Part shown: piece after piece, positions 1 through 64,000 of the stretch
Layout: the number at the start of each line of letters is the position of its first letter
How positions within the stretch are numbered: position 1 is the stretch's first letter
From: Spirochaetota bacterium
Lineage (GTDB): Bacteria > Spirochaetota > Brachyspiria > Brachyspirales > JACRPF01
Reading direction: 5' to 3'
Length of the DNA stretch: 64,000 bases
NCBI GenBank assembly: GCA_016214035.1
Contig: JACRPF010000022.1
Location: 186,001-250,000 of the forward strand
Position numbers and translations under genes: made by a program
The notes under the pieces: generated by a model
What the model saw: the letters and a program-made list of their open reading frames with translations, nothing else
Database searches by the model: none
Told to the model about the DNA's origin: nothing

Positions 1-2
1 AA

Positions 3-3000
3 CGCGTTGTACCCATTTACAAAAAGATCAGCGACATAACTCTCGGCGAGGGAGAATCCATTTCCGGCACTGCATACAAATTTCTTGCGCCGCATGACAC
101 CGAATCCCGCAACCACTCGCGCCCGCTCACCGCATACCGCGGGTATTTCAATACGCAGCGCTGGGTGCTGGGCGACGGCGGGTATGTGACCTATCGTCAT
201 CGCGTAGGCGACCGCATGCAGCGCGAGGCAAAGGTCAGCGCGACGATCAACTGGTACAAGAGCGGTGAGCTTATCGTCGAGGCTGGTATCGATGGCATTT
301 CATGGCGGGAGATAGCGCGGCGAGCTGAAAAAGGCGAAGTAGCCGCGGCAGTGCCGTCCGATCTGTTGCCCGCGAAGGATGTCTGGATAAGGCTCAGAAC
401 ACAGTCCACGGCGAAAGTGGGCGGCACGGGAGACCCCGGCTCGCTGCAGGTACAGATCTATACGTTTTCGTCTGTACTCGACGGAGTACCGCTTACCGCG
501 AAAGGCATGACGCGCTTTTTCGGCATACGCGCAATGCACCCTGACCTCGGCATTACCATCAATGACGCCGGCGATATGCTGCCCGGCGGTAATAATATAC
601 TCACTGCGACGATCGTCAATAAAGGAAAATCGCCGATCACCGTCACTCCGTGCGTTACCGTTACGCAACGGTCAGTCGTTTCCGTCACCAATGCGCCGGC
701 TGCACTGCCGATCGGAGAAACCGTCGTCCGCGCACGATATGCTATTCCGGGAAGCGGACCGGCCGCGCTCACCTTCGCACTCGATGGAAAACCGGCGAGT
801 ATTCTTGAAACCGAATTCTATATTCCCGATCTCTACAGTGCATCCTACGGAGAAACACTTACGAACACCGCAAACGGCACGGTAGCGGTCTGGTGGGCCC
901 AGTCCGGGTGGCGAATATCCGAGGAACGTCCGGCTCCCGCCGCGAGAGGAGCGGCACTCGTTATCCGCGCGGCGAAGAATGAGGCCGATGCCGCGCAGAT
1001 AGTGATTCGTCCGGCAAAAGATCTCCGCGGTCTCACCGCTGTCATGTGCGATCTGAAAGGTGCTAAAGGCGTTATCTCGCCGGAGCATGTTGATATACTC
1101 GCCGTACGCTGCGTTCCGGTAGAGATACCCACCGACACCGTCGGCTGCGCCGGCAATTGGCCCGATCCGCTTATGCCGATCACCGCGCCGATGAACATCG
1201 CAGCGGGCAGGAATCAGCCGCTCTGGATACGCGTGCGTGTGCCGAAAACGGCTGCGGCGGGGGAATACCGCGGCGTGCTCACGCTCTCGGCACCGGGATT
1301 TTCATACAATGCGCCCGTTATCGTCACGGTGTATGACTTTGAATTCCCCGACAAGGTTACCTGTGAATCTGCGTTCGGTCTCGGCGCGAACCGGGCGCTT
1401 ACGTATCACCGTCTGACAAACGATGCGCAGAAACGCATTGTGTATGAAAAATATCTCAGCAATTTCAGCGCGCATCATATATCGCCGTACGACCCCGCCG
1501 CGCTTGACCCGATCAAAGTAACCTGGAAGACCGCGGGCGGTCCGCGCTGGGAAGGCGGATCATTCGACACGAACGAAAAGCACAGCGGCACATCCGCACT
1601 CGTGTTGCGCGACGAAAAAAACGATGCCAATGTGAGCGCAAAATATTCCGAAAACATTCCGATACCGGACGGCGGAGTAAAACTGCGGTTCCGGTATAAA
1701 ACGGACAGACCTGCGCATCAGTTTCTCGTAACGTTCAATCATCTCGATGCGGGCGGCAAATGGATGTCCGGAAAGAACAACGATATCAAAATTGAAGGCA
1801 GCGGTGAGTGGCGAATGTTCGAACAGACGATATCGAAATTCCCCGCCGGTGCAGCGGCATTCAAATTCAATCTGATGGCCACGCTCTGGAGCGAGAAAGG
1901 CACCAACACCGGCACGGTCTGGTTCGACGACATATCGCTGACAGACGTATCGACAAGAGATCTGCTCGCTCCGGAGGCATCCCGTTGCGAAATGCCGACG
2001 AATCATGCCGCGCCAGAACCGGTCATAGACTGGAGTGCGTGGGATGCGGCGATGGAACGCGCGTTCTCCGTGCACAACTTCAGTTCGATGCGTTTCCCGC
2101 TGCAGGGTCTCGGCGGCGGCACGTTCTTCTCGAGGAACGAACCTTCCATCGCCGGATTCACCGAAGGTACACCGCAATACGCGGAGGCATTCAAAAAGTA
2201 TGCGGGCATGGTTGAGCAGCATCTCAAAGAAAAAGGCTGGCTGGACAAAGCGTACATCTACTGGTTCGACGAACCGGACCCGAAGGATTATCCGTTCGTG
2301 ATGAACGGATTTAACAAAATAAAAGAAAACGCGCCGGGACTTCGTCGTATGCTCACCGAACAGGTCGAAGACGGTCTCATCGGCGGACCGAACCTCTGGT
2401 GCCCGGTATCCTCGTCGTACAATCATGAGGCGGCTGAAAAACAGCGGGCTGCCGGCGATCATTTCTGGTGGTATGTCTGCTGTTCTCCCAAAGCGCCGTA
2501 TGCTACGGAATTCATCGATCACCCGGCAACCGATCTGCGCGTCTGGTTATGGCAGACATGGCAGAACAAAATAGAAGGCGTACTCGTCTGGGAAAGCGTC
2601 TACTGGACGAGTGACGCAGCGTACCCCGATCGTACAAAGCCGCAGAACCCGTATCTCGATCCGATGGCATGGGTGAGCGGCTATGACGCGAAACCGGGCG
2701 ACAAACGCCCCTGGGGCAACGGCGACGGGCGATTCGTCTATCCGCCGGAAGCGTTTTTCAATTCCGACGGCCCGGTCCTCGACGGCCCCGTGGACAGCAT
2801 ACGCTGGGAGATGCTCCGCGACGGCATCGAGGACTACGAATATTTCGTCATGCTCAAACGGCTCATCGCGGAAAAAGGCGCGAAACTGTCCGCGTCCGAA
2901 CGCATGCGGTATGAACAGCTTCTCGTGGTCCCGGAATCGATCTCAAGATCATTGACCGAATTCACAACGGATCCGGCGCCCATAGAGGCACGGCGGCATG

Positions 3001-3035
3001 AATTAGCGAAGGCAATAGAAACGCTGTCACGATAA
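3..3035 (+). CDS. GH123-like secreted glycoside hydrolase (DUF4091), 5' end cut by window
   Basis: The reading frame is open from the window edge, so the true start and any signal peptide lie upstream; about 1,010 residues are visible. An Ig-like segment (about 185-280) is followed by the beta-rich domain that precedes DUF4091 barrels (about 300-430). A jelly-roll carbohydrate-binding-like insert follows (about 500-650, ending in 'VWFDDISL'). Then comes the catalytic barrel with an Asp-Glu pair in 'FDEPDP' near 754, and the C-terminal signature 'RDGIEDYEYF' near 940. DUF4091 is the catalytic domain of GH123, whose characterised members are beta-N-acetylgalactosaminidases using an adjacent Asp-Glu pair. 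Hydrolysis of GalNAc-type glycans is therefore the family expectation, not shown here. It is the first visible gene of a four-gene same-strand run; the next gene starts 14 bp downstream. Confidence 0.8.
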   Translation, partial: RVVPIYKKISDITLGEGESISGTAYKFLAPHDTESRNHSRPLTAYRGYFNTQRWVLGDGGYVTYRHRVGDRMQREAKVSATINWYKSGELIVEAGIDGISWREIARRAEKGEVAAAVPSDLLPAKDVWIRLRTQSTAKVGGTGDPGSLQVQIYTFSSVLDGVPLTAKGMTRFFGIRAMHPDLGITINDAGDMLPGGNNILTATIVNKGKSPITVTPCVTVTQRSVVSVTNAPAALPIGETVVRARYAIPGSGPAALTFALDGKPASILETEFYIPDLYSASYGETLTNTANGTVAVWWAQSGWRISEERPAPAARGAALVIRAAKNEADAAQIVIRPAKDLRGLTAVMCDLKGAKGVISPEHVDILAVRCVPVEIPTDTVGCAGNWPDPLMPITAPMNIAAGRNQPLWIRVRVPKTAAAGEYRGVLTLSAPGFSYNAPVIVTVYDFEFPDKVTCESAFGLGANRALTYHRLTNDAQKRIVYEKYLSNFSAHHISPYDPAALDPIKVTWKTAGGPRWEGGSFDTNEKHSGTSALVLRDEKNDANVSAKYSENIPIPDGGVKLRFRYKTDRPAHQFLVTFNHLDAGGKWMSGKNNDIKIEGSGEWRMFEQTISKFPAGAAAFKFNLMATLWSEKGTNTGTVWFDDISLTDVSTRDLLAPEASRCEMPTNHAAPEPVIDWSAWDAAMERAFSVHNFSSMRFPLQGLGGGTFFSRNEPSIAGFTEGTPQYAEAFKKYAGMVEQHLKEKGWLDKAYIYWFDEPDPKDYPFVMNGFNKIKENAPGLRRMLTEQVEDGLIGGPNLWCPVSSSYNHEAAEKQRAAGDHFWWYVCCSPKAPYATEFIDHPATDLRVWLWQTWQNKIEGVLVWESVYWTSDAAYPDRTKPQNPYLDPMAWVSGYDAKPGDKRPWGNGDGRFVYPPEAFFNSDGPVLDGPVDSIRWEMLRDGIEDYEYFVMLKRLIAEKGAKLSASERMRYEQLLVVPESISRSLTEFTTDPAPIEARRHELAKAIETLSR

Positions 3036-3049
3036 TACCACGGGAGTTC

Positions 3050-6000
3050 ATGATGCGACGATCGATTAACATGTTTTTCTTATCTCTTGCACTCGCTGTT
3101 GCCGCATCGGGCGCACCGGCACCCGCCGCGGGTCCGCTTACCTCGTTTGAATCAGAAAGCGACAATCCGTTCACGGCAGTCGGCGGCGCGACGGCCATCC
3201 GCATGACGGAGAACGCAAGTCAAGGCACGGCATCCCTGAAAGTTGTGTTCCCTGGATCCGACAAACCCACATGGCCCGGACTGCAGCTGCCGGGCGGAGA
3301 CAATCCCGACTGGTCGCAGCGCAAAGTGCTCCTTGCGGATATTTTCCTTGCAAGCGAAGACCCGGCATCACTTGCCACCCGTCTTGATACCGCCGGGAAA
3401 GGCGCGGCATACGGCGCGCAGATAAAACTCAGGCCGGGGTGGAATAAAAGCACGCCCATCGAGGTAACCGTCGGCGGCGACGCGGATATGACACAGGTAA
3501 AGACGCTGCTCATCTATGCGTCCAAACCGCAGAAGGATATTGTCTTCTATATTGACAATGTGCGCTGGTCTACCACGGCGCGCGAGTTCAAGCGCATCGT
3601 ATTTGTGGAGACCGCGCCGAAACCGAAGGCCGATGCCGACGATGAAAAACGCGGCTTCATAGTCCATGCGAAGCATTATCTGTCGCTCGGGTTTGAAAAT
3701 AGCCGCCCGGTGGAGCGCATAACGGACCTCTCGCTTTTCGCGGCGAAGGGAGAGACGGAACCGCTGGCGGTGAACGTATATGCGCTCCGGAAGCTTGGTG
3801 CACTTTCCGTGTCCGTGTCGCAGCTTACCGATGACGCGGGAAATATCATCCCGTCGACGGCATGGACACCGCGTGTCGTGGGATATATGAACAAACGGGT
3901 GAACTATCAGTCCGACCGCTATCACGCCGATGCGCCCATCTATCTGGCGCCGCATACTTCGCCCGCAGTACTTGCCGCGGACAGGAACGCGCGCTACTGG
4001 CTTACGATACAGGTGCCGCAGAACGCGAAAGCGGGTAAGTACCGCGGCAGTGTGAGCGTTGTTGCCGACGGCAGCCGTCAGATCATCCCGTTATCGGTAC
4101 GCATACTTCCGTTCGAACTTCCCGAACCCAAAGGCATGCTGTACGGTCAGTATTATCGTCTGCACGGCTCTCCCGCCGATCCGAAAGCCCGCATACACGA
4201 CGACCTCGCCGACATGCGCGCACACGGGATGACGACACTCGGGCTCTGCATCGGCGTACATGAATCATCATATTCAAACAGCGGCGGCAAATTCACATTC
4301 GCGTTCAACGGCAGTACGCCGTTCGAATATGCGCTCGATGCATATCGCGACATCGGTTTTCCCGAACCGGTGATACTCCTCAATGATTCGGGACAGCACG
4401 CGGCGGGGAAAACAGCCGGATATAAAGCTCCCGGATATGACGATGCATACGTTGCATTCCATAAAGGATTGGCCGCAGCGGCGAAAGAAAAGAAATGGCC
4501 GGTGATATACATTCAGCCGGTGGACGAACCGGCGTGGAACCCGGGCGACGCGAAAGAACGCAACGTCTATCACCTGCGGCTGTTAAAGACGGCAGGCATT
4601 CCCACCGAACAGGACGGACCCGGCGACGCGTACTTTCACGGCGAGTCCGGAAAACTTTCCGACATCTGGAATTACAACGGCGTCATCGGCAAGCCCGACG
4701 AGGTGGCCAAAGCACTCGGCGAAGGAAAGATCGTCTGCGTGTATAACTTTGACGTGGAAGGATATCTCGGCGAGACCGACCGCTGGGCATGCGGACTCTT
4801 TACCTGGCGGCATGGACTGCACGGCGCGTATAACTGGGAATACCGCGGCGGCAACGGGAGCATCTACGACGACCTCGATTCGCAGCTTGGCGACTGGGTG
4901 CATAATTATCTGCCCACGGCGACGCATCCCGGCGGACCGTCCATAGGCTGGGAAGCGACGCGCGAAGGCGTTGACGACCGGAAATACATCGCACTCTGTG
5001 AATCGACGATAGTCCGGGCGAAGAACGCAGGCGGCGCTGCCGCGGCAACGGCTGAAGCCGCATCGAAAGCGCTTGCCGATCTGAAAAAATGGCTCGATGA
5101 TGATCCGCGTGCGGAACGTAATCGCAATGAGTGGACAACGGCGCTTTCGGCGGCTGAAGCGCGGAACTATCTGCCGCCCGATACCGAGACGAACGCGTAC
5201 CGCTACGTCAGCGGCGATTACAAATTCCCGAACAGCGTTGCCTACGGTGATTACGACGCCATACGACGGATGGTCGCCGGACACATCATCGCCATGCTCG
5301 CGGCCATGGGCGAAGCGGATGCTGTCGGCATAACCTCGTCATTCACGCCGGCACTTGAAAAAAAGGTAAAGAAGGAAAAGTCACTCGGCACGCGGCCGTT
5401 CGCGAAAGTGATGAAAGCACCGGGTGTTCCGGTCATCGACGGAAATATCGAGGGTGACGATGCGTGGCGCAGCATACGGCCGGTTTCACTTACGCTGAGT
5501 GACGGCGGCGGAAAACCTGCCATGCCGACGAAAGCATATATCATGCTCGGTGACGGCATGATATACATCGGGTTTGTCTGCGACGAGGAGGCGATCACGC
5601 AGCTCACGGCGAATGTGCGCGACCCGAAAGGCCCGGTGTGGGATGACGACTGCGTGGAAGTGTTCATCGACCCCACGGGTGCACAGAAGGAATTACGGCA
5701 GGTCATCGTCAATACGCTATCCACAGTCTGGACGGGAAGTTCTTCCGGCTCATGGAACGCCGCGGTGAAAGCGAAAGCACTCGTCGACCGCGAAAAAAAG
5801 CAATGGACGGCGGAGATCGCTATTCCCGCGGCGGGCATGACACTCACGCCGCGTTTCGGCATCAATTTCTGCCGTGAACGGCGCCCGGTCGATTCGTTCG
5901 AACTGTCGTCATGGTCGCCCACCGGTCAGTCGTTTAAACGTCCCGAACGTTTCGGCATCGCCGTGATCGAAGGCGATATACCGCTTGCATCGTTCGAATC

Positions 6001-6424
6001 GGATGCTGATAATCCCTTCACGGCTTCGGGCGGGGCGGAACTTATGCGCGCGAACGAACATGCCAGTGACGGTACGTCCGCATTGAAGGTCACGATATCC
6101 GGGAACAGCAAGGATACCTGGCAGGGCGCGTTGATGACGGTACCCGCGGATATGAGCGACTGGTCCGCCAGGAGCAGCATCATGATGGATGTGTTCCTCT
6201 CGGGTGACGAGATACCGCTCATGTTCAAGCTGGAAGCGGACAAGGGCGTGTGGCTGCCGTCGGTGACGCTCAAACCGGGCATGAACACCAACGTCATCGC
6301 GGATCTTACGAAACCCAACATTCCGGTCGACATCACGAAGGTGAGGTCATTCTTTATCTATATCAGTAAACCGCGGAAAGACTGCACGCTTCATATCGAT
6401 AATGTCAGAGTGTCGGTGAAATGA
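3050..6424 (+). CDS. Secreted GH123-like protein flanked by duplicated binding domains, with CBM9
   Basis: This is a 1,124-residue protein with a Sec signal peptide (about 1-22, ending in Ala-rich sequence). The order is: beta-sandwich module (about 27-180); the beta domain typical of DUF4091/GH123 proteins; a barrel with 'VDEPAWN' near 490; the signature 'REGVDDRKY' near 637; a CBM9-like module (about 785-970, beginning 'VPVIDGNIEGDDAW'); and a last beta-sandwich (about 975-1124). The last module is a clear copy of the first: 'SFESESDNPFTAVGG' against 'SFESDADNPFTASGG'. GH123 members remove beta-linked GalNAc, and CBM9 modules bind glycan ends, so an extracellular multivalent glycan hydrolase is inferred. 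A GGGAG ribosome site precedes the start. The gene belongs to the run of GH123-like genes. Confidence 0.8.
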   Translation: MMRRSINMFFLSLALAVAASGAPAPAAGPLTSFESESDNPFTAVGGATAIRMTENASQGTASLKVVFPGSDKPTWPGLQLPGGDNPDWSQRKVLLADIFLASEDPASLATRLDTAGKGAAYGAQIKLRPGWNKSTPIEVTVGGDADMTQVKTLLIYASKPQKDIVFYIDNVRWSTTAREFKRIVFVETAPKPKADADDEKRGFIVHAKHYLSLGFENSRPVERITDLSLFAAKGETEPLAVNVYALRKLGALSVSVSQLTDDAGNIIPSTAWTPRVVGYMNKRVNYQSDRYHADAPIYLAPHTSPAVLAADRNARYWLTIQVPQNAKAGKYRGSVSVVADGSRQIIPLSVRILPFELPEPKGMLYGQYYRLHGSPADPKARIHDDLADMRAHGMTTLGLCIGVHESSYSNSGGKFTFAFNGSTPFEYALDAYRDIGFPEPVILLNDSGQHAAGKTAGYKAPGYDDAYVAFHKGLAAAAKEKKWPVIYIQPVDEPAWNPGDAKERNVYHLRLLKTAGIPTEQDGPGDAYFHGESGKLSDIWNYNGVIGKPDEVAKALGEGKIVCVYNFDVEGYLGETDRWACGLFTWRHGLHGAYNWEYRGGNGSIYDDLDSQLGDWVHNYLPTATHPGGPSIGWEATREGVDDRKYIALCESTIVRAKNAGGAAAATAEAASKALADLKKWLDDDPRAERNRNEWTTALSAAEARNYLPPDTETNAYRYVSGDYKFPNSVAYGDYDAIRRMVAGHIIAMLAAMGEADAVGITSSFTPALEKKVKKEKSLGTRPFAKVMKAPGVPVIDGNIEGDDAWRSIRPVSLTLSDGGGKPAMPTKAYIMLGDGMIYIGFVCDEEAITQLTANVRDPKGPVWDDDCVEVFIDPTGAQKELRQVIVNTLSTVWTGSSSGSWNAAVKAKALVDREKKQWTAEIAIPAAGMTLTPRFGINFCRERRPVDSFELSSWSPTGQSFKRPERFGIAVIEGDIPLASFESDADNPFTASGGAELMRANEHASDGTSALKVTISGNSKDTWQGALMTVPADMSDWSARSSIMMDVFLSGDEIPLMFKLEADKGVWLPSVTLKPGMNTNVIADLTKPNIPVDITKVRSFFIYISKPRKDCTLHIDNVRVSVK

Positions 6425-6492
6425 AATCCGGATATGGCAACGCGCATGATTCTGCTGTATACTGAATAAAACTGTTTCTGGAGGAAAAATAT

Positions 6493-7158
6493 ATGGTACG
6501 TTATCTTATCGGTGTTCTCGCTGCGGCGGCAGCGCTTTCGGCGCAGAGCTTTTCGTTCAGCGATGATTTTTCAAAATATACCGAAGGCGCAGACGCCGCT
6601 GGGAAATGGGTTGCTGCTGCGAATTGGAAAGTGATCGGCGGCAGGATGATCGGCGATTCACCGTCCGATCGTGTGCCGCTTATCGTCAAGGGCGCACCGT
6701 CCGGCGTGGAGATGAAGATTGAGGCGACCATAATGCCGAAGGAGCCGCTCTCGGACGGATGGATGGCGTTCGGCATCATCATCTATGAGAATGCAACGAA
6801 TTTCTGGCAGTTTGCGCTTATCGGTCCTGATAAGGAATACAAGTCCAAGCTCAAGAATTTTTTCGAGATCAAACAGATGTACGGAAGCTGGGGCTATACG
6901 AACAACATCGTTCCCGATACAAAAGATGAGATAAACGGATTCGCAAATCCATGGTCGTACGGCACCGCATATACGCTTCGCATGGAGCTCACAGAAAAAG
7001 GCATTGTCGGTACGGCGAGAACGGCCGATGGAACGGTGATATGCCGGTCGGCATACACGTTTAAGAACCGCAACGGCGCCGTCAGCGGCAAACCGGGGCT
7101 TACCACGGCCGGCATCAAAGGCGAATGCGCCATGTTCCGCGTCAAGATCGTGAAATAG
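6493..7158 (+). CDS. Small secreted jelly-roll protein (DUF1080/LamG-like fold)
   Basis: This 221-residue protein has a short Ala-rich signal peptide (about 1-18). The rest is beta-strand-rich, beginning 'FSDDFSKYTEGADAAGKW' and continuing with 'WKVIGGRMIGD' and 'GWMAFGIIIYENATNFWQF'. This pattern is seen in single-domain concanavalin-like (3-keto-glycoside hydrolase/DUF1080 or LamG type) proteins. A strong GGAGG site lies 8 bp before the ATG, and a TATACT box at 6458-6463 could be a local promoter. It sits between two GH123-like genes, 7 bp upstream of the next, so a role as accessory glycan-binding or hydrolysing protein is inferred. No catalytic residues could be assigned. Confidence 0.55.
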   Translation: MVRYLIGVLAAAAALSAQSFSFSDDFSKYTEGADAAGKWVAAANWKVIGGRMIGDSPSDRVPLIVKGAPSGVEMKIEATIMPKEPLSDGWMAFGIIIYENATNFWQFALIGPDKEYKSKLKNFFEIKQMYGSWGYTNNIVPDTKDEINGFANPWSYGTAYTLRMELTEKGIVGTARTADGTVICRSAYTFKNRNGAVSGKPGLTTAGIKGECAMFRVKIVK

Positions 7159-7165
7159 GGAAACG

Positions 7166-9865
7166 ATGCGTACTACAGCCGTCCGGTCACTGCTCGTACT
7201 GCTCGTTTCGGGACTGCTTGCCGGTGCATCATACAGCGACTGGAAGGAGATCCCCTACGGCGAGACAGCCCCGGAGCCGACACCGACGGCGGCTGAGACG
7301 GAACGCGGATTCATCCTGTTCTCGCGGCCAATCACCGAACCGGTGTATCCGAACACGCGGCCGCTATCATTTGAACGCATCACATCGCTTGAAGCTTTTG
7401 CCGCAGCGGGTGAATTCGAACCGTTCGTGTTTACCGTCTATCCGCTCAAAGACATCGCCGGTATGGCGGTCTCAGTGTCGCCGCTTATGTCGGGTGCGGT
7501 GCCGATTCCCGCGTCGAATATCGAGGTACGATATGCACGGCATACCGCGGTGCGATTTCCTTTGTACACATCGAAAGGTACGTTCAGACGGATGCCGGAG
7601 CTTCTGGAAAAATCGGAGACGCACTCGTTTCCCGCCGGGGAATGCCGCCAGTTCTGGCTTACCGTCCGCGTTCCTGAGACTGCAAAGCCAGGCATCTATA
7701 AAGGTACGGTGTCAGCAGCGCTTGGCGGAATAGTTACGGAGATACCGGTATCGCTTCGCGTCGTGGCGTTCACGCTTTCCCGCGATCCGTCGAAACAGTA
7801 CACCGCGTATCATTACGACATCTATCAGCGGCACAAAAACACGATCGCGTCGCTCGATCCCGCGCTCACCAACGCCGGGGGTCTTGCCCGTATCGCCGCG
7901 AACGAATACAACACCATGCGCGACTACGGCTTCACCATGGCGCCGACGATCTATCTCGGTTATGCATCATCGAATAATTCGTTCTATGTCCGCGTCAGTG
8001 AAGGCGCGGAAGCGATGCGTACTGCGGGACTCCTCAACGCGCCGTATCTTCTTGCGGTGATGCCCATCGGAGGGCTCTACCAGAAATACACCGGCTCGTG
8101 GACGCCGCCGCATGCATTGGTTACCAACACCATGCCCGACGAGTTCTACCGCGACATCACCGCAGTGACGAAGCGCTTTGAAGCCGAGCGTGCTGCGAAT
8201 AAATGGCCGCCGTTCTACTACAATCCGCTTGACGAGGTGGATGCCGCCGCACGCGAGTTCGGCGTGCGCGTGCATGAAGCGGTGAAAGCCGCCGGTGTGA
8301 AGGTCTACACGACGAAAGACCCGAAGGCTCCCGATGCATCGTATTACCGGAACTGCATCGACCTCTGGTGTTCACAGCCGTTCTCGGTTTCGTATGAAGA
8401 AGCGTCACGGTCATCGGCAGTGAAGTACTGGTCGTATCCCAATCACAACTCGGGCGAGATCAAATCGCGCGAGGTGATGATGAAGGGCGGACGCATGACC
8501 TACGGCTACGGCTTCTGGAGAAGCGGCTATGAAGGTCTTGTGCCGTGGATGTGGCGCTGGGATGTGGATGACCCTGCGGATTATCTCGACGGGCGCGCGG
8601 CCGACACGGGTTTTAAACTCACGCGCAGCGGCGAACTGAATCCGGCCGTTTACTGGGAATGCTTCCGCGAAGGCGTCGACGACGCCCGGTATATCTATAC
8701 GCTCGAAGAAGCGCTTGTGCAGCGTGAGAAGAACAGCGACACTGCCTGCCGGGCTCTCGTTACCGAAGGGAAAAAATTCATCGGCGACCTCTGGCACGGC
8801 ATCAAAGCAGAGGATAAATATCTCGCCGACGGCATGTGGCCGTCCGAGGATTTCAACGGTCTACGCTGGAACATGGTGCGACTCATCGGAAAACTTATGC
8901 AATTCCCCGCGGACACCTCGGTTAAAGCTCCATCGGTGCTCGTGACGGACACGGCGCCGCGTGCGGGCCTGAAAAAACCGTCGGTGTTCGACGAAGCACA
9001 GCGCACAGGCAATCTTGAGATGCTTCCGCTCGGCATCGACGATTTCTCCGCATGGACGAACAGCACGAAAGAAGGCGTACTGGAAACGGTGACGGACACA
9101 ATGCACGGCGGTTCATCAGCGCTGCGCTGGACGGTGACCATTGACCATCAGAATGACGGCGGCGAGGGGGGCAAATATCACGTGGGCTGGCCGCGTATGC
9201 GCGTACCGCTTGAAACACCGGTTGACCTCGCAGCATATGATTATGTTTCCCTCTGGCTCATGATAGATTCCGACCGCGACGAGGTGGCCGACGACACGAC
9301 GCCGTTTACCATGGACATCTATACCTCCGCGGGAAAATTCGCGAGGCGTATTGTGAATGAAGCCGAACAGCGGAGGTGGATGCATATACTCGTGCCGTCG
9401 GTGGAACTAGCGTCGATCGCCGGCGGCGCGGCGAATCTTACTGGACTGAAAGCACTGCAGTTCTGGATCGGAGAGTCGGCATATAAGCACGGCACCAAAC
9501 TGAAGTTCTATCTCGATGACATTGCACTCGTCAGATTCAGAAATCCGGTCATAGAATCAGTCAGCGTTCCCGCGATCTGTACGCTGCCGGCGGTATATGT
9601 ACCCGCATCGTTCGTCATGCTCGGCGGCAATGCGGTTGAACGCGGCCGCTATTCCGTGCGGGCGTCACTGCTGCAGGATAACCGTGTTTTGTCGTTCATT
9701 GAACAGGACCTTATCGACTTCAAGCGTATCGGCATTCCCGCGGATCGGATACGAGTGCCGGGGCAATATGACGTTACGGTGGAGCTGCGCGGGGGTGATC
9801 AGGTGCGGTCATCGGTGACAACGCAGTTCACGGCAGTTGAGGGGCCGTTCTTCGGAGTAAAATAA
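7166..9865 (+). CDS. Secreted GH123-like glycoside hydrolase with C-terminal binding domains
   Basis: The protein has 899 residues and an N-terminal signal peptide ('LLVLLVSGLLAGASYS'). A beta-rich N-terminal domain (about 30-210) opens with 'ERGFILFSRPITEPVYPNTRP', resembling the equivalent domain of the protein encoded at 3050-6424. The barrel follows, with an Asp-Glu pair in 'NPLDEVDA' near 355 and the signature 'FREGVDDARY' near 500. The last 290 residues are a jelly-roll module (about 615-795, 'KFYLDDIALVRF') and an Ig-like tail. The Asp-Glu position matches the catalytic pair of GH123, although the usual Pro after Glu is replaced by Val. Its context with the other two GH123-like proteins suggests one glycan target attacked by several enzymes. 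It converges with the next gene, which ends 20 bp away. Confidence 0.78.
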   Translation: MRTTAVRSLLVLLVSGLLAGASYSDWKEIPYGETAPEPTPTAAETERGFILFSRPITEPVYPNTRPLSFERITSLEAFAAAGEFEPFVFTVYPLKDIAGMAVSVSPLMSGAVPIPASNIEVRYARHTAVRFPLYTSKGTFRRMPELLEKSETHSFPAGECRQFWLTVRVPETAKPGIYKGTVSAALGGIVTEIPVSLRVVAFTLSRDPSKQYTAYHYDIYQRHKNTIASLDPALTNAGGLARIAANEYNTMRDYGFTMAPTIYLGYASSNNSFYVRVSEGAEAMRTAGLLNAPYLLAVMPIGGLYQKYTGSWTPPHALVTNTMPDEFYRDITAVTKRFEAERAANKWPPFYYNPLDEVDAAAREFGVRVHEAVKAAGVKVYTTKDPKAPDASYYRNCIDLWCSQPFSVSYEEASRSSAVKYWSYPNHNSGEIKSREVMMKGGRMTYGYGFWRSGYEGLVPWMWRWDVDDPADYLDGRAADTGFKLTRSGELNPAVYWECFREGVDDARYIYTLEEALVQREKNSDTACRALVTEGKKFIGDLWHGIKAEDKYLADGMWPSEDFNGLRWNMVRLIGKLMQFPADTSVKAPSVLVTDTAPRAGLKKPSVFDEAQRTGNLEMLPLGIDDFSAWTNSTKEGVLETVTDTMHGGSSALRWTVTIDHQNDGGEGGKYHVGWPRMRVPLETPVDLAAYDYVSLWLMIDSDRDEVADDTTPFTMDIYTSAGKFARRIVNEAEQRRWMHILVPSVELASIAGGAANLTGLKALQFWIGESAYKHGTKLKFYLDDIALVRFRNPVIESVSVPAICTLPAVYVPASFVMLGGNAVERGRYSVRASLLQDNRVLSFIEQDLIDFKRIGIPADRIRVPGQYDVTVELRGGDQVRSSVTTQFTAVEGPFFGVK

Positions 9866-9884
9866 AGATGTCGTCGCTGTCGTA

Positions 9885-11060
9885 TTATACGTATGTAATT
9901 GCCTCTCCCGGGAGAACATGCTCAGTGCTTGCTACGCATCCGTCGTCATAGAAGATATTGAAAAAATACGTCGTTGCACCATGGGGAAGCGCCGCAGACA
10001 CACGGCAGCCAGCATTGATCTCAGCCGGGACGGTATTCCAAAAACGATCTGTCCAATGACCCTCCGCACGGGTGAAGTTCAATTCAGCCTTCTGCACCGG
10101 ACGTGCTGAAACATATTCTGCCCACGCTGCTGCAGTGGAATTTCCCTGTTGTGTAAACACGGGAAGCGGCGCAGTCTTTCTGCATATCATATCAGCGATT
10201 GCGTGTATCTCCGGCGGTTTCTCACCGGCACCGCCGTGGCCATGCGGCATGCGTACGCGTATCGCGAGATGACGCTCGCTGTTTGCCGCACGATATGACC
10301 GCCGCATCGAGTCCATCGGGAATGCGAAATCGTTCGTTCCGTTCACCCAGAGCATGGGCATCTTCGCGGCGGGAAGATAATGCGACGGATCCCAGAGCGA
10401 ACACCAGCGATGAAGCCTTGGACGTTCCTTGTCGTTTCTGAGCTGCACGCCCAGTCCCGAGCAGTCGTTGTCGAGGAATCCGCAGCCGTACACCGGTGCG
10501 GCAAAGGCGAAACGGTCGTCGACTCCCGCGGCCAGGCAGGTGAGGTAGCCGCCCCATGAAACACCGGTGATGCCGATGCGTGCGGGATCGACTTCCGGGA
10601 ATGACCGCAGCAGTGAATGACCGAGTACCACCGCGCTGACCGCATGATACGGCCATTGTTCCTCCGGCGGCAATTCGGGAAAACACGATACCGCGTCCAG
10701 TCCCCATCCGCGCGGTCCGGAATGAGCGTGCCTCGGCCAGGGATTTCTTGAATACGGCGTCTCATGCCAGGCGGGAACGCCGCCGCAGGTATCCATCGCA
10801 AGCGCAGCATACCCGCGCGAATTCCACAGGCGCACCCAGTCCGCAAATGCGGTGCCGCCGCCGCCGTGAACGAGCACCATGGCGGGAAGTTTTTGTCCGG
10901 GTTCACTCGGCGGGATCCCGTACCAGGCGAAGACGCGTGTCGGCCTGTCGTTCCAAGCCGGACCTTCATAAAAAATCGGTTTAACGCCGTCAGCGATAAA
11001 ACCCCCGGCGGGAAATGTGTCCGGTGTCTGATAGAGGATGTCGCGCGGAAAAATATTCAT
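9885..11060 (-). CDS. Alpha/beta-hydrolase, acetyl-xylan-esterase/peptidase-like
   Basis: This 391-residue protein has no signal peptide, so it should be cytoplasmic. The alpha/beta-hydrolase pattern is complete: an oxyanion region 'VLVHGGGGTAFADW', nucleophile Ser168 in 'ITGVSWGGYL', an acid candidate in 'NGTNDFAFP', and a His in 'MPHGHGG'. The overall layout resembles dienelactone-hydrolase/acetyl-xylan-esterase or acylaminoacyl-peptidase families; an esterase acting on imported sugar esters fits the neighbourhood. A GGAGG site precedes the ATG. It lies 31 bp downstream of the aldehyde dehydrogenase gene on the same strand and may be co-transcribed with it. The substrate cannot be told. Confidence 0.7.
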   Translation of the reverse strand: MNIFPRDILYQTPDTFPAGGFIADGVKPIFYEGPAWNDRPTRVFAWYGIPPSEPGQKLPAMVLVHGGGGTAFADWVRLWNSRGYAALAMDTCGGVPAWHETPYSRNPWPRHAHSGPRGWGLDAVSCFPELPPEEQWPYHAVSAVVLGHSLLRSFPEVDPARIGITGVSWGGYLTCLAAGVDDRFAFAAPVYGCGFLDNDCSGLGVQLRNDKERPRLHRWCSLWDPSHYLPAAKMPMLWVNGTNDFAFPMDSMRRSYRAANSERHLAIRVRMPHGHGGAGEKPPEIHAIADMICRKTAPLPVFTQQGNSTAAAWAEYVSARPVQKAELNFTRAEGHWTDRFWNTVPAEINAGCRVSAALPHGATTYFFNIFYDDGCVASTEHVLPGEAITYV

Positions 11061-11090
11061 GCATGCCTCCGTAGGAAAATACGTACTGAA

Positions 11091-12461
11091 TCAACGCATG
11101 ATGAGCCGGAGCAGCCGCAGCACCGTGTTCTTATAGGGAGGGTAGCGCAGCGGAATATCAATAAGCGGTGTTGTTTTCAGTATGCCGGTCACATGCGTGA
11201 ACGTATCAAATCCGAATTTGCCGTGATAGGCGCCCATACCGCTCGCGCCGACACCGCCGAACGGGAGATGCGGGTTCGCCAGGTGTACCATTGTATCGTT
11301 GATGCATCCGCCGCCGAACGAGACACTGCCGAGTACGCGGCGTTCCATCGCGGTACTTCCGGTGAACAGATACAGCGCAAGCGGTTTCTCGCGATTGCGC
11401 ACAAAATCGATCGTTTCCTGAATATCATCGAACGGGATAATCGGCAGAACAGGGCCGAATATTTCCTCCCGCATCACCGGCGCATCAACGGGCACGTCGA
11501 CAAGAACGGTCGGTTCGATGTACCGAGTGCTGTCGTCGCATTTTCCGCCGATGACGATAGTGCCCTGCGACAGATATTTTTTGAGGCGGCCGTATTGTTC
11601 ATCGTTCACGATGCGGCAGAGATCCTTGCTCGCCTCGGGATGTTCGCCGTAAAACCGCAAGATCTCGTGCTTCATCGCTTCGATGAGCGGCGGTATGAGC
11701 GGACGGTGGACGAGGCAGTAGTCCGGCGCAACGCACGATTGTCCGGCGTTCAGGAGTTTCCCCCAGATGATTCTCCGGGCGGAGACGGCGACTGCCGCAT
11801 CCGGAGCGACGATACAGGGACTTTTACCGCCGAGTTCAAGCGTGATAGGAGTAAGATACTTCGCCGCGGCCTGCATCGCAATGCGCCCGATAACGGTACC
11901 GCCGGTGACGAAGATATAATCGTAGCGTTCCCGCAGCAGCGCTTCATTTACGTCGCGATGGCCTTCGAACACGGCTACATACGTCCGGTCGAATGCGCTT
12001 TCGATGATGCGTCTGATGACAGCCGACACATGCGGAGTCGCGGGCGCAGTCTTCAGCATCACGCAGTTGCCAGCGGCAATGGCACCCACCAGCGGACCGA
12101 AGAGGAGCATGAACGGATAATTCCACGGCGCGATGATGAGCGCAACACCGTACGGCTCTTTACGGAGAAATGACCGCGAGGGAAAATTGACAAGCGGCGT
12201 TGGTACGCGTTCCGTCCGCGCCCACGTACGCAGATGTCTGATTGCAAAACTGATCTCATCCAGTACTATTCCCGTCTCAGTGGCAAAGACATCGAACGGG
12301 CATTTGTGGAGGTCTGCGGCAAATGCGGCTTCCAGATCTCGCTCATGCCGTTTAATCGATGAACAGAGTTTTTTGAGCGCATCCCTGCGGAATGATACCG
12401 GTTTCGTAGTGCCGGCATCAAAGAACGTGCGTTGCGCCGTCAGTATTGAGGGAATATTCAT
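11091..12461 (-). CDS. Aldehyde dehydrogenase, class-3-like
   Basis: This 456-residue NAD(P)-dependent aldehyde dehydrogenase carries the full active-site set. There is a nucleotide-binding segment 'PWNYPF' near 112, general base Glu209 in 'LELGGKSP', and catalytic Cys243 in 'NAGQSCVAPDY'. The short N-terminus and the late motif 'LPFGGVGASGMGAYHGKFGFDTF' (split here by family comparison into the usual PFGGVGxSGxG pattern) are those of the compact class-3/YwdH-type enzymes that oxidise fatty or aromatic aldehydes. An AAGGA site precedes the start. A promoter is visible at 12484-12511, with an inverted repeat over its -35 box. The true substrate is unknown. Confidence 0.88.
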   Translation of the reverse strand: MNIPSILTAQRTFFDAGTTKPVSFRRDALKKLCSSIKRHERDLEAAFAADLHKCPFDVFATETGIVLDEISFAIRHLRTWARTERVPTPLVNFPSRSFLRKEPYGVALIIAPWNYPFMLLFGPLVGAIAAGNCVMLKTAPATPHVSAVIRRIIESAFDRTYVAVFEGHRDVNEALLRERYDYIFVTGGTVIGRIAMQAAAKYLTPITLELGGKSPCIVAPDAAVAVSARRIIWGKLLNAGQSCVAPDYCLVHRPLIPPLIEAMKHEILRFYGEHPEASKDLCRIVNDEQYGRLKKYLSQGTIVIGGKCDDSTRYIEPTVLVDVPVDAPVMREEIFGPVLPIIPFDDIQETIDFVRNREKPLALYLFTGSTAMERRVLGSVSFGGGCINDTMVHLANPHLPFGGVGASGMGAYHGKFGFDTFTHVTGILKTTPLIDIPLRYPPYKNTVLRLLRLIMR

Positions 12462-12483
12462 ATCGTTCGTCCTTGTCGAAAGG

Positions 12484-12511
12484 ATAATATCATGTGCTAT
12501 CCGTATTGCAA
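12484..12511 (-). promoter_or_regulatory. Promoter of the aldehyde dehydrogenase gene
   Basis: On the - strand this reads TTGCAA, 16 bp, TATTAT. The predicted start is near 12477, about 16 nt before the start codon, with the AAGGA site between. Confidence 0.6.
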
Positions 12512-12526
12512 ACCAGAGAATGGTTT
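12510..12526. promoter_or_regulatory. Inverted repeat AAACCA-N5-TGGTTT, candidate operator
   Basis: A perfect 6-bp inverted repeat with a 5-bp centre begins at the outer edge of the -35 box of the aldehyde dehydrogenase promoter. The position suits a repressor or activator site; the protein is unknown. Confidence 0.4.
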
Positions 12527-12550
12527 CAATATAAATTTAAAATAGACACT

Positions 12551-12582
12551 TGATATATATTTTATCTGATATATTATTTATC
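12551..12582. repeat. Two adjacent 16-bp AT-rich direct repeats
   Basis: The units TGATATATATTTTATC and TGATATATTATTTATC lie head to tail and match at 14 of 16 positions. They are in the most AT-rich part of the 348-bp gap (12462-12809) between two divergent genes. They may be a protein-binding or bending element. Confidence 0.5.
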
Positions 12583-12693
12583 TCACATTTAGGTCGGTGA
12601 CATCTCAGACTGATTATTACAACTAGCTATTATGCGCTGATAGTGAGATATCAAGGATCGTTTTTTGAAGGGTTGTAAGCGCGTTTCGTTTTT

Positions 12694-12754
12694 AAGGGAA
12701 CAGTACTTGTAATTCCAGTGTACCGGAAAACCCCAGCGGTGCCCTTCGTTTTTT
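12694..12754 (+). other. Terminator-like element in the gap before the LamG lipoprotein gene
   Basis: AAGGG at 12694-12698 can pair with CCCTT at 12742-12746, and a run of six T follows at 12749-12754. The base stem is only 5 bp and the 43-nt interior has just short complementary pieces (GTAC...GTAC, ACCG...CGGT), so this is a weak call. Together with the repeats above it accounts for most recognisable structure in the gap. A possible promoter (TTGATA at 12758, GATATA at 12782) with a small dyad ATCCG-N6-CGGAT (12766-12781) lies after it. Confidence 0.25.
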
Positions 12755-12809
12755 ATTTTGATATTATCCGTTTATCCGGATGATATAAATATTTTCAAGG
12801 AGTGTTCTC

Positions 12810-13907
12810 ATGAAGAACAGACTGTTTATTTCTTTCATGCTGGCATCTGTCACTGCGCTGATCGCGCTGACCGGCTGCGGCAAGAATCCGCTTACGCAGG
12901 ACAGCGCCACTGCCGGTATCGAAGTGACGCTACCGGGTGCGGCCCAGGCGCAGACGATCACGGTCGAGTCCGCCCTGATCGCAAGCGGCGAGGCTACCAT
13001 CGTAAATACCGCTACCGGGGAATCGCTGACCAAAAGCGCCCCTGCAGGCAGCACGATCCGTTTCAATAAATTGCTTCCGGGCAATTATACGGTTACGGTA
13101 AAGATGCTGGATGCGGCAGGCAATGTACTGTTTGAAGGGACATCACCGGCAGCGGTTGCCGAAGGCGTCACCATACCGGTAAAAGTCGCTGTCAAATCGA
13201 AAGGCGGCACGATCGGTATCAGTGTTACGGTACAGGAAATGATAATGTGGAATACGCTTGACAACGCGTTCGCCGTTGCAAACAGCGAGATCGGACCGAA
13301 CGGCATCATCACCGGCAACATCCAGTTCGAGAGCGCGGTATACGGCGGCGGTGCGGTACGGAAAGATACCGCTGGTGCTGTTCTGTTCCCGGGCAGCATT
13401 ATCGACACGGTCAAAGACAGAGGAACGTTCGAAGCATGGATAGTACCGAAGATCTCTACCCTGGCGCCGTTCAGCTACGGTGCCATCGGCATATTTAACG
13501 GGAATTACGGATGGGATAATGACATCATGCTCACCTGGGGTGACTCCGATGCTACGGGCGGTCTGACAGCGTACTTCTATTTTTCCGGTGAAGGCCAACC
13601 CGCATCACTGCGCGTGAAGGAAGAGACTCCGTTCGTAGCGACCATCGGACAGGCGTATCATATCGCCATGGTCTGGGACCGGAGCGGAATCGACGGTAGC
13701 ACGGATACCGTACGCGTTCTGCGTGACGGTGTCATCATTGCGTCGAGTACGCAGCAATGGGCAACCGGAGCACGCACACTTCCGAACAACAGCGTCGCCA
13801 TCGGCGGCTGCGGTCCGGACGGCAACAATTATGACAAGGTTATCGTGGACAACGTGAAGATATATAACTACGCGAAGTCAGATTTTTCAAACCGCTTTCA
13901 GGAATAA
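12810..13907 (+). CDS. LamG-domain lipoprotein
   Basis: This 365-residue lipoprotein has a signal peptide ending in the lipobox 'LTGC' (Cys near 23), so it should be anchored in a membrane. Residues about 30-140 form an Ig-like/carboxypeptidase-regulatory-type domain ('LLPGNYTVTVKMLDAAGN'). Residues about 145-360 form a LamG/concanavalin-like domain, beginning 'MWNTLDNAFAVANSE' with 'GTFEAWIVPK' and ending 'VDNVKIYNYAKS'. LamG domains bind glycans or proteins. A surface glycan-binding role is inferred. It is a single-gene unit: a strong AAGGAG site lies upstream and a strong terminator 20 bp downstream. Confidence 0.75.
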   Translation: MKNRLFISFMLASVTALIALTGCGKNPLTQDSATAGIEVTLPGAAQAQTITVESALIASGEATIVNTATGESLTKSAPAGSTIRFNKLLPGNYTVTVKMLDAAGNVLFEGTSPAAVAEGVTIPVKVAVKSKGGTIGISVTVQEMIMWNTLDNAFAVANSEIGPNGIITGNIQFESAVYGGGAVRKDTAGAVLFPGSIIDTVKDRGTFEAWIVPKISTLAPFSYGAIGIFNGNYGWDNDIMLTWGDSDATGGLTAYFYFSGEGQPASLRVKEETPFVATIGQAYHIAMVWDRSGIDGSTDTVRVLRDGVIIASSTQQWATGARTLPNNSVAIGGCGPDGNNYDKVIVDNVKIYNYAKSDFSNRFQE

Positions 13908-13926
13908 TTCACGGTATCGATGCGGG

Positions 13927-13964
13927 GCGCCGGGGAGAAGACTCTCCGGCGCTCTTTTTTTTTT
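13927..13964 (+). terminator. Strong intrinsic terminator after the LamG lipoprotein gene
   Basis: The arms GCGCCGGGGAG and CTCTCCGGCGC (13927-13937 and 13942-13952) form an 11-bp stem with one G-T pair and a 4-nt loop. The tail that follows is TC then ten T. It also rules out the earlier possible start at 13920 for the next gene. Confidence 0.93.
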
Positions 13965-13991
13965 GGAAAACAGGATTATACTGCTCCTTGT

Positions 13992-15062
13992 ATGACAATT
14001 TCCAAACCCGTGCACACACTTGCAGCCGCGTTTTTAATTGCCGCCGGGATATCCTGCAGCCGTTCACCGGCGTACGAACTCGGGTTGTATCATTGGCGCA
14101 CAACGGTGGAGTATGATACACAGGACAGGGCTTTTTTCCGGTCACACAATATTACCCGTATGTATGTCAGGTTTTTCGATGTAACGTATAATCGACAACG
14201 GGGCGAAACGGTGCCGACTGCTCCGGCACATATCAGGCGTCCCTATGACCCCGGCTGTGAAACGGTACCGGTTGTGTTTATCACGCAGGACGCGATCAGT
14301 CATTGTACGACGAATAATGTAGATGCGCTTGCGGGAAAAATAATATCGCGCATCCGTCTCATGGCAGATGAGATCGGTATTGCCTCGTCCGTGAATGAGC
14401 TTCAGCTTGACTGCGACTGGACGCGCGGCACAAAAGACTCATATTTTGCGCTCATCAGCGCCATACAACGGCATACAGCCCGCGTGTTCCCCGGCACAGC
14501 CGTATCATCCACCATACGGCTGCATCAGATTAAATATGCGGAGTCGCTCGGTATCCCGCCCGCGGACTCGGGCATGCTCATGATCTATAATGTACGTTCT
14601 CCGCACGATTTTGCCGCGTCGAATGCCATTTACAATCAGCCCGATGCGATGCGCTATCTCATGTATCTTCCCGATTATCCGCTCCGTCTTGATTATGCGC
14701 TTCCGCTTTATTCGCAGGGACGGCAGTTCAACGCTCATACGAATTTCATCCGCCTTATCAACGGCCTTACTGACGACGATATCGATACGAATCAGTTCAC
14801 ACGTATCGGCGCTCACCGCTATGCAGCTTCGACTGATTCATATATCGACAGCCGGCGTGTCATGCGGGGTGATTTCATCATCATCGATGATACCGATTTG
14901 GCCGCAGTACGCCGCATTATTCCCCTCATTACTCGGTACGGCAGGAACGCCCGTGACGGCGTTGCGAAAACACATGTCGTGCTGTATCATTATGAACCAT
15001 CCATCCGTGAGAGGTTCTCGCATGAAAAACTTTTCGGCAGCGATTCTTTCCGTCATCGTTAG
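13992..15062 (+). CDS. DUF3142-like lipoprotein
   Basis: The product has 356 residues when started at 13992; an upstream in-frame ATG at 13920 lies before the terminator hairpin and is rejected. The signal peptide ends in a lipobox-like 'GISC' (Cys near 17). The mature part begins 'YELGLYHWRTTVEYDTQD' and contains 'ELQLDCDWT' and 'FPGTAVSSTIRL'. This pattern of a hydrophobic beta strand followed by Asp-rich loops resembles DUF3142, a predicted TIM-barrel family of unknown activity. A TATACT box at 13977-13982 would start transcription almost at the ATG. The stop overlaps the next gene by 41 bp, so the two are probably translated together. The family call is tentative. Confidence 0.5.
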   Translation: MTISKPVHTLAAAFLIAAGISCSRSPAYELGLYHWRTTVEYDTQDRAFFRSHNITRMYVRFFDVTYNRQRGETVPTAPAHIRRPYDPGCETVPVVFITQDAISHCTTNNVDALAGKIISRIRLMADEIGIASSVNELQLDCDWTRGTKDSYFALISAIQRHTARVFPGTAVSSTIRLHQIKYAESLGIPPADSGMLMIYNVRSPHDFAASNAIYNQPDAMRYLMYLPDYPLRLDYALPLYSQGRQFNAHTNFIRLINGLTDDDIDTNQFTRIGAHRYAASTDSYIDSRRVMRGDFIIIDDTDLAAVRRIIPLITRYGRNARDGVAKTHVVLYHYEPSIRERFSHEKLFGSDSFRHR

Positions 15063-17331
15063 TTTTTGTGCAGCGGCACTGTTTCCATGCGCATGGTCCG
15101 ATGACGGCCCCGGCCCGCAGGGTTTACAATCGTTCTTCGACCAGTCGGTGGTGGGCGATCCGCTGTTCAAGGATTTCTATCCGGATTCGATAAACGGAAT
15201 TGCATATATGAAAGAGCCGCCGCGTGTCGCCGAAGACGCCATGCTCGCCGAATGGCAGGCGTATTTCAAGAGCGCGTACAAGGCGACGCTCACGCGCGAC
15301 CAGGTGAAGGATACGCTTACAAACTATGCCGCATTTTCGCGGTATGTGCAGAAAGACGATGCCTCGTTCAGGAATTATCTCGCCTACATGAGCGAGGTCA
15401 ATCCGGTGCTCGGCGCATACGAAGCGAAGCGCATGGAATCCTGGCAGCCGATCACCAAAGAGCAGAAGGATTCCTTTGTCGCATCGTTTGACGGCTACTA
15501 CCGCAAAGCGTCCGCGGCGATGGCGAATGAAAAAAGCGCGTTTCTCGCGCTGCGCTACGGATTTCAATCGGTGCGCTTCGCCGTGCTTGCCGAGAAATAT
15601 GATGATGCGATTACTGCATATGATACAGCGGTGGCAAAACAGCGCGGTTCGGCGCTCATCGGTTACCAGGCGCTCGGCTACAAAGCGCGGGCACTCTACA
15701 AGAAAGGCGACCGCACCGGAGCGCTCGCATATTATCTGGAGATATTCGACCAGTGTCCGCCGCTCATCGCGCAGGCACTGCAGTCGATGTATCTTACTTC
15801 GACCAAAAAAGAATTCGACGAGTACCGTTCCGCGCAGAAGAGCGACCATAAAAAAACGACGGCATCATTCGTCTGGGCGCTCCTTCAGAAACGTGATTAC
15901 TCCCGCGAGACGCTTGAAGCCGTACTCGCAACGGGTCCCGCGCAGACAAAGCCCGAGATCATCCTCGTAAGGATGATACAGCTCATCGAACAGGAGCAGT
16001 GGAACGAAGACCGTCAGCGGTTCACCGCAAACGGCGGCAGCGTAAACAAGTATGACGATCTTATTGCACTGTGTGAACGGGCCGCCGCGACAAAAGGCAT
16101 ACGGCAGCCCGCGCTCTGGCAGGCGGGAGGTGCATACCTGTCACTCCTCGCGGGAAAGACCGCGAACGCCGAAAAGCTTCTCGCGCAGGCGGCGTCAGGA
16201 AAGCTGTCACCGGCGATGAAAGACCAGCTTCACATGCTTGGAACACTTCTGGAACTTCAGAAGAACCGCACCGCCTTCACCGCATCAACCGAATCCCGTT
16301 TTACCGGCGACCTGATCTGGGCGGGAAGGATGAAGGGAACGTCGAATCCGCTCATCCATGACGCCGTGGTCACACTCGCCGCGCAGCGCTTTCTTGCGGC
16401 GAAAAACATACCGCGGGCGATACTCGCATTCTCGGCGGTCGGCGATAATGCGTCGGTCTATCTGGTCGACGGTGTCGCCACGGACAAGGATCTTGAAACG
16501 CTCGAGAATATGCTGACGGTAAAACCGGCTGCGGGAACGCTTGATGCACTGCATCTGGCCGAAAGCAAAATCACGAAAGACGAGATAATCTGCGTACGCG
16601 GGATGAAGGCGCTCAGGCGCGAAAATTTTGCCGGCGCGCTGAAACACTTTGAACGGCTGTCGACGCAATTCGCGAAAAGCAACACGATTGCCGTTTCACT
16701 CGATTCCCCGCCGGTAAAAAATAATGCGTCGCATCGTCCGTCCTCCGATAAATACCGTGCCGCCTGCAAGACCTATGATCTATCGCTTGCCGACGGCGCG
16801 CGTCTTTTCATGGATATTACGGAAGCATCGTCAGGCACGCTGAAGCAGCGTCGTGTTCCCGGAGTCGCGTTTTCCGGTGATGCGGCACTCGCGCTCGGCA
16901 ATCTGTGGTATTCTCTGTTTCTCACCACCGACCACGGCACGTACGCCTCGCATGCGTCGCAGCCGCAAATTGACCGGAGACATTATCCGTATCATATGGA
17001 CAATGAACATGCTCTGTTCCCGTTCGGTATAATCGGAATCACCGAATCGATGAAGCATTCATACGATACGTTTCTCGCTGAAACGGACAATTTCATCAAG
17101 GCGGAGCACTGGTATGTGAAAGCCATGAGTGCAAAGGATAAGGAAACGGCTGCGCGGGCCTGTCTCAACATCGCCATCACCCGCGGTGTGTATCTCTCAT
17201 ATGACGACGGCAAAGATTCCTGGAAGAAAAAAGAAACGGAATATGTCGCGACGTTCAATAAAAAATTCAAAGATACAGTATTTTATAAAGAAGTGATCGA
17301 CGAGTGTCCGCTGCTGCGATTATATCAATAA
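15022..17331 (+). CDS. Large secreted helical-repeat (TPR-like) protein
   Basis: The start at 15022 gives 769 residues. It is chosen because AGAGG lies 8 bp upstream and a good signal peptide follows ('AAILSVIVSFCAAALFPCAW'); in-frame upstream ATGs lack these. The mature protein is rich in Ala-containing helices, for example 'AVLAEKYDDAITAYDTAVA' and 'GDRTGALAYYLEIFDQCPP'. These look like tetratricopeptide-type repeats around 190-270 and 490-560. No enzyme motif is seen. The 41-bp overlap with the DUF3142-like lipoprotein gene suggests that the two form a complex at the cell surface, perhaps an enzyme-like lipoprotein plus scaffold. Function unknown. Confidence 0.6.
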   Translation: MKNFSAAILSVIVSFCAAALFPCAWSDDGPGPQGLQSFFDQSVVGDPLFKDFYPDSINGIAYMKEPPRVAEDAMLAEWQAYFKSAYKATLTRDQVKDTLTNYAAFSRYVQKDDASFRNYLAYMSEVNPVLGAYEAKRMESWQPITKEQKDSFVASFDGYYRKASAAMANEKSAFLALRYGFQSVRFAVLAEKYDDAITAYDTAVAKQRGSALIGYQALGYKARALYKKGDRTGALAYYLEIFDQCPPLIAQALQSMYLTSTKKEFDEYRSAQKSDHKKTTASFVWALLQKRDYSRETLEAVLATGPAQTKPEIILVRMIQLIEQEQWNEDRQRFTANGGSVNKYDDLIALCERAAATKGIRQPALWQAGGAYLSLLAGKTANAEKLLAQAASGKLSPAMKDQLHMLGTLLELQKNRTAFTASTESRFTGDLIWAGRMKGTSNPLIHDAVVTLAAQRFLAAKNIPRAILAFSAVGDNASVYLVDGVATDKDLETLENMLTVKPAAGTLDALHLAESKITKDEIICVRGMKALRRENFAGALKHFERLSTQFAKSNTIAVSLDSPPVKNNASHRPSSDKYRAACKTYDLSLADGARLFMDITEASSGTLKQRRVPGVAFSGDAALALGNLWYSLFLTTDHGTYASHASQPQIDRRHYPYHMDNEHALFPFGIIGITESMKHSYDTFLAETDNFIKAEHWYVKAMSAKDKETAARACLNIAITRGVYLSYDDGKDSWKKKETEYVATFNKKFKDTVFYKEVIDECPLLRLYQ

Positions 17332-17361
17332 TCGGACGGGTGAATGTTTTCAGCCGGGCGG

Positions 17362-17847
17362 TCAGTACTCGTCCAGATGGTTCCACTCGGCGTTTTCGAT
17401 CCACTGTGCCGGCCGCGTTATCAATTCTATGATGGCGCCCACGAACAGTGCGTGTTTTTTCTCTTCGTCAACGATTGAAATTATCTCCGCCCGCTTGCTG
17501 CCGTCTTTTTCTTTTTCTGCCGCCGCCCGATAAAATACGACAGCCGCTTCCTCCGCCGCAAGCGCCTGACGGAATGCCGTTTCCTGCTGTTTCGATACCG
17601 ATAATGACGGATCGTTTTTTTTCATGCCGCGGAATATCTTTTTAACATCGTCCGGCTTGAGCACCGCAACAGGCGGTATTTTTACACGTTTTTCCATCGC
17701 GTCGAATACGTCGTAGTGATTCTGCTCGAATTTTGCGAGCATCGTGAATATCGATTTCAATCCGGGATTCGCGGAAAGATCCGCGAGACTTTCATACACC
17801 TTCCGGCTTTCGACTTCCATGTTTTTCGCCTGTTCATATACTGTCAT
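17362..17847 (-). CDS. Rubrerythrin-like/ferritin-like diiron protein
   Basis: This 161-residue four-helix protein has the spaced acidic/His pattern of ferritin-like diiron carriers. 'EVESRKVYESLAD' and 'KFEQNHYDVFDAME' are in the first pair of helices; 'ALAAEEAAVVFYRAAAE' and 'VDEEKKHALFVGAI' are in the second. There is no C-terminal rubredoxin domain. Such proteins protect anaerobes by reducing peroxide or handle iron. A GGGGG-type ribosome site precedes the ATG, and a promoter is visible at 17880-17907. It stands alone, converging on the helical-repeat gene. Confidence 0.75.
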   Translation of the reverse strand: MTVYEQAKNMEVESRKVYESLADLSANPGLKSIFTMLAKFEQNHYDVFDAMEKRVKIPPVAVLKPDDVKKIFRGMKKNDPSLSVSKQQETAFRQALAAEEAAVVFYRAAAEKEKDGSKRAEIISIVDEEKKHALFVGAIIELITRPAQWIENAEWNHLDEY

Positions 17848-17879
17848 GATGTTTCCCCCATGAAATTGCAGTCACTATA

Positions 17880-17907
17880 ATAGTACTATCGCGCAGGCAA
17901 ATGTCAA
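17880..17907 (-). promoter_or_regulatory. Promoter of the rubrerythrin-like gene
   Basis: The - strand reads TTGACA, 16 bp, TACTAT. The predicted start lies about 25 nt before the ATG. A second -10-like TATTAT lies 3 bp downstream. Confidence 0.6.
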
Positions 17908-18007
17908 CCATTGTTGCCCGACAGAATTAGAAATCATTTTTGCAGGATTGGCAATCCCCGGCGCTCATCACAGAGGTATTATCAAGCATCATGTATGAGG
18001 AGCCGTT

Positions 18008-19024
18008 ATGAAACTTACACGATATTCAAAAAATCCGGTCATATCGCCGAACCCAAACAACGACTGGGAATCGCTTGTCACCACGAACCCCGCCGCGTGG
18101 TATAACCAGGATACACGCGAAGTGATAATGCTCTACCGTGCCGCGGGAAATGACGCCGAGCACCGGATACACCTTGGTCTTGCGACAAGCAACGACGGTT
18201 ATACGTTCACCCGCATGTCGGACAAACCCGTCGTCTCGCCGAGCAGCGACGGCTTTGATGCCGGTTGTCTCGAAGACCCGCGCATCGTAAAAATAGGCGA
18301 CTGGTATTATATAACCTACGCGACACGCGCGTTCCCGCCGGGGCAATACTGGGTGAAGGACGGTTCGTCAAAATATAAACGGCCCGTCTGTCCTTCAGAA
18401 TTCCCTATGGCGCTCCGTGAGAATTTCACGGCAACCGGGCTTATGCTCACCAGAGATTTCAAATCGTTCATACGCGCCGGACGTCTGACCGACCCGCTTC
18501 TCGACGATCGTGACGTGATCATATTCCCCGAGAAGGTGAACGGCAAGTTCATCACGCTGCACCGGCCGATGCAGTGGAAAGGTGCTGCGTACGGCACCGA
18601 ACACCCGGCGATGTGGATAGCGGAGAGCGACGATCTGCTCGAGCCGAAGCGGATGAAACTTTTTGCAACAGGTGTAGCGGGCTGGGAGAAAAAGATCGGC
18701 GGGTCAACGCCTCCGATAAAAACAAAGGACGGCTGGCTGCTCCTGTATCATGCCGTAGGCGACGATAAAAAATACCGCATCGGCGCCATGCTGCTCGATC
18801 TTGCGGACCCGTCGCGAATCATCGCGCGTACCAAAGACTGGATCTATCAGCCCGAAGCGGATTATGAAACGAAAGGCATTTACAACGGCGTCGTGTTCCC
18901 GTGCGGGAATGTGGTCATCGACGGCACGCTGTTCGTCTATTACGGCGGCGCGGATATTTACGGCTGCGTTGCCACCGCGGATCTTGACGATCTGGTGGCG
19001 TTCGTGAAGTCAACGCCGGTATGA
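18008..19024 (+). CDS. GH130 family mannoside phosphorylase/glycosidase
   Basis: This 338-residue protein has no signal peptide. It shows the GH130 five-bladed propeller pattern: 'KNPVISPNPNNDWES' at the N-terminus, 'VIMLYRAAG', then 'GCLEDPRIVKIGDWYYITYA' near 90 with the Asp used as proton donor in this family, and later 'GWEKKIGGSTPPIKTKDGWL' and 'YYGGADIYG'. GH130 members mostly phosphorolyse beta-1,2- or beta-1,4-mannosides inside the cell; a few hydrolyse them. It starts after a GAGGAG site and has no obvious operon partner. It ends 13 bp from the convergent protease gene. The exact linkage cannot be read from the sequence. Confidence 0.85.
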   Translation: MKLTRYSKNPVISPNPNNDWESLVTTNPAAWYNQDTREVIMLYRAAGNDAEHRIHLGLATSNDGYTFTRMSDKPVVSPSSDGFDAGCLEDPRIVKIGDWYYITYATRAFPPGQYWVKDGSSKYKRPVCPSEFPMALRENFTATGLMLTRDFKSFIRAGRLTDPLLDDRDVIIFPEKVNGKFITLHRPMQWKGAAYGTEHPAMWIAESDDLLEPKRMKLFATGVAGWEKKIGGSTPPIKTKDGWLLLYHAVGDDKKYRIGAMLLDLADPSRIIARTKDWIYQPEADYETKGIYNGVVFPCGNVVIDGTLFVYYGGADIYGCVATADLDDLVAFVKSTPV

Positions 19025-19036
19025 ACGCGATCGAAT

Positions 19037-21652
19037 CTATTTCTGCGTTGCAATAGTCTCGATATACGTCGTGAGATAGCGCCCGGCGACATCGATGATG
19101 TCAGCTTTGCGTACCGCATCGTAATGTTCTTTCATGAGGTACAGGTCCTGCGGATCGATATCGCAGAGCATGCGGTGAGCGAGCTCGGAGGCCTCAAACG
19201 ACGGGTTCTGCAGTTTCGTATCGAACTCGGTCTTCGAGACGTTTTTGGCTCTGAGGAATTCATAGTCGCTCGTCACGTTCTCGTTAAACAGGCGTGTGAT
19301 CTCGTCGCGCATGAGCTTTGCGGCGAATTCCGTCCGCCGTTCCTTTGTGCGCGTGGCCGCGTAACAGACGATGGCGCCGCTCTGATACTTCGGACTCTGG
19401 TAACAGCCCACGGCATACGCGAGCGAGTACTGTCCGCGTATCGTCGCATACAGACGTCCGCCCATACCGTCGAGTATATTGCACATCACCTCGGCGGCAT
19501 ACGCGTCCTCGGTGAATACGGTTGGCCCCCGGAATCCGATGGTGACAACGCTCTGCTCAAAGCCGCTCATCTCGTCGGTGTATGAGCGGCTCACCGGCAC
19601 GGGTGCCGTGGCCGCATCGGCCGAAGCGCCTGCACGTTTCGGCAGCACCTTGAACATGTTCGCCAGCACCGCGAGTGTCTCGGGTGGCATATCCCCAACC
19701 GCAGCAACAACGATGTTTGAACCCACGGCGAACTGTTTATGGAGCGCCGTGAGCGTTCTGCTGTCGATACGCGCGATGGTGTTCGTCGTGCCGTACACCG
19801 AGCGCGCATAGGGATGCTGCTCGTAGAAATGCGATTTAAACCGCATGCTTCCCTGAAAGAACGCATCCTTTTCCTTTTGTTTCACCAGAGATTCCGTGTC
19901 CTGGCGTACGAGGGCAACCTCGCCTTTATCTATTCGCGGCTGTGCGATTACCGACGCGAGTATCTTCGCCGCTTCGCGCCAGTCATTGTTGAGCACCTGC
20001 ATTCTGAACGCCGTGTAATAATTGCCGCTTTCGGCGCTGAGACTGCCGCCCCGGTCGTTAATCATTGCGTACAGTTTTTCCTTAGAATATGCCTTTGTGC
20101 CGCGTACCATGGTGTTCACCAGCATGTGGAACGCGCCGTTGTTCGTCTCGTTCTCATACAGGAGACCGCCCTTCATGAGCACGACGAATCCGGCGGTCGC
20201 AGTCTTCTTGTTACGTACGACGATGCGTACCCCGTTGTCGAGCGTACGCGTCACCGCGTTCTCTTTATCGGCGGCGGTTTTTGCCGTTTTTGCCTCGGCT
20301 TTCTTCATTGATTCCGGCATGAGCGCAACGGAGGTGACGCTGCCGAAGCGCAGATATTTTTTCGCGACACGCTTGATGTCATCGCCGCTTACGCGTGAAA
20401 TGCCTTTGAGATACGGTATATCGAACAGGTGATCGTCCGCCCAGATGAAATTCCCGCCGAGTGATCCGGCTATGGAATCGACCGTTTCATGGCCCGTGGT
20501 AAAATCGACGACGGCCTTCGTCTTTGCACGTTCAATCTCCTCGCGGGCAATAACGCCGTTCTGTACGGCATCGACAATCTCGCGGATGCTGTTCTCGAAA
20601 TCTGCAGGCGTTTTCCCCGGCATCAGTTCACCGTAGAACGTGAACGCGCCCCGATCACGCGGCGTCCATGACGATGCATTTGCCCGGTAGGCGATCTTTC
20701 CCGATTCAACGAGCGTACGCTTTAAAAGGCCCACATTCTCTTCGGAGATAATAGAGGCGAGCAGATCGAGCGCAAACATGTCGCTGTCGCGTATGCCGAC
20801 GGTCTGAAACGCGAGTTCCACCATCGGCATTTTCACCTTGTCGGAATATTCAGCAACCGCGCGCCGTGTCGTATGCTCGGGTTCGGCGGGGATATACACA
20901 TCCTTAAGGGCCCGCCGCTCCATGGCGCCGAACGTTTTTGCGACGGCATCGCGCAGTTCATCGCGGCTCGCATCGCCGACAACAACGACAACCATATTGT
21001 TGGGTACATACCGGTTCGAATAATATGACAGTATGTCCTCACGCGAGAGCCGGTCGTACACTTCGCGGTAACCGATGACCGGATAGCGGTACGGATGTTC
21101 GATGAAGAACGAGCGCATGGTGAGCCGGTTGAAATACCGGTGCGGATCGTCGTCACCCATGGCCATTTCTTTATGAATAGTGTTCTGCTCGTTCGCCACC
21201 GGTATCGGCGGGAACACGGAGTTCGCCATGAGATCGCTGAGGAGTTCTATGCCCAGCCGGTAATAGTCGCGCCCGACGGTGAACAGATAGCAGGTATGAT
21301 CGAGCGTGGTGTAGGCGTTGAAATTGCCGCCGCCCATCATCTCCACTTCCGAAGCGATGCGCTGCGCGTTGGGACGTTTTAGCGTCCCGAGAAACATGGC
21401 ATGTTCGAAAAAGTGAGAAAGCCCGGACCCGAGGTTCGCCTCCTCATGTATGGAGCCGGTGCGTACGTAGCAGCGTACGGCAACAAGCGGAGCCCGGCGG
21501 TCCTCTTTGATGATGACCGTAAGGCCGTTCGCAAGCGTCTCGCAGACGGCGCCGTCATAGATGCGCTCATAGGCGACTTTCTCATAATATGGTTTGCCGC
21601 AGGATATTATCGCGACAAGAGAACAGAGCAATGCGGTGTATTTCATGAACAT
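19037..21652 (-). CDS. M16 family zinc protease, lipoprotein
   Basis: The start at 21652 (871 residues) is chosen because GAGG lies 5 bp upstream and a lipoprotein signal follows, with Cys18 in 'IISCGKP'. The first half contains the inverted zinc motif His80-Phe-Phe-Glu83-His84 and a downstream Glu in 'NEQNTIHKEMAMGDDDPH'. The second half repeats the M16 fold ('TRTLDNGVRIVVRNKKTA') but lacks the zinc motif ('NNGAFHMLVNTMV'). This matches the two-part processing-peptidase-like M16 proteins of envelope-bearing bacteria, in which one half is catalytic and the other helps enclose the substrate. Expected role: degrading peptides at the membrane. Divergent from mutS. Confidence 0.88.
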   Translation of the reverse strand: MFMKYTALLCSLVAIISCGKPYYEKVAYERIYDGAVCETLANGLTVIIKEDRRAPLVAVRCYVRTGSIHEEANLGSGLSHFFEHAMFLGTLKRPNAQRIASEVEMMGGGNFNAYTTLDHTCYLFTVGRDYYRLGIELLSDLMANSVFPPIPVANEQNTIHKEMAMGDDDPHRYFNRLTMRSFFIEHPYRYPVIGYREVYDRLSREDILSYYSNRYVPNNMVVVVVGDASRDELRDAVAKTFGAMERRALKDVYIPAEPEHTTRRAVAEYSDKVKMPMVELAFQTVGIRDSDMFALDLLASIISEENVGLLKRTLVESGKIAYRANASSWTPRDRGAFTFYGELMPGKTPADFENSIREIVDAVQNGVIAREEIERAKTKAVVDFTTGHETVDSIAGSLGGNFIWADDHLFDIPYLKGISRVSGDDIKRVAKKYLRFGSVTSVALMPESMKKAEAKTAKTAADKENAVTRTLDNGVRIVVRNKKTATAGFVVLMKGGLLYENETNNGAFHMLVNTMVRGTKAYSKEKLYAMINDRGGSLSAESGNYYTAFRMQVLNNDWREAAKILASVIAQPRIDKGEVALVRQDTESLVKQKEKDAFFQGSMRFKSHFYEQHPYARSVYGTTNTIARIDSRTLTALHKQFAVGSNIVVAAVGDMPPETLAVLANMFKVLPKRAGASADAATAPVPVSRSYTDEMSGFEQSVVTIGFRGPTVFTEDAYAAEVMCNILDGMGGRLYATIRGQYSLAYAVGCYQSPKYQSGAIVCYAATRTKERRTEFAAKLMRDEITRLFNENVTSDYEFLRAKNVSKTEFDTKLQNPSFEASELAHRMLCDIDPQDLYLMKEHYDAVRKADIIDVAGRYLTTYIETIATQK

Positions 21653-21681
21653 ATCATCCTCGATACGGTTGAATGGTATAG

Positions 21682-21710
21682 ATAGTATAATAAACAAATG
21701 ATTATATCAA
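21682..21710 (-). promoter_or_regulatory. Promoter of the M16 protease gene
   Basis: The - strand reads TTGATA, 17 bp, TACTAT, about 23 nt before the predicted start of a short leader. It lies 13 bp from the divergent mutS promoter. Confidence 0.55.
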
Positions 21711-21723
21711 CTGAATTTGGCGG

Positions 21724-21752
21724 TTGCACGTAATCTCGCGCTATGTTATAAT
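21724..21752 (+). promoter_or_regulatory. Promoter of the mutS operon
   Basis: TTGCAC, 17 bp, then a perfect TATAAT preceded by an extended -10 TG. The start codon of mutS is 48 bp further on. Confidence 0.8.
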
Positions 21753-21799
21753 CCCCCGCGCGACAAAAAATCGCGTACTAACAGTATTGTCTGGGAATT

Positions 21800-24412
21800 A
21801 TGGCCGACGAAACAACACCGATGATGCGTCAATATCGCGAGATCAAGGATAAATATCCCGACTCGCTGCTGTTTTACCGCATGGGTGACTTCTACGAACT
21901 TTTTTTCGAGGATGCTGTCGAGACGTCACGGCTGCTCGAACTTACGCTCACCAAACGCCATGATGTCCCCATGTGCGGTGTTCCGTATCATTCGGTTGAC
22001 CAGTATCTTGCGCGCATCATCCGCGCCGGAAGAAAGGTCGCGATATGCGATCAGATGGAGGACCCGCGCACCGCGAAGGGCATCGTCAAACGCGAGGTAA
22101 CGCAGGTCATCACGCCGGGCACCATCATCGACAACACGCTTCTCGAACAGCGCGCGAACAATTATCTCGCCAGTTTCATCGTTGCGCCGGACGGGACTAT
22201 AAGCTTCGGCGTGGCGGACATATCCACGGGCGAATTCTCCGTAACTGAAATCATCGGCGACGGATACAACGGCCTTTCCGACGAGCTCATGCGCTTCTCG
22301 CCCAAAGAGATTGTCGTGCCGGAAACGATGATAGATGACGCATCGTATAAAGCGCTCATTCAGAGATTTCCGTCACTGTACATCAGCACGCTCCCCGCAT
22401 GGGTGTTCGACAAGGAATATGCGCGGAGTACGCTCACGCGGCATTTCAACGTGCATTCGCTCAAGGGCTTCGGCATCGAAGAGAACAGCGGTCTCATCTC
22501 GGTTGCCGGCGGCATCATCCATTATCTTTCCGAGATGCAGAAGCAGGCGCTCACGCATATCAGAAGCGTCTCGGTGTATCAGCGCCGTGATTTTATGCTT
22601 CTTGACGACGCAACGCAGGCGGGGCTGGAACTCTGCGAAAACCTCTCAAGCGGCAGACGCGACGGCACACTCATCAATGCCGTCGACGAAACGCTCACCG
22701 GCATGGGCGCCCGGCGGCTCAAACAAATGATGCTTTCCCCGCTCGTCACAACCAAGGCGATAAATGACCGTCTCGACCGGGTGGGTTTCTTTTTTCAGGA
22801 CGCGAGGCTTCGCGCCGCAGTACGCACCGAGCTTAAAAGCGTGCACGACATCGAGCGGCTTACGACCAAACTTGCCGTAAACCGCGTGAATCCGAAGGAA
22901 GTGGCTGCGCTGAAAAGCTCGCTCATTGCGGCACTGCGCGTTATCGATATTCTCTCCGCGGCATCATATGCCGACGAGCGTTTCAGCGCCCGCACGGGCT
23001 GCGAAAAAGCCATCGATCTCATCGAGCGCGCGCTTGTGGATGACCCGCCGATACTGCTCAATGAAGGCGGCATCATCAAGGACGGATTCGATGCGACACT
23101 CGCCACCTACAACGCGGCGCGGCGTGAAGGGCGCGACTGGATACTCAAACTTGAGGAACGGTATCGCACCGAAACGGGTATCCCGAATCTCCGCATCCGC
23201 TATAACAACATCATCGGTTATTATGTGGAAGTGAGCAAAGGCCAGGTCAAGAACGTCTCGGCGGATTTCATCAAACGTCAGACGCTTGTGGGGAGCGAAC
23301 GCTATACGACCAAACAGCTTTCCGAACACGAAAGCGTCATCACCGAGGCGAACGAGAAAGGCAACGATCTTGAATACAGTCTTTTTATCCGCGTGCGTGA
23401 TGCGCTCAAGGAACTCCTGCCTGACCTGAAAGCGGTCTCGGACTCAATTGCGTTCACCGACGTGTTTGCCGGTTTTGCTGAATGCGCGGCGAAGAATAAT
23501 TACGTGCGCCCCGCGGTAAATGACAGCGAAGCGCTTCTCATCCGCGACGGACGTCACCCGGTTGTCGAAAAGTATCTATCAGCCAATCAGTTCGTGCCGA
23601 ATGATCTTTCGCTTGACGCTGACGAACGGAAGATACTTATCATCACCGGTCCAAATATGAGCGGGAAAAGCACGTATCTGCGCCAGACCGCGCTTATCGT
23701 GCTCCTTGCGCAGATAGGTTCATTCGTCCCCGCACGGGAAGCTACCGTGGGTGTAGTGGACAGGATTTTTACCCGCGTCGGTGCGTCGGACAACATCGCC
23801 CGCGGCGAAAGCACGTTCCTCGTGGAGATGAACGAAACGGCGAACATTCTCAACAACTGCACGGCGAAAAGTCTTCTCATCATGGACGAAATCGGACGCG
23901 GCACAAGCACCTACGACGGCATGAGCATCGCCTGGGCTATTATCGAATTTCTCGCGTCCACACCGGCGAAATCCGGAAAGACGCTGTTCGCCACGCATTA
24001 TCACGAGCTTACGCTCCTTGAAGAGCTCAAGGGCGTGAAGAACGTGAGCGTGCTCGTGAAGGAACACAAGGGCGATATCGTGTTCATGAAAAAAGTGGTC
24101 GACGGTCCCGCAACATCGAGCTACGGCATCTACGCTGCAAAACTCGCCGGCGTGCCCCGTACGGTTACCGCGCGCGCCGAGGTCATCCTCAAACAGCTTG
24201 AAAAGGACGGCGAAGTACAGGTGAATATCATCGAGAAACGGGGAAATGCACGCGTCCTCAAAACACGCGAGATGCTTCCGCTGTTCGACACCGCGACTCC
24301 CGGGGAACATCCGCTCATCAAGGAGATTGCGGAGACCGATATCAACACGCTCACGCCTGTCGAGGCGCTCACGAAGATCGCCGCATGGAAAGCGACAATT
24401 GAAAAGTCATAG
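21800..24412 (+). CDS. mutS: DNA mismatch repair protein MutS
   Basis: This 870-residue MutS is of normal length. The N-terminal mismatch-binding domain has 'DSLLFYRMGDFYELFFEDA' (the Phe-x-Glu motif that stacks on a mismatch is 'FYEL'). The core and clamp follow. The ABC-type ATPase has Walker A 'GPNMSGKST' at 617-625, Walker B 'LLIMDEIGRGTSTYDG', and 'ATHYHEL'. MutS recognises mispairs and recruits MutL. No mutL is in the window. It is the first gene of a five-gene unit (marC, membrane protein, dxr, hydrolase). The ribosome site is weak (GGGAA). Confidence 0.97.
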   Translation: MADETTPMMRQYREIKDKYPDSLLFYRMGDFYELFFEDAVETSRLLELTLTKRHDVPMCGVPYHSVDQYLARIIRAGRKVAICDQMEDPRTAKGIVKREVTQVITPGTIIDNTLLEQRANNYLASFIVAPDGTISFGVADISTGEFSVTEIIGDGYNGLSDELMRFSPKEIVVPETMIDDASYKALIQRFPSLYISTLPAWVFDKEYARSTLTRHFNVHSLKGFGIEENSGLISVAGGIIHYLSEMQKQALTHIRSVSVYQRRDFMLLDDATQAGLELCENLSSGRRDGTLINAVDETLTGMGARRLKQMMLSPLVTTKAINDRLDRVGFFFQDARLRAAVRTELKSVHDIERLTTKLAVNRVNPKEVAALKSSLIAALRVIDILSAASYADERFSARTGCEKAIDLIERALVDDPPILLNEGGIIKDGFDATLATYNAARREGRDWILKLEERYRTETGIPNLRIRYNNIIGYYVEVSKGQVKNVSADFIKRQTLVGSERYTTKQLSEHESVITEANEKGNDLEYSLFIRVRDALKELLPDLKAVSDSIAFTDVFAGFAECAAKNNYVRPAVNDSEALLIRDGRHPVVEKYLSANQFVPNDLSLDADERKILIITGPNMSGKSTYLRQTALIVLLAQIGSFVPAREATVGVVDRIFTRVGASDNIARGESTFLVEMNETANILNNCTAKSLLIMDEIGRGTSTYDGMSIAWAIIEFLASTPAKSGKTLFATHYHELTLLEELKGVKNVSVLVKEHKGDIVFMKKVVDGPATSSYGIYAAKLAGVPRTVTARAEVILKQLEKDGEVQVNIIEKRGNARVLKTREMLPLFDTATPGEHPLIKEIAETDINTLTPVEALTKIAAWKATIEKS

Positions 24413-24441
24413 TACGACCATCATAGAACAGGAATACCACT

Positions 24442-25041
24442 ATGCCGACCATTGAAATTCTGCTGTCGTTCGCCGTCTCCATGCTCATCGCCATGGACGC
24501 ATTCGGGAACATACCGCTCTGGTTCACCGCGGTGCATAAGCTGAAAGCGCCACAGCAGCGCCGCGTGCTTATTGAATCGTTCACTGTTTCACTGTCACTC
24601 GGTGTCATCTTCGCCGTCGCGGGACTCTGGATATTCAAGGCGCTCGGCATCGAGATGGAGGATTTCAAGATCGGCGGCGGGCTGGTGTTCCTCATCATCG
24701 CGATACAGTCCATCATCAAAAACGATTCCGCGAAAGAGCGCATCAGCGTGAGCGACCGGATGATGTTCGGTATCGTGCCGGTTGCGGTTCCGGGCATTGT
24801 CGGCCCCGCGGTCATCACCACGATCATCTACATCACACGGGAGACCAATCTCATGTGGTCGCTCATTGTGTTTACGATAAGTCTCCTGGTTACCTACACG
24901 ATACTCTTCGCCGCCAACCGCATCGTGCATCTCATCGGCACCAAGGGCGTGAGTATTCTTTCCAAGGTTTTTGCACTGCTCCTCGTCGGCCTTGCGGTCA
25001 TGTTCATCAGAACAGGCATTACATCGATCATCGCGCGATAA
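24442..25041 (+). CDS. MarC family integral membrane protein
   Basis: This 199-residue protein has six hydrophobic segments and matches the MarC (UPF0056) family in length and motifs: 'MDAFGNIPLW' near 17, 'VPVAVPGIVGPAVITTII' near 110 and 'GLAVMFIRTGI' at the end. The biochemical role of MarC proteins is not established, despite the historical link to multiple antibiotic resistance. AGGAA lies before the ATG, which is 29 bp after mutS; the following gene starts 10 bp after its stop. Confidence 0.88.
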   Translation: MPTIEILLSFAVSMLIAMDAFGNIPLWFTAVHKLKAPQQRRVLIESFTVSLSLGVIFAVAGLWIFKALGIEMEDFKIGGGLVFLIIAIQSIIKNDSAKERISVSDRMMFGIVPVAVPGIVGPAVITTIIYITRETNLMWSLIVFTISLLVTYTILFAANRIVHLIGTKGVSILSKVFALLLVGLAVMFIRTGITSIIAR

Positions 25042-25051
25042 AGGACACCCT

Positions 25052-25873
25052 ATGGACATGCTTGCATTCACCGTCGAAATACGCAAACGGCGGTTCACGT
25101 TTCCCGAGCTTCTGTACGCGGCATATGCGCTTTTCATCAGATACTTCCGCGTTCTTTTTCTCATCACCATTATCGTTTCCATTCCGGTGAACGTGCTCCG
25201 TGTCGTACTCAAGCCGGTAAACGACCGCGCGGCGGCGTATACGCTTTCGGTGAGCGAGCAGCAGCTTTTTCCCCGCATGAAACCGGGAATGGATGCGGCA
25301 TCGTACGACACGTTCGTGAAACAATATCGTGAACTGCTTCCGGTCGCGGTGGATGTCGTGGGATTTTTTCTCGGCTTTATCGAGATTCTGGCATCCATGG
25401 CGGTGATATTCATGGCCAATGAGGTCGTCAACGGCGGCCGGGCATCCGTCAGGAGCGGTTTTGCCAAAGCGCTGTCGCGTTGGCCGTACGCCGCAGGCGC
25501 CCATCTTCTGAGCACGCTCGCAGTCGCCGGCGGACTCCTGCTGTTCATCATCCCCGGCGTTATCCTGTACGTGCGGTATATTTTCTGCATCGAAGCCGCC
25601 GTACTGCGGAACACGGGTTTTGCCGGAGCGCTGCAGTACAGCACCGATCTCGTGCGCGGGAAATGGATTGAAGTTTTTGCCTTCGTCATCCTGCTCCTCA
25701 TCGGCGCGAACATGATTAATCTTCTCATCATGACGCCGTTCATCGAGCTTCGCGAAAATATTCCCGTCCGCGTGCTTTCGGGAACGCTCTTTTCCATTTT
25801 CTTCAATTACTTCTCGCTCTGTTCGGTGCTGTTCTTCCTCAATCTTGACTTCACAAGAAGCAAAGAAGCATGA
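25052..25873 (+). CDS. Polytopic membrane protein of unknown function
   Basis: The start at 25052 gives 273 residues. It is preferred over in-frame codons inside marC because AAAGGA lies 8 bp upstream. There are about five hydrophobic segments: near 30-50 ('VLFLITIIVSIPVNVL'), 105-135, 155-185 ('LLSTLAVAGGLLLFIIPGVI'), 215-235 and 245-268. The Pro-containing 'FIIPGVILYVRYIF' resembles the membrane domain of YciC/glycerophosphodiesterase-type integral proteins, but the resemblance is general. The stop overlaps the dxr start (ATGA), indicating translational coupling. Confidence 0.6.
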   Translation: MDMLAFTVEIRKRRFTFPELLYAAYALFIRYFRVLFLITIIVSIPVNVLRVVLKPVNDRAAAYTLSVSEQQLFPRMKPGMDAASYDTFVKQYRELLPVAVDVVGFFLGFIEILASMAVIFMANEVVNGGRASVRSGFAKALSRWPYAAGAHLLSTLAVAGGLLLFIIPGVILYVRYIFCIEAAVLRNTGFAGALQYSTDLVRGKWIEVFAFVILLLIGANMINLLIMTPFIELRENIPVRVLSGTLFSIFFNYFSLCSVLFFLNLDFTRSKEA

Positions 25874-27030
25874 AAAGCGTTCTCATTCTCGGATCGACGG
25901 GCTCCATCGGCAAAAGTACACTGTCGGTACTGCGCGCATTCCCGGGAAAGTTCGCCGTTGCCGGGCTCAGTGCCGCAAAAAGTATAACGCTTCTTGCCGA
26001 GCAGGTGAAAGAGTTCAAGCCCAAAGCGGTGCACATTGCCGATGCGGACGCGTATACGGCGTTCATGAAACACTACCGATTCCGGGGGCTTCGCGTCTAC
26101 AGCGGCGACGACGGCCTTGTGCGGCTCGTCCGTGAAACGAAATGTGCGCTCGTGCTGAATGCGCTCGTCGGCAGCGCAGGTTTTCAGCCGACGGTGGCGG
26201 CCATCGAGAAGGGTGTTGATGTGGCGCTTGCCAACAAGGAAACGCTCGTGATGGGCGGGGACATCATCATGCCGCTGGCGAAAAAAAACGGCGTGAACAT
26301 CATCCCCGTCGACAGCGAACACTCGGCGATATTCCAGATTCTCAGGCATTTCAAGGGTGTGGGTATACACAAACTGATACTCACCGCATCCGGCGGACCC
26401 TTCCGCACGCTTCCTAAAAACAAATTCAGCCGCATCACGGTTGCCCGGGCGCTCAAACATCCCACATGGTCGATGGGTTCGAAGATCAGTATCGACAGCG
26501 CGACGATGATGAACAAGGGACTTGAGGTCATCGAGGCGCATCATCTTTTCGGCATTCCGTATGACAGGATCGAGGTCGTCGTCCATCCGCAGAGCATCAT
26601 ACACTCGCTCGTGGAGTTCGTGGACGGCGAGATGTACGCGCAGATGGGGCCCACCGACATGCGCTACCCGATTCAGAATGCGCTCACGTATCCCGACATA
26701 AAACCCACGCCGTTCCATAGGCTCGATATTACGAAGATCGGCGAACTGCAGTTCTTTCCGCCCGATCTGAAAAAATTCAGGATGCTCGCGCTTGCATATC
26801 GTTTCGGCGAACAGGGCGGCAGCGCTCCGGCAGTATTTAACGCGGCTAATGAAATTGCGGTGGCGGCATTTCTCGGCGAACGCATACGCTTCACCGACAT
26901 CCCGCGTGTGGCGGCGGCGGTCACCGGACGATTTCCGCGCCGCCGGCTTACTCCTGAGAATATCATCGGCGTTGATCGGGACGCGCGCAGCATGGCAGCA
27001 AAGGAAGTGGAGCGATGCGCGAAGCAGTAA
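25870..27030 (+). CDS. dxr: 1-deoxy-D-xylulose 5-phosphate reductoisomerase
   Basis: This 386-residue enzyme converts DOXP to MEP with NADPH, the committed step of the non-mevalonate isoprenoid pathway. Visible motifs: NADPH-binding 'GSTGSIGKSTL' at the start, 'LANKETLVMGG', metal-binding 'PVDSEHSAIFQ', 'SGGPFR', and the active-site region 'WSMGSKISIDSATMMNKG' followed by 'LEVIEAHHLF'. It begins inside the stop of the membrane protein (ATGA) and overlaps the next gene by 16 bp, so expression is coupled to the mutS unit. Confidence 0.97.
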   Translation: MKSVLILGSTGSIGKSTLSVLRAFPGKFAVAGLSAAKSITLLAEQVKEFKPKAVHIADADAYTAFMKHYRFRGLRVYSGDDGLVRLVRETKCALVLNALVGSAGFQPTVAAIEKGVDVALANKETLVMGGDIIMPLAKKNGVNIIPVDSEHSAIFQILRHFKGVGIHKLILTASGGPFRTLPKNKFSRITVARALKHPTWSMGSKISIDSATMMNKGLEVIEAHHLFGIPYDRIEVVVHPQSIIHSLVEFVDGEMYAQMGPTDMRYPIQNALTYPDIKPTPFHRLDITKIGELQFFPPDLKKFRMLALAYRFGEQGGSAPAVFNAANEIAVAAFLGERIRFTDIPRVAAAVTGRFPRRRLTPENIIGVDRDARSMAAKEVERCAKQ

Positions 27031-27776
27031 CCGCGAAACTGTCATCGTGGCAGAAAAGCGGCTGGCACGGACGTGACCGCTACGACGGACTCATCGCCGG
27101 ACGGAGCGCCGTCATCGTGGTTCCGCCGGGCGGGAATGATAATCGCTGGGCCTGGCGCCCCGAATTCTTCGATGCGTTCCCGAATGCCGATGTCGGTATT
27201 GTCGAGCGCGGCATGTATCTCGCATTTATCGCCATGAACGATCACTATGGCTCGCCCAAAGGTCTCATGCTCGGCGAGCATCTCTATCGCTTCATGACGG
27301 AGACGTTATCCTTATCGGCAACGCCGGCAGTCATAGGTTTAAGCCGCGGCGGGCTCACCGCATACAACTGGGCAGTACAATATCCTGAACGGGTGTCGTG
27401 CATCTATGTCGACGCGCCGGTGTGTGATTTTAAAAGCTGGCCCGGCGGGAAAGGCAAAGGTCCGGGAAGTTTTGCCGATTGGCAGAAGCTCATGGCGGTA
27501 TACGGTTTCAAGAATGAAGCGGAAGCGATTGCGTATCGCGGCAATCCTGTTGATAACGCGGAAACGATCGCACGGGCGAAGATACCGGTGCTTCATGTGG
27601 CCGGTGACGCCGATGAAACGGTGCCTATCGATGAGAACACGCATGAAATGGTGCGACGTTTGCGCGAAGCGGGCGGCAATGTGGAAGTCATCGTGAAGCC
27701 GGGCGTGAAGCATCATCCGCACGGGCTCGATGACCCGAAACCCATTGTTGATTTTGTACTGAAGAACAGCCGGTAA
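27015..27776 (+). CDS. Alpha/beta-hydrolase fold protein
   Basis: This 253-residue cytoplasmic hydrolase has nucleophile Ser110 in 'AVIGLSRGGLTAYNW', Asp in 'VAGDADETVP' and His in 'KPGVKHHPHG', the order expected of this fold. 'VVPPGGNDNRWAWRPEFF' near 35 would form the oxyanion region. It overlaps the end of dxr by 16 bp and has GGAG just before its ATG. The overlap suggests shared expression but does not reveal a shared pathway. Substrate unknown; esterase or peptidase-like activity is the family expectation. Confidence 0.75.
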   Translation: MREAVTAKLSSWQKSGWHGRDRYDGLIAGRSAVIVVPPGGNDNRWAWRPEFFDAFPNADVGIVERGMYLAFIAMNDHYGSPKGLMLGEHLYRFMTETLSLSATPAVIGLSRGGLTAYNWAVQYPERVSCIYVDAPVCDFKSWPGGKGKGPGSFADWQKLMAVYGFKNEAEAIAYRGNPVDNAETIARAKIPVLHVAGDADETVPIDENTHEMVRRLREAGGNVEVIVKPGVKHHPHGLDDPKPIVDFVLKNSR

Positions 27777-27811
27777 GCCGTTTCGACCATACGTGTTCTT
27801 AGTTCATCCAT

Positions 27812-27849
27812 AAAAAAAGCCGGCCATGCATTGCTGCACAGCCGGCTTT
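27812..27849 (-). terminator. Intrinsic terminator for nifJ, possibly bidirectional
   Basis: AAAGCCGGC (27816-27824) pairs with GCCGGCTTT (27841-27849). The inner TGCA copies at 27827 and 27835 can extend the stem. Read on the - strand it is followed by seven T, so it terminates nifJ. On the + strand only three T follow, so termination of the dxr unit would be weaker. Confidence 0.85.
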
Positions 27850-27867
27850 GATTCCGGGACAAATGCT

Positions 27868-30800
27868 TTACAGCATTTTTTTGATGGTCGCGAAACGGTT
27901 GTCCGCATCCTTCTTCGCCATCGGGAAGAGCTTTTCAGCTTCCGACGGGAAGAGCGACTCGAGCGCACGGTAGCGCGTCTCGCCCTTGATATACGCCATG
28001 AAATCCGCGGTGACTTCCTTGGATTCCCATGTCAGGGGATTCGTGCCTTCCGGTACCATCGGGTTGAACCGGTATACCGGCCAGTGTCCCGCATCCGACG
28101 CGAGCTTCTCTTCAGTCACGCTCTTGCCCATATCGCGCATGCCGTGGGCGATACACGCCGCGTATGCGATGATGATCGACGGACCGTTGTACGCTTCCGC
28201 TTCGAGCATGGCCTTGAGTACCTGCGGGCGGCTTGCGCCCATGTTGACCGACGCCACGTACACGTTGCCGTAGCTCATCATCATGAGACCGAGGTTCTTC
28301 TTGCCCATCTTTTTGCCGGTTGCCGCGAACTTCGCGATGGCGCCGCGCGGGGTGGACTTCGACGCCTGACCGCCCGTGTTCGAATATACTTCCGTGTCAA
28401 CCACGAGTACGTTCACGTTCTGGCCCGACGCGAGCACGTGGTCGAGTCCGCCGTAACCGATGTCATACGCCCATCCGTCACCGCCGATGATCCACACGCT
28501 CTTGTCGACGAAATAGTCTTTCAGTTCGATGATCTTTGCCACGACCGGTTTCACGTCGGCAGCCGCCTTCGAGAATGCCGCCGGGAGAAGATCCGCAACC
28601 GCCTTGGCGTTCGCTTTCGCGTCGTTGTCCGTTTTATTGAACAGCTCAACCGCTTTGGTGAGCGCCGCGGTGAGTTCCGGCGTCGTGCCTTTTGACAGGA
28701 GCGTCTTCACGTTCGTCAAAAGCTGCTTGCGGTTCGCGTTGAGCGCGAGACGCATGCCGAAACCGTATTCCGCGTTGTCTTCGAAGAGCGAATTGCCCCA
28801 TGCGGGACCCTTGCCTTCGGCGTTCTTGGTATACGGGATGGTGGGGAATGTGCCGCCGTAGATCGACGAGCAGCCCGTTGCGTTCGAGATGATCATGCGG
28901 TCGCCGAAAAGCTGCGTGGCGAGTTTGATGTACGCCGTTTCACCGCAGCCCGCGCAGGCGCCCGAGAATTCGAAGAGCGGCTTTTTGAACTGGCTGCCCT
29001 TGAGGGTGTCGAGTTTTACGCCGTCGAGAATCTCCGGAAGCGATTCGAAGAACGCGAGGTTCTCGTTCTCGCCCGCCTTGCGTGATTCCGCTATCGGGAC
29101 CATCTTGAGCGCCTTCTTGCCCTTCATGCCCGGACAGATGTCAACGCAGACGCCGCAGCCTACGCAGTCTTCAGTATAGACCTGTACGCGGAATTTGTTG
29201 CCTTTTTCATTCTTGGGTATGGCGTCCACGGTGGTGAACGTCTTCGGTGCGCGGGCGACATCGGCCGGGGAGACGAGTTTCGGACGTATCGTCGCGTGCG
29301 GACAGACGAACGAGCACTGGTTGCACTGCGAGCAGTTTTCGCTCATCCAGCACGGGACATCGATGGCGATGCCGCGTTTCTCGAGCGCCGTGGTGCCCGT
29401 GGGAACCGTGCCGTCGAACGACATGCGGGAGACCGGTATATCGTCACCTTTGAGGCGCATCACCGGCTCGATGATGCCTTTCACGAAGGCGTCGGCATTG
29501 TCCGGAACAAGCTTGATGGCCGGAGCAGCAGCACCGACGGACGAGGGTACTTTCACTTCGGCGATGGCCGCAACGGTCTTGTCGACAGCGTTCCAGTTCA
29601 TCTCGATGATCTCTTTCCCCTTTTTCTTGAACGTCTTTTCAATTTCTTTTTTCACGAGGCCGATCGCTTCTTCCTGCGGCAGTATGTTCGCTTTCGCGAA
29701 GAACGCCGTCTGCATGACGGAGCTGATGCGGTTGCCGAGTCCCACTTCGCGCGCGATGTGCGTCGCATCGATGGTGTAGACCTTGACCTTTTTCTTTATG
29801 ATCGTTTCCTGCATGTCCTTCGTCAGATTCTCGAACACCTTGTCCGCCGGCCATTCACAGTTGATGAGGAATGTGCCGCCGTCCTTGATGCCTTCGAGGA
29901 TGTCATAGCGTCCGATGTAGGACTGGTTGTGCAGCGCCACGAAATCGCTCGTGGTGAGGAGATACTGCGACTGAATGGGGGCTTTGCCGAAACGCAGATG
30001 CGATATCGTGATACCGCCCGATTTCTTCGAGTCATAGACGAAATACGCCTGCACGTTGTAGTCCGTGTGGTCGCCGATGATCTTGATGGAGTTCTTGTTG
30101 GCGCTCACCGTGCCGTCCGAGCCGTAGCCCCAGAACTTGCAGCGGATGACGCCCGAATCTTCGGTCACCAGTTCGCCGCCCACGGGGAGCGAGAGGTTCG
30201 TGACGTCGTCGTTGATGCCGACAGTGAAGTTGTGCGTGCATTTGCCGGCAAGGTGGTCGTAGACGGCCTTGACCATGGGCGGTGTGAATTCCTTCGACGA
30301 GAGGCCGTAGCGTCCGCCGATGATCTTTTTGCCGCTGACGTCCTTAAGGGCGGTGACGACATCGAGATAGAGCGGTTCGCCGAGCGCGCCCGGCTCTTTC
30401 GTGCGGTCGAGGACGGCGATCTTCGTGGCCGATTTCGGCAGCGCAGCGATGAACGCTTCCTGATCGAACGGGCGGTATACGCGCACTTTCAGAAGGCCGA
30501 TCTTTTCGCCGTTCTTTCTGAGCGCATTGACCGTCTCTTCGATGGTCTCGCAGCCCGAGCCCATCGCAATGATGACGCGTTCCGCGTTCGGATCGCCCAC
30601 ATAGTCGAACAGGTTGTAATTGCGTCCGAATTTTGCGCCGAACGCCTTCATGTATTTCTTGATGACCGACGGAAGCGCCGTGTAGTACTTGTTGACCGTT
30701 TCGCGGCCCTGGAAGTAAACGTCCGGGTTCTGCGCGCCCACCTTCGAGAACGGCTTGTCCGGCGTCAGTGCGCGTTTGCGGAACTCTTCGACATATTTCA

Positions 30801-31392
30801 TGTCGAGCATTTCTTTGATCGTGTCGTACTCGGCAAGTTCCACCTTCTGCACTTCATGCGAGGTGCGGAATCCGTCGAAGAATGCGAGGAACGGCACTTT
30901 GCCTTCGAGGGTTGCGAGCTGGGAGATGATGCCGAGGTCCTGCACTTCCTGTATGTTGTTCGCCGCGACGAGCGCGAAGCCTGTGTTGCGCACGCCCATG
31001 ACGTCCGAGTGGTCGCCGTAGATGGAGAGCGACTGACAGGCGAGTGAACGGGCGGAAACATAGAACACCGTCGGGAGCATTTCGCCCGCGATCTTGTGCA
31101 TGTTGGGGATCATGAGGAGAAGGCCCTGCGACGCGGTGAACGTTGTCGCGAGACTTCCGCCGGATAGAATGCCGTGTACGGCGCCCGCGGCGCCTCCTTC
31201 GGACTGGAGTTCGACGATGTCAAGCACTTCGCCGAACATGTTCTTGCGGCCCTGTGCGGCCCATTCGTCGGCGTATTCCGCCATGTTCGATGACGGGGTG
31301 ATGGGGTAAATTGCGGCAACTTCGCTGAACGCATACGCTGCGTGCGCGGCGGCTGTGTTGCCGTCCACGGTTGCTTTTTTGGTATTTGCCAT
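27868..31392 (-). CDS. nifJ: Pyruvate:ferredoxin (flavodoxin) oxidoreductase
   Basis: This 1,174-residue single-chain enzyme is of family length. It decarboxylates pyruvate to acetyl-CoA, passing electrons to ferredoxin or flavodoxin. Domain order: pyrimidine-binding domain beginning 'VDGNTAAAHAAYAFSEVAAIYP'-type sequence, domain II, gamma domain, two [4Fe-4S] clusters ('CSQCNQCSFVCPH' near 684 and 'CVGCGVCVDICPG' near 740), and the TPP domain with 'GACAGCGETAYIKL' near 809 and 'IGGDGWAYDIGYGG'. AAGGAG precedes the ATG. A promoter lies at 31463-31490 and a strong terminator follows. It is a stand-alone gene and the main sign of anaerobic metabolism here. Confidence 0.97.
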   Translation of the reverse strand: MANTKKATVDGNTAAAHAAYAFSEVAAIYPITPSSNMAEYADEWAAQGRKNMFGEVLDIVELQSEGGAAGAVHGILSGGSLATTFTASQGLLLMIPNMHKIAGEMLPTVFYVSARSLACQSLSIYGDHSDVMGVRNTGFALVAANNIQEVQDLGIISQLATLEGKVPFLAFFDGFRTSHEVQKVELAEYDTIKEMLDMKYVEEFRKRALTPDKPFSKVGAQNPDVYFQGRETVNKYYTALPSVIKKYMKAFGAKFGRNYNLFDYVGDPNAERVIIAMGSGCETIEETVNALRKNGEKIGLLKVRVYRPFDQEAFIAALPKSATKIAVLDRTKEPGALGEPLYLDVVTALKDVSGKKIIGGRYGLSSKEFTPPMVKAVYDHLAGKCTHNFTVGINDDVTNLSLPVGGELVTEDSGVIRCKFWGYGSDGTVSANKNSIKIIGDHTDYNVQAYFVYDSKKSGGITISHLRFGKAPIQSQYLLTTSDFVALHNQSYIGRYDILEGIKDGGTFLINCEWPADKVFENLTKDMQETIIKKKVKVYTIDATHIAREVGLGNRISSVMQTAFFAKANILPQEEAIGLVKKEIEKTFKKKGKEIIEMNWNAVDKTVAAIAEVKVPSSVGAAAPAIKLVPDNADAFVKGIIEPVMRLKGDDIPVSRMSFDGTVPTGTTALEKRGIAIDVPCWMSENCSQCNQCSFVCPHATIRPKLVSPADVARAPKTFTTVDAIPKNEKGNKFRVQVYTEDCVGCGVCVDICPGMKGKKALKMVPIAESRKAGENENLAFFESLPEILDGVKLDTLKGSQFKKPLFEFSGACAGCGETAYIKLATQLFGDRMIISNATGCSSIYGGTFPTIPYTKNAEGKGPAWGNSLFEDNAEYGFGMRLALNANRKQLLTNVKTLLSKGTTPELTAALTKAVELFNKTDNDAKANAKAVADLLPAAFSKAAADVKPVVAKIIELKDYFVDKSVWIIGGDGWAYDIGYGGLDHVLASGQNVNVLVVDTEVYSNTGGQASKSTPRGAIAKFAATGKKMGKKNLGLMMMSYGNVYVASVNMGASRPQVLKAMLEAEAYNGPSIIIAYAACIAHGMRDMGKSVTEEKLASDAGHWPVYRFNPMVPEGTNPLTWESKEVTADFMAYIKGETRYRALESLFPSEAEKLFPMAKKDADNRFATIKKML

Positions 31393-31462
31393 AACAGCTC
31401 CTTAAGTTTTCATTGCTCTCATGGGGATATGTCGTAGGGCCTATCCTTAATAGAGGAAGAAA

Positions 31463-31490
31463 ATGATATCACAATCCAAGAATAATTCAA
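31463..31490 (-). promoter_or_regulatory. Promoter of nifJ
   Basis: The - strand reads TTGAAT, 16 bp, TATCAT, with TGTGA directly before the -10 box (extended -10). This gives a leader of about 64 nt with no structure I could recognise. Confidence 0.6.
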
Positions 31491-31537
31491 GCAAAAAACA
31501 ATTGGGTAGGCAGTTGGTATGAATTAGGCCGATATCG

Positions 31538-33160
31538 CTATTTTATGGAGGATAGCGCAGGAAGATCGGATTTGAAGTCTGACGTAAAGTGGAACACGAT
31601 ATCGGGATAACGCTCGCGGTAATAGTTGAGCATCCATTCGGATTCGGCGAAGAACACTGTGTTGTCGTCCTTGTCGGTGCCGATATAGCCCGAGCGGAAT
31701 CGGCAGATATCCTGGAACTGCGCCTCGTTCGTCGATGTTATCCAGCACGCCTTGTAGAACTTGAGCGGGTCGAAGCGGCACTGCGCCCCATATTCATGCT
31801 CAAGCCGGTACTTGATGACCTCGAACTGGAGCATCCCAACCGTGCCCACCACTTTGCGGCGGCTGTGCGCCATGAGGAAAAGCTGTGCCACGCCCTCATC
31901 GGTAAGCTGTTTGATGCCTTTTTCAAGCTGCTTGGCCTTTTCCGCTCCGTGCACGAGCTCCATGAACACTTCCGGTGAAAAGCTCGGTATGCCCTTGAAT
32001 GAAAGGTTCTCACCGTCGGTGAGCGTGTCGCCTATTTTGAAATTGCCTTTGTCGAAAAGCCCTATCACGTCGCCGGGGAACGCCTCGTCGATAACGTCCT
32101 TCTGCTGTCCGAGAAAGCTCGCCGGGTTGGCGAAACGAAGCTGCGTATCGAGCCGGACATGTTTATAAAACTGATTGCGCTCGAAGCGGCCCGAGCATAC
32201 CCTGAAGAATGCGATGCGGTCGCGGTGACGGAGGTCGAGGTTCGCGTGTATCTTGAACACAAACCCGCTGAACTTCTCCTCGTCGGGGGCCACCATGCGG
32301 GTCTCGGTCATGCGGGCGCCCGGGGGCGGCGCTATCTCGACGAATGCATCGAGCGTCTCGCGCACGCCGAAGTTATTGAGCGCGCTTCCGAAGAACGCGG
32401 GGGCGAGATCGCCGGCAAGATATTTGTCCTTGTCGAACGTGCCGTACACGCCGCTGAGAAGATCCACGTCGTCGCGAAGCTGGCGTGCGTATTCATTGCC
32501 CACGCGCGCGTCAAGCTCGTCAGACGCGATGTCGGGTATCGCCACGATGTCGTCGTCGGACACACCCTGGTTCGGACGGAACAGATGAAGGTTCTTTTCG
32601 TGGAAACTGTATACGCCCTTGAAGCTGCTGCCGCGGCTTATCGGCCAGCTCATCGGATGCACATGGATGTTGAGTTTTTTTTCAAGCTCGTCGACAAGGT
32701 CGAACGGCGATGTGCCTTCGCGGTCGAGTTTGTTGATGAAGATGATGACGGGGGTCTTCCGCATGCGGCAGACGTTCATCAGTTTTTCCGTCTGTTCCTC
32801 CACGCCTTTGACGCTGTCGACCACGAGGATGACGCTGTCCACCGCGGTAAGCGTACGGTAGGTGTCTTCGGCGAAGTCCTTGTGCCCGGGCGTATCAAGC
32901 AGGTTGATGTTGAAGCCGCGGTAGATGAAGCTCATCACCGCGGAGGCGACGGATATCCCGCGCTGGCGCTCGATCTCCATGAAGTCCGACACCGTGGTCT
33001 TGGTGATCTTTCTCGATTTCACCGCGCCCGCTATCTGAATGGCGCCGGCGAAAAGCAGGAACTTTTCCGTAAGCGTGGTCTTCCCCGCGTCCGGGTGACT
33101 GATGATGGCGAATGTTCGCCGTTTGGCTATTTCTTCTTTCAATGTTTCTTGCAGACTCAT
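31538..33160 (-). CDS. prfC: Peptide chain release factor 3
   Basis: This 540-residue GTPase recycles RF1/RF2 from the ribosome. The G1 motif is '[10 protein letters not shown]' near 21-30. The switch region '[18 protein letters not shown]' has the Ser-Val-Ala-Ser pattern typical of RF3 rather than EF-G. G3 is 'DTPGHKDF' and G4 'NKLDREG'. The C-terminal domain is complete. The start has only a weak GGTGA site. A near-consensus promoter lies at 33216-33243, giving a leader of about 50 nt. It is divergent from rlmN. Confidence 0.96.
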
Positions 33161-33215
33161 GGGTTCACCGGGGACATAGTGTCGTTTATGCGCATTGCTG
33201 CGTACTGAGCGGAGT

Positions 33216-33243
33216 AGTATATCCCGTCCGCTGATGCTGTCAA
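33216..33243 (-). promoter_or_regulatory. Promoter of prfC
   Basis: The - strand reads a perfect TTGACA, 16 bp, TATACT. Confidence 0.8.
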
Positions 33244-33272
33244 TCGCACTTCGTGAATTTTTCTATCTATAA

Positions 33273-33300
33273 TTGACGTCATCACGAGGCGCGATATACT
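33273..33300 (+). promoter_or_regulatory. Promoter of rlmN, likely giving a leaderless mRNA
   Basis: TTGACG (33273-33278), 16 bp, TATACT (33295-33300). Transcription starting 7 bp after the -10 box would begin at the ATG at 33307. A second -10-like TATAAT at 33268-33273 has no good -35 box. Confidence 0.75.
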
Positions 33301-33306
33301 GTGACT

Positions 33307-34383
33307 ATGACGCCGGCGATGATGTCAATACTCGACTACCCGTACGACGGATTGCTCAAGCAGTTCGGCCTGTTGTGGGGCAAAGGTGAATTCCATGCCG
33401 GGGCGCTGTTCCGTCAGGTATACCGCAATGGTATTCTTGACCCCGCCGCTCTTCCGGCTTTTGTACAGAACCCGTCGCTCGCACACAAAGTCACCGAAAC
33501 GTTCCGGCTGAACATACCCGAACCGTTCGGGACATCGCGCGACGGTGACACATATAAATTCCTTTTAAAGATGGACGATGGGCTTGAAACGGAATCCGTC
33601 GTCATCCCCATGAAGCAGTATAAAAGCCTCTGCGTGTCATCGCAGATAGGCTGCGCGATGGGATGCCGTTTCTGCGAGACCGCGCAGATGGGATTTGTGC
33701 GAAACCTCACTGCCGGAGAGATAGTATCGCAGGTTATGGCCGCGCGATTCCGCCTGAACGAGGACATTCGCAACGTGGTGTTTATGGGCATGGGTGAACC
33801 GTTCGAGAATCTCGACAATGTGCTCGCCGCCATACGGATTCTCCGCGATACGCGCGGACTTAAGGTCGTGCATATCACCGTGAGCACGATGGGACATATT
33901 CCCGGCATCGAGCGGCTTACGGCACTTGCGCACGAACCGCCGCCGGAAGGTTTTTCAGATATCCGTCTTGCGATAAGTCTCAACGCGCCGGATGACGCCA
34001 TACGCAGCAGCATCATGCCGCATGCAAAGCGCTGGCCGATGGCGGAGCTCAAACGTGTGCTTTCGGCATACCCGAAGCGCAGACGCGGCATGAAAGTGCT
34101 TATTGAATATGTGCTTATCCCAGGCGTTAATGATGGTGAAACACACGCGCATGAACTCTGCAGTTATCTTCGCGGGCTTCCGGTTGAGGTGAATCTTATT
34201 CCCTATAACCCGCGGAAAGATTCGCCCTGGCCGCGTGAGACCGACGACGCCGTGCAGCGCTTCTGGCAGATACTGAAGGACGAAGGTCAGGCTTGCAGGA
34301 CGCGCAAGGAAAAAGGATCATCCGCCATGGCCGCATGCGGTCAGCTCGGCAACAGGAGCCGGATACGTAACGTCGCGCCGTGA
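33307..34383 (+). CDS. rlmN: 23S rRNA (adenine-2503-C2)-methyltransferase RlmN
   Basis: This radical-SAM enzyme methylates A2503 of 23S rRNA and A37 of some tRNAs. Starting at ATG 33307 it has 358 residues; a GTG at 33301 is in frame but lies directly after the -10 box. The cluster motif is Cys116-x3-Cys120-x2-Cys123 ('CAMGCRFC'). The methyl-carrying Cys344 is in 'AMAACGQLGNR'; the other motif 'FMGMGEPFENLDNV' is intact. No ribosome site precedes the start, which fits a leaderless transcript. It ends one base before the convergent stop of the CsgG-like gene. Confidence 0.94.
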   Translation: MTPAMMSILDYPYDGLLKQFGLLWGKGEFHAGALFRQVYRNGILDPAALPAFVQNPSLAHKVTETFRLNIPEPFGTSRDGDTYKFLLKMDDGLETESVVIPMKQYKSLCVSSQIGCAMGCRFCETAQMGFVRNLTAGEIVSQVMAARFRLNEDIRNVVFMGMGEPFENLDNVLAAIRILRDTRGLKVVHITVSTMGHIPGIERLTALAHEPPPEGFSDIRLAISLNAPDDAIRSSIMPHAKRWPMAELKRVLSAYPKRRRGMKVLIEYVLIPGVNDGETHAHELCSYLRGLPVEVNLIPYNPRKDSPWPRETDDAVQRFWQILKDEGQACRTRKEKGSSAMAACGQLGNRSRIRNVAP

Positions 34384-34384
34384 T

Positions 34385-35287
34385 TTACTTGGGAATGAAT
34401 TGCGCACACATCGCATCGAGCGAGGTGATGACCGTATCGCCGGCGGCGAGTACCGCATCAGCGGTCTGCAGCATGGTCGATGTTTTTATATTGAACAGCC
34501 TGAGTTTTACTATATACCCGCGGACTTCCTTCGTGCAGGAACCGGACAGCATATATTCGGGAAGCTCATCAGTATCAAGTTTATAGGGAACATCGCACGC
34601 CTGCTGCTTGCGGAGAAGATCATATATTCCCGCTTTTGCGCAGATCGATTGAGCGGGGCGTACACCGAAACGTCCCTGACGTACGAGTGAGGCCTCGATG
34701 AGTGTGCCGATGACGTACGCTTCTTCATCGCGTATCCCTTTCTCCGCTTTCAGCGACTGTATGTCGATTGCCGGAAGTGCTGCGGTGACTCTGGATTTAG
34801 CACCCGCCGACTGTGCTATCGTTGCTTGCGCAATTGTTGCTTGCGCAATTGTTGCTTGCGCAATTGTCGACGCCAGTCGCTGCTTGTCTGCGTCCGAACG
34901 TATCGGCGATATCCATGACGATTCGATGCCGTTTTTCGTGTGCGAGCGGAATATCACGGCATAATGTACATCGAAAAGCGGACACACCGCCCCGCTGTAC
35001 ACTATGGGCGTTGTCAGTTTCTGTTTCATCGTGTCGAGACTTGTCCGGGCCGATTCTGTCTCTGTAACGCCGAATGATTCGTCTATCGAGCTTTTCAAGA
35101 GACGGTATATCTCTTTGTGGTCGGCGGCGTCGGTGAACCGCTTCATATTATTGATGAGCAGCGTGCCGCAGTCCTCAGCCTCCGTGCAGACGCCGATGTT
35201 GGTCAACGGCGCAATGTAGACACGCTCCTGCGCGGCCATGAGAAATGATCCGACGGAAAAAAGTAACAGCAGTATATTCCGTTTCAT
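34385..35287 (-). CDS. Secreted CsgG/FlgO-like protein with TIAQ repeats
   Basis: The start at 35287 gives 300 residues with a clean signal peptide ('NILLLLFSVGSFLMAAQ'); longer in-frame starts overlap the previous gene. The C-terminal half ('GTLIEASLVRQGRFGVRP', 'YMLSGSCTKEV', 'IVKLRLFNIKTSTMLQTADA') has the rhythm of CsgG/FlgO-type outer-membrane-associated domains; this is a tentative fold assignment. Residues about 155-175 are four copies of Thr-Ile-Ala-Gln-(Ala/Ser), encoded by an exact 15-bp tandem repeat. The ATG follows the upstream stop by one base (TGATATG), so translation is coupled to the zinc-ribbon gene. Function unknown. Confidence 0.55.
   Translation of the reverse strand: MKRNILLLLFSVGSFLMAAQERVYIAPLTNIGVCTEAEDCGTLLINNMKRFTDAADHKEIYRLLKSSIDESFGVTETESARTSLDTMKQKLTTPIVYSGAVCPLFDVHYAVIFRSHTKNGIESSWISPIRSDADKQRLASTIAQATIAQATIAQATIAQSAGAKSRVTAALPAIDIQSLKAEKGIRDEEAYVIGTLIEASLVRQGRFGVRPAQSICAKAGIYDLLRKQQACDVPYKLDTDELPEYMLSGSCTKEVRGYIVKLRLFNIKTSTMLQTADAVLAAGDTVITSLDAMCAQFIPK
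34821..34865 (+). repeat. 15-bp tandem repeat, three exact copies, inside a gene
   Basis: The unit GTTGCTTGCGCAATT is repeated exactly three times; a diverged copy precedes it. Being a multiple of 3, changes in number would add or remove five residues without breaking the frame. Confidence 0.9.
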
Positions 35288-35288
35288 A

Positions 35289-35591
35289 TCAGGCAAGTGC
35301 ATTGTAATCATACTCATTCCCGTTGTAGATCACCGTCATGGCTTTCGCCGTTTTCCGCACCGTGATGTTTTCTACAGTGATTGATTGTATCGTTTCGATC
35401 TGTTTCCCGTCGGGGGATAATAAGTTGACCGTAGCCATGGTGCCGACGGACACGCGGATGTATGTGTATGCGTAGCACTTCGGGCACCGGAAATAGATGA
35501 GGTCGAGTGACGGCCAGCTGAGCTCGGCATTCTCGAAGATGACCTCAGGGGTAAAAGCGGCACCGCATTTCGGGCATGAAATTGTATTCAT
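35289..35591 (-). CDS. Small zinc-ribbon protein
   Basis: This 100-residue protein begins 'MNTISCPKCGAAFTPEV' and has a second pair 'FRCPKCYAY' near 35, making a four-Cys zinc ribbon. A beta-rich tail follows. It starts 23 bp after the valS stop and its own stop is one base from the next start, so it belongs to a valS, zinc-ribbon, CsgG-like unit. A 5-bp GCGCG...CGCGC hairpin lies in the valS gap. No ribosome site is evident. Function not recognised. Confidence 0.55.
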   Translation of the reverse strand: MNTISCPKCGAAFTPEVIFENAELSWPSLDLIYFRCPKCYAYTYIRVSVGTMATVNLLSPDGKQIETIQSITVENITVRKTAKAMTVIYNGNEYDYNALA

Positions 35592-35614
35592 GGAATACGC
35601 GCGAACTTCCGCGC

Positions 35615-38233
35615 CTACAGCGCACCCAGCACGTCGTCGATGCGTGCGATCTTCTCGCTGAACTCGCGTTCCTTGCGCCGTTCGGTCTCCACGGCGTCGG
35701 GCTTAGCGCGGCTCACGAAATTCTCGTTGGCAAGTTTTTTTTTCGTGGCGGCAAGATCGGCCGCGAGCGCCGTTTTTTCCTTCTCAAGGCGCGCGCGTTC
35801 CGCTTTCATGTCCACGATGCCGGTAAGGTCGACGTTCACCTCGCCGCCCTCGAGCACTTTCACGAATGCGCCGTCCTTCCGTTCACCGGCGGATTCGAAC
35901 ACGAGTTCCTCGGTCACGGCGAAGATGGCGATATCGCCGCGGTATGCGTCGAATACGCTCTTCCATGCGGCGTCCGATGAGCGGAGCGTCACATGCATCT
36001 TTTTCTCGCGGGGAATAGTGAAGTTCGCCTTGGCGTTTCGTATCGCCTGCACGATATCCTGCATGAGTGCGAACTTTTTCTCGGCGGACGCGTCCACCTG
36101 CGCGGCGGTGAACACCGGCATGGCGGTGATGATAAGCGGCTTTCCGTCGCCCACGGTCGACCAAATCTCCTCGGAGATATACGGCATGAACGGATGCATG
36201 AGCTTGAGCGATTCGCGAAGCACCGTGAGGAGCACCGTCATCGTCCTGTTTTTCACCGCGGCATTATCGGATTTCAGATCTTTCTTGGAAAGCTCGATAT
36301 ACCAGTCGCAGAAATCGTTCCAGTAGAACTGATAGAGCGCCTGTGCAGCTTCGTCGTAGCGGTAGCCGTCAAGCCCCGCGCGCACCTGTTTCACGGCGTT
36401 GGCAAGACGCGAGAGTATCCATCGGCCCTTTTCGTCGAACGCATCGTCGGCTTTATAAGAATCGTCGAGATATGAGAAGATGTAGCGTGTGGAGTTCCAG
36501 ATCTTGTTGGCGAACTTGAAGCCTATCTTGAACATCTCCTTGTCGAGGAGCACGTCCTGTCCCATAGACGTGAGGAAGGCGAGCGTGAAACGGAACGCGT
36601 CGGCGCCGTATTCATCGATGGTCTCAAGCGGATCGATGCCGTTGCCGAGCGACTTCGACATCTTTCTGCCGCTCTTGTCGCGCACAAGCCCGTGCAGATA
36701 CACGTCCTTGAACGGCACTTCTTTCATGAAGTGAAGCCCCGCCATTATCATGCGTGCCACCCAGAAGAATATGATGTCGTATGCGGTCACGAGCACGTCG
36801 GTGGGATAAAAGCGTTTGAGCGCTTCGGTCTTGTCGGGCCAGCCGAGCGTTGAGAACGGCCAGAGCCACGACGAGAACCACGTATCGAGCACGTCCTCGT
36901 CCTGTTTTAAATCGGTGCCGCCGCATTTCGGACATTTTGCCGGCGCCTCTTTTTCGCAGATGATCTCGCCGCAAGCGCAGTACCACACGGGAATGCGGTG
37001 ACCCCACCAGAGCTGCCGCGAGATGCACCAGTCCTTGATGGTCGAGAGCCAGTGATTGTACACGCCCACCCAGCGGTCCGGGTAGAGTTTTATGCTCCCG
37101 TCCTTCACCGCGGCAAGCGCCTTGTCAGCGAGCGGCTGCATCTTTACGAACCACTGGTCGCTGTAATACGGCTCCACCACTTCATTGCAGCGGTAGCAGT
37201 GTCCCACCTGATGGCGGTGCTTGTCCTTCTGCACGAGCAGTCCCTGCGCCTCGAGATCGGCCACCACTTTATCGCGCGCGGCAAGACGGTCGAGTCCGCG
37301 ATACGCCGCGGGCGCGTTGTCGTTGATGGTGCCGTCGGGGTTGAGGATGTTTATTTTTTCAAGGTCGTATTTTCCCGCGAGCATGAAGTCGTTGGGGTCA
37401 TGCGCCGGTGTCACTTTGAGCGCACCGGTGCCGAAATCCATCGCCACGTAACGGTCGCGGATGAGTTTCAGTTCGCGTCCCACGAGCGGAAGTATGAGCG
37501 TATCCGACGGCACATTTTTGTATCGTTCGTCGTCGGGATTTATCGCCACCGCCGTGTCGCCGAGGAGCGTCTCAGGCCGCGTGGTTGCGATGATGAGAAA
37601 CTCATCGGTTCCCTTGAACTGATATTTGATATGCCAGAGATGTCCGTCCTTTTCCTCGTATTCCACTTCATCGTTGGCAAGCGCCGTGCCGCAGCGCGGG
37701 CAGTAGTTGATGATGTATTTCCCGCGGTAGATGAGGCCTTCCTTGTACATGGACACGAACACTTCTTTCACGGCCTTTGACAGTCCCTCGTCGAGCGTGA
37801 ACCGTTCGCGTTCCCAGTCGAGCGACGCGCCGATCTTCTTGAGCTGCGATGTGATCACGCGGTGATGCTCTTCCTTCACCTGCCATGTGCGCTTCACGAA
37901 CGCCTCGCGCCCGAGCTTGTGCCGGTTCGTACCTTCGGCCTTGAGTTTCTTCTCCACCACGTGCTGCGTGGCGATGCCCGCGTGGTCGGTGCCCGGCATC
38001 CAGAGCGCTTCGTAGCCGTCCATGCGTTTATAGCGGACAAGAATATCCTGCAATGTGTTGTTAAGCCCGTGTCCCATGTGGAGCACGCCGGTGACATTGG
38101 GCGGCGGTATCACCACGGTGAACGTTTTTTTATCGCCCTTGTCCTTGGCGTGAAAATAGCCGCCGTCTACCCAGGAATTATATATACGGTCTTCGATAGA
38201 CTTCGGGTCGAACACTTTTGCAAGTTCTTTCAT
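35615..38233 (-). CDS. valS: Valyl-tRNA synthetase
   Basis: This class I synthetase charges tRNA-Val. The start at 38233 (872 residues) has AAGGA 7 bp upstream; a longer in-frame start at 38275 overlaps the promoter and is rejected. The HIGH-type motif is 'PNVTGVLHMGHGLNN' near 50, the editing domain is present (about 190-340), and KMSKS lies near 522 ('GRKMSKSLGNG'). A Cys-type zinc-binding segment 'WYCACGEIICEKEAPAKCPKCGG' (conserved Cys pairs) lies near 425. The last about 65 residues form the coiled coil typical of ValRS. A strong promoter is just upstream and no T-box leader is seen. Confidence 0.96.
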   Translation of the reverse strand: MKELAKVFDPKSIEDRIYNSWVDGGYFHAKDKGDKKTFTVVIPPPNVTGVLHMGHGLNNTLQDILVRYKRMDGYEALWMPGTDHAGIATQHVVEKKLKAEGTNRHKLGREAFVKRTWQVKEEHHRVITSQLKKIGASLDWERERFTLDEGLSKAVKEVFVSMYKEGLIYRGKYIINYCPRCGTALANDEVEYEEKDGHLWHIKYQFKGTDEFLIIATTRPETLLGDTAVAINPDDERYKNVPSDTLILPLVGRELKLIRDRYVAMDFGTGALKVTPAHDPNDFMLAGKYDLEKINILNPDGTINDNAPAAYRGLDRLAARDKVVADLEAQGLLVQKDKHRHQVGHCYRCNEVVEPYYSDQWFVKMQPLADKALAAVKDGSIKLYPDRWVGVYNHWLSTIKDWCISRQLWWGHRIPVWYCACGEIICEKEAPAKCPKCGGTDLKQDEDVLDTWFSSWLWPFSTLGWPDKTEALKRFYPTDVLVTAYDIIFFWVARMIMAGLHFMKEVPFKDVYLHGLVRDKSGRKMSKSLGNGIDPLETIDEYGADAFRFTLAFLTSMGQDVLLDKEMFKIGFKFANKIWNSTRYIFSYLDDSYKADDAFDEKGRWILSRLANAVKQVRAGLDGYRYDEAAQALYQFYWNDFCDWYIELSKKDLKSDNAAVKNRTMTVLLTVLRESLKLMHPFMPYISEEIWSTVGDGKPLIITAMPVFTAAQVDASAEKKFALMQDIVQAIRNAKANFTIPREKKMHVTLRSSDAAWKSVFDAYRGDIAIFAVTEELVFESAGERKDGAFVKVLEGGEVNVDLTGIVDMKAERARLEKEKTALAADLAATKKKLANENFVSRAKPDAVETERRKEREFSEKIARIDDVLGAL

Positions 38234-38265
38234 GGCTGTTTCCTTGATTTGATACAGACCACATG

Positions 38266-38294
38266 ATTGTATCACAGAGAGTGTAATATGGCAA
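38266..38294 (-). promoter_or_regulatory. Promoter of valS
   Basis: The - strand reads TTGCCA, 17 bp, TACAAT with extended -10 (CTGTGA before it). It is nearly identical to the cimA promoter: the outer 12 bases at each end of a 35-bp block are the same. Confidence 0.85.
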
Positions 38295-38301
38295 TAAATG
38301 T

Positions 38302-38326
38302 GTGCGATTCAATGAAGCGGTCGCAC
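38302..38326 (-). terminator. Possible weak terminator of cimA
   Basis: GTGCGA (38302-38307) and TCGCAC (38321-38326) form a 6-bp stem with a 13-nt loop between the cimA stop and the valS promoter. Only a short AT-rich tail follows. Confidence 0.3.
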
Positions 38327-38327
38327 C

Positions 38328-39884
38328 TTAAACGAGTTTATACTCGATGCTGTCTACTAATGCCTGCCAACTTGCTTCAATAATATCATTCGACACGCCG
38401 ACGGTACCCCACAAATCATTCGCATCGTGCGATTCGATAATGACACGGACTTTTGCGTTTGTCCCATCCTTACTGTCAAGAACACGCACGCGATAATCCG
38501 AAAGCGATATGCTTGCGATCTGAGGATAATCATCACACAGCGCTTTTCGTAATGCACGGTCGAGTGCAGCAACCGGACCGTTTCCGTCGGCTACCGTGTG
38601 TACCTCTCGCCCCTTGATGCGTATCTTTACGGTCGCTTCAACGGACATATCGTCGATGCCGAATTTCTCATTCGTGACATGAAAGCTGATCAATTCAAAT
38701 AACGGACGATGCTTGCCGAGCGCTTTGCGAACCATCACCTCGAACGACGCTTCCGCTTCTTCGAACTGATATCCCGCGTGTTCCATCGCTTTGATTCGTG
38801 CCAGAATATCTTTTACCAGCGGATCGTCCTTGTCGAGATCGAGATTCATCCCTTTTGCTTTATACAAAAGATTGCTGATGCCCGAAAGTTCCGACACAAG
38901 AACGCGCTGCTTGTTGCCCACCGATGCCGGATCGATATGCTCATAGGTTAATCTGTTTTTTTGTATAGCACTCACATGGATGCCTGCTTTGTGCGCAAAC
39001 GCGGAATGGCCTACGAACGGTTGCTGGTTATTCGGTGTGCGGTTGGCAATCTCTGAAATATGATGCGCAACAGATGTCAGCGTCCGCAATTGTTTTTCGG
39101 ATACAATCGAATATCCCCGTTTCAGCTGCAGATTCGGTATAATCGAGCAGAGGTTCGCATTGCCGCAGCGTTCTCCATAGCCGTTGACTGTTCCCTGCAC
39201 CTGTACTGCGCCTGCCAATACCGCGGCGATTGAATTGGCAACGGCGCTGTCGGAATCATTATGCGCGTGGATGCCAACGGGTATGTGCAGCGTATCCACG
39301 ACCGTTTTTGTTGCCGACATGACGTCGTCAAACAACATGCCGCCGTTCGTCTCGCACAGCACCACCATGTCGGCGCCTGCGTTCTGCGCGGCCGTTACCG
39401 CCTCGAGCGCATAGGCCTGATTATGCCGATACCCGTCAAAAAAATGTTCCGCGTCAAAAATAACCGTTCGGCGATGTGATTTTAAAAAACGCACCGATTC
39501 ATCGATCAATATTATATTTTCATTCAGCGATATTTTCAGCGCATCGGTTACATGCATGTCCCAGGTTTTTCCAAAGATCACCGCCACCGGTGCGCCGGAT
39601 TCGATAAGCATGTTCAGGTTTTTGTCTTCTCGCGCCGGTTTGCCGTGTCGGCACGTAGACCCGAATGCAGCCAGCCGTGCATGTTTCAGCTTTTCCTTTT
39701 TCATCGCTTTGAAAAAGTCAATCGCCTTGGGGTTTGATCCGGGCCATCCTCCTTCGATAAAATCGACACCGAGCGAATCCAATAAATGCGCGATTTTGAT
39801 TTTATCTTCTACGGTAAAGGATATGCCTTCGCCCTGTTCGCCGTCACGCAATGTTGTATCGAATAGCGCAATACGTTTTCCCAT
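38328..39884 (-). CDS. cimA: (R)-citramalate synthase, CimA type
   Basis: This enzyme joins pyruvate and acetyl-CoA to citramalate, starting the threonine-independent route to 2-oxobutanoate and isoleucine. Counted from ATG 39884 it has 518 residues; an in-frame GTG at 39899 is an alternative, neither having a good ribosome site. Motifs: 'FDTTLRDGEQGEGISFT' at the N-terminus, 'GVDFIEGGWPGSNPK', the metal-binding 'HAHNDSDSAVANS', and 'GTVNGYGERCGNANLCS'. The C-terminal LeuA-type regulatory domain (about 400-518) suggests feedback control. CimA-type 'EGGWPGSNPK' distinguishes it from 2-isopropylmalate synthase. Parts of the gene (for example 39421-39540) are distinctly more AT-rich than the surroundings. 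Confidence 0.9.
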   Translation of the reverse strand: MGKRIALFDTTLRDGEQGEGISFTVEDKIKIAHLLDSLGVDFIEGGWPGSNPKAIDFFKAMKKEKLKHARLAAFGSTCRHGKPAREDKNLNMLIESGAPVAVIFGKTWDMHVTDALKISLNENIILIDESVRFLKSHRRTVIFDAEHFFDGYRHNQAYALEAVTAAQNAGADMVVLCETNGGMLFDDVMSATKTVVDTLHIPVGIHAHNDSDSAVANSIAAVLAGAVQVQGTVNGYGERCGNANLCSIIPNLQLKRGYSIVSEKQLRTLTSVAHHISEIANRTPNNQQPFVGHSAFAHKAGIHVSAIQKNRLTYEHIDPASVGNKQRVLVSELSGISNLLYKAKGMNLDLDKDDPLVKDILARIKAMEHAGYQFEEAEASFEVMVRKALGKHRPLFELISFHVTNEKFGIDDMSVEATVKIRIKGREVHTVADGNGPVAALDRALRKALCDDYPQIASISLSDYRVRVLDSKDGTNAKVRVIIESHDANDLWGTVGVSNDIIEASWQALVDSIEYKLV

Positions 39885-39925
39885 TTCAAATAAGCTCACA
39901 AAATATTATTAAAGTCAACAAAATT

Positions 39926-39954
39926 ATTGTATCACAGCCGGGGTATTATGGCAA
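39926..39954 (-). promoter_or_regulatory. Promoter of cimA
   Basis: The - strand reads TTGCCA, 17 bp, TACAAT with the same extended -10 as valS. Confidence 0.85.
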
Positions 39955-39993
39955 TAAATGGCGGGAGGGAAGTACGCTCGTTACGCTTCCTGT

Positions 39994-40021
39994 TTGCCAA
40001 ACATGACAGACGGCATATAAT
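39994..40021 (+). promoter_or_regulatory. Promoter of the AraC gene, likely giving a leaderless mRNA
   Basis: TTGCCA (39994-39999), 16 bp, perfect TATAAT (40016-40021). A start 7-8 bp downstream coincides with the ATG at 40029. Confidence 0.75.
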
Positions 40022-40028
40022 GTCATCC

Positions 40029-40865
40029 ATGGCACGGAAATACATAAACCTCTACGATACACGCATCGTCAAACCGGAACACTCATCCGTTCCGCGCCTC
40101 GACCCCGAGCTTGTCTGGTGGATTGTTTCCGATGTTCAATCCACACGCAGTTCTGCGAAGCCGGATAAGCACGCATTCAATGAACTTATCTATGTGCGTG
40201 AGGGCGACGGATGTATGGAGATCAACGGGAAGTCATATCCGGCGCACCGCGGCGATCTGTTCTCCATTAATCCGGAAGATGCACACCGCAGCTACACGGA
40301 GAACGGCTCTGCACTCGTCGTCCATTATTTTGCGTTCAAACTTCCGCGGTGGAAAGAGATTATCTGCGCGCTCACGGGAAATGAACGCCTGCCCGTAAAA
40401 ACAGATGCCCCCGGAGGCGACATCATGTCGCTGTACGGGAAGATACAAAGCGAGATCGTATCGCGGAAGACCGCAGCCGATCGCGTCATCGGCAATTATA
40501 TCGCGCTCATCGTCCTCACGCTCGCGCGAAAAAAGAGCGATGCGCCGCAGCCCCCGTCAGCCGATTTCACTTCGTTTGACGCGAAGCTTTCGGTCAGCGA
40601 TATGGCGAAGCAGGCATATCTTTCGCGGACCTATTTCAGTAAGCTCTATAAAAAAGAGACGGGTGAAAGCCCCGCACGGCACATCGTCCGGAAAAAGATA
40701 GCGCTCGCGAAGCATCTGCTCGTGTCCACGGAAAAAAAGATACGCGATGTGGCGAACGATGTTGGTTTCGAGGATGAGTATTATTTCTCGAAAGTATTCA
40801 AGCGGCTTGAAAAAATGACACCGTCCGAATACCGGGCCGCGGGCGCTGTTAAGAAAAGGCCCTGA
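40029..40865 (+). CDS. AraC family transcriptional regulator (cupin sensor)
   Basis: Counted from ATG 40029 the protein has 278 residues. Other in-frame starts (40020, 39927) overlap the promoter and lack ribosome sites. The N-terminal cupin-like sensor (about 30-130) has 'HAFNELIYVREGDGCMEING' and 'PAHRGDLFSINPEDAH'. The C-terminal double helix-turn-helix (about 185-270) has 'VSDMAKQAYLSRTYFSKLYK' and 'IRDVANDVGFEDEYYFSKVF'. Such proteins usually activate sugar genes. The next promoter carries a 21-bp-spaced direct repeat typical of AraC targets, so it probably controls the two Gfo/Idh genes downstream. Confidence 0.85.
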   Translation: MARKYINLYDTRIVKPEHSSVPRLDPELVWWIVSDVQSTRSSAKPDKHAFNELIYVREGDGCMEINGKSYPAHRGDLFSINPEDAHRSYTENGSALVVHYFAFKLPRWKEIICALTGNERLPVKTDAPGGDIMSLYGKIQSEIVSRKTAADRVIGNYIALIVLTLARKKSDAPQPPSADFTSFDAKLSVSDMAKQAYLSRTYFSKLYKKETGESPARHIVRKKIALAKHLLVSTEKKIRDVANDVGFEDEYYFSKVFKRLEKMTPSEYRAAGAVKKRP

Positions 40866-40902
40866 TCGGGCGCTGTTGGAAAACGTCCGGCCGGTGCCGT
40901 GT

Positions 40903-40936
40903 CACAAAATTCCATCCCGTCGGCACAAATTTCCAT
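40903..40936 (+). promoter_or_regulatory. Direct repeat with 21-bp period, candidate AraC operator
   Basis: CACAAAATTCCAT (40903-40915) and CACAAATTTCCAT (40924-40936) match at 12 of 13 positions with starts exactly 21 bp apart, placing them on the same DNA face. The second copy touches the -35 box. Confidence 0.7.
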
Positions 40937-40964
40937 TTACCCGAAAGACGCGATGTGTTATCTT
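40936..40964 (+). promoter_or_regulatory. Weak, activator-dependent-looking promoter of the Gfo/Idh genes
   Basis: TTTACC (40936-40941), 17 bp, TATCTT (40959-40964). The poor -35 box overlaps the AraC-type repeat by one base. Confidence 0.6.
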
Positions 40965-40994
40965 TACGATGTAACCTGAATCAAGGAGCATCGT

Positions 40995-42059
40995 ATGAGC
41001 AGTAAACGTTCAGTGGCTGTTGTCGGCGGCGGTGTCGGCGGCAAGCTATCCATCGACGCAGTCAACGCATCGGCGAAATTCGAACTTGCGGCGATAACCG
41101 ATATGCGCCCCGAGGTGTGCGAATCATGGCGGGCAAAACTTCCCGGTGTGCGCGTCTTCACCGACCATAATGAGATGTTCCGTGAATGCCCGACCGATAT
41201 CGTCTGCGTGAGCACATTCCCTCCGTCACATGAGCCGATAACCATGGACGCGCTGAACGCACTTCCGCTCAAAGGTATACTTGTAGAAAAGCCGCTCGGA
41301 CACACCGCGGCATCCGGCAGAGCCATACTGAACGCAATAAAGAAACGCGGCATACCGATGGCGGTGCCGCACAACATGCTCGTGCGCAAGGGCACCGTGG
41401 AAGTGCTGAAGCGTGTCCGCGCGGGCGAGATAGGCGAACTGCGATCGGTCACGGTGCAGTCTGACAAGTGGGATATCATGAACGCCGGCATTCACTGGTT
41501 CAACTATTTCGTGGCGCTCACAGACCGCGAGCCGATAGATCATGTCATGTGTCTCTGTGAAGCAGGCACGCGCACCTACCGCGACGGCATGCAGGTGGAG
41601 ACCACCGCGGTTGCATCCGCCGTGACGAAAAGCGGCGTTCAGTGTATACTTAATACCGGTGACTCAATTCATACCGACCCGGAGATAACCGGCGGCGCGC
41701 CGTTCCGTATCGTGGGTTCGCGCGGACAGATTGCCGTCGGAAGCTGGTCGAATTCCTATTTCATCCAGAACCGCGAACACCCGGAAGGTACTGTCATCGA
41801 CGCGGGGAGTTATTCCGAATCGGGACATCAGCGGCATCTGGAGACAATGGCGGATTTGATCGGCGGTACTCCGGATTATGCGATACCGGAAAGCTCGCTC
41901 ATGGCGCTCGAACTCGTTGAAGCATCGTATCTGTCGAGTAAGCATCACTGCAAGGTGACATTCCCGTTCGCTGATTTTGTTCCGCCGACGCCGGTAGTCT
42001 GGGAGCCGGGAACACCATACAGCGGTACGGGCGGCGGACGCGACGGGCGCAAGCTATAA
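40995..42059 (+). CDS. Gfo/Idh/MocA family oxidoreductase
   Basis: This 354-residue NAD(P)-dependent sugar/inositol dehydrogenase-like protein has the N-terminal Rossmann motif 'VAVVGGGVGGKLS' and the family motif 'GILVEKPLGHT' near 95 with its catalytic Lys. 'MNAGIHWFNYFVALTD' near 160 carries the His used for the sugar hydroxyl. The C-terminal alpha/beta domain is complete. AAGGAG lies before the ATG. It is followed after 13 bp by a second member of the family. Regulation by the adjacent AraC protein is inferred from the upstream repeat. Substrate unknown. Confidence 0.85.
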   Translation: MSSKRSVAVVGGGVGGKLSIDAVNASAKFELAAITDMRPEVCESWRAKLPGVRVFTDHNEMFRECPTDIVCVSTFPPSHEPITMDALNALPLKGILVEKPLGHTAASGRAILNAIKKRGIPMAVPHNMLVRKGTVEVLKRVRAGEIGELRSVTVQSDKWDIMNAGIHWFNYFVALTDREPIDHVMCLCEAGTRTYRDGMQVETTAVASAVTKSGVQCILNTGDSIHTDPEITGGAPFRIVGSRGQIAVGSWSNSYFIQNREHPEGTVIDAGSYSESGHQRHLETMADLIGGTPDYAIPESSLMALELVEASYLSSKHHCKVTFPFADFVPPTPVVWEPGTPYSGTGGGRDGRKL

Positions 42060-42072
42060 TCAGGAGCATCGA

Positions 42073-43146
42073 ATGAATACAATCAACTTCGGTATCATCG
42101 GCGGCGGATGGCGCACCGAGTTCTACATGCGTATCGCAGAGGAGCTGCCGTCGCGCTTCATTGTATCGGGAGTCGTTGTCCGCGACGCGGCAAAAGGTGC
42201 CGCATTCGAAAAGAGATGGAATGTCCGCACATTCCGTACCGCCGGAGAACTTGTGAAATCGGCAAAGCCGGCGTTTGTCGTCCTGTCGGTCCCGTGGAAA
42301 GCGTCACCCAATCTTATCCTCGAGCTCGCAGCACTCGATATTCCTGTACTAGCGGAGACGCCTCCCGCGCCCGACATCCCGGCGATCGATCAGCTCATGA
42401 CGGATATACCGAAACACGCGCGCGTGCAGGTTGCAGAGCAGTATCCGTTTCAGCCGCATCTGGCCGCGGCTCTTACCGTGGCGCAAAGCGGGAAATTAGG
42501 AATCGTGTCGCAAGTGCAGGCGTCGCTCGCGCACGGTTATCACGGCATGGTGATGCTGCGGAAACTTCTCGGCGTGCACGCGGAAGCCGCATCAATACGC
42601 GCGTTCAATTTCACGTCGCCCATCGTGAACGGACCCGGCAGGAACGGCCCGCCCGAGGTCGAGGAGATTAAGGAATCCGCGCAGACCGTGGCGCATATAT
42701 CGTTCGGAAAGAAGCTCGGCGTGTTCGACTTTTCCGGAGAACAGTATTTTTCATGGATACGTTCACCGAGGCTGCTCGTCCGGGGCGATCGCGGCGAGAT
42801 AAACAACGACACGGTACGATATTTGAAAGATTTTCGTACGCCGGTGCGTTCGGTGTTTTTCCGCGAGAATGCCGGGGAGAACGGAAACCTTGAAGGACAT
42901 TATCTGAAAGGCATCATGTTCGGTGACGAGTGGATATACAGAAATCCGTTCATACCGGCGCGGCTTACCGACGACGAGATAGCCGTGGCTGCCTGTCTTG
43001 AAAAAATGAACGCGTATGTGTCCGGCGGTGATGCATTCTATGGACTTGCCGAGGCTTCATACGACCACTATCTCGGTATCATGATGAACAGGGCGGCGAA
43101 TGACGGTACGGCGGTTGACGTTCCGGTGCCGTCGTGGATGCGCTGA
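42073..43146 (+). CDS. Gfo/Idh/MocA family protein lacking the EKP lysine
   Basis: This 357-residue protein has the Rossmann motif 'FGIIGGGWRTEFYM' and the C-terminal domain of the family. At the place of the usual Glu-Lys-Pro it reads 'PVLAETPPAPD', so the catalytic Lys is replaced by Thr. It may therefore bind nucleotide and sugar without the normal hydride chemistry, or use another residue. It is co-transcribed with the normal member upstream. The two genes share the same ribosome-site context (AGGAGCATCG). A paired role in one sugar pathway is inferred. Confidence 0.75.
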   Translation: MNTINFGIIGGGWRTEFYMRIAEELPSRFIVSGVVVRDAAKGAAFEKRWNVRTFRTAGELVKSAKPAFVVLSVPWKASPNLILELAALDIPVLAETPPAPDIPAIDQLMTDIPKHARVQVAEQYPFQPHLAAALTVAQSGKLGIVSQVQASLAHGYHGMVMLRKLLGVHAEAASIRAFNFTSPIVNGPGRNGPPEVEEIKESAQTVAHISFGKKLGVFDFSGEQYFSWIRSPRLLVRGDRGEINNDTVRYLKDFRTPVRSVFFRENAGENGNLEGHYLKGIMFGDEWIYRNPFIPARLTDDEIAVAACLEKMNAYVSGGDAFYGLAEASYDHYLGIMMNRAANDGTAVDVPVPSWMR

Positions 43147-43155
43147 CGGGCGGTA

Positions 43156-44112
43156 TTATTTTTCGATCGTGATGACGGCGAGAAATCCGTAATGGTCTGA
43201 CAGCGGAAGCGGAATCACGCGCCCATTATTGGTCAGCTGTGCCCCGTCGATTGCATCACGCATTGTTGTCCGCGCATGGTGCGCCTTCCATCGCCCCGCA
43301 TTCACAAGAAAAATATGATCGATTTTCGCCGGCGGTTCGTTCGGGTATTTTCCATAGGCGATGAGCGGATTTTGCGGATCCCATGTTGTGAACGCCTCCC
43401 CCGGTATGACGGCCGATCCCGCTTCGATGAATCCATCGGTTCCGGCAATCAACCGGTAGGCGCTGTCCGCATATCCGGGGCCGACATTGAAATCGCCGAT
43501 GAGGAGCCCCGGTTTTCCATGCGTACTTCTCCGCCGTACCGCGGAGAGAATATCCGACGCCTGCACGGTGAATGCATCGAGCTGTCCTTTGTCCGACGGC
43601 GCGCCGTTGGTCGTATCAAGTGCCAGCGTATGTGTACCCACGATGAAGAACTCCGTTCCCGTAACGGTGTTTTTCAGGTCGGCCTCAAGGACGCCTTTTT
43701 TCGCAAACGAATCGATGAATGTCGTCTTCGTAAACGGGGAGAATTTCCAATCGATGATTTTGAGCGGCGTTTTCACAAAGAGCATAAGGCCGCTTGAAAG
43801 CCCGATGATGCTGCGGACGCGCGGCGTTACGGACGTGTATCCGAGCGGTGCAAGCGCATTGCTTATCGCGCCGGTAAATCCGTCCTCCCAAATCTCTTCG
43901 AGCAGCATGATGTCAGGTGACGACGCGGCCGCGAACGCTGCGATGACAGCGGGGGCCTGTTTCGCGCGTGCTTCGACGGCAGCCACATAATCGGAACCGA
44001 ACGCGCGGAGCAGGCCGACATTGTAGGTCATCACCGTAAGCCGTTCTCCGGCCGCCGTAAGCGACACTGTCATCGCAGCGATACATATCATAAATGCCAG
44101 TCTTGTTTTCAT
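43156..44112 (-). CDS. Secreted endonuclease/exonuclease/phosphatase family protein
   Basis: This 318-residue protein has a signal peptide ('FMICIAAMTVSLTAAG') followed by the family pattern: 'LTVMTYNVGLL', a metal-binding Glu in 'IMLLEEIWEDGF', 'GTHTLALDT', 'LLIGDFNVGP' with the catalytic Asp/Asn, and a final 'LSDHYGFLAV' with the general-base His. Being exported, it may be a phosphodiesterase on lipids (sphingomyelinase-like) or a nuclease. It follows the glycosyltransferase gene by 39 bp on the same strand and has a GGAGG site. Confidence 0.75.
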   Translation of the reverse strand: MKTRLAFMICIAAMTVSLTAAGERLTVMTYNVGLLRAFGSDYVAAVEARAKQAPAVIAAFAAASSPDIMLLEEIWEDGFTGAISNALAPLGYTSVTPRVRSIIGLSSGLMLFVKTPLKIIDWKFSPFTKTTFIDSFAKKGVLEADLKNTVTGTEFFIVGTHTLALDTTNGAPSDKGQLDAFTVQASDILSAVRRRSTHGKPGLLIGDFNVGPGYADSAYRLIAGTDGFIEAGSAVIPGEAFTTWDPQNPLIAYGKYPNEPPAKIDHIFLVNAGRWKAHHARTTMRDAIDGAQLTNNGRVIPLPLSDHYGFLAVITIEK

Positions 44113-44151
44113 CGTCAGTCCTCCGTGCGGGATATCATCGTCTGAGTGCGC

Positions 44152-45255
44152 TTACACTTTCCAGTCGAGATTGATGTCGATTTTCATTATCACCAGCACC
44201 CACATGATGATGTTGGCGAGCAGCCAGATGGGTGAATAGATGAAATAGTAAAGGAAATATTCAAGCGGGTTGAAACGGAAACGTAAGAATCTCGAAAAGC
44301 CGAAGAAGATGAGGCCGGAGGTCACAACGCCTATGGCGGTGGGGATAAACCCCTGCGTGAAAATGAGCTCGGCGTGTGTTATCCAGAGAAAAACGCCGGC
44401 GGCCGCATGGAACTGCTGGGCGACCATATATACCATCGGCAGGAGCACCGTGAGCTGATTATTGCGCATCAGAAAAAACGCGGCGATGTAGATGATGAAC
44501 GGCAGGAACAGGAATATCGCCGAGACGAAAAACGACGGTGATTTGAACAGATGGGATAGTACGAGGAAAAAATTGTCCTTAAGCCAGAGGATATTGTTGA
44601 GCGCCCAGCGTTTGCGCTGCGAAAGCCAGCCGCGGATGTCAACAGGGACTTCGTTGAACACCTTGAGCTCCGGTTCATAGCTGAACGCCGCACCGGCACG
44701 GAACGAGCGCGCGGCAAAATCCATATCCTCATGGACAACCTTGCGGAATCCGCCGAGTTTCATAAAGAGTCCGTGTTTTACCGCGAACGCCGCGCCGTTC
44801 ATTGACGGGCAGCGGCCGGAAAGCCTGGTGAAAATGAACTCCGTCATCGCGATGGACAGAAATTCATAGCTCATCATCCGCGATATGAGCGTCGACTTCA
44901 CCGCTTCTTTCGGGAGTTCCGCAATGTCGTGCTTTTCCATGACCTTCGCGAGCTTTGCAAGGAATGTATCGTCTTTGGGGACGATGACATCATTGTCAAG
45001 GAACAGAATGACATCGGTTTTCAGCGCAGTCACGGCGGTGTTCAGCGATGTCACTTTGCCGAGTCTTTTTTTATTGTAGCGGACGCGTATTTTTTTACGG
45101 TACGGTGCAAGCGCTTTTTCTATCGCAGGGTTGGTCGCGTCGTCAACGATGACGACTATCGCTTTATCCGGATACCGGTCGGCAAGCAGTTTGTGTATGA
45201 TGTCTCCGGCACGTTTTGGATCGCGGTATACCGGTATGACGGCGGTTATCTTCAT
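44152..45255 (-). CDS. Membrane processive glycosyltransferase, family 2
   Basis: This 367-residue protein has the GT2 catalytic domain (about 1-225): 'AVIPVYRDP', 'VVIVDDATNP', the metal-binding 'LFLDNDVIVP' at 85-92, acceptor-site 'VHEDMDFAAR', and 'SQRKRWALNN' near 213. The last matches the QxxRW motif of cellulose/hyaluronan-synthase-type processive enzymes. Four hydrophobic segments follow (about 235-365). A membrane enzyme polymerising an exported polysaccharide is expected. GAGGA precedes the ATG, and a TATAAT box lies at 45309-45314 without a good -35 box. The upstream palindrome is adjacent. Confidence 0.82.
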   Translation of the reverse strand: MKITAVIPVYRDPKRAGDIIHKLLADRYPDKAIVVIVDDATNPAIEKALAPYRKKIRVRYNKKRLGKVTSLNTAVTALKTDVILFLDNDVIVPKDDTFLAKLAKVMEKHDIAELPKEAVKSTLISRMMSYEFLSIAMTEFIFTRLSGRCPSMNGAAFAVKHGLFMKLGGFRKVVHEDMDFAARSFRAGAAFSYEPELKVFNEVPVDIRGWLSQRKRWALNNILWLKDNFFLVLSHLFKSPSFFVSAIFLFLPFIIYIAAFFLMRNNQLTVLLPMVYMVAQQFHAAAGVFLWITHAELIFTQGFIPTAIGVVTSGLIFFGFSRFLRFRFNPLEYFLYYFIYSPIWLLANIIMWVLVIMKIDINLDWKV

Positions 45256-45337
45256 TCATTCCTCGTTCGATAATCGTCCACGGACTGTCATGAAGAATGA
45301 CTATACCCATTATATCGGATAAATTCAATACCCTCGG

Positions 45338-45389
45338 TGATTGACAACCGCAAGCGAGGATAGATATCCTCGCCTGCGGTTGTCAATCA
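45338..45389. repeat. 52-bp near-perfect palindrome
   Basis: Two 25-base arms pair with a single A-C mismatch around a 2-base centre; the outer arm begins TGATTGACAACCGCA. It starts precisely at the stop codon of the GH127 pseudogene and lies upstream of the glycosyltransferase promoter region. There is no T-run on either side, so it is not a standard terminator. Confidence 0.9.
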
Positions 45390-46666
45390 TTCGAACGCGA
45401 GAATATCCGCGCACGAGGCGAAAGCCTGCAGCGGTTTATCGCCGCAGGCCGGAACACCTGTCACGCGGATGGCAACGGCCGGTACCGGTGTGAACGACAG
45501 CTCGAATTTGGTGCCGGGTTTCAGCCCGCGCGCATCAGTGGATGTGGTCTCAGGATACGCCGTGAATTCTCCCACAGATTCCCAGGGGCTGTCGGCTGTC
45601 CGCTTCACTTCGAAACGGGGTTTTCCCTTCGATGCATCATGCCAGCCGCCGTCATGAAATACATTTCCTGCCGTATACACCGCACGGCTCACCATTACCG
45701 GAGCATCGATGGCGACGCCGAAGAACGCCTCTGCCTGTGCTTTGCCGTTATAGCTCACGCGGAACGTCCCCGCATCGCCGTCGCTGATAAAACCGTTGAC
45801 ATTGCCGGGCTCGCTGTAGATCTCGCGGCCTATCATGAACGGACTTCTGCCGGCAAGCTGATACCCCGGCGATTTCATCCACACGGTAAAGGGCGTTCGC
45901 CACGAACCGGCATCGAAGAACGGCCGGCGCACCGTCTTGAACGGCGTCATATCGCCACGTTTTGCCTTGAGCATGTCGATGGCGTCCGTTTCAAGGAAGA
46001 CATCATCGTTCCATGCCTTTCGAGCGCTGCCGGGAACGCACCCGCAAGTGATACGGTCACCGGTGTTCCGTTCACGGATGTCTTCCAGAAGCACGGTGCG
46101 AATGTGTTGATGCGAAGACCGGCTCTGTCGGCGGTGGCGAGAAAGGTGAGCGCAAGCGCAAGTCCGCGCTGGCCGGATGAATTGCAGCAGGTCATGTTTG
46201 CGGGCGGATAGTTCTCCGAAAATTCCTTAAACCCGTTGATGGGGTTGTAGTATGCGAGGCACGATAACCGTCCGGCTCCTGCGCGGCGATAAGCCCCTGC
46301 GCGACGCGTTCGATCTTTTCCCGAAGTGCGATGTCATGCGAGCATTGCCGGAGGAGGCACGATGCGTGAAGCCATTTGCCGACATGTTCCCCAGATCCGG
46401 GGATGAATACCGGGCTTTTTTCTGAAACCGCCGAGGAATATGTCCTCGTCAATGCGTATCATCCTGTTTGTCAGATGCCGACGGATGCGGTCATTGAGAA
46501 ATCCCGACACGGCGACATCAGCCGGAGCGAACGGTGAGGTGATATCGGCAATTGCGGGGTCGACAATGGCGGTTACGGGAACCGATGATGCTTTTGCGTC
46601 CCAGCCTCCGGCGAAAAGACCGGCGGTATGAATCTTGAGCAATGCGGATATAACCTGTGTTCTCAT
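45387..46666 (-). pseudogene. Decayed GH127-like (DUF1680) glycoside hydrolase gene
   Basis: Four - strand pieces in successive frames read as one gene. The start at 46666 has GGAGA upstream. Piece 1 contains 'VSGFLNDRIRRHLTNRM'. A shift near 46390 leads into 'GEHVGKWLHAS' and 'GLIAAQEPDGY'. A shift near 46265 leads into 'YYNPINGFKEFSENYPP' and 'NMTCCNSSGQRGLALAL'. A shift near 46020 leads into 'LKAKRGDMTPFKTVRRPFF' and an intact 200-residue C-terminal domain. The first pieces match DUF1680 N-terminal sequence, and the Cys-Cys pair recalls the GH127 catalytic Cys region. Only about 40 residues separate 'DGY' from it, where the family has about 300, so most of the barrel is deleted. GH127 enzymes are beta-L-arabinofuranosidases. 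Confidence 0.7.
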
Positions 46667-46765
46667 AATGTTCTCCATAACGTTCACTATAACCATAGGA
46701 TGATTACGGGACGAAAGCGAGATGAATTCGATTATTTTTCTATGTTTTTCGATTATAGACCGGCG

Positions 46766-47890
46766 TTATTTGAATTGTCCGGCAGCCCATTCCATTTCGT
46801 CGGGTATGGCGAGTTTCTGCGTGCATTTGGGGACGCATTCGCCGCAATTGATGCAGGCACTCGCGTTTTTGCCCTTCACCCATCCGTTCGTGCCGATGCC
46901 TTTATAGGATGACAACGCCGCTTTTTTCATATCGAGAAAGCGCGCGTGATAGATGGCGCTCATCACTTCGGGGATATTGACGTCCTGCGGGCAGGGCATG
47001 CAGTAGCCGCAGCGCGTGCAGAAGTTCACGCTTTTATTCGAGACCGATGCGGCGCGTTCATTGAGCGCGGCAACGTTGTCCTGCGCTATCGGTCCGCGTT
47101 CAAGCGCTGTGAACGCGTCGTCGACATCCTTCTTTTTGCTGATGCCGACTATCATCGTGTCTATCGACGTATTGGCGAGCACATACCGCAGCGCCATTTC
47201 AGCCGTTGACGAGCAGCCCGCGCGTTCGGCCATCGGTGAAAACACTGACGACGGTTCGGCAAGTTTACCGCCGCCCATGGGGTTCATGATAATCGTGCCG
47301 ATGCCCTTTTCATGCGCTTTGGCGAGGACTTCGGTGTATGCGGTGTTGAGATAGTTATACGTGACGAGGAGTATCTCGCACCAGTCGACTTCATCGAGAT
47401 AGGTGAGCAGGTTTTTCGGCGAGTCATGGCTTGTGAAACCGATATGTTTTACCAACCCGCGTTTTTTCGCTTCGCGTATGCCGTCCACGAATCCGCCCTT
47501 TTTCACCGCGGCGTCGTAGTTGTCGCGGTTCATGATGTTCCACACCTGATAGAAATCGAGACAGTCAACATCGAGCCGCTTCATCGACGCTTCGATGTGC
47601 CGGAGCACCGAATCAACATCAGCCGCGTCGCGCTCCTCGACCTTTTTTATCCACGGCGACCACTTCGTCGATAGAATGACCTTCTCCCGGTAGCCGCCTT
47701 TCAGCGCAACACCGATCTTTTTCTCTGATTCACCGTAGCCCATGCTCGTATCGAGATAGCGCATTCCCTTGTCGATGCCGTAGCGGATGAGCTCCGCAGC
47801 TTCATCGATGTCGCCGGGCAGGCGCATGCATCCCATGCTGACGCGTGGTACCGTATAGCCGCTTCGGGTGCCGAACGGGATGGTATCCAT
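46766..47890 (-). CDS. Aldo/keto reductase with C-terminal 2x[4Fe-4S] domain
   Basis: This 374-residue protein has an aldo/keto-reductase barrel (about 1-260: 'MRYLDTSMGYGESEKKIG' with the active-site Tyr, 'VILSTKW' with Lys). A ferredoxin-like tail follows, with 'CTRCGYCMPCPQDVN' near 290 and 'CINCGECVPKCTQKL' near 345. Such fused proteins are common in anaerobes and are predicted to exchange electrons with ferredoxin; substrates are mostly unknown. AAGGAG precedes the ATG. A promoter is at 47930-47957. Confidence 0.9.
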   Translation of the reverse strand: MDTIPFGTRSGYTVPRVSMGCMRLPGDIDEAAELIRYGIDKGMRYLDTSMGYGESEKKIGVALKGGYREKVILSTKWSPWIKKVEERDAADVDSVLRHIEASMKRLDVDCLDFYQVWNIMNRDNYDAAVKKGGFVDGIREAKKRGLVKHIGFTSHDSPKNLLTYLDEVDWCEILLVTYNYLNTAYTEVLAKAHEKGIGTIIMNPMGGGKLAEPSSVFSPMAERAGCSSTAEMALRYVLANTSIDTMIVGISKKKDVDDAFTALERGPIAQDNVAALNERAASVSNKSVNFCTRCGYCMPCPQDVNIPEVMSAIYHARFLDMKKAALSSYKGIGTNGWVKGKNASACINCGECVPKCTQKLAIPDEMEWAAGQFK

Positions 47891-47929
47891 GGGGTCTCCT
47901 TATGATTACTGCCGCGATGTTGTTCCGGT

Positions 47930-47957
47930 ATTTTACCCGTCAGCGCCGCAATATCAA
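47930..47957 (-). promoter_or_regulatory. Promoter of the iron-sulfur aldo/keto reductase gene
   Basis: The - strand reads TTGATA, 16 bp, TAAAAT. Confidence 0.6.
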
Positions 47958-47980
47958 TACCCTGGCGCCTTTATTTTGTA

Positions 47981-48009
47981 TTGCATGTTGTCATTTATTG
48001 AAATATAAT
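47981..48009 (+). promoter_or_regulatory. Promoter of the PQQ-propeller gene
   Basis: TTGCAT, 17 bp, perfect TATAAT. The start codon is about 59 bp downstream. Confidence 0.75.
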
Positions 48010-48067
48010 CCGGCCGCACACGTCATTACAATGATGTGAAAGTCTACTATCCCCTCTGGAGCAACTG

Positions 48068-49339
48068 ATGTTGAAACATGCCTTTATCCTTGCCGCCGCC
48101 GCACTGAGCGTTTTCGCCGCGGCGCCCGCAAGCGATTCCAGAACACGCGCGATGAACTACTGGCCGCAATGGCGCGGTCCTGATGTGAACGGTACTGCGC
48201 CGCTCGCAGAACCGCCGGTGCAGTGGAACGAAAAAAAGAATATCCGGTGGAAGCTCGCGATACCCGGTAAAGGACATGCCACGCCTGTCATCTGGGAAAA
48301 TACTATCGTCGTGCTGACTGCCGTGCCGTTAGAAAAGGACGCAAAGACGCTGCGCTTCGTTGTCATCGCCGTTGATCGGGAACGCGGTACGGTGCTCTGG
48401 GAAAAGACCATGTGCGAAGTGAAGCCGCATGAAGGCGCCCATCCCGACGGGAGTTTCGCTTCCGCCTCGGCCATGATCGACGGCGAACGGATATATGCCC
48501 ATTTCGGTTCGCGCGGCATCTATTGTCTTGATATGAAAGGGAAACTCCTCTGGAAAAAGGACCTCGGCCGCATGAAAATAGCGCGCGGATTCGGCGAGGG
48601 AAGTTCTCCGGCGATGTCGGAGAAAGCGGTATTCATCGTCTGGGACAATGAGACGCCGTCGTTCATCGCGGCACTTGATAAAAAAACGGGCAGCGAGATC
48701 TGGCGCACGCCGCGCGACGAGAAGACGTCGTGGTCTACGCCGGTGGTCATCCGTCACGGCGGAAAAGAAATTGTCATCACCAGCGCCACAAAACGGATGC
48801 GCGCGTATGACGCCGACAAAGGATCGCTCATTTGGGAGGCGGGCGGCATGACGCTGAGCACAATACCGTCGCCGGTGTATGACGAAGCGAGGCTCTATGC
48901 GATGAGCGGTTTCCTCGGGAGCGCACTCATCGCCATTCCGCTCGACGTCAAAGGCGAAGTCGCTGAAAAGCAGTTCGCGTGGAAATATTCGCAGGATGCA
49001 TCCTATGTGCCGTCGGCGCTTCTGTACAACGGCTCGATCTATTTCATCAAGTTCACCGAGGGCGCATTAAGCTCGCTCGATGCGAAGACGGGAAAAGTCC
49101 GGTATGCGAAAGAAAAAATCCCGGGGCTGAAAGGCGTATATTCCTCGCCGGTAGCGGCAGCAGGGCGCGTCTATGTGACCGGACGTAACGGCGTTACCGC
49201 GGTCATCTCGGACACGGCGCCGTTTAAAATACTCGCGACCAATACGCTTGACGATCAGTTCTCGGCGTCCGCGGCTGTCGTCGGAAAAGAGATAATCCTT
49301 CGCGGACACCGTTCACTCTACTCGATAATGGGTCGCTGA
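48068..49339 (+). CDS. Secreted PQQ-like beta-propeller protein
   Basis: This 423-residue protein has a signal peptide ('ILAAAALSVFAAAP') and then 'MNYWPQWRGPDVNGTAPLAE', a hallmark N-terminus of exported PQQ-propeller proteins. Repeats such as 'VIAVDRERGTVLWEKTMCE', 'LDKKTGSEIWRTPRDEKTSW' and 'YDADKGSLIWEAGG' are the blades. These proteins usually act as scaffolds or binding proteins rather than PQQ enzymes, and no quinoprotein active site is seen. GGAGC precedes the start, and it has its own promoter. Confidence 0.85.
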   Translation: MLKHAFILAAAALSVFAAAPASDSRTRAMNYWPQWRGPDVNGTAPLAEPPVQWNEKKNIRWKLAIPGKGHATPVIWENTIVVLTAVPLEKDAKTLRFVVIAVDRERGTVLWEKTMCEVKPHEGAHPDGSFASASAMIDGERIYAHFGSRGIYCLDMKGKLLWKKDLGRMKIARGFGEGSSPAMSEKAVFIVWDNETPSFIAALDKKTGSEIWRTPRDEKTSWSTPVVIRHGGKEIVITSATKRMRAYDADKGSLIWEAGGMTLSTIPSPVYDEARLYAMSGFLGSALIAIPLDVKGEVAEKQFAWKYSQDASYVPSALLYNGSIYFIKFTEGALSSLDAKTGKVRYAKEKIPGLKGVYSSPVAAAGRVYVTGRNGVTAVISDTAPFKILATNTLDDQFSASAAVVGKEIILRGHRSLYSIMGR

Positions 49340-49372
49340 TCGGCGCAGTATGAATAGCGGACATCGTTTTTC

Positions 49373-49400
49373 TTGACAAACCGATTGAATTCCATAAAAT
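49373..49400 (+). promoter_or_regulatory. Promoter of the ComEA-like gene
   Basis: Perfect TTGACA, 16 bp, TAAAAT; the ATG is 30 bp downstream. Confidence 0.8.
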
Positions 49401-49429
49401 AGCGTATCAAGTCATAAGCGAGGTATCTC

Positions 49430-49810
49430 ATGAAACGTTCACTGCTCCTTTCACTGGTCTCGTTCGTTCTCGTTGCTTTTATCGGATCGGCCGCGACGCC
49501 CACGACATCGTCGAAAAGCACCAACGCCAAGGCTGCGACGACAACTGCCGCCGCGAAAGCATCCACAAACGCTGCTGCTCCGGCAAAGACTGCCGTGACG
49601 AATGCAGCTGCTGTGAAAACTGAGCTCATCGACATCAATTCGGCTACAGCTGCCGAGCTCAAAAAGCTTCCCGGTATCGGCGACGCGTATTCGAAAAAGA
49701 TCATTGCCGGCCGGCCGTATGCGAACAAGACACAGCTGAAGACCAAGGGCGCGCTGCCGGATTCTGTGTATGAAAAGATTGCAGATCTCGTGACCGCGAA
49801 ACAGAAATAG
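49430..49810 (+). CDS. ComEA-like helix-hairpin-helix DNA-binding protein
   Basis: This 126-residue protein has a signal peptide (about 1-20), then an Ala/Thr/Lys-rich linker of about 45 residues ('STNAKAATTTAAAKASTNAA'), then a helix-hairpin-helix domain starting 'LIDINSATAAELKKLPGIGD' and ending near 122. The 'INxAxxxEL..LPGIG' pattern is that of ComEA, which binds DNA outside the membrane during uptake. The unusual Lys/Ala linker could itself bind DNA or wall polymers. GAGG precedes the ATG. The next gene starts 9 bp after its stop. Confidence 0.82.
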   Translation: MKRSLLLSLVSFVLVAFIGSAATPTTSSKSTNAKAATTTAAAKASTNAAAPAKTAVTNAAAVKTELIDINSATAAELKKLPGIGDAYSKKIIAGRPYANKTQLKTKGALPDSVYEKIADLVTAKQK

Positions 49811-49819
49811 CAGCACCGT

Positions 49820-50737
49820 ATGCCGGACATGCCGAAGATTTTCTCTCCGCGGCGTGAACTCGGAACAACAGGATTTAAAGCAACACAGCTCGGTATCGGC
49901 GACGTGGCCGACCGGGCTGTTGCTTTTATTGACTGCGTTGCGACGATTCGCCGGACGCTCGACGCAGGCCTGAATATCATCGACACCGCGCCGATGTACG
50001 AAAACGGCTACAGCGAGGAGATAGTGGGCGCCGCACTGCTCGGACGGCGCGACGATGTTTTCGTTATCGACAAGATTGATCATCACGACAAACCCGTACT
50101 GCCGCAGGCGGATGAAAGTCTTTCACGATTGAAGATGGATCATACGGATCTATTTTTGTTTCATGCGGTATCATCAGTAGACGCCTGGAAAAAAATCGCT
50201 GCACCCGGCGGCGCTATGCATGAGCTCACGGAATGTGTTCGCTCGGGGAAAACACGATTCCGCGGCATATCAACGCACCGGTCCGACGTGGCGCGGGAAG
50301 CCGTGCTGTCCGGATTGTGCGACGTCATCATGCTTCCCGTCGGCCCCGTTTGCGATGAATTGAATATCAGCGAGATTCTTTCGCTGGCGCGGCGTCATGC
50401 CGTAGGCACCATCGGCATCAAGACGTTTGGTGCGGGAAAACTTCTCGGCGACACCGAGGGATACAATCGCCCGCTGCAGGAGCGTCCGCGCGGAAAAGTA
50501 AGTTCAGGCGGCGGGAGTACCGCACCGCTGCTGCCGCATCTGAGTGTTGCCGAATGTCTTTATTATTCACTTACCTGCGATCCCGATGTGACGCTTCTGG
50601 GCATGAGCTTCCCCAACGAACAGGACGCGGTATTCGAGGCGATGAAAAAATTTTCGCCGCTTGGTACGGATGCGATGGAACAGATACGCCAGAAGGCGGC
50701 TGAGGCCATGAAAGGGAAAGGCAGCCGCTGGTGGTGA
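49820..50737 (+). CDS. Aldo/keto reductase
   Basis: This 305-residue protein has the aldo/keto-reductase pattern: 'LGTTGFKATQLGIG' at the N-terminus, 'NIIDTAPMYENGYSEEIVG' with the active-site Asp and Tyr near 55, 'VIDKIDHHDKP' with the Lys, and 'RLKMDHTDLFLFHAV'. There is no iron-sulfur tail. The ribosome site is weak and an in-frame ATG lies 9 bp further on. It is close behind the ComEA-like gene and may be co-transcribed with it, but no functional link is evident. Substrate unknown. Confidence 0.82.
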   Translation: MPDMPKIFSPRRELGTTGFKATQLGIGDVADRAVAFIDCVATIRRTLDAGLNIIDTAPMYENGYSEEIVGAALLGRRDDVFVIDKIDHHDKPVLPQADESLSRLKMDHTDLFLFHAVSSVDAWKKIAAPGGAMHELTECVRSGKTRFRGISTHRSDVAREAVLSGLCDVIMLPVGPVCDELNISEILSLARRHAVGTIGIKTFGAGKLLGDTEGYNRPLQERPRGKVSSGGGSTAPLLPHLSVAECLYYSLTCDPDVTLLGMSFPNEQDAVFEAMKKFSPLGTDAMEQIRQKAAEAMKGKGSRWW

Positions 50738-50753
50738 CCGCCGGTGATGTTTC

Positions 50754-51815
50754 TCAGAGCAGATAATCTTTTTTCGACAGCGAATATCCGCGTATCTGTC
50801 CGCGCGGCCAGTCGTCGACGATGTAATTGACGATATAAATCTCTCCGTCGTCGAATTGAACCCAGCCCGAATATCCGAGGTCCGTTTTTGCGCTCCTGTC
50901 GTAATCGATCGGGAATATTCTCGTCCACGCGTCGTTGCGCTTAACCGCAAGCGCCGATGGGACATCGGTGAACGCGGCAAAAAAGTTCTGTGTCCATGAG
51001 CCGAGCCAGCCTTTGCCGCCCTGCATGAACCGGTGCGTGATGAGCACTGCAGCACCGTCGGCGAGCATGCCGGCCACCGGGCGATGACAGCCGGGAAGCG
51101 GAAACTGATACGGCCCTTCCCAGGTGCGTCCGCCGTCATGTGATATCGATTTGTAGCAGTCAAGCCCGCGGCCCGAGTTCTCGCGCATGAAGCAGGCAAG
51201 CGTTCCGTCCGGGCACTGCATGACGCTTCCTTCGCAGAGCATAAGGTCTTTGACCGCGGCAATGGTGAACGGCCCGCTCCAGGTAATACCTTTGTCATCG
51301 GTAATCCATGCGCGTTCTTTGTATACGCCGCCGTCACCGTTGTCAAGCGCCGTGTGCGCGCTTACTATCCAATCTCCGTTGTTGAGCTCGATCACTTTAT
51401 CCGGGACAATACCCGTTACCGGTATCTCCCGCGGCGGTGTCCATGTTTTTCCCTCATCGTCGCTGATCCAGATCCAGTTCGACTGTATACCGCCTTTCGA
51501 CGATCCTTCTTTTCCACCGGCGACAAGATCGCAGACGGCAACGAGTCTTCCGTCTTTAAGCGCGGTGATGCGCGCGCAGTTCCAGAACAAATCGCTCTCG
51601 CTCTTCCGGTGCTTTGCATCTGACAGCGGCCGTTTCGGACCCCATGTCCTGCCGCGGTCGTTTGAATCGCAGAGCATGATGCGTGTGTACGAGCGGTCGC
51701 CGTGATGCGTGCATTCGCTGAACACGCAGACGAGCTTGCCGCTTTTCGTGAGCGCAACGTCCGGCCATGCGAGATACCACTGCTCGTCTTTGCATACGGA
51801 ATATTTCTGAAGCAT
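50754..51815 (-). CDS. Cytoplasmic sialidase-like BNR-repeat protein
   Basis: This 353-residue six-bladed propeller has four Asp boxes: 'SNDRGRTWGP' near 51, 'SDDEGKTWTP', 'TDDKGITWSG' and 'SHDGGRTWEG'. These mark the sialidase/BNR superfamily. There is no signal peptide, and the usual 'FRIP' arginine motif is not evident near the start ('LAWPDVAL'). Activity as an exo-sialidase is therefore likely but not certain. Its start overlaps the stop of the N-acetylneuraminate-lyase-like gene by one base (TAATG), so the pair is translationally coupled and probably acts on imported sialosides. Confidence 0.72.
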   Translation of the reverse strand: MLQKYSVCKDEQWYLAWPDVALTKSGKLVCVFSECTHHGDRSYTRIMLCDSNDRGRTWGPKRPLSDAKHRKSESDLFWNCARITALKDGRLVAVCDLVAGGKEGSSKGGIQSNWIWISDDEGKTWTPPREIPVTGIVPDKVIELNNGDWIVSAHTALDNGDGGVYKERAWITDDKGITWSGPFTIAAVKDLMLCEGSVMQCPDGTLACFMRENSGRGLDCYKSISHDGGRTWEGPYQFPLPGCHRPVAGMLADGAAVLITHRFMQGGKGWLGSWTQNFFAAFTDVPSALAVKRNDAWTRIFPIDYDRSAKTDLGYSGWVQFDDGEIYIVNYIVDDWPRGQIRGYSLSKKDYLL

Positions 51816-52723
51816 TATTTCACCTCTCGTGCCGTATCGATGAACGTCACAATCTCTTTCCCGAGGAGTGCAGACTCATCGTCTGAAACATGCCTGAGCG
51901 GGAAACGTACCGGTCCACAGTCGATGCCGCCCGCCAGTCTCATGATCGCCTTGCCCGCGCGAAGTCCGCCGAACCGTATCATCACCGCAATCATGTTAAC
52001 GGCTTTTGTCTGAGCAGCCCGCGCACTTTCAATGTCACCCGCGGCGAATGCGCTCATGATGCGACGATACAGCGGCGCGGCGAAATTATAGGTGCTCCCG
52101 ATGGCGCCCTTCGCGCCCACGGCAAGCGACGAGAGCAGTATTTCATCGCGCCCGAACAGTATATCATATTTGCCGTTCTGAAACGAGAGGCATTGCGCAT
52201 AGTCCATGATGTTTTCATGCGTGAATTTCACGCCGGCCAGATTCGGAATCCTGCCGTCAGCGGTGCGGAGAAAGTCCAGCATCGGAAATGTCACGCCGGT
52301 AAGCGATGGAATGTGATAATAATAGACGGGGGTTTTCGGGCAGGCGGCCGCAACCGCGGCGCAGAATGACACGAGTTCCTCAATGCCGGACGGTCTGAAG
52401 AAATACGGGGGCATGAGACCAACAGCATGGGCGCCTATCGCTTCCGCATGTTTCGCAAACGCAATACATTCCGGCAGCGCGGTGTGCCCGGTGTTGATGA
52501 TTATCCTGAATGAATCCGATCCGAAACGCATCCAGGTTTCCGCTGTTTTCAGACGTTCCCCGCTTGAAAGCGACTGTCCCTCGCCGGTGGTGCCGTTGAC
52601 GAAAACGCCGGCAATACCGTCGGCGATGAGCTTTTCTGCATAGCTTGGTATGACGTCGAAGGCGATGCTCCCGTCGTCGTGCATCGGTGTGAACGGCGCG
52701 GCGATAAGTCCGTTGATATTCAT
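51815..52723 (-). CDS. N-acetylneuraminate lyase/DapA family aldolase
   Basis: This 302-residue class I aldolase has the family's 'VNGTTGEGQSLS' (44-48 binds the pyruvyl carboxylate), Tyr136 in 'YYYHIPSLTG' and Schiff-base Lys166 in 'LAGVKFTHEN'. The YxIPxLxG and TTGE forms favour N-acetylneuraminate lyase over dihydrodipicolinate synthase. The coupled sialidase-like gene supports this: together they would release sialic acid and split it to N-acetylmannosamine and pyruvate. GGAGC precedes the ATG. A 22-bp dyad sits over the promoter. No nanE, nanK or transporter is in view. Confidence 0.8.
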   Translation of the reverse strand: MNINGLIAAPFTPMHDDGSIAFDVIPSYAEKLIADGIAGVFVNGTTGEGQSLSSGERLKTAETWMRFGSDSFRIIINTGHTALPECIAFAKHAEAIGAHAVGLMPPYFFRPSGIEELVSFCAAVAAACPKTPVYYYHIPSLTGVTFPMLDFLRTADGRIPNLAGVKFTHENIMDYAQCLSFQNGKYDILFGRDEILLSSLAVGAKGAIGSTYNFAAPLYRRIMSAFAAGDIESARAAQTKAVNMIAVMIRFGGLRAGKAIMRLAGGIDCGPVRFPLRHVSDDESALLGKEIVTFIDTAREVK

Positions 52724-52762
52724 GTGTGCTCCATGGTCGGCGATTTGCGAATCAGTATGGTA

Positions 52763-52793
52763 AGTATACGCACAAAACCGTTTCCGGTCTTGT
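52763..52793 (-). promoter_or_regulatory. Promoter and 22-bp operator dyad of the sialidase/lyase unit
   Basis: The -10 box TATACT is at 52763-52768 on the - strand. Upstream, positions 52772-52793 form the dyad ACAA-N-ACCG-N4-CGGT-N-TTGT, covering the spacer and the poor -35 region (AAGACC). This is the place expected of a repressor site. Confidence 0.6.
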
Positions 52794-52912
52794 AAAAAAG
52801 CGGCGGATATTTGTAAAATATTAGGGAACGGGCTGTTCCATCGGCGGAAACCTTGCTGGATTTATCCATTGCTCTGTTGTATACTGAAGTCAATCAGCGG
52901 TGATGTAAAGCG

Positions 52913-54301
52913 ATGCGGGAGCCTCCGGTGACTCGAAAGCTCAAAAGCAATAAACCGCGGGCGGCAGTGAATAAAGAGACGCCGCCGCAAGCGGGCGGAC
53001 ATTCGCATATCCGTAAACGCATCAATGATGCGCTCATCATACGCGGCGCGGCATTCGCGCCTATCGCGTCACTCATCATCCTTCTTGCTGTGGCCGCAAT
53101 GTCGCTTGTGTTCCTTTTTCTGGAACGAAACGCGCTTATCGAACGCACGCACGATACCTGCCGGACCATCGCGGTGGGCCTGAGCAGCGTTGCAATCGAA
53201 TCGATCGCGCAGAACAAGCCGCTCACGCAGGAATATATAAATGAGCTGTCGAAACGGCGCATCCCGGGTCTTACGAACGCGTACGTCGTCAAATTCATCT
53301 CTGAGCGCGTTGAAGGGAAAAAAGGAATCACCGGCGGTGTCATCATCGCCGCGTATCAGTATGCGGGGCGCCCGGGCGACACACTGCCCTATAACAAGGT
53401 GCGGGAGCTGGCGGCAATTCGTGAGTTCAGAAAAGATCTCGTCATCGATGAAGGAAAAAACGACGCGGTGCCGCAGGCGGCAGATGCGCGGAGCAGTACG
53501 ACGTCATATCTCGCGGAATTCAGCGACACCCTGAAGGACATTTTTTTCGGCGGCTCGTCGGGAACCTATTACCAGTACTCATATCCTATCGTGTGGAAAT
53601 TCACGCTGCATCGCGAAGAGCAGATCGCCCACCTCGGCATGGTGCGTCTGCGGTTTCTAAAAAGCGAGATGCTCAGGACGTTCTATCAGACCCGTACGAT
53701 ATCGTTCACGGTGATAATCATAACGCTCGCGCTTGTCGGCGGTCTCGTCTTTTTCTATGTGCTCCTCGTCAACACGCTCAAGGAAAAACTCCGTGTCATC
53801 GAAAAATTATCTGTCACCGATCCGCTCACGGGACTATGCAACCGTAAAAAATTGAACGACACGCTGGATTATGAAATAGCACGCATACGCCGATACGGCG
53901 GCACGCTTGCCGTCATCATGTTCGATATGGACCACTTCAAGCTCGTGAACGACACGTGCGGGCATGACGCCGGTGACGCGGTGCTCGTGGGGATGGCGAA
54001 GCTCGTTGCCGAGGAACTGCGCGAGACTGATACGTTTGCACGGTGGGGCGGCGAGGAATTCGTCATCCTTCTGCCGGACAATACCGGCCGGGAGGCGGCG
54101 CATCTTGCCGAACGGCTGCGCGTAAAGGCCGAGGCTGCCGGACTTGCGGCAACGCATGCGGTCACGGCGAGTTTCGGCGTGGCGCATTTCGCCAAAGACC
54201 AGACGCGTGAGACATTCCTGAAATCGGTTGACGAGGCGCTCTATGCGGCGAAAGACGGCGGACGCAACCGCGTGGTGATGTATGCCAAAGCGATGCAGTG
54301 A
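52913..54301 (+). CDS. Membrane-bound diguanylate cyclase
   Basis: This 462-residue protein has two membrane spans (about 45-68, 'IASLIILLAVAAMSLVFLFL'; and about 262-285, 'ITLALVGGLVFFYVLLVN') enclosing an extracytoplasmic sensor of about 190 residues. The cytoplasmic GGDEF domain (about 300-460) has 'DPLTGLCNRKKL', 'DMDHFKLVND' and the active-site 'WGGEEFVILL' near 379. The RxxD inhibitory site is present ('RETD' five residues before GGEEF), so product inhibition by c-di-GMP is expected. A TATACT box lies at 52880-52885. It is a single-gene unit. The sensor family was not recognised. Confidence 0.92.
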   Translation: MREPPVTRKLKSNKPRAAVNKETPPQAGGHSHIRKRINDALIIRGAAFAPIASLIILLAVAAMSLVFLFLERNALIERTHDTCRTIAVGLSSVAIESIAQNKPLTQEYINELSKRRIPGLTNAYVVKFISERVEGKKGITGGVIIAAYQYAGRPGDTLPYNKVRELAAIREFRKDLVIDEGKNDAVPQAADARSSTTSYLAEFSDTLKDIFFGGSSGTYYQYSYPIVWKFTLHREEQIAHLGMVRLRFLKSEMLRTFYQTRTISFTVIIITLALVGGLVFFYVLLVNTLKEKLRVIEKLSVTDPLTGLCNRKKLNDTLDYEIARIRRYGGTLAVIMFDMDHFKLVNDTCGHDAGDAVLVGMAKLVAEELRETDTFARWGGEEFVILLPDNTGREAAHLAERLRVKAEAAGLAATHAVTASFGVAHFAKDQTRETFLKSVDEALYAAKDGGRNRVVMYAKAMQ

Positions 54302-54310
54302 CGAACCGGA

Positions 54311-55582
54311 TTACGGCAGTACCGTTCCGACGATGAGGATCTGTCCGGCATAACTGGAAATACCTTCCGGTAATTCTTTGATACGGAGCACCGCGGTGTG
54401 TTCTCCGGGCGCCTGTTCCGGCAGATAAAAAAAGCGCGCATATCGTTTTATCTTTTCCGTCTGCGGACGCTTGATGACGAGCGGCGTTGCGGCATTATCG
54501 ATGGTCACTTCAACTTCCATGCCGCTTCCCTGCGGTATATCGCTGAAACCAATCGTCGTGCCGTTCCATTTCACCGTGATGGTCTCGCCTGCCTTGTCGC
54601 ATTTCACCGCACCGCGGAGCATCGCATGCGTGCGGCCGAAATCCTCGCGATACACCGCGTCTTTGGCCGTGTCTAACGGAGTCCATCCGGCGCTGAGGAC
54701 AACGTTGGTTGCCGGGATGAGCATCGCCGTTTCCCAGCATTTCGCTTCGAGCGGCGTGATGATGGTATGTTCCGCAGGTTTTCCCTCGGGCTTCATCGTG
54801 AGCATCGAGCGGGCGATGACATCGCGATAGACATCGTGCCCGTCATTTCCCGGATGCGTGCCGTCGGCGGAAAACACCAGTTTTCCTTCAACAGGAGCGC
54901 TTGCTTTGAAAATAAGCTCTCCCGCTTTTTCGCGTTTGGCTATCTCCACGCCGAGGTCTATCGACGGGATGCCGTACGCGTTGGCAACCGTTTCCATGAT
55001 GGCGCCGAACCAGGGCGTTTTACCCGCCTGAATATCCTTAAGCATGCCGAGTGAAATGGTGTACACCAGACAGATGTCGGTGCGCGGATTCTTTTTCCAT
55101 ATCTGACGGACGATGCCTTCCGCGGATTTCGCCTCATATCCGCCGCCGCCGTTGACGCGGTGCTCCATGAAAACGAGATCGGGGTCCTTCGCGAGCACGT
55201 CGCCGGCGAGACGGCACGCGCCGTAATCAGAGCCGGTTCCGGATATCGCCGCGTTGATCTCTACGAACTCGGTGTTCGGATACTGCGCCTTGAACCAGGC
55301 GAAACTTTTCGGCCGCCATCCATTAGCCGCAGTGATGCTCCCGCCCAGATACGCGATGCGTACCGGTCCTCCGGCCGCGCACTTGGCGAAGAAATTGGGC
55401 AGTCCGTCACGGACGCGGAGTTCCTCTGGTATTTTCGGGTCGTAGGAGCCCGTCGCTCCCCCGGTGATCTTTCCCTGTGTGCGGTTCATGGCGCCTCCCG
55501 TCGTTTCATCGGCAAAAATAAAAAATGATGCGATACATGCAAGTGTAACGATACAAACGGAACGAGCGATTGACTGTTTCAT
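54311..55582 (-). CDS. Secreted SGNH/GDSL-type esterase
   Basis: This 423-residue protein has a signal peptide ('SVCIVTLACIASFFIFA'). The SGNH nucleophile is Ser82 in 'IAYLGGSITAANGW', followed by the block-III Asn region 'FVEINAAISGTGSDYG' and the Asp-His pair in 'DGTHPGNDGHDVY'. 'MEHRVNGGG' carries the other oxyanion residue. A C-terminal beta domain (about 300-420) looks like a binding module. Such enzymes often deacetylate polysaccharides. GAGG precedes the ATG, and a TATAAT promoter lies at 55615-55642. It is downstream of the GH5 gene. Confidence 0.82.
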   Translation of the reverse strand: MKQSIARSVCIVTLACIASFFIFADETTGGAMNRTQGKITGGATGSYDPKIPEELRVRDGLPNFFAKCAAGGPVRIAYLGGSITAANGWRPKSFAWFKAQYPNTEFVEINAAISGTGSDYGACRLAGDVLAKDPDLVFMEHRVNGGGGYEAKSAEGIVRQIWKKNPRTDICLVYTISLGMLKDIQAGKTPWFGAIMETVANAYGIPSIDLGVEIAKREKAGELIFKASAPVEGKLVFSADGTHPGNDGHDVYRDVIARSMLTMKPEGKPAEHTIITPLEAKCWETAMLIPATNVVLSAGWTPLDTAKDAVYREDFGRTHAMLRGAVKCDKAGETITVKWNGTTIGFSDIPQGSGMEVEVTIDNAATPLVIKRPQTEKIKRYARFFYLPEQAPGEHTAVLRIKELPEGISSYAGQILIVGTVLP

Positions 55583-55614
55583 TATTCGCCTCGATGTTAT
55601 TTACTCTTCCGCAT

Positions 55615-55642
55615 ATTATACGCAGTTCGATGGTTATCGCAA
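55615..55642 (-). promoter_or_regulatory. Promoter of the SGNH esterase gene
   Basis: The - strand reads TTGCGA, 16 bp, perfect TATAAT, with a leader of about 25 nt. The gene can thus be expressed separately from the GH5 gene. Confidence 0.7.
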
Positions 55643-55694
55643 TATGATTTTCTGCGTGGTGATGACCGGACTGCCGCTGCCAATACCGTTTTTT

Positions 55695-58058
55695 TTATTT
55701 TAAAGCATCTGTATTACGCGCAAGCCCGCGCTTGACGACCTTGGCACGCTCCGTTTCTTTCTCCGCGCGTTTCGGTGTCTTTCCTTTTCCGGGGAATACG
55801 CCTTCTTCGTGTTCAAGGCTCCAGCCCTGATATTCGCGAAACGCGTGATATGCCCATGACCAGCCGTGCTTTTCGAACAGGTCGATAACATCCGTAAGCC
55901 ATGCGACGGCGCTGTCCACCGGCGCCCAGGCGATAACGCTGAACTCACCGACGAAAATGGGAACGCGCCATTTCTGCTGAAACGCAATGACATTTTTGCA
56001 GCCGCGTTCAAGCGCCTCGCGGTTATAGGTGCTGCCGCTGATGACGCCGGGATACGACACTGCGGCCGGCGACGCGTCCACACGGAGTCCGGCATCCTGC
56101 AGTTGGGATACGCCCTGATGGGTGAATGTGCCCGGGTCGTAAAAATGGAAACTGTAGATGACACGCGCGTCGGGCAGCGGCAGAAGATCATCAAACCCGC
56201 GGGCACCGCCGCCGGGACCGACTTCATAGATGATCCAGGTTGACGGATCGACGCTTCGAATGGCTTTTATGATCTTCACCGCGAGCGGCCGCCATTCACG
56301 CGGGGCGTACGGCAGCTGTCCCCGGTCGAGCGGTTCGTTGAAGAGATCGTATCCCCAGATCGTTTTGCGATAGGGCGTCATCCGTACCGCGATGGCTTTC
56401 CACAGCGAGCAGAACGCGGTTTCAAGTTCGGGGTCGTTCCAATATGCCGCGCTCTCATCTGGTTTTCCCGTCGGCAGTCCATGACAGTCGAGTACCACTT
56501 TGATGCTGGCATGCTGCGCGTTCGACACCGCGTTTTCCAGCCAGTCGAGAAATACCGGCAGATGATCCGGCTTCCAATATTCAGTATTGCGTTTGGACGC
56601 GGAATTGGGTCCGAACTGCAGACGCACCACATTCGCGCCCCAGTGCCGCATATCGACGAACGCCTTTCCTTCCTGCAATGCACCGGACATGAAACCACGC
56701 ACCACCGGCGGATCGGGGCGTTCACGCTCAAGGAGCGCGACATTGGTAAGTGCTTCACCGGCCGTGCGCAATTTTTTCCGCACAAGCACCATCGGTGACG
56801 CCGTCGCGGGTATGAACGGACGGTCGACGCTGCCTGCCGTCACGAGCGCGCCGAAGACATCGGTACGGCTCCACGACGCGTCGCCCGTGTCCTGCCGGCT
56901 CCAGGTGATCTTATGTCTCCGGCCGGAGCCGCTGTCATTGTCGTTATACGAGATGTTGAATCCGATGGGCAATCCGTCGCAGGGACGTATGATGAAATAG
57001 TCGTTTGATAATGGCAGCGACGCTTCAAAGGCCCATCCGTTATTGACCGTCACCGCTTTTACACGCATCGGGACTTTCCCTTTGGCGACGACATCCTGAA
57101 CATTGCCGCTTGACGGCGTTACGAATATCTGCATTGAGCTGTCGTCGTATTGGGGCAGGCGGAGGAACAGCGGATCGATGAAAAGTTCGATGCAGTCATT
57201 CTCGTACGGCGCATTCTTTTTGGCGAATTGCAGAACATCATCCGTGATGCGGACATTCAGGAAGAGTTCATCATCGGAGCATGCGGCCTTGAAAGAAACG
57301 GACGCGTCGCTTTCCGCGGGCAATGCCGCGGCACCGTTCATCGTCGATAACGTTCCGGTGACGGGAATCGCATTCCAGTCGGCATCATCGCCGTCGATGG
57401 TCATGGCTGCCGGATGCGGTATCATCGCGATCAGTCCCGGCGCCGCCGATCGTTCAGCGGATTCACGCAGCTTTTTTCCCGCAGAACTTCCGGACTCGTT
57501 TTTTGCGGCCTCATATCCGGCGAAGAGTGATTCCATCGCCTGCTCGCGCGACACGGAAGCAGCATCCTGCTTCGGTGCTGGTTTCGGCGATATCTCAAGC
57601 CACTCCAAACGGGCGCTATCTGATGGCCCGTCGATATGGGCAACAATCAGCGTTTCGCCGCCGCGAAATGAAAACGGGCGTTCCTCGATATGCATATCGC
57701 TGCCCGACAGATTGATGAATCCGGCGATGGTGCCCCACGAACCGCCCTTGAACGGATTATTGCTGAGTACATAGACCTTTATCTTCCCCGAGCCTTTGCC
57801 GGAAAGAAGATAGTCTCCCGCCGGAAGCGTGGCGGTGTGCCACATCTTCGCATCCCATGTCGTTCCGCGGAGCTGAAAGTATCCGTCGGCCGGCGTTACG
57901 GTCAGTGATGACGTTTTCGACCAGCCAACGGGCGGTTTTCCGTCTGCAAATGAAAAACGCTGTCCGCCCGATTGCGCGAACAGTGAAATGCAGAAAAAAA
58001 GCAGTACGGCACAGAATGTCAGCCGGGTCTGCAACAGAAGAGGTCTGATAATAGTCAT
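55695..58058 (-). CDS. Secreted GH5-family glycoside hydrolase with CBM9
   Basis: This 787-residue protein has a signal peptide ('FCAVLLFFCISLFAQ'), an N-terminal beta-sandwich (about 30-155), a CBM9-like module (about 215-405, 'AMTIDGDDADWNAIPVTG', 'ENDCIELFIDP'), then a GH5-type barrel (about 430-760). The acid/base Glu is in 'WGYDLFNEPLDRG' near 573, and the nucleophile Glu in 'VPIFVGEFSVIAW' near 703. GH5 covers cellulases, mannanases and related endo-enzymes; the exact activity is not readable. GGAGT precedes the ATG. It is the structural gene downstream of the XylR-type regulator. Confidence 0.87.
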   Translation of the reverse strand: MTIIRPLLLQTRLTFCAVLLFFCISLFAQSGGQRFSFADGKPPVGWSKTSSLTVTPADGYFQLRGTTWDAKMWHTATLPAGDYLLSGKGSGKIKVYVLSNNPFKGGSWGTIAGFINLSGSDMHIEERPFSFRGGETLIVAHIDGPSDSARLEWLEISPKPAPKQDAASVSREQAMESLFAGYEAAKNESGSSAGKKLRESAERSAAPGLIAMIPHPAAMTIDGDDADWNAIPVTGTLSTMNGAAALPAESDASVSFKAACSDDELFLNVRITDDVLQFAKKNAPYENDCIELFIDPLFLRLPQYDDSSMQIFVTPSSGNVQDVVAKGKVPMRVKAVTVNNGWAFEASLPLSNDYFIIRPCDGLPIGFNISYNDNDSGSGRRHKITWSRQDTGDASWSRTDVFGALVTAGSVDRPFIPATASPMVLVRKKLRTAGEALTNVALLERERPDPPVVRGFMSGALQEGKAFVDMRHWGANVVRLQFGPNSASKRNTEYWKPDHLPVFLDWLENAVSNAQHASIKVVLDCHGLPTGKPDESAAYWNDPELETAFCSLWKAIAVRMTPYRKTIWGYDLFNEPLDRGQLPYAPREWRPLAVKIIKAIRSVDPSTWIIYEVGPGGGARGFDDLLPLPDARVIYSFHFYDPGTFTHQGVSQLQDAGLRVDASPAAVSYPGVISGSTYNREALERGCKNVIAFQQKWRVPIFVGEFSVIAWAPVDSAVAWLTDVIDLFEKHGWSWAYHAFREYQGWSLEHEEGVFPGKGKTPKRAEKETERAKVVKRGLARNTDALK

Positions 58059-58155
58059 ACTGATACTCCGCGATGTTTCAGTCAGTGGATGCTGTATACA
58101 TATAGTAACCTGTTGTCGCGGCTTCGGCTACAAGTATTTCACCGTCATGATGCAA

Positions 58156-59337
58156 CTATTTCTGTTTCCGCCGCCCCGCATGCTTCAGCCGGAATTCGCT
58201 GGGAGTACAGCCGTGTTCCCGCCGGAAAAACGTCATGAAGTTGGTGTGATTGTTGAATCCCGTGTTCATCGCAATCGTGGTGACCGATTCCGCGGTGTCT
58301 CTCAGCAGGTATTCCGCCTGCCCGATGCGATGCCGGTTGACGTATGCCACAAATCCCACACGGAACGCATTCTTGAACGTACGCGAGAACTGCGACGGCG
58401 TCATACCGAGTGTTTTCGGCAATTCCCGGAGCATTTCAGGATAGGCGTAATTGGTACGGACGTACATCTCGACAAAGTGTCTGAAATCCGATACGTGTCC
58501 GCCGTAGAGCGTACGCCTGAGCGACGAGCGCCGTATCACCAGCGCGGAATCCACCAGTACGCGCTTCACGGTGCGTTCACCGCGGATACGCGCAAGCAGA
58601 AGACGTGCGGCTTCCCGTCCAATGGTGACACCGTCATGCCGCGTTGTCGTGAGCGGCACCGGTATCGGGTATTCCGGCGAGTCATTCATGCCGATGATGC
58701 CGATATCATCAGGGACGCGCACGCCGGCCGCGGCGGCGGCGCGTTCGAATCGGGACGCAAAAAAATCTGATTCAAAGACTATCGTATGCGGACGGTGTTT
58801 GCGGCAGTGCGCGAGCAGATCCTCCGCGGCCCGGTCGGGGGCGTACGCTCCGTGTACCCTGTATAAGTGTGCATACTCATGGACCGTCACGCCGATCTTT
58901 TTTCCGGAAGCGAAACGGATGAACGCATCGCGCCGCGTATCGCTGAACTGCTCCGTGCTCAATGTGGCGAAAAAACAGGAACGATGCCCTTCATCGGCAA
59001 GATGATCAACGATTTTCCGGACCGTCGATACTTCGTCGGGGCCCACATACGGTTCATCATCCGCAGTGCATGACATGATGGCGATACAGGGCCGTTCTGC
59101 ACGGACCTGACGCCACACCGCCGCGAAGATATCAGACCCGCCCGGTATCGCCCCGATGCATCCGTCGAATGCGCGGAAGTCTCCGGACATTTTTTCCATA
59201 TCATACATGTCAATGCAGGCGACATGCACCTGCTCCATCAGCGCGATATCATGGATCCCGGACAATATCTTTACCCAGTAGCCATTCGGAAGTGAATGGC
59301 TCCATGTATCATATCCGTTTATAACGGCGATTTTCAT
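58156..59337 (-). CDS. XylR-type AraC regulator with sugar-binding sensor
   Basis: This 393-residue protein has an N-terminal periplasmic-binding/LacI-like sensor fold (about 1-270, 'GCIGAIPGGSDIFAAVW', 'VPDDIGIIGMNDSPEYPIPV', 'TIGREAARLLLARIRGE'). A C-terminal AraC double helix-turn-helix (about 285-388) follows, with 'GMTPSQFSRTFKNAFRVGF' and 'VTTIAMNTGFNNHTNFMTFF'. This is the XylR layout that binds a sugar directly. It starts 14 bp after the PHP gene with GAGG before the ATG and precedes GH5 by 97 bp; it probably controls GH5 in response to the released sugar. Confidence 0.9.
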   Translation of the reverse strand: MKIAVINGYDTWSHSLPNGYWVKILSGIHDIALMEQVHVACIDMYDMEKMSGDFRAFDGCIGAIPGGSDIFAAVWRQVRAERPCIAIMSCTADDEPYVGPDEVSTVRKIVDHLADEGHRSCFFATLSTEQFSDTRRDAFIRFASGKKIGVTVHEYAHLYRVHGAYAPDRAAEDLLAHCRKHRPHTIVFESDFFASRFERAAAAAGVRVPDDIGIIGMNDSPEYPIPVPLTTTRHDGVTIGREAARLLLARIRGERTVKRVLVDSALVIRRSSLRRTLYGGHVSDFRHFVEMYVRTNYAYPEMLRELPKTLGMTPSQFSRTFKNAFRVGFVAYVNRHRIGQAEYLLRDTAESVTTIAMNTGFNNHTNFMTFFRREHGCTPSEFRLKHAGRRKQK

Positions 59338-59351
59338 CTTGCCTCATCAGA

Positions 59352-60008
59352 TTATATTATCAGATTAAAATCACCGACGACGATCGCCCGGGCGAATGCG
59401 GCGCTGTCGCTCACGCGCTCACGGAGGACGATGCCGCCGCGGGCGATGTCCTCATGCCGGTGAAAATCCGATCCCGACAACTCGCGCAGGCGGTGCTTTG
59501 CCGCAAACGCCTTCGCCCGGTCGTTCCGTGAGTCGTGCCGCGCGTTGCCGTTATGCACCTCGACGCCGTCGATGTGATCCGGTTTCGCCCGGCTCATGCC
59601 GTTCCGGTACGGATGCGCCTGATAGATGACAAGACCGCTCTCAGCCGCGAGCAGTTTGAACCTGGCGGGAGTCATCCGGTGGAGCATGGGATGTTCCATG
59701 ATAAAATCCTCGGTGATGCCGTACACCAGATAATCATTGGCGTGATCGGTGAAGCGCATCTCGCAGCCGAGTATCACATCGAAATCGAGACGGGACGCTT
59801 CATCATACGCCTCGTGATATCCCGAGAGAAAACGTTTCGCCATATCCCGCCATGCGCCGGGTCCGGAAAAAAAACCTTCATAATAATGATCGGTAATCAC
59901 CATGCCAGCGTATCCAGCATTTTTATAGATGCGCACCGCCTCGCGCGCCGGCACCTTGCCGCAGGAACTCACTTCGGATGTGTGTGCGTGTGTCTCGTAT
60001 CGGTACAC
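59352..60008 (-). CDS. PHP-domain phosphoesterase-like protein
   Basis: This 218-residue protein has the PHP metal-binding pattern: 'RYETHAHTSEVSSCGK' (two His near 7 and 9), 'GMVITDHYYEG' (Asp-His), 'VILGCEMRF' (Glu), 'VIYQAHPYRN', and 'ELSGSDFHRHED' at the end. PHP proteins hydrolyse phosphate esters, including histidinol phosphate and DNA-polymerase-associated substrates; stand-alone ones are often of unknown substrate. The start is GTG at 60008 with AAGGAG 8 bp upstream. It is placed between two AraC regulators. Confidence 0.82.
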   Translation of the reverse strand: MYRYETHAHTSEVSSCGKVPAREAVRIYKNAGYAGMVITDHYYEGFFSGPGAWRDMAKRFLSGYHEAYDEASRLDFDVILGCEMRFTDHANDYLVYGITEDFIMEHPMLHRMTPARFKLLAAESGLVIYQAHPYRNGMSRAKPDHIDGVEVHNGNARHDSRNDRAKAFAAKHRLRELSGSDFHRHEDIARGGIVLRERVSDSAAFARAIVVGDFNLII

Positions 60009-60020
60009 GGTATCGGCTCC

Positions 60021-60818
60021 TTACGGCATGTCCCGGAACTGGCCCGGCGACATGCCCATTTTTCTGCGGAAGAATTTCGCGAAATAGTTCGGGTCGATGA
60101 AACCCGCGGCACGGGCAACTTCCGCGGTGGTGCGTCCGCCTTCGGAAAGCATGGTGAGCGCGCGCTCGAGCCTGAGCGAGTCGACGTATTCCTTTGCCGG
60201 CATGCTGAGCAATTCCCTGCAGTGCCGGTTCACCGTAGCTCTGTTGACGCCGAGCCGTTCAGCGACCGACTGCACCGAACAGTCCGGATCGGTGAACGTT
60301 TTCGTGATATCATCGAGTATCGCATCATCGTTCCCTTCCGGAACATGACGGACCGATGCTGTCGCAAGCGTTGCGAGTATGCGATATACTTCGGCGCTTG
60401 CGGCGGCTTCACTGCCCCGCGCACGGCTCCTGATGACGCGGGCCAGCAGATTGAAATCCTTTTGCGTGATATTCGCGGGAAACGGCGTCTTCGGAATGGC
60501 GAGTGATTTGATAACGGCTGCGGCATATGTTCCGTCAATGGTGAACCAGCGGTATTCCCAGGGTTTGGCGCCGCTTGCAAGACGATGCTCGCTTTCCGGC
60601 ATGCACACCGCGGCATGATGTTCTGAAACGCGGCAGTCGTTCTTCCCGATGCGGACGAAACCTTCACCGCGCACCGTCCACAGCACCTGCACGAAACGTA
60701 TGCGGCGGGACCCGCTCTCCGCATGCGGTTGAAACACCGCACGCCCCACGGAACGCAGTCCGAACGGCACACCGTGAGGCGCCCGTGACGGACGGTAGAT
60801 GACATGTTGCTGTATCAT
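60021..60818 (-). CDS. AraC family transcriptional regulator
   Basis: The start at 60818 (265 residues) overlaps the methyltransferase stop as ATGA; the longer in-frame start at 60956 lies inside that gene. A cupin-like sensor (about 25-100, 'QVLWTVRGEGFVRIG') is followed by a double helix-turn-helix (about 170-262, 'VQSVAERLGVNRATVNRHC', 'TAEVARAAGFIDPNYFAKFF'). It is translationally coupled to the methyltransferase and 12 bp from the PHP gene. The target is not known; genes in this unit are candidates. Confidence 0.85.
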   Translation of the reverse strand: MIQQHVIYRPSRAPHGVPFGLRSVGRAVFQPHAESGSRRIRFVQVLWTVRGEGFVRIGKNDCRVSEHHAAVCMPESEHRLASGAKPWEYRWFTIDGTYAAAVIKSLAIPKTPFPANITQKDFNLLARVIRSRARGSEAAASAEVYRILATLATASVRHVPEGNDDAILDDITKTFTDPDCSVQSVAERLGVNRATVNRHCRELLSMPAKEYVDSLRLERALTMLSEGGRTTAEVARAAGFIDPNYFAKFFRRKMGMSPGQFRDMP

Positions 60819-61618
60819 GATATCCCGCCGATGTGATAGCGGAAAATGCCGGTAGCTTTTGCAATGAACGGCAACAGCCGCATCCATCCGAAGGCACGCA
60901 GCCGCGGTTCGGGTTTGTCGAAGTAATACCATCGATCGATCAGCCGAAATCCCCACGGTTCAATCGCTTCGGGACCTTTGGCGTCCCAACGCGCGCGCGC
61001 GCCGGAGCGTTTGAGTACGGAGCTCATGCGGTTATGATGCCGGGAGATGAACGGCGATGCCGCGTCGAATACAAGCTCGCTTCCGGGGAAACGCGCCGCC
61101 ATCTCCGTGAGGAGCGGCTTGACATCGCCGGTGCTGAAATAGGGAAACACCCCTTCGGCAAGAAACAGCACGGGACGATTATGGCGTGCCGCTTCATCAA
61201 GCCAGGAAACGTCCAGCATGGATATCCCGATTGTTTCAGCCCGATCGGTATCGGGAACAACGGAACGCCTGAGTTCGATTACTTCAGGCAGGTCGATGCC
61301 GAGCCACGACATCCGTCCGTTGTCAAGCCGATGGAATCTTGTGTCTAATCCGCACCCGATATCCACCACCAGGCCGTCGGGATTTGTGTCAAGAAAAGTG
61401 CGCGTGAATGTATCGAATTGCCGGGCGCGCATCACCGTGATGAACGCATCCGTTGCGCGCATACCCAGCAGGAATTCAGGATTTCCGCCAAGCGCATGGT
61501 AGATCTCGACGGCGCGCGGGTCGCGGAGGATGGCATCGGGACGTATCGACTCGACGGCACGGCATGCCAGCGGGACGAGCAGCGTGCGGGCGACTCCGTG
61601 AAGATCGGAAACGGTCAT
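60815..61618 (-). CDS. SAM-dependent methyltransferase, PPM1/LCMT type
   Basis: This 267-residue protein has the leucine-carboxyl-methyltransferase/polyketide O-methyltransferase family pattern: 'ARQFDTFTRTFLDTNPDGLV', then the SAM site 'VVDIGCGLDTRFHRLDNG', 'SWLGIDLPEVIELRR' and 'PVLFLAEGVFPYFS'. Members methylate carboxyl or hydroxyl groups of small molecules. It begins the - strand unit leading to AraC, PHP and XylR. The ribosome site is weak (GAGAC). A function in signalling or secondary metabolism cannot be separated from sequence. Confidence 0.82.
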   Translation of the reverse strand: MTVSDLHGVARTLLVPLACRAVESIRPDAILRDPRAVEIYHALGGNPEFLLGMRATDAFITVMRARQFDTFTRTFLDTNPDGLVVDIGCGLDTRFHRLDNGRMSWLGIDLPEVIELRRSVVPDTDRAETIGISMLDVSWLDEAARHNRPVLFLAEGVFPYFSTGDVKPLLTEMAARFPGSELVFDAASPFISRHHNRMSSVLKRSGARARWDAKGPEAIEPWGFRLIDRWYYFDKPEPRLRAFGWMRLLPFIAKATGIFRYHIGGIS

Positions 61619-61748
61619 GCCGGTCTCACGTGTATATCATAATTGCCATGCCGCAAAATTACCCTCCGGTGCAACATAAATACTCTTGCCGACTGCGCAT
61701 ATCGGAACGATTATACTGTCGTACCCGATAACGTCAAGGAGAACGACT

Positions 61749-63974
61749 ATGAACGCACAAGCATTGACCGACGAGATAAAGCAGTTCGCACGCACTGAAG
61801 GCGCCGACCTGGTGGGGATAGCACCGATTTCCCGGTACGAGGGCGCACCGCATATGCTCAGACCCCAGGCGCATCTGCCGGAAGCGAAAGCGGTTATCGT
61901 CATGGCGGTGCATCACCCCGACGCGTCGGTTGAATGGGCCGGGGAACCGAATCCGAATTTTTCGGGACCGTTTCAGATAGGCATGATCGCGAAACTTGAC
62001 ACCATCGCGCTCCGCGTGTCGCGGTTCATCGAATTGAAAGGACATACCACGATGCCGCTCTCATGCACGTTCTACTGGCGTCATCGTCCGTACAAGGATA
62101 TTCCGTACGCGCAGGCTGCATCGTTCAGCCACATGAACGCGTTCGTTGCCGCGGGGCTCGGTGAATATGGCTGGCACGGCATGGTCATGTCGCCGGAGTA
62201 CGGTCCGCGTCAGCGCATTATCTCGGTGATCACCGATGCGCCGCTTGCCGCCGATCCACTCTATAACGCCGAACCGCTCTGCGACCGATGCAATCTCTGT
62301 GAGAAAAAGTGCTGGGGCAATAACTATGTGCCGGAGCATCTCAACAAAGACCCGGAAATATCGTTTACTATAGAAGGAAAGACGTTCCGGTATGCGAACG
62401 TGAACCGCTGGCGCTGTTTCTGGGGCGAGCAGTGTCACCTCGACATGAACGAACTCGCGAAGCGTCCGATAGCAGATGAACACGGCATATTCCAGGCTAT
62501 GAACGAGGGCGTCAAACGGGCCGGTCAGGGTGCCGCGGGATATCAGTGCAGTTCGTTCAAGCACTGTATGGCAAAACCGATACGTACCTGGGATAAAGCC
62601 TTAAGCCCTGGACCACGCAGAAAAAAAGCGCTGTCGCCGGAATCCGGGGCATCGCTGATTAAGAAGGTAAAAGAACTTGCAGCACGCAATAACGCGCATC
62701 GCATAAGTATTCAGCCGCTCTCAACGCTTCAGAACGCTCCGCTCGAATTCTATAAAGGTTTCAGAAAGGATGAACTGTTCAGGACATTCACCTGGGCGGT
62801 GACTATCGCACAGCCGGTATCGAATGCGTATGCGGACGGCCCGGCCATTGCGAAAAAGAACGCGCAGACGATAAAGCTTCTCACGCACGGCAGGATGATG
62901 ATGGGGGTACTCGATATAGCGCGTTACCTCGACGACGCCGGTTACGAGGCGATGCAGATGTGGCGCACGACTGCCATGGCCGAACACGGAGTATCGCAGG
63001 CGAATTGGAAGATCGACGGGCAGACTTTCATTGCCGAGACGGTTATCACAACGGCGCCGCTTGACGAGTTGAACGAGATACTCATCGATCATAAAAACAT
63101 CACCGGCGAAGCGATAGCACAGCGCACGCTGCCGTCACTCAGCCATGTGGATGCTGCCGCTATCGTGTCGCTCGACGACTGCGCGCCTGAAATTGCAAAA
63201 TCCATCCGTGAATCGATGCCGGATGCGAAAACACTCGTCGCCGTATCGGCAGGAATTCCGCGCCGCGTGGTGGAACTTGCCGGGAAACAGGAAGCCGAAT
63301 GCGGCGTGTCATATCAGTACCTGCATTATCAGTCGCAGCGTGAGAGCGCGTGGGCGGCGCAGGACATCGCGTCCGATCTTGCGGCTGAGGGACATGCGGC
63401 GCTCGCACTCGTGGACCTTTCGCTCGATTCACGCGGGACTATGTCGAATTATCTCGGCGTACTGCCCGATCTGCATGCGCAGTCATCGTTCGCGGCGGCT
63501 GCCGGCCTCGGTGTTGTCGGAAAGAATGGACTGCTACTTACCGAAAATTTCGGCCCGCGTCAGCGGTATGCGTTTGTCGTAACCGACGCCGTGCTCACGC
63601 CGACAAAACGCGCCGCTGGATCATTGTGTCCGCAGGGCTGCACCGCATGCGCCGATGCCTGCCCGATGAAAGCACTCAATGCGTCGTGCACGCTGCAATG
63701 CGCATCGGCAAAGAACGTCACACATGACGTGTTCCCGCGCGACGAAGTGAAATGCGAATGGGCGCGTTCGCTCGGTATGGTTGACGGCGAAGGCGTGGAA
63801 CTTCTCGGCTGGCAGGTGCCGAATGTGGCCGCACCCGCTGCACTTACCGACGATGAACGGAAAAAAGCGAAAGAGCTCAAGGACCCGGTGCAGCGTATCT
63901 GTTACGGGAATCCGAATCACTCGGATACCATTATTGAGCGTTGTCTGCAGGCGTGTCCGGCGGGTAGGCGGTGA
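61749..63974 (+). CDS. Double QueG-like iron-sulfur protein
   Basis: The start at 61749 is fixed by AAGGAGAACGACT before the ATG; the product has 741 residues. Two halves both resemble QueG/reductive-dehalogenase-type proteins. In the first, 'AGLGEYGWHGMVMSPEYGPR' and 'CDRCNLCEKKC' lie near 140-195. In the second, 'AGLGVVGKNGLLLTENFGPR' and 'CPQGCTACADACP' lie near 590-640, with a last 'CLQACP' at the C-terminus. The GLG..G-x-GPRQR pattern is thus duplicated, each with its own Cys cluster. QueG reduces epoxyqueuosine using cobalamin, but it is about half this length. The role of this version is unknown. Confidence 0.72.
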   Translation: MNAQALTDEIKQFARTEGADLVGIAPISRYEGAPHMLRPQAHLPEAKAVIVMAVHHPDASVEWAGEPNPNFSGPFQIGMIAKLDTIALRVSRFIELKGHTTMPLSCTFYWRHRPYKDIPYAQAASFSHMNAFVAAGLGEYGWHGMVMSPEYGPRQRIISVITDAPLAADPLYNAEPLCDRCNLCEKKCWGNNYVPEHLNKDPEISFTIEGKTFRYANVNRWRCFWGEQCHLDMNELAKRPIADEHGIFQAMNEGVKRAGQGAAGYQCSSFKHCMAKPIRTWDKALSPGPRRKKALSPESGASLIKKVKELAARNNAHRISIQPLSTLQNAPLEFYKGFRKDELFRTFTWAVTIAQPVSNAYADGPAIAKKNAQTIKLLTHGRMMMGVLDIARYLDDAGYEAMQMWRTTAMAEHGVSQANWKIDGQTFIAETVITTAPLDELNEILIDHKNITGEAIAQRTLPSLSHVDAAAIVSLDDCAPEIAKSIRESMPDAKTLVAVSAGIPRRVVELAGKQEAECGVSYQYLHYQSQRESAWAAQDIASDLAAEGHAALALVDLSLDSRGTMSNYLGVLPDLHAQSSFAAAAGLGVVGKNGLLLTENFGPRQRYAFVVTDAVLTPTKRAAGSLCPQGCTACADACPMKALNASCTLQCASAKNVTHDVFPRDEVKCEWARSLGMVDGEGVELLGWQVPNVAAPAALTDDERKKAKELKDPVQRICYGNPNHSDTIIERCLQACPAGRR

Positions 63975-64000
63975 GAGTTCGCGCGTAGTGGTTCGGAAGG

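Follow-up and report, generated by a model that had tools for sequence, protein, structure and literature searches.

We propose that positions 40900-40937 of the window (the whole 64,000-nucleotide stretch that was analyzed) form an operator of class II type for the product of the neighboring AraC-family gene, and that this operator serves a sugar-oxidation operon of two Gfo/Idh genes. We put the probability of this reading at roughly 0.88. It rests on sequence, protein domains, the geometry of the site, a genome-wide statistical association, and an association between recognition helices and boxes, from which we infer binding, a ligand, and activation. In the proposed mechanism, two AraC-family subunits, switched by a small sugar-like molecule bound in their cupin domains, would occupy tandem 17-bp half-sites that lie on the same face of the DNA at a spacing of 21 bp, or two turns. 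Within a half-site, the first helix-turn-helix (HTH1) would read the upstream part and the second (HTH2, with helix DEYYFSK) would read TCCAT. The proximal subunit, lying against the -35 box, would help sigma70 RNA polymerase to start the two-gene operon (Table 1).

The initial annotation had also read this spot as an AraC-type operator. The domains of the protein, the enrichment and register of 21-bp repeats across the genome, the helix-box association, and the likeness to E. coli AraC and araI1 all support that reading. By itself, the site would be a classic textbook switch in a little-known lineage; many promoters of the genome are laid out in the same way.

Table 1. Features at the proposed operator and its neighboring genes (window coordinates).
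Feature	Position	Strand	Details
AraC-family regulator gene	40020..40865	+	Cupin/AraC_binding domain at the N-terminus, double HTH at the C-terminus
Second recognition helix (helix 6), D252-R262, DEYYFSKVFKR	40773..40805	+	Predicted to read TCCAT (box B); alignment with E. coli AraC (2k9s)
Distal 17-bp half-site TGTCACAAAATTCCATC	40900..40916	+	Holds the 13-mer copy 40903-40915; box B at 40911-40915
Proximal 17-bp half-site CGGCACAAATTTCCATT	40921..40937	+	Holds the copy 40924-40936; box B at 40932-40936; abuts the -35
-35-like hexamer TTTACC	40936..40941	+	4/6 to TTGACA; touches the proximal half-site
-10-like hexamer TATCTT	40959..40964	+	17-bp spacer; register anchor in the aggregate analyses
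Ribosome-binding site AAGGAG	40983..40988	+	Seen in the sequence
Gfo/Idh/MocA-type oxidoreductase 1	40995..42059	+	Predicted target; PF01408 1.7e-15, PF22725 5.1e-7
Gfo/Idh/MocA-type oxidoreductase 2	42073..43146	+	Same operon, 13 bp downstream; PF01408 2.2e-8

The site, its promoter, and the adjacent regulator

Two 13-bp copies had been described here as matching at 12 of 13 positions with starts 21 bp apart, and both direct reading and a repeat search confirmed this (CACAAAATTCCAT at 40903-40915 and CACAAATTTCCAT at 40924-40936). When the 129-bp gap was shuffled with dinucleotides preserved, a 12/13 repeat at 21 bp arose in 1 of 20,000 shuffles, and such a repeat at any spacing of 13-60 in 33 of 20,000. 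Judging from the sequence, a pair of 17-bp half-sites with TCCAT as box B describes the unit better than the 13-mers do. We set the register of the half-sites from the aggregate promoter profile (see below) and from comparison with araI1 (TAGCATTTTTATCCATA); by eye, the two are identical at 13 of 17 positions. The site thus has two features of a class II operator: its half-sites stand in tandem with a spacing of about 21 bp, and the proximal one adjoins or overlaps the -35 box (40921-40937 and 40936-40941).

The second copy had also been reported to touch a poor -35 box (TTTACC-N17-TATCTT). The contact and the hexamers hold up, but "poor" is not distinctive: this box matches TTGACA at 4/6, and the mean is 3.28/6 for repeat-bearing promoters and 3.23/6 for other promoters of the same genome. 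Since the two classes do not differ, we rejected a weak -35 as a mark of activator dependence. The AraC gene does end close to the first copy, as described, but with 37 bases between them; the 38 bp given before is the difference in coordinates.

The paired site, allowing up to three mismatches, occurs once in the 5.2-Mb genome. We had considered a wider regulon for the window's AraC protein, and we rejected it because the pair is single and because the number of lone 13-mers with one mismatch (10) is close to that for a reversed-pattern control (5). Within the window, three matches to the 13-mer at two mismatches are at the level of chance. A single near copy, CACAAGATTCCAT, lies on the minus strand at 61331-61343, close to the AraC genes at 58-60 kb.

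The regulator (with its start taken at the ATG at 40020; a longer frame opens at 39927) has both the double HTH of the AraC/XylS family and an N-terminal cupin of the sugar-regulator type. HTH_AraC (1e-21) and HTH_18 (8.4e-20) score far above their Pfam cut-offs, and the sensor domain matches Cupin_2 (1.4e-7, 31.6 bits, cut-off 27.2) and AraC_binding (6.2e-7, 29.7 bits, cut-off 21.1). Its nearest NCBIfam model is E. coli AraC itself (PRK10572; 2.1e-21), and at 76.1 bits it falls short of the 208 bits required of an equivalog. By this cut-off, the protein is a relative of AraC and not the arabinose regulator.

The closest known parallel is the araBAD promoter of E. coli MG1655, where AraC at araI1-araI2 likewise has tandem 17-bp half-sites 21 bp apart beside the -35 box. 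The araI1 half-site carries a TCCATA box (PMC4514859), so TCCAT is common to araI1 and to both copies in the window, while araI2 has ACCTGA instead. Helix 6 is nearly the same in the two proteins (DQLYFSRVFKK in E. coli AraC and DEYYFSKVFKR here). When araI1 and the distal half-site are aligned on TCCAT, they agree at T1, C4, and A5 of the 17-mer as well, and the distance from the start of the proximal box B to the -10 is 26 bp for araI2 (before TACTGT) and 27 bp in the window, as counted by eye. This likeness in box, helix, and spacing suggests that the window site works like araI. The two systems differ in their targets (a Gfo/Idh pair instead of araBAD), in the placement of the regulator gene (upstream in tandem instead of divergent), and in HTH1 and its box. 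Also, we recognized no distant site like araO2.

Other members of the family use similar arrangements. XylS at the Pm promoter of the Pseudomonas TOL plasmid binds tandem repeats of box A and box B beside RNA polymerase, which are read by its two recognition helices (PMC5481539); the pattern is TGCA-N6-GGNTA-N6-TGCA-N6-GGNTA (PMC4514859). The tandem layout is the same as in the window, while the boxes, the class of ligand, and the target genes differ. In Pseudomonas fluorescens, the AraC/XylS-type sugar regulator MtlR has two similar tandem 15-bp blocks upstream of the -35 box of PmtlE (PMC4514859). The tandem blocks are alike, but the MtlR boxes are AGTGC and AGTAT-AGGAT, and MtlR is induced by polyols.

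We also considered that the site might be a genuine operator of the adjacent AraC protein, but one at which the protein chiefly represses or has a dual role, keeping the -35 box and RNA polymerase blocked until a ligand binds. The proximal half-site does touch the -35 box, whose strength is average for the genome, so that the promoter might fire unaided. But tandem half-sites beside the -35 box are the arrangement of AraC at araI and of XylS at Pm, both of which are activators; and we found no second, distant operator for looping, as the pair occurs once in the genome. We consider such a mainly repressive or dual action to be improbable.

Tandem 21-bp repeats beside AraC genes

Our broader proposal, to which we give only slightly better than even odds, is that this family of bacteria has expanded its AraC-type regulators to at least 150 per genome, that many of these are wired to neighboring genes by private tandem operators with 21-bp spacing in a fixed register, and that helix 6 sets box B by a readable code, with [YFL][YFH]FS[RK] specifying TCCAT, which is also valid for E. 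coli AraC. Both the window's genome (G000; 5.2 Mb in 22 contigs, in which the window is C19:186001-250000) and a genome from a sister genus of the same family (G001) encode at least 150 AraC-type HTH domains, from 225 and 257 first-look candidates, respectively. This is apparently a large expansion for 5-Mb genomes. Our literature search turned up no publication that describes either an expansion of AraC proteins or a recognition code for them in this lineage.

The repeat counts in G000 cover about 860 kb surrounding AraC genes, in which we predicted genes with a home-made caller. In promoter-bearing gaps beside AraC genes, there were 20 pairs of 9-mers (at least 8/9 identical) at 21 bp, compared to a mean of 2 per spacing, and 21 was the only spacing that stood out. 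Gaps away from AraC genes had a slight excess at 21 bp (6 versus 1.9), and convergent gaps had none in the same count. Similarly, dinucleotide shuffles predict a repeat of at least 9/11 at 21 bp in 1.75 of the 153 AraC-adjacent promoters, whereas 15 have one; other promoters had 12 of 178 (2.7 expected), and the upstream regions of the AraC genes themselves had 9 of 107 (1.42 expected). Many of these last are divergent gaps that the first count already includes, seen from the opposite direction. Most AraC-adjacent promoters have no clear repeat.

The repeats also keep a register. When each promoter is anchored on its best -10 box, those next to AraC genes match themselves at 21 bp over positions -42 to -23 relative to the start of the -10. 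This self-match reaches 0.39 over its best nine columns (with a baseline of about 0.26) and stops where the -35 box begins. The window's proximal 13-mer, at -35 to -23, falls inside this span, and its site is among the best of the anchored set (14/19). The signal is present for targets that are divergent from the AraC gene (z = 5.1) and for targets downstream, as in the window (z = 4.7); the AraC genes' own promoters show no register signal at 21 bp (z of about 0.1-0.3). The self-match is 0.355, compared to 0.256 between promoters, which implies that each promoter has a site with a sequence of its own. With spacing and register both fixed, it is often possible to locate an AraC operator using nothing but the sequence.

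The scan also turned up other repeats. TACA pairs are enriched at exactly 21 bp in the AraC stretches of G000 (34, compared to a mean of 12.5 over spacings), which might indicate a second class of box. Near 52723 of the window, on the minus strand (C19:238723), a 21-bp direct repeat (TTTTACAA / TTTTTACAA) ends just before a -35 box, with TATACT as the -10; it is not adjacent to any AraC gene among the matches listed. And a 21-bp tandem array, TCCATAGGGAATGTACCCCGT, lies at two contig ends (C15:96768-96835 and C16:4-92), which may adjoin.

The second recognition helix and the TCCAT box

Across 39 repeat-bearing promoters, those whose adjacent AraC proteins are more alike in helix 6 tend to have sites that are more alike in their downstream half (r = 0.125, p = 0.013), a correlation that is only modest because it was one of twelve tests. 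In the same 39 promoters, helix 6 was not correlated with similarity in the upstream (A) half, and the rest of the HTH domain was not correlated with similarity of the site.

TCCAT recurs as a box. TCCATN16TCCAT occurs 49 times in G000 and the reversed pattern 3 times, although some of the 49 fall within coding sequence or belong to a 21-bp tandem array. TCCAT pairs that are followed by a -10 box number 17 at 21 bp and 3 at 24 bp. For AraC genes whose helix fits [YFL][YFH]FS[RK], a class that we defined after examples had been seen, 9 of 32 have a TCCAT pair beside them, compared to 1 of 126 with other helices (p = 1.8e-6). A narrower class of helix, with a proline, gives 7 of 9 versus 3 of 149; the window's DEYYFSK belongs to the wider class and lies outside the narrower one. 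A third feature of a class II operator, agreement between the box and the recognition helix of its own regulator, is thus seen here by association only: in G000, in G001 (below), and at araI1.

In G001, TCCAT pairs followed by a -10 box are again more common at 21 bp (17) than at 24 bp (0), and AT-rich relatives from the same order lack this contrast. The helix class is again associated with the box (4 of 23 versus 1 of 100, p = 0.004, in a sample that was partly drawn for holding a TCCAT pair). Some TCCAT promoters of G001 look orthologous to those of G000 (for instance, L270 and L200). The general 21-bp signal is weaker in G001 (z = 2.8), and strict 21-bp repeats are not enriched there, so the strong general signal rests on one genome.

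These associations bear on two further explanations. One is that the site belongs to a different regulator that uses direct repeats, with the AraC gene as an unrelated neighbor. LytTR and OmpR/PhoB families do use direct repeats of similar spacing (about 21-22 bp), but the 21-bp signal is concentrated in promoters that adjoin AraC genes, and the sequence of the box follows the recognition helix of the adjacent AraC protein, so we consider this very improbable. The other, a chance repeat with no function, deserves equally little weight: short repeats are common and this is one site without a usable orthologue, but few shuffles reproduced it, and the agreement of register, box, and helix lay outside the original observation.

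A genome with at least 150 AraC paralogues, many with operators that can be found in this way, offers many protein-operator pairs in one cell, which is enough to begin learning how the two AraC recognition helices choose DNA. The type of helix 6 versus TCCAT is a concrete prediction. We also noticed three 21-bp TCCAT pairs in G000 (L206 at C3:95817, L213 at C8:13244, and L220 at C12:147456) that have TGCAGAWWTCTCCAT in common; we found no AraC domain closer than 1.5 kb to any of them. They look like a regulon in which one unlinked AraC protein serves several promoters.

The Gfo/Idh gene pair

We found no orthologous locus with both the AraC gene and the Gfo/Idh genes for footprinting, whether in relatives, in the phylum, in a GTDB scan, or around Gfo pairs from other phyla. 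A search of 392 other genomes of the phylum with the first oxidoreductase gave no match at 1e-20, and neither the relatives nor the GTDB scan had an orthologue of it; a search of plasmids returned only distant Gfo/Idh proteins. The window's AraC protein had no match in the DNA that we fetched around three Gfo pairs from other phyla.

The oxidoreductases themselves are conserved more widely. The second has 17 relatives at 46-56% identity, and the adjacent pair is kept, at about 48-56% identity, at three loci on contigs from Phycisphaerae, Anaerolineae, and Chloroflexota. By eye, the ORFs that flank the Chloroflexota pair read as a sugar-binding protein and ABC sugar permeases, which makes a sugar or a cyclitol a reasonable guess at the substrate. 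Conservation of the pair across phyla can be seen at L304, L309, and L315, and L315 lies among apparent ABC sugar-transport genes.
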